DNA from: an uncultured Candidatus Actinomarina sp.
GTDB lineage: Bacteria > Actinomycetota > Acidimicrobiia > Actinomarinales > Actinomarinaceae
Length of the DNA: 43,929 bases
Assembly: GCA_902521955.1 (NCBI GenBank)
Contig: CABYTP010000007.1
Coordinates: 1-43,929, forward strand
Direction: 5' to 3'
Position 1 is the first letter of the stretch. The number at the start of each line of letters is the position of its first letter. The notes under the pieces are model-generated. The model was not told where the DNA came from. It saw only the letters and a program-made list of their open reading frames with translations, and made no database searches. Both the position numbers and the translations under genes were made by a program. Shown here piece after piece: positions 1 through 43,929 of the stretch.

Positions 1-530
1 TCATAGACGTACAATCCTACAATTGCCAATGATGAAATATACTCCTTGGGTTTTTCGTGAAGATTAATTATATTATTTTCATGAAGTTCTATAACACCAA
101 ATTCCTCTGGATTTTCAACTTCTTTTACAAATAGATTTGCTCCCTTAAAATTTTCCCAATCTAATCCTTTTAGTGGATTTTCTCCAAAAAAATTATCTCC
201 TAAAGCAAATGTTACTAAAGAGTTAGGTGGAATTTTTTTACCAGCATAAGACAGAGCATCTGCGATCCCCTTTGGTGATTCTTGAATTACAAATTCAACA
301 TGTATATCATCAAAATTTGATTGTACATCAGTTAATATCATGTCATTAAATTCAGAATTAGTAATAATTATAAAATTAGTAAAACCCCAAGATTTTAATT
401 GTTTTACTTGTAATGAGATCATACTGATTCCGTCTATATCAATCAATACTTTTGTGTGATCATTATTCTTATAATCTTTTAACCTAGTTCCAAGTCCCCC
501 AGCAGCTATAACCGCATAATTTTTTATCAT
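1..530 (-). CDS. RmlA-like sugar-1-phosphate nucleotidyltransferase (partial, C-terminus off window)
   Basis: Open frame from ATG at 530 to the window edge, 176 codons with no stop, so the C-terminal part is missing. Near the N-terminus it has the nucleotide-binding signature AAGGLGTRL. Later come LGDNFFG, as in glucose-1-phosphate thymidylyltransferases, and near the cut EKPKEY followed by VGLYVYD, which matches the RmlA sugar-binding region. The family joins an NTP and a sugar-1-phosphate to give an NDP-sugar (dTDP-glucose for RmlA) in the cytoplasm. The stretch after GTRL lacks the usual P-x-T and S-K-Q-L pattern, so the exact nucleotide and sugar are uncertain and a GalU-like role is possible. 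It is divergent from the LCP gene, which suits supply of precursors for a wall-linked glycopolymer. Confidence 0.8.
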   Translation of the reverse strand, partial: MIKNYAVIAAGGLGTRLKDYKNNDHTKVLIDIDGISMISLQVKQLKSWGFTNFIIITNSEFNDMILTDVQSNFDDIHVEFVIQESPKGIADALSYAGKKIPPNSLVTFALGDNFFGENPLKGLDWENFKGANLFVKEVENPEEFGVIELHENNIINLHEKPKEYISSLAIVGLYVY

Positions 531-575
531 TTTCTTATATTAAAAGAACATAATGATTAAAGTTGTAATTTGACT
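531..575. promoter_or_regulatory. Divergent promoter region between nucleotidyltransferase and LCP genes
   Basis: This 45-nt gap separates two divergent genes, so both promoters must lie here or just inside the genes. On the minus strand TAATAT (542-537) sits 6 nt before the ATG at 530, close enough for a leaderless transcript. On the plus strand CATAAT (549-554) is a 5-of-6 match to a -10 box, 21 nt before the ATG at 576. Neither side has a convincing -35 box or a Shine-Dalgarno sequence. The hexamers are visible; promoter function is inferred. Confidence 0.35.
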
Positions 576-1682
576 ATGAAATTTAATAAACAAACATTAT
601 TACTTATAGGTATTGTATTAATAGGGTTAATTGCATATTCTTTAGTTCCAAACTTTGAAAGAGAGGAATTTGATTCTGAAATCATAGAAGATATTTCTTC
701 TGGAGATATCACAACAACTACATCTAAGATTCAAGTTGAAGAAAATGATTCTAAGCCTGAGGACACTATTATTGATGCCGAAGTATTTGAGCCTTCTAAA
801 TATGACAGTTTGTTAATTAATAATAATTCAAAAAGAATAGACGAACTATTTACTTCTTATTTAATTATAGGAAGTGACGAAAGAAGTCCTAATTCATCAG
901 AAAGTAGAGGATCTGTTGATGGTAGTAGAGCTGATGTCATTTTAATTGTGATAGTTGATGGAGATTCAAATGTTTCTTTAGTCTCGTTACCAAGAGACTT
1001 GCTAATAGAAGATCCTTGTACAAAAAATATACAAAGAATTAACAGTTCGTTTATAAGTAACGGTTGTGGATCTGATGCTGAAAACTTATCAGCTGTCATA
1101 TTAAATATGACCGGTTTGAAGATAAAACACTTTGTAAAATTTAGTTTTGAAGGTTTTGAAGAGATTATAGATTCAATAGGTGGTGTTGAAATTTGTGTTA
1201 ATGAGACACAGAGGGAAGGTTACTCATTTGAAATTCAAAAAGGGTGTAATAATTTGAATGGAGAAATTGCTCTTAATTGGATAGTTTCAAGAAATACTGA
1301 AATTTTAGATGGTGAAAAATTAATTGATGAAGATGGGAAAGATGTTTCATCCTGGAAACCCATGCCAGGTGTAAGTGACTTAACAAGAATAAAGAAGCAA
1401 CAACAATTAATCCTATCTGTGATGCAGAAAGTAAACGATTTTAACTCGTTTAATAATTTTCTAAATTTTGTAAATGCCCTAGAAAATGCTTTTACAATTG
1501 ATGAAAATATTTCAGTAATAGAAGCTTCTAGATTGCTATGGGAATTTAGAGAAATCAACTTCGATAATGTTAATAAACTAACTGTACCAACATACAACTA
1601 TACAACCGAAAGTGGAGCTCAAGTATTGATTCTAAATGAAAATTTTTATGACTTTTTATCCTCAAAAGATTTGGTTGATTGA
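576..1682 (+). CDS. LytR-CpsA-Psr (LCP) family glycopolymer transferase
   Basis: 368-residue protein with one N-terminal membrane anchor (about residues 8-25), a low-complexity acidic linker to about 90, and an extracellular LCP domain. Family motifs are visible: LIIGSDER (D101, R103), SRAD (R118, D120), SLPRD (R140, D141), then FSFEGFEEIIDSIGGVEI and DLTRIKKQQQ. LCP enzymes move undecaprenyl-pyrophosphate-linked glycopolymers onto peptidoglycan outside the membrane, using the Arg and Asp residues to hold the pyrophosphate. I chose ATG at 576; an in-frame TTG at 570 is the alternative. No Shine-Dalgarno is obvious. It is flanked by a nucleotidyltransferase and a polymerase/ligase-like gene. 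Its 3' end overlaps the convergent ligase gene by 37 nt. In related actinobacteria an LCP gene often sits between nadD and rsfS; here none does. Confidence 0.9.
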   Translation: MKFNKQTLLLIGIVLIGLIAYSLVPNFEREEFDSEIIEDISSGDITTTTSKIQVEENDSKPEDTIIDAEVFEPSKYDSLLINNNSKRIDELFTSYLIIGSDERSPNSSESRGSVDGSRADVILIVIVDGDSNVSLVSLPRDLLIEDPCTKNIQRINSSFISNGCGSDAENLSAVILNMTGLKIKHFVKFSFEGFEEIIDSIGGVEICVNETQREGYSFEIQKGCNNLNGEIALNWIVSRNTEILDGEKLIDEDGKDVSSWKPMPGVSDLTRIKKQQQLILSVMQKVNDFNSFNNFLNFVNALENAFTIDENISVIEASRLLWEFREINFDNVNKLTVPTYNYTTESGAQVLILNENFYDFLSSKDLVD

Positions 1683-4042
1683 ATAAAAATTCCTGCACTT
1701 ACTAAAAATAATACAAACATATCCGGTGAATAGATCATATCATTTGTAATATTTTGTAACAAAAACATCACCATTGCTAGGTATGGAAATATATTGCTTG
1801 AATTAATAAAACTTAAAGCTTTAATCATTCCAAAAGCAATAACCAAATAGAACAAGATTGAAAACATTAATCCAAATTCAACACTAAATGTAAGGTATCC
1901 ATTATGAGCAGTGGTCAACTGGCTTAGAAAAGATGGGTCAACAATTGGTGGGCTAGTATTTGATAATTGACCATTTTGTTGAACTAATACCCCACTTCTT
2001 AAGCTTTTGTCACCAATGTTATTTGTATCAAGAAACACCCCTTCACTATCTGCCCAACTGAAAAATAATCTTCCATCGTCTGTTTCTAATTTCCAAGATT
2101 GTATCTGGCCATTAATAATTGAAGTATTTGAAATCAGAGTTTGTCTTCGTTGAGGAATCTCTGGAAAAGATAGATGCAAGATAATTTCAAAATCTTCTGA
2201 AAAATCTAAATTATTCTCAATTGCCAACCAGTATTTGTTGGGCCTAAATAATTTAATTCCATTATTTTCGAATGTGATATTAGCGTTATAGTTGTTTACT
2301 TGGTTTGGTTTAAAAACAAAATAATCTTTATTTAAATTATTTTTTGTGAACACTACATTTGTACTTTTGTTATTTGAAATAATATCAACTTCTTTAATCG
2401 TAGAATCTAGAAAAGTGTTTCCAAAAGATTGTCCATCTGAATGTCCTCCGATTTCAATATAAGCACTATTTTTATTAAGATTTATTATTGCACCACTGGT
2501 TCGTTCATATCCCACCATATCCCAATTTTCTCCGTCTTTAGATGTATAAAAGCTGATTATGCTTCTTGGTAAAATCGTATCCCTCTTATCAAATTTTAAC
2601 TTTATAAAACCTTCGACATTTCTAAAATTACACTCCTCACAAAATGTTTTATAATTATCAAAAGGTACAAAATCATTTCTAATACTTAATTGTTCAATCA
2701 TTACGGCTAGTTCTCCGACGGCTAGTTCTCTACTTTCACATTGATATCCACTAGTTTGAGTACAAGGTACATAGGTTAAGTTTTTTGGAATTTGATTGTC
2801 AACAATATTGACGTAAATATAATCCAAAAAACAATAAGTTTCTCCTCTTAAAATATTAAGATTGGAAACCTCAAAACAACCGGATTCTTCCATAGATGAT
2901 GATATTTCCAAGCTATCTATTGTGTATATTGCAGCAAAAAAGTCAGAAAATAAATCTTTTTTAACCCTTACATGTTGGCATGTAATTCTATCTTCTGAAC
3001 ATTCTGAAACAAGTTTACTCTGAACAAGAATTTCATATCCTCCACCTGAGGTTCCTATAAAAAATTCTACATTGGAATCTCTATGTTCTACAGGAGTAAT
3101 TCCTAATTCAACTTTATTTAAATTTACATTCAAATTTTGTTCTAAAATCTCAGGATTAATTGATAAAAAATAATCTTTATAAATGCTATCAACATATTTT
3201 CCTGGTCCCAATCCTCTAAATATATTTAAATTATCAAATGCAATTTTTGTTAAAAAACCTCTATCGCTTTCTTTTAGTAAAATTTCAGAATTAAAAGTAT
3301 TTAAAAACCCTAATGTGCCAAGAAATATGAAAATAAGAGCATAAACTAGTTGTTTTAGATTTCTTTTTTTCAAATAGATATATAAAAAAAATCCAAGAAA
3401 TAAGGAAAGCCAAGAACCTCTGGAATAAGTAATAAATACAAGATATAAGTTTAAAAGTGTAAGAAAAAGAAAAAACTTGTTTTTAAGTTCATTATAAAAA
3501 TGTAAACAAAGGAAAGAAAGGATAGTAAACATTCCACCTGCAACATTTGGCCCAGATCCCTGAAAGCCTGAAAGCCTTCCTCTGTTAAAAAATGTAGGGT
3601 TTTCAAAATAATAAGTAATCCATCCAATTGTGTTGTCAACAAATGATAATTGAAATAATGAAGATGCAAAATTTAATATTGAAACAAAAATAAAAGGAAA
3701 TAAAAAATATTGTAAGTCATTAGTTGTTTTTTTCTTGACAAAATCAGTAAACAAAAAGCCTGTTAAACAGTAAAAAATTAACCTAAGTACAAAAACATTA
3801 ACGCCATACAGAAATATAGAAAGAATTAGTAATAATGTAAGTGAACCCCAAAATCTAGTTACATTGTCAGATAATTCTAAAATATTTCTCTTTTTAATAA
3901 AATCGAAAAATAATATTAAGGAAAAAATTAATATTAAAAAATCCGAGAACTCAATGAAGCTAAGCCTTAGAAATCCTGGTGGTGATATTAAAGATATTGA
4001 AATAAGAGAGCCTAATAAAAATATACTTAGTTTTTCTTTCAA
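1646..4042 (-). CDS. O-antigen ligase/polymerase-like membrane protein with very large lectin-like extracellular loop
   Basis: 798 residues, about twice the usual size for this family. Residues 1-250 are a chain of hydrophobic segments with RLSGFQGSGPNVAGG (156-170) and TYSRGSW (205-211). The family motif GLGPGKY is at 277-283. The ligase-type AHNGYL, whose His is catalytic in WaaL-type enzymes, comes only at 712-717, followed by the last membrane segments. These two motifs are normally separated by a short loop; here about 430 residues intervene. They include eight cysteines (348, 355, 389, 404, 427, 435, 468, 471), a segment with FYTSKDGENWDMVGY resembling F5/8C modules, and a LamG/ConA-like stretch around 575-690. 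The start is TTG at 4042, 1 nt after the upstream tRNA; no other start fits. Likely role: polymerising a lipid-linked glycan, or ligating it, outside the membrane. Confidence 0.8.
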   Translation of the reverse strand: MKEKLSIFLLGSLISISLISPPGFLRLSFIEFSDFLILIFSLILFFDFIKKRNILELSDNVTRFWGSLTLLLILSIFLYGVNVFVLRLIFYCLTGFLFTDFVKKKTTNDLQYFLFPFIFVSILNFASSLFQLSFVDNTIGWITYYFENPTFFNRGRLSGFQGSGPNVAGGMFTILSFLCLHFYNELKNKFFLFLTLLNLYLVFITYSRGSWLSLFLGFFLYIYLKKRNLKQLVYALIFIFLGTLGFLNTFNSEILLKESDRGFLTKIAFDNLNIFRGLGPGKYVDSIYKDYFLSINPEILEQNLNVNLNKVELGITPVEHRDSNVEFFIGTSGGGYEILVQSKLVSECSEDRITCQHVRVKKDLFSDFFAAIYTIDSLEISSSMEESGCFEVSNLNILRGETYCFLDYIYVNIVDNQIPKNLTYVPCTQTSGYQCESRELAVGELAVMIEQLSIRNDFVPFDNYKTFCEECNFRNVEGFIKLKFDKRDTILPRSIISFYTSKDGENWDMVGYERTSGAIINLNKNSAYIEIGGHSDGQSFGNTFLDSTIKEVDIISNNKSTNVVFTKNNLNKDYFVFKPNQVNNYNANITFENNGIKLFRPNKYWLAIENNLDFSEDFEIILHLSFPEIPQRRQTLISNTSIINGQIQSWKLETDDGRLFFSWADSEGVFLDTNNIGDKSLRSGVLVQQNGQLSNTSPPIVDPSFLSQLTTAHNGYLTFSVEFGLMFSILFYLVIAFGMIKALSFINSSNIFPYLAMVMFLLQNITNDMIYSPDMFVLFLVSAGIFIQSTKSFEDKKS

Positions 4043-4043
4043 G

Positions 4044-4117
4044 TGGGCCTGGCAGGACTCGAACCTACGACCGACGGATTATGAGTCCGTTGCTCTAACC
4101 AACTGAGCTACAGGCCC
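4044..4117 (-). tRNA. tRNA with CAT anticodon (elongator Met or lysidine-modified Ile2)
   Basis: A complete cloverleaf can be read on the minus strand. The acceptor stem GGGCCTG/CAGGCCC is perfect, the D arm is GCTC/GAGC, the anticodon stem is ACGGA/TCCGT with loop CTCATAA, and the T arm is GTAGG TTCGAGT CCTGC with one G-U pair. Discriminator A73 is at 4044. CCA is not encoded. CAT may read AUG (Met), or AUA if TilS converts C34 to lysidine. The acceptor stem, including C4-G69, equals that of common tRNA-Ile(GAT), so Ile2 is a real option. It lies 6 nt downstream of the SCP2 gene and 1 nt upstream of the ligase-like gene. Confidence 0.95.
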
Positions 4118-4123
4118 TAATAT

Positions 4124-4411
4124 TTATGAAATTACTGATTGAATCTTTAATGCCATACTCATATCACCAGCAACTTTTAATTTACCAGTCATAAAAGCTG
4201 CCTGTGGACTTGATGATCCGTCCATTATGGCCTGCATTGTTTCAGCATCAGTCGTTACAGTACATGTAGCTTCACTATCATCAGTTGATATTTCACCACT
4301 TGGGCCATCAATCATGACAATACTGTCCCCTACTACAAACTTAACTGATCCACCTAATGTAGATAGGTCTTTTCCCTCAGCTCTTTGTTTTACTTCTGCA
4401 AGATAATCCAT
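4124..4411 (-). CDS. SCP2 sterol-carrier-domain protein
   Basis: 95-residue single-domain protein. The C-terminal half holds the SCP2 signature: AAFMTGKLKVAGDMSMALKI. The middle holds GDSIVMIDGPSG and the TCTVTTDAETMQAIMDGS strand-helix region. SCP2 domains bind lipids or other hydrophobic ligands in a cytoplasmic pocket; the ligand here is unknown. The frame stays open into the neighbouring tRNA-Asn, but a strong Shine-Dalgarno (GGAGGA) just before ATG 4411 marks that ATG as the start. The gene is wedged between tRNA-Asn (45 nt upstream) and the CAT tRNA (6 nt downstream), so all three are probably cut from one transcript. Confidence 0.85.
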   Translation of the reverse strand: MDYLAEVKQRAEGKDLSTLGGSVKFVVGDSIVMIDGPSGEISTDDSEATCTVTTDAETMQAIMDGSSSPQAAFMTGKLKVAGDMSMALKIQSVIS

Positions 4412-4456
4412 TGTTCCTCCATTCATCTTAATTATAGTGAAAATTTGAAAGTATAG

Positions 4457-4529
4457 CTCCGAGGGTGGGACTTGAACCCACAACCAACGGATTAACAGTC
4501 CGCTGCTCTGCCAATTGAGCTACCTCGGA
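4457..4529 (-). tRNA. tRNA-Asn (GTT)
   Basis: On the minus strand the acceptor stem TCCGAGG/CCTCGGA is perfect, the D arm is GCTC/GAGC, the anticodon stem is GCGGA/TCCGT with loop CTGTTAA (anticodon GTT), and the T arm is GTGGG TTCAAGT CCCAC. The discriminator is G, as usual for tRNA-Asn. CCA is not encoded. It lies 23 nt downstream of dnaG. Confidence 0.97.
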
Positions 4530-4552
4530 TAGCAAATTAATAATACTATGAA

Positions 4553-6190
4553 TTAAAGGGTACTCTGATAAATTTCTATTTTCTTTTTAATATCTTCTAC
4601 AGATTGTAAAAGTGAAAAATCTTTATTTTTAGATGATTCAAACTCTTCTATGAGTGTATCAATTTTTAAGTTTGCGTAATGTAAGTAAAGACGTGATATA
4701 GATTCAGAATATTGTTCGTAAGTATAAGAAATATTTTTATACTGATTATCTTTGTCACCATCTTTTTCCAACTCATTTATACTTTTTTTGAATTCATCGC
4801 TTAAATTAAGAATTTCTGTAACTTGTTCATTAAAACTAAAGTTACTTTTTACAATGTCAGCAGTAACAATATCTTGAAATACCAAATGTGCATTTGTATA
4901 TTTTGACTCTACAGATGTTTTGTCAATATCAATTTGATTTTTTGATTGAAAATTTAGCTCTCTTTTTAATATATCTTTAGAAGTATTAATTTTTTTAGAA
5001 AGTAAATCTAGAGACACATCAACCTCTAAAGGACTTAAGTGTTGTGATAATTTTTGGAAATACTCAAATATACGCTGTTTGTCATTGTTCACTGAAAGAG
5101 ATTTATCTATTAAAAACTCTACTAATTCATAATTATCTTTAAGTAATTCCTTAAATGATTTTGGATTATTTTCAAATAATTCAGATAAGTCTTTATAGTT
5201 CTGAGGAAGGTTCAAGCAATTAATTTCTAATTTAGTTCCTAATTGATTTCTTAATTCAAGAACCCTTTCTGTAGCAGCTAAGCCGGCTTCGTCATTATCA
5301 AAACATAGTAAAATTTTTTTTGTGTATCTTGATATAACATCTAATTGTTGAGTAGTTAAGGCGGTGCCAGATGGAGAAGCAACATTTGAATATCCAAGTT
5401 TGTTTAGCGCAAGGACATCAAAATATCCCTCAACCAAAAAAACATACCCTCTCTTTTTGACTGATGAAATAAAATCTGTTGTAAAATATAAGTTTTTATT
5501 TTTTTTATACAAAAGGGACTCAGATGAATTCAAATACTTTGGTCCGAAGTCATCTAATGCTCTACCCCCAAAGGCAACTATCTCTGTTCGGATATTGAGG
5601 ATTGGAAATAGTATCCTATTTTTAAATAGAAAATTACCATTACTACTCATAAAACCAAGACGTTTTAAATCTTGGTTATTTATCTCATTTTTTTTACAAT
5701 ATTTTTGAAATTTTTCTATATCAGAATCTATAAAAGATATATTATATTTTTTAATATCTGTAGAGTCAAAACCCCTAGATTCCAAATAATCTAATGCCTT
5801 TATGGATACTTTAGACTCCATTGTTTCTTTGAAATAATCACTGATGATGTTCATTTTGGCCTGATATTTTTTAAAATCCTCATTTTGTCCCGTATCAGTA
5901 TAGGAAAGTTTAAACCCATAATTATCTGCCACAAATTCTACAGCATCCTGAAATTCTAGATTATTTATTTCTTGTATATATTTAAATACATCGCCCCCCA
6001 TTTTACACCCAAAGCAATGAAACAAATTTTCCACATCAGTAAAACTCATACTTGCAGTTTTTTCACCATGAAATGGACATAATGCCATTCCTTTTGCTCC
6101 CCTTAGCTTTCCTGTGGTTGTAGAAAGTATAAAGTCGCTAATCTTTGTTCTTTTCTTTAAATCTTCAATAGAATTTCTTGCAATACCCAT
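4553..6190 (-). CDS. dnaG: DNA primase
   Basis: 545 residues, slightly short for DnaG. The CHC2 zinc ribbon is intact (C38, H41, C59, C62; CPFH then HCFGC). The catalytic core includes FKNRILFPI and AFGGRALDDFGPKYLNSS. The TOPRIM domain shows EGYFDVLAL, then the acidic metal site CFDNDEAG. The C-terminal third is Lys/Glu-rich and weakly conserved, as expected for the part that contacts the replicative helicase. DnaG makes RNA primers at the replication fork. The ATG at 6190 overlaps the glyS stop by 1 nt (TAATG), so translation is probably coupled. Actinobacterial relatives often have dgt between glyS and dnaG; it is absent here. Confidence 0.97.
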   Translation of the reverse strand: MGIARNSIEDLKKRTKISDFILSTTTGKLRGAKGMALCPFHGEKTASMSFTDVENLFHCFGCKMGGDVFKYIQEINNLEFQDAVEFVADNYGFKLSYTDTGQNEDFKKYQAKMNIISDYFKETMESKVSIKALDYLESRGFDSTDIKKYNISFIDSDIEKFQKYCKKNEINNQDLKRLGFMSSNGNFLFKNRILFPILNIRTEIVAFGGRALDDFGPKYLNSSESLLYKKNKNLYFTTDFISSVKKRGYVFLVEGYFDVLALNKLGYSNVASPSGTALTTQQLDVISRYTKKILLCFDNDEAGLAATERVLELRNQLGTKLEINCLNLPQNYKDLSELFENNPKSFKELLKDNYELVEFLIDKSLSVNNDKQRIFEYFQKLSQHLSPLEVDVSLDLLSKKINTSKDILKRELNFQSKNQIDIDKTSVESKYTNAHLVFQDIVTADIVKSNFSFNEQVTEILNLSDEFKKSINELEKDGDKDNQYKNISYTYEQYSESISRLYLHYANLKIDTLIEEFESSKNKDFSLLQSVEDIKKKIEIYQSTL

Positions 6191-7485
6191 TAGATATTCT
6201 CAAAATAATCATGAAGTTTGTTAATTTTAACTCTTTCCTGTTTCATAGTATCTCGATTTCTTATAGTTACAGAATCATCTTCTAAAGTCTCAAAATCAAC
6301 AGTAATACAATATGGCGTACCAATCTCATCTTGCCGACGGTATCTTTTCCCAATTGATTGAGTTATATCAATTTCAGTTCTAAAACTCTTTTGTAATTTA
6401 GTCTTAATTTCTTTCGAAGTATTAATTAAATTGTCTTTTTTACTAAGTGGAAGAATTGCAATTTGAATTGGTGCAATGTCAAAGTTGAACCTAAATAATG
6501 TACGTGTAGTGTCATTTACAGTATCTTCATCATAATTAGAACACAAAATAGCAAATAAAGTTCTAGTAAGACCTGCAGCCGGTTCTATTACAACAGGGTT
6601 AATTTTTTCATTAGATTCTGGATCAAAATATGTGAGGTCTTTTCCACTTGCTTTTTCGTGAGATGTTAAATCAAAAGTTCCTCTATTTGCAATACCTTCC
6701 AACTCCCCCCAACCCCACGGATACAAAAATTCAATATCTGATGTTTTTGAAGCATAATGAGCTAGCTCATTTTCCTCATGAGTTCGTATTCTCAACTTAT
6801 CTTCTGAAATTCCCAATGACTTGTACCATTCGAGTCTCTTATTTATCCAAAAGTTAAACCATTGTTCTTGATCTTCCTCTTTACAAAAGAACTCTATTTC
6901 CATTTGTTCAAACTCTCTAGTTCTAAAAATAAACTGTCCAGGCGTAATTTCATTCCTAAAGGATTTACCAATATTTGCTATGCCAAATGGCAACTTTGCT
7001 CTCATTGTTCTCAAAATATTTTCAAAGTTAACAAATATACCCTGAGCGGTTTCAGGTCTTAGGTAAACGGCTGAGTTTTCATTTTTAACTGGACCAATGT
7101 TAGTTTCAAACATAAGATTGAAATGACGCGGCTCTGTCAAGTCTTCTTTTTTCAAATCATCTGGCACCTGATCTGCTCTGAATCTTTCACCTGTAGGCTT
7201 ATGATCAACCATAGGATCTGAAAATTCAGCTAAATGTCCGGATGCTTTCCAAACTTCAGAACTTTGTATTATTGCTGTGTCTACAGGATATATTGACAAA
7301 TCATCATCATTATTAATATCTCGCCACCAACTAGCTGCTAGATTGTTTTTTAGACTAACACCAAGGGGGCCATAATCGTAAGAACTTCTTAACCCTCCAT
7401 AAATTGAAGAAGCATTGAATACAAAACCCCTAGATTGAGAAATTGTTACAATTTTTTCAAATAACTCTTTATTAGTTTTTTCCAT
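6190..7485 (-). CDS. glyS: Glycyl-tRNA synthetase (dimeric, single-chain class II type)
   Basis: 431 residues of the alpha-2 type, not the alpha2-beta2 GlyQ/GlyS type. Class II features: SRGFVFNASSIYGG and YDYGPLG near the N-terminus, LRPETAQGIFVNF, FRNEITPGQFIFRTREFEQ (motif 2), then EPAAGLTRTLFAIL (motif 3). The C-terminal anticodon-binding domain starts near APIQIAILPLS. The enzyme charges tRNA-Gly in the cytoplasm. Its start overlaps the uppS 3' end by 14 nt and its stop overlaps the dnaG start by 1 nt, so it sits inside a continuous operon. Confidence 0.97.
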   Translation of the reverse strand: MEKTNKELFEKIVTISQSRGFVFNASSIYGGLRSSYDYGPLGVSLKNNLAASWWRDINNDDDLSIYPVDTAIIQSSEVWKASGHLAEFSDPMVDHKPTGERFRADQVPDDLKKEDLTEPRHFNLMFETNIGPVKNENSAVYLRPETAQGIFVNFENILRTMRAKLPFGIANIGKSFRNEITPGQFIFRTREFEQMEIEFFCKEEDQEQWFNFWINKRLEWYKSLGISEDKLRIRTHEENELAHYASKTSDIEFLYPWGWGELEGIANRGTFDLTSHEKASGKDLTYFDPESNEKINPVVIEPAAGLTRTLFAILCSNYDEDTVNDTTRTLFRFNFDIAPIQIAILPLSKKDNLINTSKEIKTKLQKSFRTEIDITQSIGKRYRRQDEIGTPYCITVDFETLEDDSVTIRNRDTMKQERVKINKLHDYFENI

Positions 7486-8185
7486 ATGTTCTATTCCTTG
7501 ACTTAAATTCTAGTAATACATTATCTAATATGTCTTGATTTACATCAGGCCATAAGGTGTCAATAAAAATTAATTCAGTATAAGCAAGTTGATATAACAA
7601 GAAATTACTTATGCGTTCTTCACCAGCAGTGCGAAGTAAAATATCTGGATATGGAATGTCGGGGTATTGAAAATAACTATAAAAACTATCTTTTATTTCC
7701 TCAATAGATAAAACTTTTTCAAGATTGTTATTGTGCAGGTTCATAATTGCACTGTGGATTTCATTGTGTGAACCATAATTAAAAGCAAAAACTAAATTCA
7801 AATTATTATTATTTTTTGTAATTTCCTCTGTTTCTTTCATTAATATTTTATTTTCATCAGGAATTTTTTGATCACTCAAATCTCCAAGAAATCTAAATTT
7901 CACACCTTTATCATTAAATTCATCTCTTCTTCGAATAAGAATATCCCTATTAAAAAACATTAAGTAATCAACTTCATCAGATGAGCGTAGCCAATTTTCA
8001 GTAGAAAAAGCATAGACTGTAAGCCATTTTATATTATTTGTAATGGCCCAATCAATAGTTCTAGAAAGTGAGTGCTCTCCTTCTGCATGTCCAGAAGTCC
8101 TTGGAAGTTCTTTATTTAAAGCCCATCTTCCATTTCCATCCATAATTATTGCTAGATGTTGAAGTGATTTTTCTTTTTTATTCAT
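7472..8185 (-). CDS. uppS: Undecaprenyl diphosphate synthase (cis-prenyltransferase)
   Basis: 237 residues from ATG 8185. HLAIIMDGNGRWA carries the catalytic Asp of region I. WLTVYAFSTENW and FNYGSHNEI follow, then RTAGEERISNFLLYQ and FIDTLWPD complete the family pattern. It adds isopentenyl units to farnesyl diphosphate, giving the C55 carrier used for peptidoglycan and surface glycans. An upstream in-frame GTG (8221) would add 12 residues, but ATG 8185 has AAAGG at a good distance and matches the family N-terminus. This ATG lies inside the last codons of ybeY (8-nt overlap). Confidence 0.95.
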   Translation of the reverse strand: MNKKEKSLQHLAIIMDGNGRWALNKELPRTSGHAEGEHSLSRTIDWAITNNIKWLTVYAFSTENWLRSSDEVDYLMFFNRDILIRRRDEFNDKGVKFRFLGDLSDQKIPDENKILMKETEEITKNNNNLNLVFAFNYGSHNEIHSAIMNLHNNNLEKVLSIEEIKDSFYSYFQYPDIPYPDILLRTAGEERISNFLLYQLAYTELIFIDTLWPDVNQDILDNVLLEFKSRNRTYGKN

Positions 8186-8618
8186 TCCAAACCTTTTTAA
8201 GTATTTTTTCTTCAATTCCACTTAATTTACTTTGATCATTATGGGAATACCCAATTAAGTGTAACAATCCATGAAGTAAAACTAGCTGATACTCTTCAAC
8301 TAGTTTTTTATCATACCTCATAGCATTTTCTTTTATTAACGTTCTATTAAGAAACAGATCTCCAAGTACTTCATTATGGTTTTTATCAAGCATCTTTATC
8401 TCATTTAAGTTGTTATAAAGTGGAATCGTCAGTACATCTGTTGGATAATTTTTATTAAAATTTTTAAAATTTAATTTTCTTGAAGTTTCTCCAGAAACAG
8501 AATGGATGTACAAAGTAAAGTTATCTGGTATTTTAAAATTGTTTTCAAATTCATTTCTTACAGTATTGAAAGCTTCTTTTTCTAATTTATAAAAATATCC
8601 AAAGTAATCGAATCTCAA
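8178..8618 (-). CDS. ybeY: Endoribonuclease YbeY (16S rRNA maturation)
   Basis: 146 residues. The core motif HGLLHLIGYSH gives the three zinc ligands H116, H120 and H126; the usual form is HGxLHLxGYDH, so the Asp before the last His is Ser here. PTDVLTIPL and LGDLFLN match the substrate-side motifs. YbeY is a metal-dependent RNase acting in 16S 3'-end maturation and ribosome quality control. The start is TTG at 8618 with no strong Shine-Dalgarno, 6 nt after the pgpH stop. Its 3' end overlaps uppS. The recO and era genes commonly found downstream in relatives are not here. Confidence 0.88.
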   Translation of the reverse strand: MRFDYFGYFYKLEKEAFNTVRNEFENNFKIPDNFTLYIHSVSGETSRKLNFKNFNKNYPTDVLTIPLYNNLNEIKMLDKNHNEVLGDLFLNRTLIKENAMRYDKKLVEEYQLVLLHGLLHLIGYSHNDQSKLSGIEEKILKKVWNE

Positions 8619-8624
8619 AATAAA

Positions 8625-10790
8625 TTATTCTTCTTCAGAAATTTCTGGATATAGTACTCTCTGGTGGTACAAGCCTTCAAGACTTTTTTGAAATGAGTCT
8701 TTAATGATACTTAATTCTTCAAATGTTATTGGTGCTTTGCTGAGTTGATCGTCAGCAATTTTTTCATTAAATATTTCTTCGATAACATTTTTAATTTTTT
8801 CATCATCAGCATCTTCAACCATAAAGATAGCTCGGCAAGCAGCTTCCAAAGAATCCGCAAGCATTAAAATTGCAGATTCTTTAGAGGATGGCTTTTGTCC
8901 TAAATGCCTGAAATCTTCTTTTAACACGTCATTATTTTCTAGTTTTTCCTTTTCATAAAAATATCTAATGACTCCATCTCCATGATGTTCAATAATACCT
9001 TTATAAACTATTTCAGGAATTTTAAACCTTTTTGCGAGCTTAACTCCTTCTGTAACATGACTTTTTATAATGTTGGCAGATTCGTAAGGTAATAAATTTT
9101 CGTGAGGGTTTGAATACCCAATTTGATTCTCTACAAACATTGTAGGGTTCTCTGTCTTGCCTAAATCGTGATAATAAGCCATTGCTCTGGCTAATTGGCT
9201 ATTTGCACCGATTTGATTTGCAGCTCTATCTGCTAAAGTACCAACTACAAGAGAGTGATTAAATGTTCCCAAAGCGTTCTCTTCTAGATACCTTAATGCT
9301 GGGTGATTCCTATCTGCTAATTCAGATAATTTAAAATTAGAAGTTAGCCTGAATACACTTTCAATATAAGAAGTTAATGAAAAAGCTGCAAGGTTCGCAA
9401 TTAAAGCACTCAAAAATGAAAATACAAGTATCTGGGTAATATTTGCATCATCTCTTAGAAAAAAATAAACTCCAAAAGCTAACAACGGTTGTGTTAATGA
9501 TATATAGATTATCCTCTCTCTTAATAACGCCCTATCTGTATCTTCAGATAGAAATATAGCGGGAATAATTGTACCCAGAGCTCCAAGTGCAACTAGTCCA
9601 ATATTTCCACCTCCAGCTAGGGCTAAAAGAGAACTTGATAAAGACAGAATTAAAGTGGCTCTTAAATTAAGTAATGTCACAGAAATAATTCCGACAAAAG
9701 AAATTGGAAGTGCATATTGAACAAAATCTAAATCAGACTGTTGAGAGAAGTATGATACACCTCTTAAAAAAAGAGAGGAAACAAGAATTAAAGTAAGCAT
9801 CAGCAACAGTTCATTATCATTTTTCCATATTGAATCTCTTAGTCTCCATAAGAGAACATACAAAATTAAAAAGACTGAAAATATGATTGGGATTGCTGCA
9901 GTTTGAACAGTTCTTGATTCACCTGAAAGATAACCAAATTCGTCCAACGCCTTATACTTAACATCATTTATAATTTGTCCCTCACTTACTACAATTTCAT
10001 CTTTAAAAAATTGGATGTTAACAGCTTCTATACTTTCAGATGCTTTACTTTTTTGATCATTCCATAGTTCTTCCTCAAGTTTTTGATTTGCAATCAAGTT
10101 TTCTGCAACTATCTCTCCAACCATAGCCCGAACACGAGCTTCTGGAACAATAACATAAAGCTCGCTTGGAAGGTTTAAGTTTGGAGGGGTTTGAACAATA
10201 GTCTGCCTTATTTGATTCAGGTTTTCATTATTTATACCGCTAGAAAGTAACCTATTAGCCTGATTTTTTGATTCAAATTCAATTTGTGTAAGAAAGTTAG
10301 ACGAATTGTCTTTATCAATATTTGAAATTTCAACCAAGACTTCAATTGCTGAAGTTGAAATAGTAGAAAATAGAAGTGAAGATTTTATTTTTGAAATTTG
10401 ATCAACTTTGCTTAGGTCTACAATTGTAACGGTTGAACTTGATTCTTCTGGGTTTGATTCATCATCGGTTATGAGGACTTCTTCTGTTCTAGCTTTTATA
10501 ACTGTTAAGAACATTTCAGTTATTCCATCTATTACCTGTATATTCACTTTGGTATCAATCGAATATACAGGTGGTACATTTTCAACTGCTGAATTTCTTA
10601 GTTTTTCAGTTTCACCTTCATCAATAATTGATATAAATCTAGGTGCAGAAAATGTAGCAGGTGAGGCATCCCCAACTTCAATTTTAATAATTTGGTTTTC
10701 GGGAAATAATGAAAAAGAAATAAACCATACTGCGGCAGAAAATAATATTATATATAATATTTTTCTCAAATGTGTAATGTATATATTCAT
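8625..10790 (-). CDS. pgpH: 7TM-HD family c-di-AMP phosphodiesterase (PgpH/YqfF type)
   Basis: 721 residues in the family order: one N-terminal membrane helix (11-28), a large extracellular 7TMR-HDED sensor region (about 35-295), a run of membrane helices (about 298-478), then a cytoplasmic HD domain. HD metal-site residues: H512, H541-D542 (HDLGK), H578, H602-H603 (EHHGDG) and D646 (LADSLEA). Characterised members hydrolyse c-di-AMP to pApA and tune osmotic and K+ balance. The start overlaps the phoH stop by 1 nt. The phoH-pgpH-ybeY order links it by operon to RNA metabolism genes. No c-di-AMP cyclase gene is in the window. Confidence 0.92.
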   Translation of the reverse strand: MNIYITHLRKILYIILFSAAVWFISFSLFPENQIIKIEVGDASPATFSAPRFISIIDEGETEKLRNSAVENVPPVYSIDTKVNIQVIDGITEMFLTVIKARTEEVLITDDESNPEESSSTVTIVDLSKVDQISKIKSSLLFSTISTSAIEVLVEISNIDKDNSSNFLTQIEFESKNQANRLLSSGINNENLNQIRQTIVQTPPNLNLPSELYVIVPEARVRAMVGEIVAENLIANQKLEEELWNDQKSKASESIEAVNIQFFKDEIVVSEGQIINDVKYKALDEFGYLSGESRTVQTAAIPIIFSVFLILYVLLWRLRDSIWKNDNELLLMLTLILVSSLFLRGVSYFSQQSDLDFVQYALPISFVGIISVTLLNLRATLILSLSSSLLALAGGGNIGLVALGALGTIIPAIFLSEDTDRALLRERIIYISLTQPLLAFGVYFFLRDDANITQILVFSFLSALIANLAAFSLTSYIESVFRLTSNFKLSELADRNHPALRYLEENALGTFNHSLVVGTLADRAANQIGANSQLARAMAYYHDLGKTENPTMFVENQIGYSNPHENLLPYESANIIKSHVTEGVKLAKRFKIPEIVYKGIIEHHGDGVIRYFYEKEKLENNDVLKEDFRHLGQKPSSKESAILMLADSLEAACRAIFMVEDADDEKIKNVIEEIFNEKIADDQLSKAPITFEELSIIKDSFQKSLEGLYHQRVLYPEISEEE

Positions 10791-11722
10791 TATTTATCAG
10801 GAAATACTTCTAAAATTTTTGAAACAATCTTATTTCTAACAATATCAGTATTTTGAAATTCTACTACCGAAATTTCATCGATATTTGAAATACTCTTTCT
10901 AGTTTTCTTTAGACCAGAAAAGTCTTTATTTACAAGATCTATTTGAGACTCATCTCCAGTAATTATCATTTTTGAATTTTCACCTAATCTAGTTAAAAAC
11001 ATCTTTATTTGACTAACTTTAGCATTTTGGGCCTCATCTAATATTATGCATGCATCATTTAAAGTTCTACCTCTCATGTAAGCGAGTGGAACAATTTCAA
11101 TATTTCTTTTATCAATAAGATATTGTAAAGTTTCATTTCCAAAAAAATATTCTAAGGAATCGAAAAGTGGAACTAAATATGGATCAATTTTTTGAGATAG
11201 ATCACCCGGTAAGTAACCTAGTCTTTCTCCTGCTTCAACTGCAGGCCTTGTTAAAACAATTTTTTTTATTTGGTCACTAGAATACATTTTTACTGCACTG
11301 GCGACAGCTAAAAAAGTTTTTCCTGTACCAGCAGGTCCAATTCCAAATGTAATAGTAGAGTTTTCAATTGTTTCCAAGTATTTAAGTTGATTAAGGTTTT
11401 TAACTTTAATATTTTTATTATTGTGAATTAAAACATTGCTACTTTTGCTAGATACAGATTTTAGATCATTTTTAATCGATGAAATTAATTTCAAGTCTTC
11501 GATTTCTATTATGTCACCTCTATTGGCAATTAAAAGCATCTGATCAAAGATTTGTAAGATTTCAGATGTTGTTTTTTCATCACCTGATATATAGACAACA
11601 TTTCCCTTTACATTAATTTTTGCTTTTTTAAAATTTGATTTAAGAAATTTTAAATTCTTATCATTTACACCAAAAATATCAATTAGCTCATAATCTAGTG
11701 GAATTATTTTTTCAATATTCAT
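10790..11722 (-). CDS. phoH: PhoH-like ATPase
   Basis: 310 residues. An N-terminal KH-like segment is followed by a P-loop, GPAGTGKT (129-136). Next come LTRPAVEAGERLGYLPGDL, Walker B CIILDEAQNA, and the sensor MIITGDESQIDL. PhoH2/YbeZ-type ATPases are superfamily-1-like and are thought to work with YbeY on RNA; the gene pair phoH-ybeY is widespread. Here pgpH lies between them. Both ends overlap neighbours by 1 nt (HIT gene upstream, pgpH downstream). Confidence 0.95.
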   Translation of the reverse strand: MNIEKIIPLDYELIDIFGVNDKNLKFLKSNFKKAKINVKGNVVYISGDEKTTSEILQIFDQMLLIANRGDIIEIEDLKLISSIKNDLKSVSSKSSNVLIHNNKNIKVKNLNQLKYLETIENSTITFGIGPAGTGKTFLAVASAVKMYSSDQIKKIVLTRPAVEAGERLGYLPGDLSQKIDPYLVPLFDSLEYFFGNETLQYLIDKRNIEIVPLAYMRGRTLNDACIILDEAQNAKVSQIKMFLTRLGENSKMIITGDESQIDLVNKDFSGLKKTRKSISNIDEISVVEFQNTDIVRNKIVSKILEVFPDK

Positions 11723-12063
11723 TAAATATTTTTTAATTTCTCTCCACCAATTAAATGTAAATGAATATGGAATACAGTCTGCATTGCATCATCATTTGTA
11801 TTAAAAAGTAATCTATAACCAGTGCTCTCAATACCTGTTTCATAAGCCAATTGCTTTGCAACCATGATCATTTTTCCAACCAAATTGACATCTATGTCAT
11901 TCAAATCATTTATTGTCGCAATTTTCGTTTTAGGTATAACAAGTATATGAACTCTTGCGACAGGATTAATATCATTAATAGCAAAAATGTCATCATCCTC
12001 ATAAATTATTTCAGACTCAATTTCACCTGATAAAATTAATTCAAATACTGATTTACTACTCAT
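11722..12063 (-). CDS. HIT-family nucleotide hydrolase (HinT-like)
   Basis: 113 residues, the full length of a single-domain HIT protein. The catalytic histidine triad is FHIHLHLIGGEKL, with an N-terminal IIYEDDDIFAINDINP and HILVIPK as in HinT. Such enzymes hydrolyse nucleoside phosphoramidates or aminoacyl-AMP; the physiological substrate is usually unknown. It starts at ATG 12063, 5 nt after rsmE, and overlaps phoH by 1 nt. Confidence 0.93.
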   Translation of the reverse strand: MSSKSVFELILSGEIESEIIYEDDDIFAINDINPVARVHILVIPKTKIATINDLNDIDVNLVGKMIMVAKQLAYETGIESTGYRLLFNTNDDAMQTVFHIHLHLIGGEKLKNI

Positions 12064-12068
12064 TTAAC

Positions 12069-12701
12069 CTACATTGTTAATGATAATGCAGTTACAGCTG
12101 CTGTTTCACTTCTTAAATTAAATTCTGTAAGCATAAATTTAAACTTAAAATTTTTAAGTTCTTCTTTAGACCAGCCGCCTTCAGGACCTATTGCAAAATT
12201 AGTAATTTTTTTATTATTTGTGATTTGTTCACCTGAAATATCAAAGCATGTATCAAATAAATCAAAATCTACATATTTTGAATATATTATATTTGGATAA
12301 AATGGAGATCCTGATTGCTCAATCGCAGAAACTATCCACGAATCAATTTTTTCACTTTTGATATTAATTTTTTGTGTATTATGAGTTTCTCCAATATGTA
12401 AATCTGATACGTTCAATTCAACTAATTTTTCAATTAAGTATCTAAATCTATTTTTTTCCCTTAAGAAAGGAATAAAGACCTTGATATTATTTGGTTTTTG
12501 AAACTCTTTTACATTATCAATTAAAACAAAATCCTCTTTCAGTTTTCCAAACATAATATGGCCTTTACCATTTGATACGTTTATTTCATTATTTTCTCTT
12601 ATTCTTAGAACATTCTTTATATGATGTAATTTTGACTCAGAAAGTTGAATTTTATTATCTTTAATATCAACACCAGGTGTGTAAACAGTTGGAATAAACA
12701 T
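12069..12701 (-). CDS. rsmE: 16S rRNA m3U1498 methyltransferase
   Basis: 210 residues, a little shorter than typical (about 240). The N-terminal PUA-like part has LSESKLHHIKNVLRI. The C-terminal SPOUT knot holds FAIGPEGGWSKEEL and LRSETAAVTALSL, the SAM-binding loops. RsmE methylates U1498 of 16S rRNA in the assembled 30S subunit. ATG 12701 overlaps the lepA stop by 1 nt (TAATG). In many actinobacteria hemW, hrcA and dnaJ lie between lepA and rsmE; here they are absent. Confidence 0.93.
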   Translation of the reverse strand: MFIPTVYTPGVDIKDNKIQLSESKLHHIKNVLRIRENNEINVSNGKGHIMFGKLKEDFVLIDNVKEFQKPNNIKVFIPFLREKNRFRYLIEKLVELNVSDLHIGETHNTQKINIKSEKIDSWIVSAIEQSGSPFYPNIIYSKYVDFDLFDTCFDISGEQITNNKKITNFAIGPEGGWSKEELKNFKFKFMLTEFNLRSETAAVTALSLTM

Positions 12702-14479
12702 TATTGTTTAAGAAAATCCCGAAAAGCTTCCTTAGGAACATTAACATTTCCTATTTGTCTCATCTTTTTCTTACCTTCTTTTTGCTTTTCTAAAAGTTTT
12801 CTCTTTCTAGTAACATCGCCACCATATAATTTTGCAGTAACATCTTTACGTAATGCTTTTATAGTTTCACGAGCAATAATTCTAGATCCTACTGCTGCTT
12901 GAATTGGAATATCAAATTGTTGTCTTGGGATTAACTCTGATAGCTTTTTTACTCTATTTCTACCTATAAATTCTGCATTTTCCTTAGCTAAAATTGAGCT
13001 AAAGGAATCAATAATCTGACCATTTACCAAAATATCTAATTTCGCAAGATTTCCATCTTCAAAATTTAAAATTTCATAATCTAAAGATGCAAACCCCTGA
13101 GAAATAGATTTTAAATTGTCGTAAAATCCTGTAACTAATTCAAGTAAAGGGAGTTTATATTTAATTTTTACCATTGTTGTACTTAAATAATTTATATCTT
13201 CTTGGATTGCTCTCTTCTCATTTAATAGCTGCATAATTGGACCTAAGTACTCTTTAGGAAATAATAAATTTATTTCGCAATACTTCTCTTTTATTTTTTT
13301 TATATCTGTATATTTTTCAATTTCACTCGGGTTTCTTATGATGATTTCCTCATCATTATTTCTTACTAACATGAATTCAACAGATGGCGGTGTGACAATT
13401 AATGAAAGATCAAATTCTCTTTCTAATCGTTCAATAACTATTTCTAGATGCAATAAGCCCAGAAAGCCACATCTAAAACCAAAGCCAAAAGCAGAAGATG
13501 TTTCAGGCTCATAAAAAAAGCTTGCATCGTTAAGTACATACTTATCTAGTGAATCTCTTAATTTTGAATAATCATCTGAATCTGATGGAAAAATACTTGA
13601 AAAAACAGTGGGTTGTGGCTCTTTGTATCCAGAAACTGCAATTGGCTTATCATCTTCATCATCGACTAAAGTATCACCAACTCTAATTTGTGAAAGATCT
13701 TTTGCCCCGGTAATTATATACCCTACTTCACCTGTGTTTAAACTCTTAGTAGGTAAGAAGTCTAAATCAAAATAACCCATCTCAGATGGTTCAAATGAAT
13801 AGCTAGAATTAACTAGCTTTAATTTTTGTCCTAAACGTATTTCATCACCAAAGACTCTCACGGATGCTACAACACCTCTATATGAATCAAAGAAAGAGTC
13901 AAATATTAATGCATTAACACCTTCAGTTTTCTTTTCTGGGGGAGATATAAGATTAGGAATTTCAACTAATAAGTTTTCAACACCCTCTCCCGTTTTTGCT
14001 GATATTTGAAAAATTTCATTTTCCTTAGATCCAATTAAATTAAATATCTGTTTTGTAGCATTTTTGATATCAGCATCTATTGAATCAATTTTATTTAAAA
14101 CTGGAATGATTTCTAATCCTGCTTCTATTGCAGCATATGAATGTGCAAATGTTTGTGCCTGAATTCCCTGTGTAGCGTCTACTAGTAATATAGCTCCATC
14201 ACATGCAATTAGTGCTCTAGAAACTTCATATGAAAAATCAACATGTCCCGGTGTATCAATTAGATTAATTGTTAGATCATTAAACTGAAGTCTAATTGGC
14301 TGGGATTTAATTGTAATTCCTTTCTCTCTTTCTAGATCCATACTGTCAAGAATTTGATCAACATGTTCACCAGGTTTTATTAATCCCGACATTTCAATAA
14401 ACCGATCAGCCAGTGTTGACTTCCCGTGGTCAACATGAGCAATTATTGAAATATTTCTCAGATTTTTATTATGTAACAT
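12701..14479 (-). CDS. lepA: Elongation factor 4 (LepA), ribosome-associated GTPase
   Basis: 592 residues. G1 is AHVDHGKSTL, followed by the G2 region EKGITIKSQPIRL, G3 DTPGHVDFSYEV and G4 NKID. The LepA C-terminal domain ends with KLYGGDVTRKRKLLEKQK and GKKKM, diagnostic of LepA rather than EF-G. LepA acts on the ribosome in translation and 30S biogenesis. I chose ATG 14479; an in-frame TTG at 14488 is possible, and neither has a good Shine-Dalgarno. It is divergent from rpsT across a gap of about 39 nt. Confidence 0.96.
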   Translation of the reverse strand: MLHNKNLRNISIIAHVDHGKSTLADRFIEMSGLIKPGEHVDQILDSMDLEREKGITIKSQPIRLQFNDLTINLIDTPGHVDFSYEVSRALIACDGAILLVDATQGIQAQTFAHSYAAIEAGLEIIPVLNKIDSIDADIKNATKQIFNLIGSKENEIFQISAKTGEGVENLLVEIPNLISPPEKKTEGVNALIFDSFFDSYRGVVASVRVFGDEIRLGQKLKLVNSSYSFEPSEMGYFDLDFLPTKSLNTGEVGYIITGAKDLSQIRVGDTLVDDEDDKPIAVSGYKEPQPTVFSSIFPSDSDDYSKLRDSLDKYVLNDASFFYEPETSSAFGFGFRCGFLGLLHLEIVIERLEREFDLSLIVTPPSVEFMLVRNNDEEIIIRNPSEIEKYTDIKKIKEKYCEINLLFPKEYLGPIMQLLNEKRAIQEDINYLSTTMVKIKYKLPLLELVTGFYDNLKSISQGFASLDYEILNFEDGNLAKLDILVNGQIIDSFSSILAKENAEFIGRNRVKKLSELIPRQQFDIPIQAAVGSRIIARETIKALRKDVTAKLYGGDVTRKRKLLEKQKEGKKKMRQIGNVNVPKEAFRDFLKQ

Positions 14480-14518
14480 ATTTATCAAGTTAATATCTTA
14501 TATACTGAAAGGTTTTAC
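14480..14518. promoter_or_regulatory. Divergent promoter region between lepA and rpsT
   Basis: 39 nt between divergent starts. On the plus strand TAATAT (14491-14496) and TATACT (14501-14506) are -10-like boxes. GAAAGG (14507-14512) is a Shine-Dalgarno 6 nt before the rpsT ATG; using TAATAT would keep it in the transcript, whereas TATACT would probably exclude it. The minus-strand region is AT-rich without a clear box. Any -35 elements must lie inside the first codons of the opposite gene. Confidence 0.35.
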
Positions 14519-14749
14519 ATGGCAAATATTAATTCACAAAAGAAAAGAATTCGACAAGATTCTAAAAGAAATGTTAGAAACAAATCATTAAAAAGTGAGT
14601 TAAAAACTACTTTGAAAGTTCTAGAAGATGAACAGATTACACCAGAATCAAAAAATAAAGCTTTGAAATCCTTAGATATCGCTTATTCAAAAGGTATTAT
14701 CAACAAAAAGTTTAGAGATAGGAATAAGTCAAGAATATCAAACCTGTAA
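14519..14749 (+). CDS. rpsT: 30S ribosomal protein S20
   Basis: 76 residues, rich in Lys and Arg. The N-terminus MANINSQKKRIRQDSKRNVR is the S20 pattern and IDIAYSKGI-like sequence follows (LDIAYSKGIINK). S20 binds 16S rRNA early in 30S assembly. It is about ten residues shorter than many homologues. ATG 14519 has GAAAGG 6 nt upstream. It is the only ribosomal protein gene on plus here, lies between divergent lepA and convergent holA, and its stop region overlaps holA by 12 nt. Confidence 0.95.
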   Translation: MANINSQKKRIRQDSKRNVRNKSLKSELKTTLKVLEDEQITPESKNKALKSLDIAYSKGIINKKFRDRNKSRISNL

Positions 14750-15397
14750 TTTTTGTTTTATAGCAATTATGAACCGTTTTGAATTCTCTTGATTGTAATT
14801 AGACTTTAACATCTTTTCTTCTATTTTATAAATTAAATTAATTGCTTCATCAATTTTACTTTCATCAAGTTTATTTAAAAGATTATTTGCTTTTTCATAT
14901 TTATAATCCATTTTTTCATTTAATATTTCAGATATATCATCCGTGTTAGCGTTAATTAGTAACTTAAGCCTGAAGATTTCTTTAGAAAAAAAATTAAAAA
15001 AGCTTCTAAAGTTCCTTTCTCTATCAGAGAAGTAAATTAAGAGGTCCGAATCTAAATTTTTGCTTTTATTGAATATTATATTTGATAAGTCCCATGGAAA
15101 TTTTTCTTTTGCTTTAGAAGTATTATGTACAACAGTTAAGTTATCAATATCTTGAAATTTTTGAAGATTTGACTTCTTAATTTGAAAAATATATTTTAAT
15201 GAAAAATCATATTCATAGTCTTGAAGATTTTTATAGGTAAAATATGCATCATTGATAAATTTATAGAAATTATCATCGAACAACAAACTTTGATTATTGA
15301 AATTAAGATTCCCTTTGGACACTTTTTTGTATTGTAAGTCTAAATCTAAACTTTCTAAATTATCTATGAGGGTATCTGTGACAATTAAATAGGTCAT
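14738..15397 (-). CDS. holA: Probable DNA polymerase III delta subunit (HolA-like, short)
   Basis: 219 residues against about 320-340 for typical HolA. The call rests mainly on position: leuS, this gene and rpsT-lepA match the actinobacterial neighbourhood where holA sits beside rpsT. Weak sequence support comes from KFPWDLSNIIFNKSK (compare the HolA clamp-loader helix with its conserved Trp) and a C-terminal helix ending in LIYKIEEKMLKSNY, like the family YEAE-x-x-LK-x-G region. The N-terminal AAA+ fold looks eroded or missing. HolA is the clamp-loader subunit that opens the beta clamp. It starts at 15397, overlaps the leuS stop by 1 nt, and its 3' end overlaps rpsT by 12 nt. Confidence 0.5.
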   Translation of the reverse strand: MTYLIVTDTLIDNLESLDLDLQYKKVSKGNLNFNNQSLLFDDNFYKFINDAYFTYKNLQDYEYDFSLKYIFQIKKSNLQKFQDIDNLTVVHNTSKAKEKFPWDLSNIIFNKSKNLDSDLLIYFSDRERNFRSFFNFFSKEIFRLKLLINANTDDISEILNEKMDYKYEKANNLLNKLDESKIDEAINLIYKIEEKMLKSNYNQENSKRFIIAIKQKLQV

Positions 15398-17826
15398 TAT
15401 CCAATAAAATTTATTATTTTATCTTCAACAAAAATAATTTTTTTATAATTTTTCTTCTCTATTTGAAATTCTATTTCACAAATTTTTTCGGCTTCTTCTT
15501 TGGTAGTGCCGGTATCAATTATTATTGTATGCTTCTTTTTTCCGTTTATTTGAACGACTAATTCAAAAGTGGGATTGGTTAAATTGGCTTCGTCAAATTC
15601 TGGCCATGTAAAATCAGCTATGTTTTGATTTGTATTTAGATAATAAATTTCTGAAGATATATGGGGCGCAAAAGGATAGAGGAGGGTGCATATGTTAAAA
15701 GTAATATATTCTTTTGTTTCTTGGGATATTGCTGTTGAATTACCTAAAAAATTAGTAAGTTCAATATTGATTTTCATTAAGTCAGACACGGCAGTATTAA
15801 ATTCAAATTTATCAAGGTGTTTTGTAATACTATATATAGATTGATTAATTTTTCTAATAATTTCTAAATCTTCTTCATGTTGATTCTTAATTTCAAGTAA
15901 AGACAATTTTTCAAAATTATCCCACACCTTATTCAAGAACCTTTTAGTACCTTCAATTCCACCATCATTCCACTCAACACCATCACTAGGTGGTGCCATA
16001 AAAAGAATATACAATCTTAAAGCGTCTGCTCCATGAGTAGCAAAGTATGACTCGGGATCAACAACATTACCCTTTGATTTAGACATCTTAGTGCCACCGA
16101 AGTTAATCATTCCCTGGCTAAATAAATTATGAAAAGGTTCACTAACATCTAGCATCCCAATATCTCTTAATGCTTTCACAAAAAATCTAGAATAGAGCAA
16201 ATGTAAAATAGCATGTTCAACACCACCAATATACTGGTTAATAGGTAACCAGTCGTTAATTATCTCTTTATCAAACGGCAAATTTATATTATTTGAATCT
16301 AGGAATCTAAGAAAATACCAAGATGAATCTACAAAGGTATCCATAGTATCTGTTTCTCTTTTGCTTTCAGTACCACAATTAGGACAGGAGGTATTAACAA
16401 AATCTTTGCTTTTTGCCAATGGTGAATCTTTAGAATTTTTATAATCATCGATTTCAGGCAAAAGAACGGGCAACCTATCAAGGCTTTCAGCAACTAATCC
16501 ACATTTGCTACAGTTAATTACTGGTATGGGGCAACCCCAATACCTTTGACGACTAATAAGCCAATCTCTTAATCTAAATGTAGTTTTTTTCTCTCCAATT
16601 CCATTCATAGTAAGATGTTTTAAAATTTCAACTGAAGACTCCTCATGCGATTTTAGATTATTATATTCTCCAGAATTAATTAGAATACCTCTGTCAGTAA
16701 ACGGCTTGTCATCAATATTGATAGAATGATTTTCATCTATGATAACTTGTAAGATTTTAAGATTATAAACCTTAGCAAATTCATAGTCTCTTTCATCATG
16801 ACCGGGTACAGCCATTATTGCACCTGTACCATAATTTACTAATACATAATCTGCAACCCACAGTGGTAATTTTTCACCATTAATAGGATTCGATACAAAC
16901 AAACCTGTGTCAATACCTGTCTTTTTTTTCGAAATTGACATTCTCTCAAATTCCGATTTTAATTTTGAATTTCTGATGTATTCTTTAATCTCATCAGAAT
17001 TAGGAGAAATATCAAGAATTTTGTCAATTACTATGTGTTCTGGTGCTAAAACTGCAAAGGTCATTCCATATAAAGTATCCAGACGAGTCGTAAATACACT
17101 AAATTTTAATTCTGTATCTAAGATGTTTAGGCTGAATTCCGCTCCTTGAGATTTACCAATCCAATTTTCCTGCATTGCTTTAACGTTTGATGGCCAGTCT
17201 CCTATCTCATCCAATCCTTTAAGTAGTTCTTCAGAATATTCAGAAATTTTAAAAAACCACTGATTTAAGTTTTTTTGCTCGACATCTGCATCACATCTTT
17301 CACAGCACCCTTCAATTACCTGCTCATTAGCTAATACAGTTTTACATGATGTACACCAATTAACGGGAGCATCCTCTTTATATGCTAAATCATTTTCAAA
17401 TAACTTTATAAATAGGAACTGTGTCCACTTGTAGTAGTCCTTATCATGAGCTGCAACTTCTCTGTCCCAGTCATAAAGTGAACCTAATCTTTTTATTTGC
17501 TCTTTCATGTTAGCTATACGTTCTTCAGTAAATTTTTTCGGATGTATGCCTGTTTTAATAGCAGCATTTTCCGCTGGAAGCCCAAATGAGTCCCATCCCA
17601 TAGGTGACATTACATTAAACCCTTTTTTCTGTTTATATCTTGTTATTACATCACCAATTGTGTAATTTCTTATGTGTCCCATGTGTAAATCTCCAGATGG
17701 GTATGGATACATGCAAAGATTATAAAAATTTGTCTTACTAGAATTTATATCACAACTAGCTAAGCCACTAGTGTCCCATTGGGTCTGCCATTTAGACTCT
17801 AGGTCTTTAAAATCATAACTATCCAT
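15397..17826 (-). CDS. leuS: Leucyl-tRNA synthetase
   Basis: 809 residues. The class I HIGH motif is HMGH (48-51) after YPYPSGDL, and KMSKS is at 580-584 ([14 protein letters not shown]). Other landmarks are [15 protein letters not shown], a zinc-binding CTSCK with CCERC, and the editing domain with [19 protein letters not shown] and [15 protein letters not shown]. The anticodon-binding and C-terminal domains are present. It charges tRNA-Leu. ATG 17826 overlaps the preceding glycosyltransferase gene by 8 nt, so a housekeeping synthetase is translationally joined to a polysaccharide cluster. Confidence 0.97.
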
Positions 17827-18922
17827 TTATGTAAATGCTTTCTATCTTTTTAAACAAGACTTCCATACTATATTTTTCATTTAACAAATTATATTGGTTT
17901 AATAGTTTTTTATTTGCTGTGGTTTTATCATTCTTTATCATATCAATTGCTGACTCTATTTTTTCCTTAAAATCTCTCTGATTATCAAAAAGAAAGCCAA
18001 TTTCACTATTAAGAATTGTATTCATTGGTAAAACATTTCTTGTTATACATATTTTTGAGTGGCTCATAGCCTCTAGAAGAACTAAGCCCAATCCTTCAGA
18101 GTAAGAAGGAAAAACAAATAAATGTATTTTTGAGAAGAATTCTTTTTTATCATTTACATAATCAAGGAATTGAATATTAGAGTTTTTATCTAATTGAAAT
18201 TTATAATTTATTTTATCTAAGTAGCTTTTTTTTCCTATTCCTCCAATTAAAAGTTGTAAATTATCGTTGTTTAAATCTAAAAATAATTTTAAAAGGTCTT
18301 CAATTCCTTTATTTTTGTTGATCCTTCCCAAAAACCCTATATTAATTTTACTATTATTGTCCTCCATCTCCTTAAAAGGAGAAGGCTCGATCCAGTAATT
18401 AACTACTGAAAATTTAATTTCTGCTGAATAATCTGAAAGCCAAGTACCTACTTCACTAGAGATACAAATTATATGATTACTTTTCCTCCAAATAAATACC
18501 AAAAGTGGCATTAAGAATTTTTTCAACAACTTAAATGAAGCCTTTCCTTCAAGATATGTGTCATATTTTCCATGAATAGACACAATCCATTTTGGCTTAT
18601 GATTTAAAAATGAATTTATAGCATAAAACATTGAGTCACTTCTTGGTTGGTGTGTATGTACTATATCAAAACCCATTTTTTTTTGAATATTAAAAAGAGT
18701 TCGATAAGAAATTGGATTAAATAATCTTGGTGCATTTAATCTATATACTTTGTTGACTATCTCTTTAAATTGAGACTCCAATGAAGCCATATTTTTTTTA
18801 TCTGGCCCAATTGAAATTACATACAATTCATGTCCTTCATTTCTTTGAGCTTTAACTAAATCTAATAAATGGGTTTCTGCGCCTCCCCCTGATAATGAAT
18901 TTATAACATGACAAATTTTCAT
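17819..18922 (-). CDS. GT4-type (GT-B fold) glycosyltransferase
   Basis: 367 residues. The N-terminus [18 protein letters not shown] is the acceptor-side glycine loop of GT4 enzymes. [22 protein letters not shown] and [16 protein letters not shown] follow, with the E-x7-E pair at E276 and E284 that holds the nucleotide-sugar. It transfers a sugar from an NDP-sugar to a lipid-linked or other acceptor at the cytoplasmic membrane face; donor and acceptor cannot be told from sequence. It overlaps the DGHHR gene by 1 nt and leuS by 8 nt, and shares a run with the flippase and Wzy-like genes. Confidence 0.9.
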
Positions 18923-19569
18923 TAGTTATCAAACCTTGGAGTAATCCATGTAGACTTATATGGAAAAATATAAGCTTTCGAAAAATCTTTTATACTTAGT
19001 GCTGAGAAACGTACAACACTTTTAGAAGTGGTTACGTTATTTGGAATTGGGGAGATGAAGTTAGCTTTCATCAATTCTTTTTTATACGAATAAAGTTCTC
19101 TAATGTCCATTAATTTATCAGAGTAATATTTAGTACTATCAATTTGAATAAACATATTGCTTTGCAATTTTTTATTAGAAAATCCAAATTCTTGAATAAT
19201 TTTTGTTAAAAAAATATTTTTTTCCACTATTAATTCTGATGTATAACAGTCGATGTTCACTTGATCAATATTTATTAAAATAGTATCTAAATCTTGATTT
19301 ATTGAGTTTTCAATTACATATTGAAAACGATGATGTCCATCTAAAATATACATCTCATCTTTTAAACTCAATTCTTCTTCAATATTTTCAAAAAAAACTC
19401 CTAAAACGATTGGTGTGGCATTTAAAACTCTTGTTGTAATTTGATTTTGATCTGAAGTTTCCTCGTGGGGATAAATTATATTTTTTAAATTAAGTAGATT
19501 TAAACTTGTGGAAAAAGCTAAAACTGTAGGATCTGAAGTGCTAGCTTGTTTAAATTCTTGAATTATCAT
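18922..19569 (-). CDS. DGHHR-motif protein (ParB/Srx-fold, DUF1015/SerK-like)
   Basis: 215 residues. The clear signature is YILDGHHRFQY (D77, G78, H79, H80, R81), found in ParB/Srx-fold proteins including the free serine kinases SerK and SbnI and in DUF1015. An acidic pair (E36, E37) precedes it. There is no signal peptide or membrane helix. The gene lies 5 nt after serC, which makes O-phosphoserine by transamination, while SerK-type enzymes make the same compound from serine. That neighbourhood supports a phosphoserine-related role but does not prove one. It is much shorter than DUF1015 proteins (about 400 residues). The 3' end overlaps the glycosyltransferase by 1 nt. Function is not assigned. 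Confidence 0.65.
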   Translation of the reverse strand: MIIQEFKQASTSDPTVLAFSTSLNLLNLKNIIYPHEETSDQNQITTRVLNATPIVLGVFFENIEEELSLKDEMYILDGHHRFQYVIENSINQDLDTILINIDQVNIDCYTSELIVEKNIFLTKIIQEFGFSNKKLQSNMFIQIDSTKYYSDKLMDIRELYSYKKELMKANFISPIPNNVTTSKSVVRFSALSIKDFSKAYIFPYKSTWITPRFDN

Positions 19570-19574
19570 TAGTA

Positions 19575-20636
19575 TTACTTTACAAAGTCTTCTAATAGAA
19601 CTAAAAAATCATCGATCATTTCATCGGTTATGCTGTTGTAATTACTCACCCTTATTCCACCAACACTCCTATGGCCATTTAAGCCAATAAACCCATTTTC
19701 CACAGAATGATTTAAAAATTTTTGTGTTTTAAAGCCTTCTTTAAAATCAAAAACAATATTTGAATAACTTCTTAAGTTTTTTGGAGCTGGTAACTGAAAA
19801 TAATCATTATTTTCGTCTAAATACTGGTATATTTTATTAGCTCGTTTAGAGTTATTTTCCTCTATTTTTTTTATTCCACCAGATTTTATAATCCAATCAA
19901 GCATCTTAGACAAAACATAAATTGAGAATGTGGGTGGTGTATTGAATGAAGAATTTTTTTTAATGTGATTTTCAATATCCAGGTAACTAGTTTTAGTATT
20001 CTTTTCGTGAAAGCCTTGTCTAAATATACAAATTGTTACTCCAGGTATTCCTAAATTTTTCTGTGCTCCGGCATATATATAGGATAAATTACTCCAATCA
20101 AATTTATACGAGCATATATCAGAAGACATATCAACAATAAGCTTTTTATTTGTAAAAGTATTGAAATCTCTTATTTGTATACCTTCAATAGTTTCATTAG
20201 AAGTAAAATAAAGATATTCTTCATCAGAGTTCGCAATATCGGTAAGAGCATTCTCATATCCAATATGTTGAATATTATGATTTGAAATTTTATTTCCAAA
20301 GTAGAGTTCGAAATCAGAGTGTGTTTTTTCTCCCCATGTACCTGAAATTAAAAAAGATATATTATCAATTAGACTTTTCTTATTTACAGGTATAAAAGTA
20401 TTTTGGAAGGTTGCACCTCCTTGAATAAATATTATTTGGAAATCATCAGGAATATGAAGTATTTTACGAAGTTTACTCTTTGAAATACTGACTAATTCTT
20501 CATATGCAACACTACGATGTGATAGCTCCAAAACTGAATAACCAAGATCTTTGTAGTCAATAATTTCTTTAGAAATATTTTGTAATATCTCATTTGGAAT
20601 TTTTGATGGACCAGCTGAAAAATTATTTATCTTCAT
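19575..20636 (-). CDS. serC: Phosphoserine aminotransferase
   Basis: 353 residues, class V PLP aminotransferase. Landmarks: FSAGPSKIP at the N-terminus, SVLELSHRS, IFIQGGATFQN, the PLP lysine K193 in YAGAQKNLGIPG, and a C-terminal NGHRSVGGIRVSNYN with the substrate-binding HRxxGGxR. It converts 3-phosphohydroxypyruvate and glutamate to O-phosphoserine for serine biosynthesis. The sequence looks like the E. coli-type SerC. ATG 20636 lies inside the end of the Wzy-like gene (14-nt overlap). serA and serB are not in the window. Its place within a polysaccharide cluster is unusual. Confidence 0.93.
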   Translation of the reverse strand: MKINNFSAGPSKIPNEILQNISKEIIDYKDLGYSVLELSHRSVAYEELVSISKSKLRKILHIPDDFQIIFIQGGATFQNTFIPVNKKSLIDNISFLISGTWGEKTHSDFELYFGNKISNHNIQHIGYENALTDIANSDEEYLYFTSNETIEGIQIRDFNTFTNKKLIVDMSSDICSYKFDWSNLSYIYAGAQKNLGIPGVTICIFRQGFHEKNTKTSYLDIENHIKKNSSFNTPPTFSIYVLSKMLDWIIKSGGIKKIEENNSKRANKIYQYLDENNDYFQLPAPKNLRSYSNIVFDFKEGFKTQKFLNHSVENGFIGLNGHRSVGGIRVSNYNSITDEMIDDFLVLLEDFVK

Positions 20637-21972
20637 GACTTTCCATTTTAAACATAAGACCTAGGTACAAACCAAAAACAGGTAACAAATCTTCAAACGA
20701 AGCTAGAGAAATTGAGATTAATACAAGAAGTATTTTAAGACCATTCTTGAAATTATGGTTTAAAAAACCTAAAACAAGTAGGAAAACTAAAATTCCATAT
20801 AGTGGTCCAATTGAAAAAAAGTTAAAAAGAAAATTGTTTTGAAGATTAATATCCTCATAAAGTAAAAAATATCTACCTGTACCAAAAGATTTAGCAAGAT
20901 ATTGAATAGTTAAATACTTTGGAGAAGTTCTATTAACTAAGTAGTTTTCTCTTTCTACTTCAGTAGATAAATATTCAGTATAAAGACTATTTGTATTTTG
21001 AAAACCAAAACCAGTCCCATATTTTATAAATTGACTTGTGAAAGAGACGATATCAGATCTTTCCCTGTCCTCGAATTGAAGACTATTTAATTTATTAATA
21101 TTAAATTCAAAATCTTCAGTTGTATCAGAATTTCTTTCTAGCCCGCTATTTAAATCTTTTGATTCATCCACGGTGTATTGAGGGCATTCTAAATTAGAAG
21201 GGCTAATATCACATTCTTTAATAGGTGCAAAAAAAGTAATCAAGAAGACAATAAAAAAATATAAAACCCCTTTATCAAATTTATTTATAAATATGTCAGT
21301 AATAAAAAATAATACAACAAGTAATAATGCAAATTCACTTTTTGTTAATCCAAAAACTACGCCTGACAAAAAGTAAAAATATGTTCTAACTCCAAACTTA
21401 TAATGTAATACTAAAAAAGCTGGAAATAGGAGTGACACTAAAAATATTGGTTCCCTAAACGTACCAACCATTCTATGACTACTTGATATCCAAAAATTTG
21501 ACTGAACATCAAATCCAAGTATTCCCGTTCCTGGACGATTTCTATAAGGTTCATAAAAATTAAAAATTTGTGATACAAATGTATAAATTGAGAAAATTGA
21601 TATTACTAAATAAACTTTGTTTAAAGCTGTCAATATATCGATGTGGTTATTCAAATTAAATGTGATATACAAAATATAAACAAATGCCGTAAAACTAAAT
21701 ATTCTTAAAAAGATATAACTCAATTCAACATCAATATTTGATGTATTAATTAAAGTTGGAGACAATGAAGTTAATATGAGAATTAAAGTAATTTGATTAA
21801 GTTTAATTTTATTTTTAAGGCTCGTGAAAACAAATATTATAAATAATAAGCCATTACCAATCCATGTGAGAGGAATTGAAAAAATTTGATATGAATCTAA
21901 AAAAAGTAACAGAAGCGGAAATATATAAAGCAATTCAGGCATGGAATTTGAAAGAGATACTTTTTTTAACAT
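20623..21972 (-). CDS. Wzy/O-antigen-ligase-like polysaccharide polymerase
   Basis: 449 residues, mostly hydrophobic helices, with an extracellular loop between about residues 245 and 375. The loop holds KYGTGFGFQN, comparable to the G-x-G-x-G/F motif of the family. The position of the usual HNxYL is taken by LQNNFLFNFFSIGP, so the ligase histidine is lacking. That favours a Wzy-type polymerase over a WaaL ligase. It would join repeat units on the undecaprenyl carrier outside the membrane. ATG 21972 is preceded by AAGG. It follows the flippase by 43 nt and overlaps serC by 14 nt. Confidence 0.75.
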   Translation of the reverse strand: MLKKVSLSNSMPELLYIFPLLLLFLDSYQIFSIPLTWIGNGLLFIIFVFTSLKNKIKLNQITLILILTSLSPTLINTSNIDVELSYIFLRIFSFTAFVYILYITFNLNNHIDILTALNKVYLVISIFSIYTFVSQIFNFYEPYRNRPGTGILGFDVQSNFWISSSHRMVGTFREPIFLVSLLFPAFLVLHYKFGVRTYFYFLSGVVFGLTKSEFALLLVVLFFITDIFINKFDKGVLYFFIVFLITFFAPIKECDISPSNLECPQYTVDESKDLNSGLERNSDTTEDFEFNINKLNSLQFEDRERSDIVSFTSQFIKYGTGFGFQNTNSLYTEYLSTEVERENYLVNRTSPKYLTIQYLAKSFGTGRYFLLYEDINLQNNFLFNFFSIGPLYGILVFLLVLGFLNHNFKNGLKILLVLISISLASFEDLLPVFGLYLGLMFKMESHEDK

Positions 21973-22015
21973 TACCTTAACTTTAACTTGAGAATTTAAA
22001 TATTACTTAAGTTAT

Positions 22016-23233
22016 TTATTGAGATGCTTTAGTTTTGAAGTAAATATAAATTTCATAAAATTTTTGAAAAATCATGCCCGCAGAAATAGATATAGCAACA
22101 CCATTGAATGTTAGAGATTCAATTAACATAAATGAAAGGGCTACAAAAATTATCAAATAAATAAGTCTTCCAATTGTATGTTGTGTGATTAATTCACTTA
22201 AAAATAGGTAATGTCTTGTCCAGAAAGTTAATAAATAAGTTATGTACCCGATAAGCAGAATTAGTAATGGAGTGTAAGAAGTTATATAATCACTTCCAGC
22301 AATAAGAATAATGATATCCTCTCCGTAAATTATATAAGTTAAAATGATTCCAACTGAAATAGGAGATAAAATATTTAGAGTTAATTTACGAAAATTATAA
22401 TTGTTATCTTTATTGATTTTATTTAGCATCCAAGGTGAAAATGCAACAACAATATAATTGACTGGTTCAACCAACTTTCTAGCAACTCTATAGATACCAG
22501 CTGAGTAAAAGTCTGTTAAAAGACCAATTACCACTACATCTAACTGTGCGGGAATTAACCCTACAGCCTGATCTGTTCTGATTTTAAAGAAATTATTTTT
22601 TGATATTTCTATATATTCTCTAAAGCCAACTTTTTTATACTTATTTTTATTACTAAAGATTAGAACAAAGAAGATAATCAAGCCCGTTAAGAAACTGTGT
22701 ATAGATAAAGCTATAAAAAAATTTTCTATAGTAGGATTCTTTAAAATAAAAAATACAACTAAACCAAAACGTAACATACTCACACTACCCTCAACCAATG
22801 AATAAGTTTTCATATCCCCTGTGTATGTAAAGGTTCCTTTAAAAACTTCAAGAAGGTTTAAAAATACTCTCGAACAAATAAAAAGTAATAAATAATTAGG
22901 AATTGATTTAATATCTAGCAATTCATAGTTTGCAGCAATAATTAGTAAAGTTAACGAAAGCAAAACTGAAAATAAACCCATGAATAATTCAAAAATAATA
23001 GAACTTCTTAAAAAATTTCCATCATAACTTTTATAATTTAAAAGAACTAAATCAGAATTTCTAGAACTAAGAAACCTGAAACAAAGACCAATGATACCTA
23101 AGTAAACTCCAATAACCCCGTATGATTCAGGGCCAAGGCTTTTAGCAACAATTCTAATTTGTATAATTGCAACCACTGCAATAGTTCCCTGAGATATAAG
23201 CAGCTCTTTAGTTTCAAATAAGAATTTTTTCAT
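22016..23233 (-). CDS. Wzx-like polysaccharide flippase (MOP superfamily)
   Basis: 405 residues with about twelve hydrophobic segments. The N-terminal region GTIAVVAIIQIRIVAKSLGP then YGVIGVYLGI is typical of oligosaccharide flippases, as is FYSAGIYRVARKLVEPVNYI in the second half. It would move undecaprenyl-linked repeat units across the membrane. The frame stays open upstream into tRNA-Ala, but that stretch is tRNA sequence, so I use ATG 23233 (MKKFLFE). Only 9 nt separate it from the tRNA 3' end and no Shine-Dalgarno is visible. The Wzy-like gene follows. Confidence 0.88.
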   Translation of the reverse strand: MKKFLFETKELLISQGTIAVVAIIQIRIVAKSLGPESYGVIGVYLGIIGLCFRFLSSRNSDLVLLNYKSYDGNFLRSSIIFELFMGLFSVLLSLTLLIIAANYELLDIKSIPNYLLLFICSRVFLNLLEVFKGTFTYTGDMKTYSLVEGSVSMLRFGLVVFFILKNPTIENFFIALSIHSFLTGLIIFFVLIFSNKNKYKKVGFREYIEISKNNFFKIRTDQAVGLIPAQLDVVVIGLLTDFYSAGIYRVARKLVEPVNYIVVAFSPWMLNKINKDNNYNFRKLTLNILSPISVGIILTYIIYGEDIIILIAGSDYITSYTPLLILLIGYITYLLTFWTRHYLFLSELITQHTIGRLIYLIIFVALSFMLIESLTFNGVAISISAGMIFQKFYEIYIYFKTKASQ

Positions 23234-23242
23234 AATTTTATG

Positions 23243-23315
<73 letters not shown>

Positions 23316-23327
23316 CAATTCTTAAGA

Positions 23328-23684
23328 TTATCCATGTTGGTAAATTAACTCACAATCAAAATATAAATCTTCAAGCATATAGAAATCTCGAGACTCCTTA
23401 GTAAAAATATGAATCAAAATATCTTTAACCTCAATAAGCATCCAGGAGGAATTCCTTCCTTCAAGAATTAAGTTAGATTTATCAAAAATTAATTCATTAA
23501 GTTTTTTAACCACTCCATTCATTTGGGTACTAGATGTTGATGTACAAATAATGATACTTTGATGACTTGAGTCAGTATTTCCCTTATATAAATTTAAATT
23601 CTGTAATTTTTGACTCTCAAGAGTATCAACAATACTGTCCAGAAAGAATGTTTCAATATATTCTTGTTTTTGTATTTTTGACAC
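23328..23684 (-). CDS. rsfS: Ribosomal silencing factor RsfS
   Basis: 118 residues. The C-terminal half carries the family pattern: SSWMLIEVKDILIHIF, then RDFYMLEDLYFD (usual form R-x-F-Y-x-LE-x-LW). The N-terminal strand IIICTSTSSTQMNGV matches the usual T-x-x-S-x-x-Q segment. RsfS binds L14 on the 50S subunit and blocks subunit joining when nutrients are low. The start is GTG at 23684. It lies next to nadD in many bacteria; here trkA-trkH, in the other orientation, separates them. An extended -10 motif ends 8 nt before the GTG, so the message may be leaderless. Confidence 0.88.
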   Translation of the reverse strand: MSKIQKQEYIETFFLDSIVDTLESQKLQNLNLYKGNTDSSHQSIIICTSTSSTQMNGVVKKLNELIFDKSNLILEGRNSSWMLIEVKDILIHIFTKESRDFYMLEDLYFDCELIYQHG

Positions 23685-23739
23685 CTATAAATATATTACC
23701 ATGTATTTATAAAGGCACTATTGTAAGAGTGAGGACATT
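23678..23739. promoter_or_regulatory. Divergent promoters of rsfS (minus) and trkA (plus)
   Basis: Minus strand: TGGTAATAT (TAATAT at 23698-23693) is an extended -10 whose expected start point falls at or next to the rsfS GTG. Plus strand: a perfect -35 TTGACA (23678-23683) with an 18-nt spacer to TGTATT (23702-23707, 4 of 6 matches), then the Shine-Dalgarno GTGAGGA before the trkA TTG at 23740. TTGACA overlaps the first codons of rsfS. The motifs are visible; activity is inferred. Confidence 0.4.
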
Positions 23740-25071
23740 TTGAAAAAAATTATCATCATAGGCGCAGGTGAAGTTGGTAGCTTTCTTGCAAACAAACTTT
23801 CTAGCGAACAACATGATGTAACACTTATTGAATCGAACGATTCAAAAGTTGAAGAGTTAAACTCCACCCTAGATGCACTTGTAATTAATGGAAATGGAGG
23901 TAGCCCATCTTCACTTATGCAAGCTGGAGCAGAGTCGGCCGATTTGATTATTGCGGTTACAGATGATGAAAATGTAAATATGCTTTCATGCTACCTTGCA
24001 AAAAATATGGGTACGAAAAAATCATTTGCAAGAGTTCAAGATAGTTCTCTCAAAAGTGAGCTAGATGAATTAAACATTGATCAAATTATTGACCCTTCTG
24101 AAAGTGCTTGTGATGAAATAGAAAAGCTTCTTTCTAGAGCAGGCATTTATGATATTCATGAATTTAGTGGTGGAAAAATACTTTCTGTTGGTGGAGTTCT
24201 TACTAAAGACTCTCCTTTAATCAGTAAAAAATTATCTGATATTCATGAATTTGGAGGTAGGGAAAACTGGTTAGTTACTGCATATGTCCGAGAGGGAGAT
24301 TCGTATATTGCTAATGGAGAAACAGTATTAGATGTAGATGATCATGTAAAAATTATTGTAAAAAGTGGGGATATCCAAACTGCAACAGCCTTAATAGGTA
24401 TTGACTTCAATTATCAAATTAAAAAAGTGATTATAATTGGCGCTTCCAGGTCTTCCGAACTGTTAGCTGAAAGACTTTATAAAGATTACGAAGTAGTGGT
24501 CATTGATGATAATAAAAAAGATTGTAATAGAATTGCAGAGAATAACTCACATGTAATTGTTGTAAATAATGATCCCCGAGATCCAAAAAACCTCATAGAC
24601 CTCGGTGTAGGTTCAGATACAGCAATAGTAGCACTAAGTAAAAATGATTCTAAGAATATAGTGTGTTCTTTAGTAGGAAATGCATTAGGCGTTCCGGAAA
24701 TAATAACTAGAGTTAATAAGATAGATTATCTTGAACTTCTAAAAGAAACATCTATCCAAGCAACAATATCAACAAGAATAACAGCTGCTAACTCAATTTT
24801 ACAAGATGTAAGATCTGATCAGGTAAAGTCTGCACTTACTTTTGAAGATACAGAAGTGGAAGCGTTAGAAATTCTTCTCTCAGAAAACTGTCATGTTCTA
24901 GACAAATCTTTGACTGAATTAGAACTTCCTAAAAATTGTTTAATTGCTGGGGTGACAAGAAGAGAAAAAACATACATTCCTTCTGGTGATTGGAAGTTTG
25001 GAAACAAAGATAGATTAATCGTTTTTACATTACCTGAATCAATTGATGAAATTGAAAACGTATTTTGTTAA
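23740..25071 (+). CDS. trkA: Trk potassium uptake regulatory subunit TrkA
   Basis: 443 residues made of two RCK units. Unit one begins KKIIIIGAGEVGSFLA with the nucleotide-binding glycine loop, then VTLIES and the acidic end of the Rossmann strand. Unit two begins KKVIIIGASRSSELLAERL, then VVVIDDN. Each is followed by a TrkA-C-like segment. TrkA binds NAD(H)/ATP in the cytoplasm and gates the TrkH channel. The start is TTG at 23740, supported by GTGAGGA about 8 nt upstream. trkH follows after 6 nt. It is on plus, against the direction of its neighbours. Confidence 0.95.
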   Translation: MKKIIIIGAGEVGSFLANKLSSEQHDVTLIESNDSKVEELNSTLDALVINGNGGSPSSLMQAGAESADLIIAVTDDENVNMLSCYLAKNMGTKKSFARVQDSSLKSELDELNIDQIIDPSESACDEIEKLLSRAGIYDIHEFSGGKILSVGGVLTKDSPLISKKLSDIHEFGGRENWLVTAYVREGDSYIANGETVLDVDDHVKIIVKSGDIQTATALIGIDFNYQIKKVIIIGASRSSELLAERLYKDYEVVVIDDNKKDCNRIAENNSHVIVVNNDPRDPKNLIDLGVGSDTAIVALSKNDSKNIVCSLVGNALGVPEIITRVNKIDYLELLKETSIQATISTRITAANSILQDVRSDQVKSALTFEDTEVEALEILLSENCHVLDKSLTELELPKNCLIAGVTRREKTYIPSGDWKFGNKDRLIVFTLPESIDEIENVFC

Positions 25072-25077
25072 ATTCTA

Positions 25078-26535
25078 ATGCTTAAAATAATTCTATTTAT
25101 CAGTGGAGGTCTTTTACCCGTTCTTGGAATATCGTTACTTCCATCAATGATCCATGCTTATGTAAATAAAACAACGGACTATGCCAACTCGCTACTTTTT
25201 TTATTTTTATCATCAATACTTATTTCATATTTAATTAGAAAATATATTAGTCCTGCTCGCCAACTTAATACGATACAAGGGTTTGGAGCTGTAGGTCTAT
25301 CATGGATTCTTTTATCCTTGTTTGGTACATTTCCTTATATATTTTCAAATATCAATTTAAGCTATGTAGATATCCTGTTCGAGACAATTTCTGGTTTAAC
25401 GACAACTGGCTCTTCGGTAATTACTAATGTAGAATCAGTTGATAAATCTCTTCTTATTTGGAGGTCCACTACTCAATGGCTTGGTGGTATGGGCATAATC
25501 GTGTTAACAATAACAGTACTGCCATTAATTGGCTCTGGAGGCATAAACCTATTTAAAGCAGAATCTCCCGGTCCTTCAGCAGATAGGCTAACTCCAAAGT
25601 TTAAAGATACAGCAAAATTATTGTGGATAGTTTATATTTCATTAACAATTATTGAAACTGTGCTTTTATTCGTTTCTGGTTTGACATTATTTGACTCTTT
25701 TAATCACTCTTTAACAACACTCTCTACTGGAGGGTTTAGTACATTTAATTCATCTGTAAGTAATTTTTCTCAACAAAGTAAAGCAATCATCAACGTATTT
25801 ATGTACCTTGCTGGAATTTCATTTATATTACTCTTGAGAACTTTTAGATCTCGTAGTTTAAAGGATTTTTATAAAAGTACTGAATTTAAATTCTATACAT
25901 CTATTGTGATTACGAGTTCAGCAATATTTTTTGTTAAAACATATTCTATTTCAACTGGAATTGGTGAAGCAATAAACAGTGCTTTTTTTACATCTTTAGC
26001 TCTAATTACAACTACTGGCTTTACAAATTTAAATTATGAAGATTGGAATATTAATTATAGAACTTATATTCTAGGTCTGATGTTTTTAGGTGGTATGGCT
26101 GGATCAACAGCTGGAGGTATAAAAACAATAAGAGTGATAGCTTTACTAAAATCAGTCAGAAACGAGATTAGAAAAATATTTTACCCCAACGCCATATTTA
26201 AAATAAGAATGTCGAAATCAATTTTGCCAGAAAAAATGATTGAATCTGTTCAAACTTTCTTTATTCTATATGTTGCTATTTTTGTCATGGGAACCTTTGC
26301 TTTAAGTATTTCTATTAACACATTTGGTAATGCTATTTCTTTTGAGGGGGTTTTAAGTGCTGTTGCATCAGCAATGAATAATATAGGTCCTGGCCTAGCT
26401 GAAATTGGACCAGTAGAAAACTACTACTTTCTTGACAATACCTCAAAAGTTATTTTAAGTATTTTGATGGTTATTGGAAGGCTGGAAATCTTTCCAATAG
26501 CAATACTTCTATATAAAAAGACTTGGAAATCTTAA
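25078..26535 (+). CDS. trkH: Trk potassium uptake channel subunit TrkH
   Basis: 485-residue membrane protein with the four pore-loop repeats of the SKT family: LTTTGSSV, LSTGGFSTF, ITTTGFTNL and AMNNIGPGL. GGMAGSTAGGIKT, before the last pore unit, is also typical. It passes K+ across the cytoplasmic membrane and works with TrkA. ATG 25078 follows trkA by 6 nt. The stop overlaps the convergent nadD stop by 4 nt, leaving no room for a separate terminator. Confidence 0.96.
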   Translation: MLKIILFISGGLLPVLGISLLPSMIHAYVNKTTDYANSLLFLFLSSILISYLIRKYISPARQLNTIQGFGAVGLSWILLSLFGTFPYIFSNINLSYVDILFETISGLTTTGSSVITNVESVDKSLLIWRSTTQWLGGMGIIVLTITVLPLIGSGGINLFKAESPGPSADRLTPKFKDTAKLLWIVYISLTIIETVLLFVSGLTLFDSFNHSLTTLSTGGFSTFNSSVSNFSQQSKAIINVFMYLAGISFILLLRTFRSRSLKDFYKSTEFKFYTSIVITSSAIFFVKTYSISTGIGEAINSAFFTSLALITTTGFTNLNYEDWNINYRTYILGLMFLGGMAGSTAGGIKTIRVIALLKSVRNEIRKIFYPNAIFKIRMSKSILPEKMIESVQTFFILYVAIFVMGTFALSISINTFGNAISFEGVLSAVASAMNNIGPGLAEIGPVENYYFLDNTSKVILSILMVIGRLEIFPIAILLYKKTWKS

Positions 26536-27095
26536 TATACTGATTCTTTTTGGATAAATTGAATAACATTCTCAGGCAAATGTTCTGATAAACTTTTATT
26601 ATTTATAATTAAGCTTCTGATTTCGGTAGAACTAATGTCTAACTCTTTCCCAGAGATTGTATAGTAATCAAATGGAAAATGTTCTTCAATTTGGATGGTG
26701 CCAATATCACGTCTTGGAGCAATCAAAAATTGTACAAAATTATCTAAAATTTCATAATTGTGCCAAGACTTAATTCCTAATGCAGCATCAGCACCTAATA
26801 TGAAAAACGAACAATTTTTATCTAAGCCTAGCTTTTTTAATGTATTTGCAGTATAAGTAGGTTCTTCTTGATTATTCTCAATGTCACTAATTTCAAACTT
26901 ACTTTCATTATCTATTAATAAACTTGTCATCTCATATCTTTTTTCATAAGAGACAGGGCTATCTTTTTGCCAGGAAAAACCAGCAGGAATAAAAAGTACT
27001 TTATCAAGATTAAACTGATTTAAAGATCTATAAGCTATTTCTCTATGCGCAAAATGTGGAGGGTCAAATGTTCCACCAAGTATTCCTACTTTCAT
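26532..27095 (-). CDS. nadD: Nicotinate-mononucleotide adenylyltransferase
   Basis: 187 residues. GILGGTFDPPHFAHREIA holds the nucleotidyltransferase H-x-x-H site, followed by VLFIPAG and the C-terminal DISSTEIRS signature. It makes deamido-NAD from nicotinate mononucleotide and ATP. ATG 27095 overlaps the stop of the VWA gene by 1 nt (TAATG). In relatives nadD commonly follows proA; here moxR and the VWA gene lie between. Confidence 0.95.
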   Translation of the reverse strand: MKVGILGGTFDPPHFAHREIAYRSLNQFNLDKVLFIPAGFSWQKDSPVSYEKRYEMTSLLIDNESKFEISDIENNQEEPTYTANTLKKLGLDKNCSFFILGADAALGIKSWHNYEILDNFVQFLIAPRRDIGTIQIEEHFPFDYYTISGKELDISSTEIRSLIINNKSLSEHLPENVIQFIQKESVY

Positions 27096-28444
27096 TACTT
27101 AATAACCTTTTTAAAATTAATATTTTCAATAAATTTTTTAAGTTGAATAAAATTTCTTACTTCACTATAAGACTCACATATCTTTTGAAAATCCATAAAC
27201 CTGCTATCCCCAGTATTCCAATACTGTTGTCGCTCTGGATTCATCCAATATATATTATCAAAAGACTTTGATAGTTTGGTTATAGTTTCTTCAGATATCG
27301 ATCTATAGTTATTTCTAGCATCACCAATCACAAGTAAGGAATTGTTTGAGGAATTTACAATTTTTTTATTCAATATCAACTCATCAAATGAACGTTGATA
27401 ATCGGAGTGGCCATCTGCTTTTACAAAACTATTCCAATTATTTAAGATACTTTTAATATTATTAATTTTCATTTTTTGCAAATCTTTTGTAATTTCAGTT
27501 AGGCCATCAATAAATACAAAAGCTTTTACAGATCTGAATCTTTGAACTATTCCAAACAATAAAGTCAATCCAAACAATGAGTAAAGAGCCATTGAGCCAC
27601 TTATGTCACATAATAAAATCAATCTTGGCTTCTTTTTAACTCTTGGCTTAAAAACTGTTTTGTATAAAGAACCACCATTTTGTAAAGACTTTCTAATAGT
27701 CTTTCTGAGATTTAACTTACCTTTAGATAGAGAATTAGAGTGTTTAATAAATTTATTAGCCAACATCATTCCAAGAATCTTTGTTTCTTTTAGTAGTTTA
27801 TTTCTCTCATCATTGTCTGTATATAAAAAATCTGTTTCTTCGAGATTTTCTTTTTGGCTTAAGTCGTTTGGTATATATGATTCTTTAAATTGATTTCTCA
27901 TCTCCTGAATGAGTTCAAGTAACTTCATATCTAAATTACTAGTATAGTTATCTTTGTTTTGGCTATTAACAATCTCGTCAAGTTCTGTATCAAATGAAAT
28001 ATTGAAAAAAGAAATCTCATTTTCATAAAACTGAGATTTCTTAATCTGGTTTAACCAATACATATTTGAAACTGGTCTACTAAAATCAATTTCACCAAAA
28101 TTGCTGAGGATGTCCTTGGATATGTCTTGAAACCTAGTTTTTAAATCATCTGCATTCTTATTGAAATAATTTTTATCGTTGTATTCATCTAAAGTTATGA
28201 ACTCACGGTCTTCCTGCTTTACAACATGTCCAAAATACTGGAAGATTAAATCTTTTAACTTATCTTTTTCAATCTTATTAGTTGGTAATAAATGGTACAT
28301 AATTTGTAATTCATTACTAACCTCCTTAAAGTCTTGCATATTTAAATAATTTATTAAATCACTAAATCTTTCAGACGGAAATTGTAAATTGTTTTGTTTA
28401 CAAATTGATGAAAAATTTATTACTTCATCAGTTTGTAAATTCAT
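27095..28444 (-). CDS. CoxE-like VWA-domain protein
   Basis: 449 residues. The N-terminal 260 residues are helical, charged and not recognised. The C-terminal VWA domain begins PRLILLCDISGSM with the metal site D280, S282 and S284, followed by VKAFVFIDGLTEI and LLVIGDARNN. That layout matches CoxE/YehP-type VWA proteins, which pair with MoxR AAA+ ATPases and are thought to act as chaperones for metal insertion or complex remodelling. No signal peptide or membrane helix is seen, so it is probably cytoplasmic. It overlaps moxR by 17 nt. The client is unknown, and no oxidase or dehydrogenase genes lie nearby. Confidence 0.85.
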   Translation of the reverse strand: MNLQTDEVINFSSICKQNNLQFPSERFSDLINYLNMQDFKEVSNELQIMYHLLPTNKIEKDKLKDLIFQYFGHVVKQEDREFITLDEYNDKNYFNKNADDLKTRFQDISKDILSNFGEIDFSRPVSNMYWLNQIKKSQFYENEISFFNISFDTELDEIVNSQNKDNYTSNLDMKLLELIQEMRNQFKESYIPNDLSQKENLEETDFLYTDNDERNKLLKETKILGMMLANKFIKHSNSLSKGKLNLRKTIRKSLQNGGSLYKTVFKPRVKKKPRLILLCDISGSMALYSLFGLTLLFGIVQRFRSVKAFVFIDGLTEITKDLQKMKINNIKSILNNWNSFVKADGHSDYQRSFDELILNKKIVNSSNNSLLVIGDARNNYRSISEETITKLSKSFDNIYWMNPERQQYWNTGDSRFMDFQKICESYSEVRNFIQLKKFIENINFKKVIK

Positions 28445-29255
28445 TGTCTTGTTTTATTTTTTCTATGTATATAGCTTGATCATCATTGTCTTTAATCAAA
28501 ATTCCAATATTAGAATCTAGCTGATCGTAATTATTTTCATGATTATATTTTACCCATTCAACTGTTTCGATTAAAGATGGAGGTTTGTTTAAATTAAGTT
28601 TTCTTAGAAATGCACTAAAAAGTGAGTATTTCTTAGCTTTGTCTTCAGAAATTGAATCTACATTATTTAATATAACCTTTGTCTCTATCTCAACAGATGG
28701 GTAATCTAGATAAAAATAAATACACCTTCTTCTCAAAGCTTCAGATAATTCCCTTGTTGCATTTGAAGTTAAAATTGTTAAATTATTCTTCTTGCCAACA
28801 ATAGTTCCAAGTTCAGGAATAGTTACTTGATTTTCAGCTAAAACTTCTAAAAGTAAAGCTTCAAATTCCTCATCTGATCTATCAATTTCATCAACTAAGA
28901 AAACACAATTATCATTTTTTATTGACTGCAGTATTGGTCTTTCAATTAAATAATCCTCAGTAAATAAATCTTTTTCATTTTTTTCATTTTGTATTGATAG
29001 AAGTTGTTTCTTGTAATTCCATTCGTAAATAGCTTTATCTTCATCTATGCCTTCATGACACTGAAGCCTAATTAGTTCTTTTTGAAGTAATTTAGATAAT
29101 GTTTTTGCTAAATATGTTTTTCCAGTTCCAGCGGGGCCTTCTATTAATAGCGGTTTGTTTAGAAAGATAGCAGCGTTAACTACATCTACAAGATCTTTCG
29201 TTGCAAAATAATTGTGTTTTTCAAATTCTTTAATATCAATTTTTGATAATTTCAT
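28428..29255 (-). CDS. MoxR-family AAA+ ATPase
   Basis: 275 residues. Walker A is GPAGTGKT (40-47), then LIRLQCHEGID, Walker B CVFLVDEIDRSDEEFEALLL, the sensor region ILTSNATRELSEALRRRC with the arginine finger, and a lid domain. The ELIRLQCHEGID-x-x-x-A-x-YEWNY segment is typical of the CoxD branch. These ATPases work with VWA partners to remodel protein complexes, and the VWA gene follows at once (17-nt overlap). ATG 29255 overlaps the proA stop by 4 nt (ATGA), which ties it to the proline operon. Confidence 0.93.
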   Translation of the reverse strand: MKLSKIDIKEFEKHNYFATKDLVDVVNAAIFLNKPLLIEGPAGTGKTYLAKTLSKLLQKELIRLQCHEGIDEDKAIYEWNYKKQLLSIQNEKNEKDLFTEDYLIERPILQSIKNDNCVFLVDEIDRSDEEFEALLLEVLAENQVTIPELGTIVGKKNNLTILTSNATRELSEALRRRCIYFYLDYPSVEIETKVILNNVDSISEDKAKKYSLFSAFLRKLNLNKPPSLIETVEWVKYNHENNYDQLDSNIGILIKDNDDQAIYIEKIKQDNEFTN

Positions 29256-30493
29256 TTTCTAATAGTTCCATTTCCCTTAACAACATATTTTTCTGATGTG
29301 AGAGCTTCAAGACCCATTGGGCCCCTTACGTGTAATTTTTGTGTACTAATTCCAATTTCAGCACCAAATCCAAACATTTCTCCATCTGTAAATCTTGTTG
29401 AAGCATTTACGAAAAGTACAGAGGAATCGATTGAACTTGTAAAAAGTTCAGCAGCTTCATCTGATTCAGTAAGTATAGATTCAGTGTGACCTGAAGAAAA
29501 TAGATTTATATGATTTATAGCATCATTTAAATCATCTACGACTTTAATTGCCAATTTTAAATCATGAAATTCAGTTTCATAATGCAAATCAGTCGCTTCT
29601 TCAATTTTCCCATGATTATTTACAATCTTCTTATCAAGAAATAGCTCTACATCTGCATCTAGTAATGATTGAATAATTTCCTCACCCATTTCTTTATAAA
29701 TATCATCATGAATAATGAGGGTTTCTAATGCATTACAGACTCCAGGTCTTTGTACTTTTGAATTAAGAATTATATTTATAATATCGCTTCTTTTTGCATC
29801 AGAATGTACATAAAGGTGAACATTTCCGTCTCCATCGAGGATAAAAGGGACTTTCGCATTCTCAACTAAGGCATTAATAAGACTTCTTCCGCCTCTTGGA
29901 ACAATAAGATCTATATAATCTGTCATCTGCATGAACTTAAGTGTGTCTTCACGGTCTTTACTATCTATTAGCTGAACAATGTTCTTATCTAAATTATTTT
30001 TTTGTAGTGCATTTTGGAGTGTTTGTAATATTGCTTTATTTGAATCTAAACAATAACTTGATCCGCGCAGAATAACTGCGTTACCAGATTTCAAACAAAG
30101 TCCAGAAACATCGCTAGTAACATTTGGCCTTGCCTCATAGATAACTCCAATAACCCCAAATGGGTTTCTTACTTTACTAATTGATAAACCATCATCTGAC
30201 ATCCACTCTTTCGTGATCTCACCCACTGGATCAGGCAGAGGAATAATTTTCCTCAATCCATTAGACATTCCTAATATTCGCTCTTCATTTAAAGTTAATC
30301 GATCAATTAATGCAGTAGAAAGATCTAGTTCTTTTGAATTTTCTAAATCTAGTTTGTTAGAAGTGAGTATGCTGTCTTTGTTATTTATCAACTCTTGGGA
30401 CATGTCATAAAGAACTGTGTTCTTTTCTTCAGTGCTCAATCTTGCAATGACTTTAGATGCTTTTTGAGCATTAATTCCAATTTCATTAAACAT
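29252..30493 (-). CDS. proA: Gamma-glutamyl phosphate reductase
   Basis: 413 residues, full length. EARPNVTSDVSGLCLKSGNA is the ProA cofactor-region signature; VPRGGRSLI and QRPGVCNALETLIIH, with the catalytic Cys, follow. FGFGAEIGISTQKLHVRGPM ends the family pattern. It reduces gamma-glutamyl phosphate to glutamate semialdehyde with NADPH, the second step of proline synthesis. ATG 30493 lies 39 nt after the proB stop, with no strong Shine-Dalgarno. It overlaps moxR by 4 nt. Confidence 0.97.
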   Translation of the reverse strand: MFNEIGINAQKASKVIARLSTEEKNTVLYDMSQELINNKDSILTSNKLDLENSKELDLSTALIDRLTLNEERILGMSNGLRKIIPLPDPVGEITKEWMSDDGLSISKVRNPFGVIGVIYEARPNVTSDVSGLCLKSGNAVILRGSSYCLDSNKAILQTLQNALQKNNLDKNIVQLIDSKDREDTLKFMQMTDYIDLIVPRGGRSLINALVENAKVPFILDGDGNVHLYVHSDAKRSDIINIILNSKVQRPGVCNALETLIIHDDIYKEMGEEIIQSLLDADVELFLDKKIVNNHGKIEEATDLHYETEFHDLKLAIKVVDDLNDAINHINLFSSGHTESILTESDEAAELFTSSIDSSVLFVNASTRFTDGEMFGFGAEIGISTQKLHVRGPMGLEALTSEKYVVKGNGTIRK

Positions 30494-30532
30494 ATGTAAA
30501 GGTTAATTAAGATTTCTTATTAGTAAAATTAT

Positions 30533-31579
30533 TTACAAAATAATTAAATCATCTTTATGAATTAAAACCCCATTTTTATTTTTATCATCTGAAGCTATTT
30601 TAGCTAAGCCCTTTGCGACTACATTTTTGTCAAAAACTATTTCCAAACCATCATTAATGTTAAACTTTTTATCAACATCAATGACTCCAGAATATAGGAG
30701 TGAAGCATCGTTCTTTAAGGCAGAGTACGCTCCTTCATCTATAGTGACCCTTGAAATTGGTCGCATTCCATATGCAATCCACAATTTTTTTAATCTTATT
30801 TTATTTTCTGATTCTAAAATTAATGTTCCTACTTGTTCTCCATTTATAGCCTTTGTAATATTTTCCTCTGACCAAGAAATAATTTGAGTTGGTATACCAG
30901 AAAATCCTGCCATTTGAGCTGCCATTATTTTTGTTGAAAAACCTCCTTGGCCTTCACCGTGTTCAGATATGGGAATAAGATCAGTGAGTTGTGATGAATC
31001 GTATTGAATAAAATCAATTACTTTTGCTTCAGAATTTTTATCAGGATTAAAATCATACAAGCCTTCTTTATTAGTAATAATCAAAAGCTTTGATGCATTT
31101 ACAATAATTGACACTATAGCTGACAAACGATCGTTATCACCAAATTTTAATTCCTCAGTAGCAACAATATCGTTTTCATTGATAACTGGAATTATATTTT
31201 GAGATAATAACTCATTTAAAGCTTGGGTGGTGTTGATGAATTGTTCTCTATCATCAATGAGATTCTTTGTAATCAAGACTTGTGCAATTTTTAAATTATA
31301 TTTAGAAAATATTGTTTGATATTCATTAATTAACTTTATCTGTCCAACAGAGGATGCTACTTGTAGTTTCTTCATTGAGGTCGGTCTAGATTTATAATCT
31401 AACTCATATGCTCCTAAGCTTACAGCTCCAGAAGTAACAATTACGAAATTATGAGATTCTTGGAGTTCTTTAATTTTCTGAGCTAGAGAAATAACAATAG
31501 CTTCCATGAGTTTTCCCTCTCTGATTAAGGAAGTAGTTCCTATTTTTATAACAACTGTTTTTTTATTTTTTGTATTCAA
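30533..31579 (-). CDS. proB: Glutamate 5-kinase with PUA domain
   Basis: 348 residues. The amino-acid kinase domain shows VVIKIGTTSL, VTSGAVSLGA, PVINENDIVA, FGDNDRLSA and GEGQGGFSTKIMAA. The C-terminal PUA domain (about 270-348) has IDEGAYSALKNDASLLYSGV. It phosphorylates glutamate, the committed and proline-inhibited step of proline synthesis. The start is TTG at 31579 inside the end of obg (17-nt overlap); no better start precedes the conserved first strand. Confidence 0.95.
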   Translation of the reverse strand: MNTKNKKTVVIKIGTTSLIREGKLMEAIVISLAQKIKELQESHNFVIVTSGAVSLGAYELDYKSRPTSMKKLQVASSVGQIKLINEYQTIFSKYNLKIAQVLITKNLIDDREQFINTTQALNELLSQNIIPVINENDIVATEELKFGDNDRLSAIVSIIVNASKLLIITNKEGLYDFNPDKNSEAKVIDFIQYDSSQLTDLIPISEHGEGQGGFSTKIMAAQMAGFSGIPTQIISWSEENITKAINGEQVGTLILESENKIRLKKLWIAYGMRPISRVTIDEGAYSALKNDASLLYSGVIDVDKKFNINDGLEIVFDKNVVAKGLAKIASDDKNKNGVLIHKDDLIIL

Positions 31580-32762
31580 ACTCTAAGTTTCCTAACACTA
31601 CGATATCACCATTTTGTATACCTTCGTCTTGAAGCATTTGAGGTAGTGGAGACTTTTCATACCTATAAAAAATTTCATTATTTACTTCCTCACTACTTCC
31701 TGATAGGCCAATTATATATTCAACAGCTGAACCAGTACATATAAACTTATTTTCTTCAAAAAAGATATTCAAATCGTCATCATTAATTGTTATTTTTTGA
31801 AAATCTTCATAAATTCTTTCAAACCCTTCATTGTATATTTCTTCAATATTTTTAATAAGATTATCTAATCCTCCACCTTCAAGTGCGGAAATATATTTAT
31901 AATTTTTATCATCTTTCTCTATAGAATCAGATTTATTTACAACTTTCACAACTGGAATTTTGCAAAGACTTTTATCAAATTCCTCGATTTCATTAAATAG
32001 CAAACTGATTTGATCGTCCAGTGAATATTTATCATTTAGCGGATCTAACAAATAAACTATAATTTTTGTATTTCTTAAATGTTTAAGAACTTTTTTACCC
32101 ATCCCCACACCTTCAGATGCACCCTTGATTAGTCCGGGTAGATCACAAATTGTTAATTTAAAGTTAGAATTATTCAAGATGCCAAGGTTTGGTGTAATGG
32201 TAGTAAATTCATAATCACCAATCTTTGCTTTAGAGTTTGTTAATTGGGATATAAGTGTACTCTTACCAGCATTAGGTAGACCAATTATTGCTAAGTCAGA
32301 ATAGATAGAGTAAACAAGTTTTATATCTAATTTTTGTCTTTTCTGACCTTGTTCACAAATTTGTGGATTAGGATTTCTTTTAGAAATTAGGTCAAAATTA
32401 CCTCTTCCTGGTCTTGAACCATTAATGACGGTATATGTTGAGCCATTCTCGTGTAAATCTGCATGAAGATTATTTTCAACAAAAACTTGTGTACCACTTG
32501 GTACTTCTATAACTAGATCTTCACCATTTTTTCCATTTTGATAATTTTTATTACCATCAGTCCCATTTTCTGCCTTAAGTGAACTGTTTGAAATTATATG
32601 AGAAAGATCATGTAAATCAGTGATTACTTTTATCTTTACTGAGCCGCCTGTGCCTCCAGATCCACCATTTGGGGATGACTTTGCTGAGGTATTTTTAAAA
32701 CTTACTGATCCTGAACCACCAGCTCCAGAAAGAACTGTTAAATTGATTTCATCAACGAACAT
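31563..32762 (-). CDS. obg: GTPase Obg/CgtA
   Basis: 399 residues in three domains. The glycine-rich Obg fold (1-155) has GGSGGTGGS and PSGTQVFVE. The G domain has GLPNAGKSTLISQLT (G1), TTITPNLG (G2), DLPGLIKGASEG (G3) and NKSD (G4). The C-terminal OCT domain (about 330-399) is present, as in actinobacterial and firmicute Obg. Obg binds the 50S subunit and links ribosome assembly to stress signals. ATG 32762 starts 4 nt after the rpmA stop, with no strong Shine-Dalgarno. rplU-rpmA-obg is a conserved operon. Confidence 0.97.
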   Translation of the reverse strand: MFVDEINLTVLSGAGGSGSVSFKNTSAKSSPNGGSGGTGGSVKIKVITDLHDLSHIISNSSLKAENGTDGNKNYQNGKNGEDLVIEVPSGTQVFVENNLHADLHENGSTYTVINGSRPGRGNFDLISKRNPNPQICEQGQKRQKLDIKLVYSIYSDLAIIGLPNAGKSTLISQLTNSKAKIGDYEFTTITPNLGILNNSNFKLTICDLPGLIKGASEGVGMGKKVLKHLRNTKIIVYLLDPLNDKYSLDDQISLLFNEIEEFDKSLCKIPVVKVVNKSDSIEKDDKNYKYISALEGGGLDNLIKNIEEIYNEGFERIYEDFQKITINDDDLNIFFEENKFICTGSAVEYIIGLSGSSEEVNNEIFYRYEKSPLPQMLQDEGIQNGDIVVLGNLEFEYKK

Positions 32763-32766
32763 GAGT

Positions 32767-33018
32767 TCATTGCGGAATTACATTAATTAATTTTCGCCCA
32801 TTCCTAGTTGAAAACTTAATAACACCATCTGCCTTTGCAAATAAAGTGTCATCTCCACCTTTAGAAACATTTTCACCTGGGTGAATTTTAGTGCCTCTTT
32901 GTCTTACAACAATAGAGCCAGCAGTAATTTTTTCTCCATCATAAACTTTTGTTCCAAGTCGTTTGGACTCTGAATCTCTTCCGTTCCTTGTTGAACCACC
33001 CGCTTTAGTTTTTGACAT
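32767..33018 (-). CDS. rpmA: 50S ribosomal protein L27
   Basis: 83 residues. The N-terminal tail [18 protein letters not shown] reaches the peptidyl-transferase centre in known ribosomes. [20 protein letters not shown] and [12 protein letters not shown] complete the L27 pattern. There is no cleavable N-terminal extension of the kind seen in Firmicutes. ATG 33018 overlaps the rplU stop by 1 nt. Confidence 0.97.
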
Positions 33019-33344
33019 TACTCCTCCTCACTACCTTCAAGGCCTGCGATGTTTTTTATTTCAATAATCCTATTATCTTCTCTGTAGCCCATGCGTCTTC
33101 TATTTCCTGTTTTATTTTTATATTGAAAAATACGAATCTTTTTTGATTTAGTCTGATCTAGAAGCTCAATTTCAACTTTAAAATTTTTAAGTTCCTTTTC
33201 TTCAGTAACTATTTGCCCTTTCCTTGGGCTAACTAAAATTGGGGTTAGTGATGTTTCTGAAAAGCTATTAGAAACAAGTAATTTATCCCCAATACTAACT
33301 CTCTCTTGAGAAGAACCAATTTTTATAACAGCATATTTACTCAT
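33018..33344 (-). CDS. rplU: 50S ribosomal protein L21
   Basis: 108 residues. The C-terminal [19 protein letters not shown] matches the L21 RNA-binding end (usual form R-R-K-x-GHRQ). The N-terminal strand reads [16 protein letters not shown], where most L21 proteins have GGKQY in place of GSSQE; this is an unusual change at a very conserved place. L21 is an early 50S assembly protein contacting 23S rRNA. Its identity is secured by rpmA and obg downstream. It lies 7 nt after the rne stop. Confidence 0.92.
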
Positions 33345-33351
33345 AACTCAA

Positions 33352-34818
33352 TTACTCTACTACAGCTTCCGACTCAAGCAAACCATCTTCTATCGATTTG
33401 TTTGAAAATATATCATTAATAATTAATCCTCGACCATTACATTTTTCACATTCATCTGAGAAGCTTTCGATTAATCCCGCAGCTACGTTTTTTCTAGTCA
33501 TTTCAACTAGGCCAAGTCTTGAAATATCAAATACTTGTGTTCTGGTCTTATCCTTTGCTAATTCCTGTTTGAATTTGTTTAATAAACTTTGCTGTTTTCT
33601 TGTTGACTCCATATCAATAAAATCAATAACTATTATTCCTCCAATATCCCTTAATCTAAGTTGTCGTGCAATTTCTTCAGCAGCCTCAATATTGTTTTCA
33701 TAAACTGTCTCTTCAAGGCTGTTTTTACCAACAAATTTACCTGTATTAACGTCTATAACAGTTAACGCTTCAGTAGGGTCAATAATTAGGTGACCACCTG
33801 ATGGTAACCATACCTTTCTATCAAGAGCTTTCTTAACCTGATCTTCTATGTGGTATCTTTCAAATAAATTTAATTCATCCTGATAGTGATCAACTATTCC
33901 AACTATCTCTGGAGATGTTTGTTGGACATAATCTTTAATCTCTTCAAACTGAGATTTTTGATCAATCAATAACTTCTTAAAAGTGGTATTTAAGTGTTCT
34001 CTAATAACCTTTAAAAATACATCTGGTTCTTGATGTATCAATTTTGGTGCGTCACCACTTTTATAATTGCTTACAGTCTCCCATTCTCCAACAAGTTTAT
34101 CTACATCTACTTTTAAAGACTCCTCACTTACTCCTTCTGCGGCCGTCCTTACAATTACTCCAAAATTATTAGGCTTTATTTTTCTTATAATTCGATCTAA
34201 TCTATCACGTTCATTATCTGACAAACGTCTTGAAATACCTTTAGTTTTTGAATTAGGAATGAGCACAAGATATCTTCCTGGTAGGGAAATTTGACCTGTT
34301 AAACGAGCTCCTTTCTCACCCATAGCATCCTTAACAACCTGAACTAAAATTTCCTGATCAGGTTTCAATAAGTTTTCAATTTTAGAGGCTTTTGTTGAGC
34401 CTTCAATATCCGCAACATAAAGAACACCATTTTTTTCTTCTCCAAAAGAAACAAATGCTGCTTCCATTCCAGGTAAGACATTCTTAACTTTTCCTAAATA
34501 GATATTTCCTACTTTTGATTTTCCTGTGTTTTCTGATGAATAGTACTGAACTAAAGTTGGTCCTTCTAAAATAGCAACTTTAGAAACTCCATTTGATGTA
34601 CTTATTAACATCTGCTTCTTTTCTACAGATGGTACAGGTAGGGGTGTTTCTCTAAACCAAGTAGGATTTTTTTGTTTCCTATTTTGATTTTTACGATTTG
34701 ATACAGAAGTGGTACCAGATTTAATTTTTACTTTTTGACCATTAAACCATTTAGTAGTGGTATCGTCTAAATTATTACTTTTTCTGACTATTTTTGATTT
34801 CTTGAATAGACCAAACAT
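33352..34818 (-). CDS. rne: Ribonuclease E/G
   Basis: 488 residues. The first 60 are basic and disordered (KIKSGTTSVSNRKNQNRKQK). An S1-like RNA-binding segment follows: GNIYLGKVKNVLPGMEAAFV. The RNase H-like and catalytic parts show IDPTEALTVIDVNTGKFVG, with the metal-binding Asp residues, and IGGIIVIDFIDM. The zinc-link region is CEKCNGRG. The enzyme cuts AU-rich single-stranded RNA in mRNA decay and in rRNA and tRNA maturation. There is no long C-terminal degradosome scaffold. I use ATG 34818 rather than the in-frame ATG at 34830, because GGAGGT lies 5-6 nt before 34818. The gap of about 63 nt upstream is the widest on this strand. Confidence 0.95.
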   Translation of the reverse strand: MFGLFKKSKIVRKSNNLDDTTTKWFNGQKVKIKSGTTSVSNRKNQNRKQKNPTWFRETPLPVPSVEKKQMLISTSNGVSKVAILEGPTLVQYYSSENTGKSKVGNIYLGKVKNVLPGMEAAFVSFGEEKNGVLYVADIEGSTKASKIENLLKPDQEILVQVVKDAMGEKGARLTGQISLPGRYLVLIPNSKTKGISRRLSDNERDRLDRIIRKIKPNNFGVIVRTAAEGVSEESLKVDVDKLVGEWETVSNYKSGDAPKLIHQEPDVFLKVIREHLNTTFKKLLIDQKSQFEEIKDYVQQTSPEIVGIVDHYQDELNLFERYHIEDQVKKALDRKVWLPSGGHLIIDPTEALTVIDVNTGKFVGKNSLEETVYENNIEAAEEIARQLRLRDIGGIIVIDFIDMESTRKQQSLLNKFKQELAKDKTRTQVFDISRLGLVEMTRKNVAAGLIESFSDECEKCNGRGLIINDIFSNKSIEDGLLESEAVVE

Positions 34819-34881
34819 TAAAACCTCCATGAAGACAATTATTAAAACTTAACATATTCAAAGAGTAGTAGTGTTTTAAAC
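34819..34881 (-). promoter_or_regulatory. 5' leader and possible promoter of rne-rplU-rpmA-obg
   Basis: 63 nt between the rodA stop and the rne ATG. It contains the strong Shine-Dalgarno GGAGGT just before ATG 34818, a TTGAAT and an AATAAT, though the spacing of those two (about 12-13 nt) is too short for a classical promoter. Being the longest gap in the minus-strand run, it is a candidate for a separate promoter or an RNase E-sensitive leader. No hairpin terminator for the upstream operon is visible. Confidence 0.3.
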
Positions 34882-35958
34882 TTAAATCACAAGGTTATTC
34901 TCAATAAAAATTCTATTAATTATTCCAAAAATAGAAGATATTGCAATTATAGATGACCCTCCAAGGCTAAGTAATGGAAAAGGGTCTCCAGTCAAAGGTA
35001 TTAATCCCAAAACTGTAGCTATGTTAATAAAAATTTGAAGATATAAAAGTATTATGAAACCTGAAAGCAAAAACTTCTCAAAATTTGAATCAGTTGTAGT
35101 TATAAGTGAATATACTCTTAGGCCAAAAATTGCCCAAAAACCTAAAAGGACTACACAGCCCAAAAAACCAAATGACTTAGAAAATGATGAAAAAATAAAA
35201 TCAGTTGTTTGAACCGGAACAAATATATCAATATTGCTAGTGTTGGACAAATTTTCTCCTAGAAAGCCACCTAAAGATATTTGTAAACGACTTTGTTGCT
35301 GAGAAAAATCTTTAACTTCATTAGAATAAAAATCAGTAATTCTCTCTATTTGAAAAGTATTTACTAAATTAAATTCTAAAAGTACAAAAAAAACAGTAAA
35401 TGTTAGCAGTGAAAATGCTACTAAATTTTTAAGCTTTACATCTGTTAGAAAAAAAAGAAAGAACACAAGCAATAGCAGTATTACCGTAGTTCCTAAATCT
35501 GGCTGTATGTAAATTAATAGAAGATTAGTAATTACTAGACCTATTGTAAAAATATTATTACTCTTCCTAGACAGTGCGTTAGCGAGAAATATTACAAATA
35601 TAACTTTAGTGAACTCAGATGGCTGAAAATCAAAAATCCCTAAGTCATAACGTCTTCTGGCACCTAAACTTTCTTCAGTGAATAATACGCCTATTAACAA
35701 GATAGTTGAGGAAATCATTAGAACTGTACTTAATGAAATTATGTTACTTATAGGAATATAGGTAAAAAAGAAAAATACAAACAATCCTAAAATCGTAAAG
35801 ATAATTTGTCGTACAAGGATGTTTTCAAGATTAAATGAAAGTTCAGATGTTATGTTGAACAAGGTAAACCAAGAAATTACATTAAAAAGAAGGTATTGGA
35901 AAATTACATAGATGTTGGTACCTTCTGGTCCTAATAAAGTTATTTTTCTATTTATCAT
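34882..35958 (-). CDS. rodA: RodA-type peptidoglycan glycosyltransferase (SEDS family)
   Basis: 358 residues with about ten membrane helices. SEDS hallmarks: ARRRYDLGIFDFQPSEFTKV (usual form R-W-x-x-G-x-x-x-x-QPSE), IYIQPDLGTTVILL, and near the end IPLTGDPFPLLSLGGSS (usual form GLPLPF-x-S-x-GG). It polymerises glycan strands from lipid II together with PBP2. Its ATG overlaps the mrdA stop by 4 nt (ATGA), so the two partners are translationally coupled. At the end of an mre operon it is better called RodA than FtsW. Confidence 0.93.
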   Translation of the reverse strand: MINRKITLLGPEGTNIYVIFQYLLFNVISWFTLFNITSELSFNLENILVRQIIFTILGLFVFFFFTYIPISNIISLSTVLMISSTILLIGVLFTEESLGARRRYDLGIFDFQPSEFTKVIFVIFLANALSRKSNNIFTIGLVITNLLLIYIQPDLGTTVILLLLVFFLFFLTDVKLKNLVAFSLLTFTVFFVLLEFNLVNTFQIERITDFYSNEVKDFSQQQSRLQISLGGFLGENLSNTSNIDIFVPVQTTDFIFSSFSKSFGFLGCVVLLGFWAIFGLRVYSLITTTDSNFEKFLLSGFIILLYLQIFINIATVLGLIPLTGDPFPLLSLGGSSIIAISSIFGIINRIFIENNLVI

Positions 35959-37790
35959 TCCGTAATTTCTCCAAACTCTACTGGTGTTAAGTCAGATTCT
36001 CTTAAATGCTGAATTATTCTTCTAGATATTGGAGCAGCAACAGCACTTCCAGATCCACCTTCTTCGACAACAGTAACTACTATATACATAGGGTTTGAAA
36101 TTGAGTCAACTCCTACAAACCATGAAGTGTTATTTAGCTCTCCTGCGTTTTGAGCAGTCCCCGTTTTTCCACCGATATCAAATATCTGATCCCCCATAAT
36201 TTGAAAAGATCGATATGCAGTACCACCTGGATTAGTAACTAAATTCAGATCATTTAGTAAAAATTCAACAAATTCCTCGCTGATATTAATATTTTCAATA
36301 TTTCTATCAGAACTATCTAGTGATATGAAAGGTGCTGATTTCTCACCCGTTAATAAAGTTCTATATGCGTTTGATACCTGAACGGGAGTTGTGGTTATTG
36401 CCCCTTGACCGATAATCAAATTCATAAGATCTCCACCTAGCCAACCTTCTGGTCTAACTAATTCAGGCCTTGAGATAGTCCATTCTTCGAATAATTCACG
36501 ATCCGGTACAACTCCCTCTTTCTCAAATGGTAAATCTATATTAGAGAGAGAGCTAAATCCTAACTGTTTAGAATACTCTTGTAGGAGAGCTTCTGAGTCA
36601 GTATTACCAAATGTTCTCCATATTTTTAATGCAATATCCCAAAAGTAAACATTGCAGGACTGTTTTATTGCTTGACTTAAATTGACTTTCCCATGGCCAT
36701 CAGCTTTCCAATCTTGATATACCTGCTTTGAGCCATCGTCAAAACCAAAAGAAAGGCTTCCTTCACAATCAATATAATCTTGTGCGTTTAATGCTGTTTC
36801 AGGAAAAATACCTTCATTTAAAGCAAGCCAATAAGCTACTACTTTAAAAACGGAGCCTGGAGGGTACAATCCCTGAATAGCAAAATTATTAAAAGCTTTA
36901 GTTCTATTTAGCTGTTTAAAGTCAAACTCAGATATTCCGAGTACAAATTGATTTGGATCAAAGTCAGGAAGAGATACCATTGAAACAATTTCCCCAGTAT
37001 CAATTTTTTGAACAACAACTGCTCCCCTCTCTATCAAATTTATAGTGTCAAAATTTTTATTTGCTAAAGTAATCCCCGCTTGTAGTGATTCTTTTACAAT
37101 ATTTTGAGTTTCAGTATTTAACACAAGTTGAATATCTTTTCCAGATACTGGAGGCTTTATTTCTACAATGTCTCCGTTTTGAACAATAACTTCGGAAGCT
37201 ACACCACTTATAGTATTTTCGTAATATCTTTCTAATCCAGTCTTGCCTACTATCTCATTATTAATAGATTTAGGAAAATCATTTTGTTCGTCTTTATTTG
37301 GTTTCCCTATATATCCAATTACATGAGAAAAAAGTTCTTTGTATGGATACGTTCTTGTTGGTAAATTAAATACCTCGAAAGCTTCATAGTCTAAAAGCCT
37401 TAACCTTATATCAGTGTTATATTCAGAGAGATTGATTATTTTAGTAAATACATCATTAGACTTAAAAAATTCGTCGATTTCTGATGAAGTAATGTCTTCA
37501 AAATTAAATTCGAGAAGTTGAACATATATATTTTTATTGTTATCATTTATTTTTCTAAGATTTAAAAACAAATATGGTTCGAGATTACTAGTAGCTAATT
37601 TATTACCATTAATATCAAATATCTCTCCCCTTGCAGCTGGTATGTAAAATACTTCAAAATTTTGATTTTCAATCTGTTGAGTATTTTCTTGATTATCTAA
37701 CACTTGAAGGGCAAATAGATCACTAAATATTACAACCAAAAATATTGAAAATAATAGAAAAACAAAATTTAATCTATATTTATTAAACAC
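35955..37790 (-). CDS. mrdA: Penicillin-binding protein 2 (class B transpeptidase)
   Basis: 611 residues. One N-terminal membrane helix (about 9-28), the PBP dimer domain with AARGEIFDINGNKLA (52-66), then the transpeptidase domain. Active-site motifs: S313-V-F-K316 in PPGSVFKV, S378-C-N380, and K542-T-G-T545. It crosslinks new peptidoglycan in the elongation complex with RodA and MreBCD. The start is GTG at 37790; a GAGG Shine-Dalgarno is formed by the last codons of mreD (8-nt overlap). Confidence 0.95.
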   Translation of the reverse strand: MFNKYRLNFVFLLFSIFLVVIFSDLFALQVLDNQENTQQIENQNFEVFYIPAARGEIFDINGNKLATSNLEPYLFLNLRKINDNNKNIYVQLLEFNFEDITSSEIDEFFKSNDVFTKIINLSEYNTDIRLRLLDYEAFEVFNLPTRTYPYKELFSHVIGYIGKPNKDEQNDFPKSINNEIVGKTGLERYYENTISGVASEVIVQNGDIVEIKPPVSGKDIQLVLNTETQNIVKESLQAGITLANKNFDTINLIERGAVVVQKIDTGEIVSMVSLPDFDPNQFVLGISEFDFKQLNRTKAFNNFAIQGLYPPGSVFKVVAYWLALNEGIFPETALNAQDYIDCEGSLSFGFDDGSKQVYQDWKADGHGKVNLSQAIKQSCNVYFWDIALKIWRTFGNTDSEALLQEYSKQLGFSSLSNIDLPFEKEGVVPDRELFEEWTISRPELVRPEGWLGGDLMNLIIGQGAITTTPVQVSNAYRTLLTGEKSAPFISLDSSDRNIENINISEEFVEFLLNDLNLVTNPGGTAYRSFQIMGDQIFDIGGKTGTAQNAGELNNTSWFVGVDSISNPMYIVVTVVEEGGSGSAVAAPISRRIIQHLRESDLTPVEFGEITE

Positions 37791-38229
37791 GTAACCTCAT
37801 TACTCTTTTTATTAATAAAAATAATAAGTAATTTACAAATATAGAAAGAGTAATGGTAGAGACAAAATTAAAACTCAAAATATTTGGAATGTTGTAAATT
37901 ATATAATTTATACCAAAAATAAATGCTAATTTAAAATTAAAATCAACTAATTTTTCTTGCATATAATTTATTGATACTGAGACTAATAAAAAAACTATCG
38001 CATATACACCTAAATAATTCTCACTCAAAAAAATGTCGTAAATAAGACCTGTACCCATAATTGGAAAAATATTTTTATTATTAAATCTTGTTATTGAAAA
38101 TATAAATAAAAGTACAAAAAAAGGAGCAACTGACAAGTACTTATTGAAAACTATTAAATTTAAAAAATTTTCGACAATCAAAATAATTGAAAAAAATATA
38201 AAGTTTGTAAGTAAATATAGTAGGTTCAT
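37783..38229 (-). CDS. mreD: Rod shape-determining protein MreD
   Basis: 148 residues, almost all hydrophobic, with five or six membrane helices. Sequence is poorly conserved in this family, but length, topology and position between mreC and mrdA fix the call. PIMGTGLIYDIFLSENYLGVYA matches the usual MreD segment G-x-x-x-D-x-x-x-x-x-x-G. MreD is a membrane partner of MreC in the elongation complex. Its ATG overlaps the mreC stop by 4 nt (ATGA), and its 3' end provides the ribosome-binding site of mrdA. Confidence 0.88.
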   Translation of the reverse strand: MNLLYLLTNFIFFSIILIVENFLNLIVFNKYLSVAPFFVLLFIFSITRFNNKNIFPIMGTGLIYDIFLSENYLGVYAIVFLLVSVSINYMQEKLVDFNFKLAFIFGINYIIYNIPNILSFNFVSTITLSIFVNYLLFLLIKRVMRLRV

Positions 38230-39020
38230 TTTGACTTTGGAATGAACAATTGAGTGTTAAAAGTAAAAATATTTGAAAAGTTGAAAGATGAGTTTATTTG
38301 ATTATTTACTAATTGAAAATTAATTGATCTAGTATCTACAACTGGGAATTTACCAGAATGGTTATATGAAATATCTGTATATAAAAAGTCTATATCAGTA
38401 TTAAATGTCAAAATATTAATTGATGAAAGAGAGAGCTGATTACCATCAGATGAGAGTAAGTACTCATTATTATACTTATCAAGTAGTTGAATCTTAAAAT
38501 TCTGTGATAAAAAGGTCTCTAATATAGAATAAGAATAGAAAACTTCCCTTAAATAACCAACAACATAGCCTGTATCATCTAAGACTAAATCTCCATTTTG
38601 AAAATTTTGATTTGTTCCTCCTGAAATTAAAAATTCATTTGATGAGTTTTTAATAATCAATGAAGTTTCAATAAAATTTGAATTATTAAAATTTTTGATA
38701 AGAGAAATATTTTCGAAAGATTCTATTTTTTCTTTTAAAGAGTTATTTTCAATTTCTAAAGCTCTGAGAGATTTTACTTCCTGCTCTAATCTTATATTTT
38801 CAGATACTAATTCTGCTCTTGAAGTTAATAAAGAATTAAAAGAATCAATATAAGTTGATTCAAAAACATTTAAATTAAATTCAAAAGTTAAAGACTTTGG
38901 AATGTAACTTGATATTTCTTTATTCGAAAAATAATCAACGAGTATTAAAAGACTGCTTAAAAATATAAAAAGAACATAAAGCACATAACTTCTTTTTGAT
39001 TTTGATTGGGCCTCTAACAT
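38226..39020 (-). CDS. mreC: Rod shape-determining protein MreC
   Basis: 264 residues. An N-terminal membrane helix (about 13-28) is followed by a coiled coil (about 70-105; ENIRLEQEVKSLRALEIENN) and the outer beta domain with GDLVLDDTGYVVGYL, the MreC signature near the centre. MreC assembles outside the membrane and activates PBP2. The protein is Asn- and Ser-rich, like many here. ATG 39020 lies 4 nt after the mreB stop. Confidence 0.92.
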   Translation of the reverse strand: MLEAQSKSKRSYVLYVLFIFLSSLLILVDYFSNKEISSYIPKSLTFEFNLNVFESTYIDSFNSLLTSRAELVSENIRLEQEVKSLRALEIENNSLKEKIESFENISLIKNFNNSNFIETSLIIKNSSNEFLISGGTNQNFQNGDLVLDDTGYVVGYLREVFYSYSILETFLSQNFKIQLLDKYNNEYLLSSDGNQLSLSSINILTFNTDIDFLYTDISYNHSGKFPVVDTRSINFQLVNNQINSSFNFSNIFTFNTQLFIPKSK

Positions 39021-39024
39021 TGAA

Positions 39025-40068
39025 TTAATTTGGTTTTGGAGAAAGTTTTAATATTGATTTGTAGTCTTGAAATCTTTCTAAACATATGCCAGAACCAATA
39101 ACTACTGAACTCAATGGGTCTTCGGAAGTATTTATTGGAATACCTAAATCTTCAGCAATCTTTTTATCCATTTGTTTAAGTAAAGACCCTCCACCAGTTA
39201 TCCATGCGCCATCTTTATCAATATCTGAAACTAATGCTGGAGGGGTTTGAGATAATGAAAGTCGTATTGCCTCAACTATATTGTTGACTACAGGCGATAG
39301 TGCATTTCGAACATCACTGGCTTCTAAAAGTACTTGTTTTGGTATGCCCTTTACGATATCTCGACCGGTTACTGTAACTTGTGGTTCCCTGTCGTATTGA
39401 TATGCAGATCCAATTGCATGCTTAATACTTTCAGCAATACCTGAATCGACAAGTATCTGATGCTCTGATCTCAACCAGTCTATTAAAACTTCTGTCATAT
39501 CCTCACCACCAACTCGGACCGAGTTTGCATTTACAATATCTCCCATCGAAATTACAGCTATTTCAGTAGTGCCACCACCGATATCAATTATCATATTTCC
39601 GTAAGGTTCAAAAATGTTTAAACCACTACCAATAGCTGCCGCCATTGGTTCCTCAATAGTAAATACTTCAGATGCTCCAGTAGCATGTGCTGCAGTTTCT
39701 ATTGATCTTTGTTCTACACTCGTAACACCATTCGGAACACATATTACAATTCTTGGTCTTGAATATGCTCTTCCAATTGCTTTTGTTAATAATGTCTTAA
39801 CTAATTCTTCAGCCATTTCAATTTCTGAAATAACTCCATCCCTTAATGGTTTTACTAACTCTATTGAGTCTGGAACTCGTCCAACAAGTTTTTTTGCTTC
39901 TTTTCCAATAGTAATTACAGAGTTGTCATTCTTATTAACTGCAAGTAATGTGGGCTCGTCAATCACTACACCCACTCCCTTGACGTATATAAGAGTATTT
40001 GCTGTCCCTAAATCAATAGCAATATCATTGCCACCAAATAAAGTTCTTCTTAAATTTAAACCAGCCAT
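39025..40068 (-). CDS. mreB: Rod shape-determining protein MreB (bacterial actin)
   Basis: 347 residues, full length. IAIDLGTANTLIYVKGVGVV is the phosphate-1 loop, GNMIIDIGGGTTEIAVISMG phosphate 2, and AWITGGGSLLKQMD the adenosine region. EEPMAAAIGSGL and RPRIVICVPNGVTSVEQRS are also classic MreB segments. It forms membrane-bound filaments that steer cell-wall elongation, so the organism is probably rod-shaped or curved, or at least had a rod-shaped ancestor. ATG 40068 lies 41 nt after ndk and heads the mreBCD-mrdA-rodA run. Confidence 0.97.
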   Translation of the reverse strand: MAGLNLRRTLFGGNDIAIDLGTANTLIYVKGVGVVIDEPTLLAVNKNDNSVITIGKEAKKLVGRVPDSIELVKPLRDGVISEIEMAEELVKTLLTKAIGRAYSRPRIVICVPNGVTSVEQRSIETAAHATGASEVFTIEEPMAAAIGSGLNIFEPYGNMIIDIGGGTTEIAVISMGDIVNANSVRVGGEDMTEVLIDWLRSEHQILVDSGIAESIKHAIGSAYQYDREPQVTVTGRDIVKGIPKQVLLEASDVRNALSPVVNNIVEAIRLSLSQTPPALVSDIDKDGAWITGGGSLLKQMDKKIAEDLGIPINTSEDPLSSVVIGSGICLERFQDYKSILKLSPKPN

Positions 40069-40109
40069 GTATACCTAGATTAATCTATTAAAGGTACATT
40101 TAAAATTTT

Positions 40110-40508
40110 TTATTCTGAAAAGAATAAATTTAGCTCTCTCTCAGCACTTGTATCAGAATCAGAACCATGGACAACGTTTTTATCAAGTTCTGTAGCTAAA
40201 TCTCCTCTTATAGACCCTGGAGTAGCGTCAGAAGGGTTTGTAGCACCCATCAAATTTCTAATTTGTGCCACAACATTCTCTCCTTCAACTTGCATTGTAA
40301 CAACCGGACCACTTGTTATGAAATCAACTAAATCATTAAAAAATGGTTTATCCTTATGTTCTCCATAATGTTCTTCAGCTAGTGATTTTGATATCATCAT
40401 CATCTTAATTTTGGTAATTTCAAAACCTTTTTCCTCAACCCTAGAGATGACTTCTCCAACGAGGTTTCTTCTTACTCCATCTGGTTTTATCATAAAAAAT
40501 GTTTTCAT
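40110..40508 (-). CDS. ndk: Nucleoside diphosphate kinase
   Basis: 132 residues. MIKPDGVRRNLVGEVISR, then GATNPSDATPGSIRGD, and the phospho-accepting H114 in NVVHGSDS are all present. It moves the gamma phosphate between nucleoside di- and triphosphates. ATG 40508 overlaps the folC stop by 1 nt, with AAGGA about 7 nt upstream. Confidence 0.97.
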   Translation of the reverse strand: MKTFFMIKPDGVRRNLVGEVISRVEEKGFEITKIKMMMISKSLAEEHYGEHKDKPFFNDLVDFITSGPVVTMQVEGENVVAQIRNLMGATNPSDATPGSIRGDLATELDKNVVHGSDSDTSAERELNLFFSE

Positions 40509-41662
40509 TATATATCCTTTTTAAACTCCCCAATTAAATATAAACTACCTAGCAATATAGAAGGATTTTTATTTTCTATAAATTTCTTTAAAGATACAAC
40601 TTGATATTTGTGTTGAATTTTATCCAAATGTTCAATAATCTTAGCAACTTCTTGCTGTTCGAAAAAAGTGTTGTCCTGAATTAAATTAATTCTGTAATTT
40701 GTTTCTCTTGTGATTAAATTTAGAATTTCAAAATAGTCTTTTCCTTTTTTAAATCCTATAAATAAATCAATAAGTGGTGAGTCATCTATTCGATTAAAAT
40801 CTGCTAAAAGAGACTTAACGCCTTCTAGATTATGCGCACCATCAATTATTTTTAAAGGTTCATTTTGAATAATTTCGAATCTTCCAGGATTATTAGGAAG
40901 TTTTATATTCATTAATTCATCGAAAGTACTTTCCTCAAGAAGCAAGTCGAGAGTCATTACAGAAAGAAAATGGTTCTTTTCTACAGTAGAAATTTCATTT
41001 ATACTGATCTCTTTTAATTGAAGATAATCTCGAAGATTATTAACTAGATTTATATGTTTGTAGTCCATATTAATACTATTGATTAATTCTTTTGATATGT
41101 CACCAGTAAACATCCGGTCTATATTTTTAGAAATGTATAGTTTTTGTCTCAATATCTCGTTTAGTTCATTACCAAGTAACTCAGTATGATCATAGGAGAT
41201 TGAAGTTAATACTACCTTCTTGCTTTGAATTATAGATGTTGTGTCATAAAGTCCACCTATGCCCGCTTCACAAATAAAGTAATCTAATTTGTTATTAAGA
41301 AATATCTGGCAGGCCATTAAAAAAAGTGCTTCAAAATAACCCAAATTTAAATTATTCTTGCGTTCAAATAACTGGAGATTATCCAGAAATTTATCATAGG
41401 GTATATTTTCCTCAGTGGATATTCTTTCTTTAAAATTAACTAGATGAGGAGATGTAAAGACCAAAGAACTAAGATTTAGTGAAGTTAACAAATTGTGAAT
41501 ATTCAATGCTGTGGAAGACTTACCATTTGTTCCAACCACCGAAATTGTATTATTTTGTAATATTTCTAAATCATTTTCAGAAAAAAAGGAACGAACTTGA
41601 TTTAAATTCTTATTCCCTCTTTTATTAGATTTCTCATGTAAATAAGATTCTAAACTACTCAC
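40508..41662 (-). CDS. folC: Folylpolyglutamate synthase / dihydrofolate synthase
   Basis: 384 residues, on the short side. The Mur-ligase-type P-loop is VVGTNGKSSTALNIH. FTSPHLVNFKERIS, CEAGIGGLYDTTSII, LTSISYDHTELLG and PGRFEII with IIDGAHN are the FolC signature blocks. It adds glutamate to (dihydro)folates using ATP. The start is GTG at 41662, overlapping the valS stop by 4 nt (GTGA). valS-folC-ndk is a common actinobacterial order. Confidence 0.94.
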   Translation of the reverse strand: MSSLESYLHEKSNKRGNKNLNQVRSFFSENDLEILQNNTISVVGTNGKSSTALNIHNLLTSLNLSSLVFTSPHLVNFKERISTEENIPYDKFLDNLQLFERKNNLNLGYFEALFLMACQIFLNNKLDYFICEAGIGGLYDTTSIIQSKKVVLTSISYDHTELLGNELNEILRQKLYISKNIDRMFTGDISKELINSINMDYKHINLVNNLRDYLQLKEISINEISTVEKNHFLSVMTLDLLLEESTFDELMNIKLPNNPGRFEIIQNEPLKIIDGAHNLEGVKSLLADFNRIDDSPLIDLFIGFKKGKDYFEILNLITRETNYRINLIQDNTFFEQQEVAKIIEHLDKIQHKYQVVSLKKFIENKNPSILLGSLYLIGEFKKDI

Positions 41663-43929
41663 TTATCGAATGAGGAAAGAGTTTCTTCAATTGTTTCAAT
41701 TTCAGAAGTTAATGTTTTAACATTTTCTTTTTCAGCTTGGACTAGTTCTTGTTTAGCATTATTGATAAATTTATCATTAGATAATCTTTTTTCAGAAACT
41801 AATAAAGAGTTTTTTATTTTATCTAATTTATTATTAAGTCGCTTTCTCTCACTTTCAATATCAATATACTTACTTGCTAAAACTTCAAATTTAAACTCAC
41901 TAGATTGAAATGCCAAAGTTATTTCATCTGAACCTATTGATGTACTTGATTCTAAGATTTTTACTTTAGCAATTCTTTCTAGCTGAAAGATGAACCATTC
42001 AGAATATTGCTGCTGAGAGGAAAGTTCAATAACAAGATTATTCTTAAGGCTGTAATTATTCTTAAAATTTCTAATTTGATTTATAATATTTTTTAATTCA
42101 TCTACTTCATGAAGAGCAGTTTTATCTATAGAGATTTTATCTGGCCAATCATTATCAATAAGAAAATTATTGTTAAAAGTGGACCATATTTCTTCAGTAA
42201 CATGGGGCATTGCTGGATTAAGTAACTTTAAGGATTCAGTAAATACATTAAGAAGAACAGACTGAGTTTCATGTTTAGTACTTTCATCTTCAATTAAGTT
42301 TTTTGAAAATTCAAAATACCAATCAAACAAATCAGACCAAAGAAAATTATACAATAATTTATAGGCATCAGATATCTTATAGTTATCAAATAGCTCATTG
42401 AATTGTTCGATACATTCATTAAATTGATTAATAATCCATCTGTTTTCAACTAATTTCAATTCATTCAAAGTTATATTTTCAATATTTTCTGTATAGATAT
42501 GAACAAATTTTGATGCATTCCAAACTTTATTTCCAAATTTTTTTGCTGCTTTTGTCCACTCTTCATCAAAAGGTACATCTTGGCCTGGGTTAGCTTTTTC
42601 AATCAAAGAAAATCTCAATGCATCAGCTCCGTGTTTTTCCGAAAGCTCTAAGGGATCCATTGTATTGCCTAAGCTTTTAGACATTTTTCGCCCTTGAGAA
42701 TCACGCACTAGGCCATGAATTAAAATGTCATTAAATGGAATCTGATTCATTGAATAAAGTCCCATCATAATCATTCGAGCTACCCAGAAAAAAATGATAT
42801 CAAAACCAGTTACAAGGAGTGTAGTTGGATAATAAGATGATAAATCTTTTGTCTCTTCAGGCCAACCAAGAGTACTGAATGGCCATAGAGCAGAGGAAAA
42901 CCAAGTATCAAGTACATCTTCGTCCTGTACTAAGCCTATTTCTTTATCTAATTTGTATTTTTTCCTAACATCTTCCTCGCTTAAACCAACATAAACATTA
43001 TTGCTTGAATCATACCAAGCAGGTATTCTGTGCCCCCACCACTGCTGTCTCGATACACACCAATCTTGAATATTGTACATCCATTCAAAGTAAGTTTTTT
43101 CCCAATTTTTAGGGATAAATTTGATATCTTCATCTTCAACAACTTTTATAGCACCTTTAGCTAATTCTTCTGTTTTAACAAACCATTGGTCTGAGACCAT
43201 TGGTTCAAGTATTGTTTTAGATCTATCACCTTTAGGTATTTGAATTTCGTGATCTTCAACTTTTTCCAATAAACTTGAAGCTTCTAGTAAATCAATTATT
43301 ATTTTTCTTGCTTCAAAACGATCAAGGCCTCTTAACTCTTTTGGTATAAATTCTTCATCAACAATATTTCCATCAAAGTCAATACACTGAATCATCTCTA
43401 AATTATGTCTTTTACCTATTTCGTAATCGTTGAAATCATGGGCAGGCGTAATCTTTACACAGCCAGAACCAAATTCTTTGTCAACATATTCATCAGCGAT
43501 AATCTTTACATCTCTATTAACGATAGGAATTTGAATAGTTTCTCCAATAAGGTCTTTGTAACGTTCGTCATCTGGGTTTACTGCAACTGCAGTATCGCCT
43601 AGAAGTGTTTCTGGCCTAGTTGTTGCAATAGATAAAAAATGATCATTAACTTTATACTGAATTGTCCATAAACTTCCTTTTTTACTTTCTGATGTAACTT
43701 CTAAATCTGAAACGGCTGACTTTAATTTTGTATCCCAATTAACCATCCTCGTTCCTTTGTAAATTAATTCTTTTTCAAAAAGAGATACAAATACCTCAAG
43801 AACTGATTTGGATAACCCCTCGTCCATAGTGAATCTTTCGCGTGACCAGTCACAACTCATACCTAATGTTTTCATTTGATTTGTAATATTGTCACCAGAT
43901 TTCTCTTTCCACTCCCAGACTTTTGAAAG
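41659..43929 (-). CDS. valS: Valyl-tRNA synthetase (partial, N-terminus off window)
   Basis: The frame is open to the right window edge, giving 756 residues; the 18 codons before the ATG at 43875 read VWEWKEKSGDNITNQ and match ValS, so that ATG is internal. The HIGH motif lies outside. Visible are LGMSCDWSRERFTMD, the editing domain (TTRPETLLGDTAVAVNPDD), QWWGHRIPAWYD, and KMSKS in GRKMSKSLGNTMDP. The C-terminal coiled coil (SERKRLNNKLDKIKN) is typical and contacts tRNA-Val. It charges tRNA-Val and edits threonine. Confidence 0.97.
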   Translation of the reverse strand, partial: LSKVWEWKEKSGDNITNQMKTLGMSCDWSRERFTMDEGLSKSVLEVFVSLFEKELIYKGTRMVNWDTKLKSAVSDLEVTSESKKGSLWTIQYKVNDHFLSIATTRPETLLGDTAVAVNPDDERYKDLIGETIQIPIVNRDVKIIADEYVDKEFGSGCVKITPAHDFNDYEIGKRHNLEMIQCIDFDGNIVDEEFIPKELRGLDRFEARKIIIDLLEASSLLEKVEDHEIQIPKGDRSKTILEPMVSDQWFVKTEELAKGAIKVVEDEDIKFIPKNWEKTYFEWMYNIQDWCVSRQQWWGHRIPAWYDSSNNVYVGLSEEDVRKKYKLDKEIGLVQDEDVLDTWFSSALWPFSTLGWPEETKDLSSYYPTTLLVTGFDIIFFWVARMIMMGLYSMNQIPFNDILIHGLVRDSQGRKMSKSLGNTMDPLELSEKHGADALRFSLIEKANPGQDVPFDEEWTKAAKKFGNKVWNASKFVHIYTENIENITLNELKLVENRWIINQFNECIEQFNELFDNYKISDAYKLLYNFLWSDLFDWYFEFSKNLIEDESTKHETQSVLLNVFTESLKLLNPAMPHVTEEIWSTFNNNFLIDNDWPDKISIDKTALHEVDELKNIINQIRNFKNNYSLKNNLVIELSSQQQYSEWFIFQLERIAKVKILESSTSIGSDEITLAFQSSEFKFEVLASKYIDIESERKRLNNKLDKIKNSLLVSEKRLSNDKFINNAKQELVQAEKENVKTLTSEIETIEETLSSFDK

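Follow-up and report, generated by a model that had tools for sequence, protein, structure and literature searches.

An O-antigen-ligase-superfamily protein of Candidatus Actinomarina with a circularly permuted lectin-like domain in its catalytic loop

The gene at 1646-4042 of the window (the whole 43,929-nucleotide stretch of DNA analysed here, from a 942 kb genome) encodes a conserved O-antigen-ligase-superfamily protein of Candidatus Actinomarina, and residues 474-700 of this protein, which lie inside its catalytic loop, are a circular permutant of the ConA/LamG-like domain of actinophage tail fibres. From sequence comparisons we propose, with a probability of about 0.5, that the protein is a ligase-type glycosyltransferase whose lectin-like domain holds a conserved glycan acceptor, and that it works with the sole LytR-CpsA-Psr (LCP) enzyme of the genome on a wall glycopolymer.

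The gene is encoded on the minus strand, from 4042 down to 1646, like every feature of the protein given below, and forms one open frame of 798 amino acids with a TTG start. Re-translation returned exactly the frame reported in a first-pass annotation of this DNA, with the motifs named there at the same residues: GLGPGKY at 277-283 and AHNGYL at 712-717 and, between them, eight cysteines within 348-471 and TSKDGENWDMVGY at residues 500-512. The frame, motifs, orthologues and AF2 model together describe a Wzy_C/GT-C1-clan-like membrane protein with 12 predicted transmembrane helices and an insert of ∼400 residues in its external catalytic loop. Invariant alignment columns and the modelled helices place transmembrane helices 1-9 and the first part of the active site (R208, R261 and GxGxGxY at 277-283) in residues 1-284 (3191-4042), while invariant columns place the catalytic HN-G-(Y/F)-L motif (H713) and the last three transmembrane helices in residues 701-790 (1673-1942). 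All 28 full-length orthologues share R208, R261, H713, the GxGxGxY stretch and the HNG motif without change, and T710, T711, H713, N714, G715 and T718 likewise show no variation across them.

The same annotation had assigned the protein to the O-antigen ligase superfamily with an external catalytic loop, and both points are supported. The Pfam Wzy_C model (PF04932) matches the 798-residue protein by itself only weakly (29.4 bits against a cut-off of 31.7), but it matches 27 of the 28 orthologues at E<=1e-3, some of them above the cut-off (for example G031 with 33.9 bits and G016 with 32.5 bits). The full-length AF2 model (pLDDT 79.5, pTM 0.64) matches the fold of WaaL (CAZy GT121, PDB 7TPG) with a probability of 0.90 and a TM-score of 0.44 to the target, but at a weak E of 0.64. 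The helix count and the basic loops KKKTTND, ELKNK, KKRNLK and C-terminal EDKKS put R208, R261, H713 and residues 250-715 on the outside. Of the features of GT121, the protein shows two external arginines and one catalytic-loop histidine and, in its model, a WaaL-like fold with ∼12 transmembrane helices and an active site at the outer face. In WaaL, R191 and R265 bind the diphosphate and H313 activates the acceptor (PMC10920833); by inspection of order and position, R208, R261 and H713 appear to be their counterparts. A weak match to the NCBIfam IctB transporter model, far under its cut-off, reflects shared helices and was set aside.

What sets the protein apart from WaaL is the length of the catalytic loop: H713 comes 452 residues after R261, with lectin-like and SLH-like modules in the gap, whereas in WaaL H313 comes 48 residues after R265 (PMC10920833). 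Counted as intervening residues, the distance is 451 here, 451-470 in a clade of orthologues that carries the cysteines and 305-310 in a clade that lacks them. Among the matches listed for ordinary Wzy_C proteins of Acidimicrobiia, the complete profile is covered within ∼115-190 amino acids, and no comparable insert was seen among the class-wide matches listed. By sequence, the insert has no significant match in Pfam, NCBIfam or the PDB, and a search of viral contigs found no relatives.

The first-pass annotation had described the insert as lectin-like, with separate F5/8C and LamG modules. The lectin-like character stands for residues 474-700 (1943-2623), whereas the two modules turn out to be the two halves of one permuted domain. 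Modelled alone, residues 474-708 form a confident beta-sandwich of ∼15 strands (pLDDT 85.6, pTM 0.86), the fold whose absence had been named as grounds for rejecting the idea. In a Foldseek search against the PDB, 48 of the top 50 matches were concanavalin A or other Diocleae lectins, with a best E of 8e-3, all E above 1e-3, probabilities up to 0.98 and TM-scores of 0.24-0.39; the best viral structural match was a LamG-like protein (probability 0.98, TM 0.51). Relative to other legume lectins, the Diocleae lectins are themselves circularly permuted. A permutation would account for the low TM-scores (0.2-0.4) and the E-values above 1e-3, but these scores do not amount to proof.

The evidence for permutation comes from the phage domains. 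A tail-fibre domain of Arthrobacter phage Shoya was first seen as a weak match to the insert, and a reverse search from the phage domain found the gene with E=3.9e-5, one of two matches in 297 genomes. Against a profile of nine such phage LamG-like domains, hhalign gave two separate matches in the native order of the enzyme, with the halves swapped relative to the canonical N-to-C order. Residues 610-666 (2045-2215) are homologous to the N-terminal half of the phage domain (A2 137-198 on the enzyme side against phage profile 22-78, score 46.4, E=2.3e-6). Residues 477-533 (2444-2614), the segment formerly labelled F5/8C, are homologous to its C-terminal half (A2 23-60, residues ∼496-533, against profile 117-155, score 33.2, E=3e-4), and A2 4-16 matches profile 99-111 on the same diagonal. 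In 300 column shuffles the maxima were 22.3 and 18.4, compared with the observed 46.4 and 33.2. When the enzyme alignment was rotated anywhere between the two segments, the two swapped matches became one collinear match of 131 columns (score 66.1, E=1.5e-9), which identifies the lectin-like domain as a circular permutant; the E-values of the half matches and of the rotation test are those of single comparisons. There was no Pfam F5/8C (discoidin) match in the 28 members and no discoidin among the structural matches listed, and Pfam LamG matched none of the 28 inserts save one at E=0.026. The Acidimicrobiia LamG_3 (PF13385) profile, with a score of 18, proved too distant, and the phage profile was used instead. 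We noted also that the LamG/ConA-like domain of actinophage tail fibres (L119 124-1989 and L122-L129) has no Pfam LamG match in Shoya gp25 either.

Conservation is higher in the lectin-like domain than in the N-terminal core, both between clades (0.38 vs 0.31) and within the long, cysteine-bearing clade (0.54 vs 0.40). The domain has an invariant GG-x-x-DGQS loop, and its invariant polar and aromatic residues (N525, D536-S539, Y604-W605, S649-W650 and W663) suggest glycan binding.

The cysteine-rich part of the insert is of another kind. The eight cysteines (348, 355, 389, 404, 427, 435, 468 and 471; 2630-3001) are all present in each of 11 long-clade members, and none occurs in that segment of the 17 short-clade members, so that the segment is missing from more than half of the 28 orthologues. 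It is not lectin-like and resembles instead the cysteine-containing SLH repeats of Acidimicrobiia. When compared with a profile of 31 such repeats, residues 362-449 align across two repeats (score 39.4, E=1.7e-5, compared with a maximum of 17.7 in 200 shuffles), and the last repeat shares its cysteine positions. Three helix pairs in the AF2 model (333-341/362-373, 377-387/399-412 and 420-423/442-455) led us to propose that residues 325-457 (2672-3070), found in the long clade only, form what looks like a disulphide-rich, SLH-like helical trimer, its first repeat being drawn solely from the model and the cysteine spacing. The segment is below Pfam SLH detection, PF00395 having no match in the 11 long-clade members or in the genome, and it differs from known SLH repeats also in a partly lost binding motif and in lying inside a membrane enzyme. 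On the profile homology we call it SLH-like and do not file it as SLH. The pyruvyltransferase family PF04230 (CsaB-type), which makes the usual SLH ligand, has no member in 41 Actinomarina genomes, and this ligand is therefore probably not made.

The genomic setting of the gene is fixed. It converges on an LCP glycopolymer transferase gene (570-1682, plus strand; PF03816, E=1.6e-25), the 3′ ends of the two overlapping by 37 bases, and its start codon abuts the 3′ end of a tRNA-Met (4043-4117, minus strand; ARAGORN and the junction sequences). In all 28 full-length loci the gene stands directly behind tRNA-Met and converges on the LCP gene with overlapping 3′ ends. Thirty of the 41 genomes contain a single PF03816 match each, and in every orthologous locus the neighbour of the ligase-like gene is this sole LCP gene; the 11 genomes without it, all incomplete, also lack the ligase-like gene. 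LCP transferases are separate enzymes, and the tie of this one to the ligase-like protein is one of genomic pairing only.

The mechanism that we favor from these comparisons is as follows. R208 and R261 would hold the pyrophosphate of an undecaprenyl-linked glycan, while the lectin-like domain, positioned above the active site where the acceptor enters, would bind a conserved surface glycan and present one hydroxyl of it to H713. H713 would activate this hydroxyl for attack, and the glycan chain would pass to the bound acceptor in a ligase-type reaction. The product of the neighbouring LCP gene, the only one in the genome, would anchor the polymer or its acceptor to peptidoglycan, and in one clade the SLH-like trimer may provide a further surface for contact with the wall. 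The insert is located between R261, the arginine that binds the donor, and H713, the histidine that activates the acceptor, at the point where an acceptor has to come in. PMC7771536 describes the surface glycan island of the order as highly variable, whereas the lectin-like domain is conserved above the level of the N-terminal core; this suggests a conserved ligand, such as an acceptor, and not the variable glycan. No LPS acceptor is expected in Actinomarina (PMC7771536), and the role suggested for the insert in the first-pass annotation, to keep hold of the acceptor or polymer in a cell that lacks an outer membrane, is plausible.

The adjoining LCP enzyme is itself a ligase and could mean that the ligase-like protein is a polymerase instead. 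In such a Wzy-type reaction the lectin-like domain would hold the growing chain during repeat-unit addition on undecaprenyl diphosphate, and the LCP enzyme would then move the polymer to peptidoglycan. That the gene is consistently paired with the sole LCP gene fits the polymerase-then-LCP pathway of Gram-positive wall glycopolymers, and Wzy_C covers polymerases and ligases alike, which makes a polymerase a possibility to be taken seriously, albeit not a probable one. We favor a ligase because the acceptor-side residue is an invariant histidine, whereas SEDS proteins and most of the polymerase families in the same clan have aspartate or glutamate there (PMC10920833). Other Wzy_C proteins of the genome (G000 C1 and C9) are moreover candidates for the polymerase role.

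We consider it unlikely that the insert is instead a structural or docking module that binds no glycan, such as a bridge to LCP or a wall spacer. That the SLH-like part keeps few of the usual binding residues and is not accompanied by a PF04230 enzyme agrees with such a function, but the invariant polar and aromatic set of the lectin-like part exceeds the needs of a spacer. Less likely still is a PglL-like protein O-glycosylation ligase, in which the insert would dock secreted protein acceptors in place of glycans. PglL-type enzymes are members of the Wzy_C superfamily, and proteins can be ligands of LamG and SLH folds, but Pfam searches of the orthologues gave Wzy_C only and no PglL-associated model, and the homologues of the insert domain are lectin-like domains of phage tails. 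Finally, the fusion of two separate genes by assembly error, for which nothing was found in favor, is excluded since all the full-length orthologues, 28 separately assembled sequences that are 31-77% identical to the query protein, share the insert and the tRNA-Met/LCP setting at one locus.

This survey of related genomes, proposed in the first-pass annotation as a check, found the large insert in every full-length orthologue. The gene is present at least in part in 30 of 41 other genomes of the order and is held by all 8 genomes with at least 90% completeness. The insert profile had no match outside the genus in the class (353 of 395 genomes searched) or in 396 other genomes of a phylum sample, and the insert architecture was not found in Actinobacteria outside this order in the genomes searched. 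In a tree built without the insert-specific columns, the 11 long sequences, which have the cysteine segment, and the 17 short ones, which lack it, fall on either side of one branch, so that a single gain or a single loss suffices. In one congener the ligase-like gene (G041 C1 211984-213835) is broken by several in-frame stops, for which decay and sequencing error are both possible.

Among the closest known systems is WadA of Brucella (GT25-GT121 bimodular; PMC9938171, PMC10920833), likewise an O-antigen ligase with an acquired second module. The extra module of WadA is a cytoplasmic N-terminal glycosyltransferase, whereas here a binding-type domain is located inside the catalytic loop. The actinophage LamG/ConA-like domain, known from Shoya gp25 and with matching tail domains in Streptomyces, Curtobacterium and Actinoplanes phages, shares sequence homology with the insert over both halves, but its halves are in the opposite order and the enzyme is a membrane protein; a phage tail-fibre domain and an insert carried by a bacterial membrane enzyme are clearly related in sequence. 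The best structural matches, concanavalin A and other Diocleae lectins, share the lectin-type sandwich and the permuted strand order but are plant proteins with ∼10% identity and a low TM-score, and the Diocleae-like topology of the enzyme's domain was probably reached independently.

In the open-access literature we found no polymerase or ligase with a lectin or SLH module in its catalytic loop. We tentatively suggest, as a doubtful extension, that a lectin derived from a phage tail fibre, permuted and built into an O-antigen-ligase-type loop, yields a self-contained acceptor-capturing ligase that, with a single LCP enzyme, constitutes an undescribed route of glycan attachment to the wall of outer-membrane-less marine Actinobacteria. 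If true, two finishing glycopolymer steps (the lectin-bearing enzyme and LCP) could be named for the wall of the very abundant, uncultured marine Actinomarina, the catalytic loop of the O-antigen ligase superfamily would tolerate entire binding domains, and a natural circular permutation would be known outside plant lectins, in a soluble-sized domain of 230 residues.

Two further features of this DNA were observed. In nearly all of the 28 loci only 0-3 bases separate the end of tRNA-Met from a possible TTG, GTG or ATG start of the ligase-like gene, although in L010 this gene may start 16 bases further on; with the tRNA so close to the start codon, processing of its 3′ end would yield an mRNA with little or no leader. 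Elsewhere in the window, at 17819-23315, a small glycan cassette lies beside tRNA-Ala and contains a GT4 glycosyltransferase, a class-V aminotransferase, a ParB/DUF1015-like protein, a Wzx-like flippase and a Wzy-like membrane protein (20623-21972) that has no significant Pfam match.
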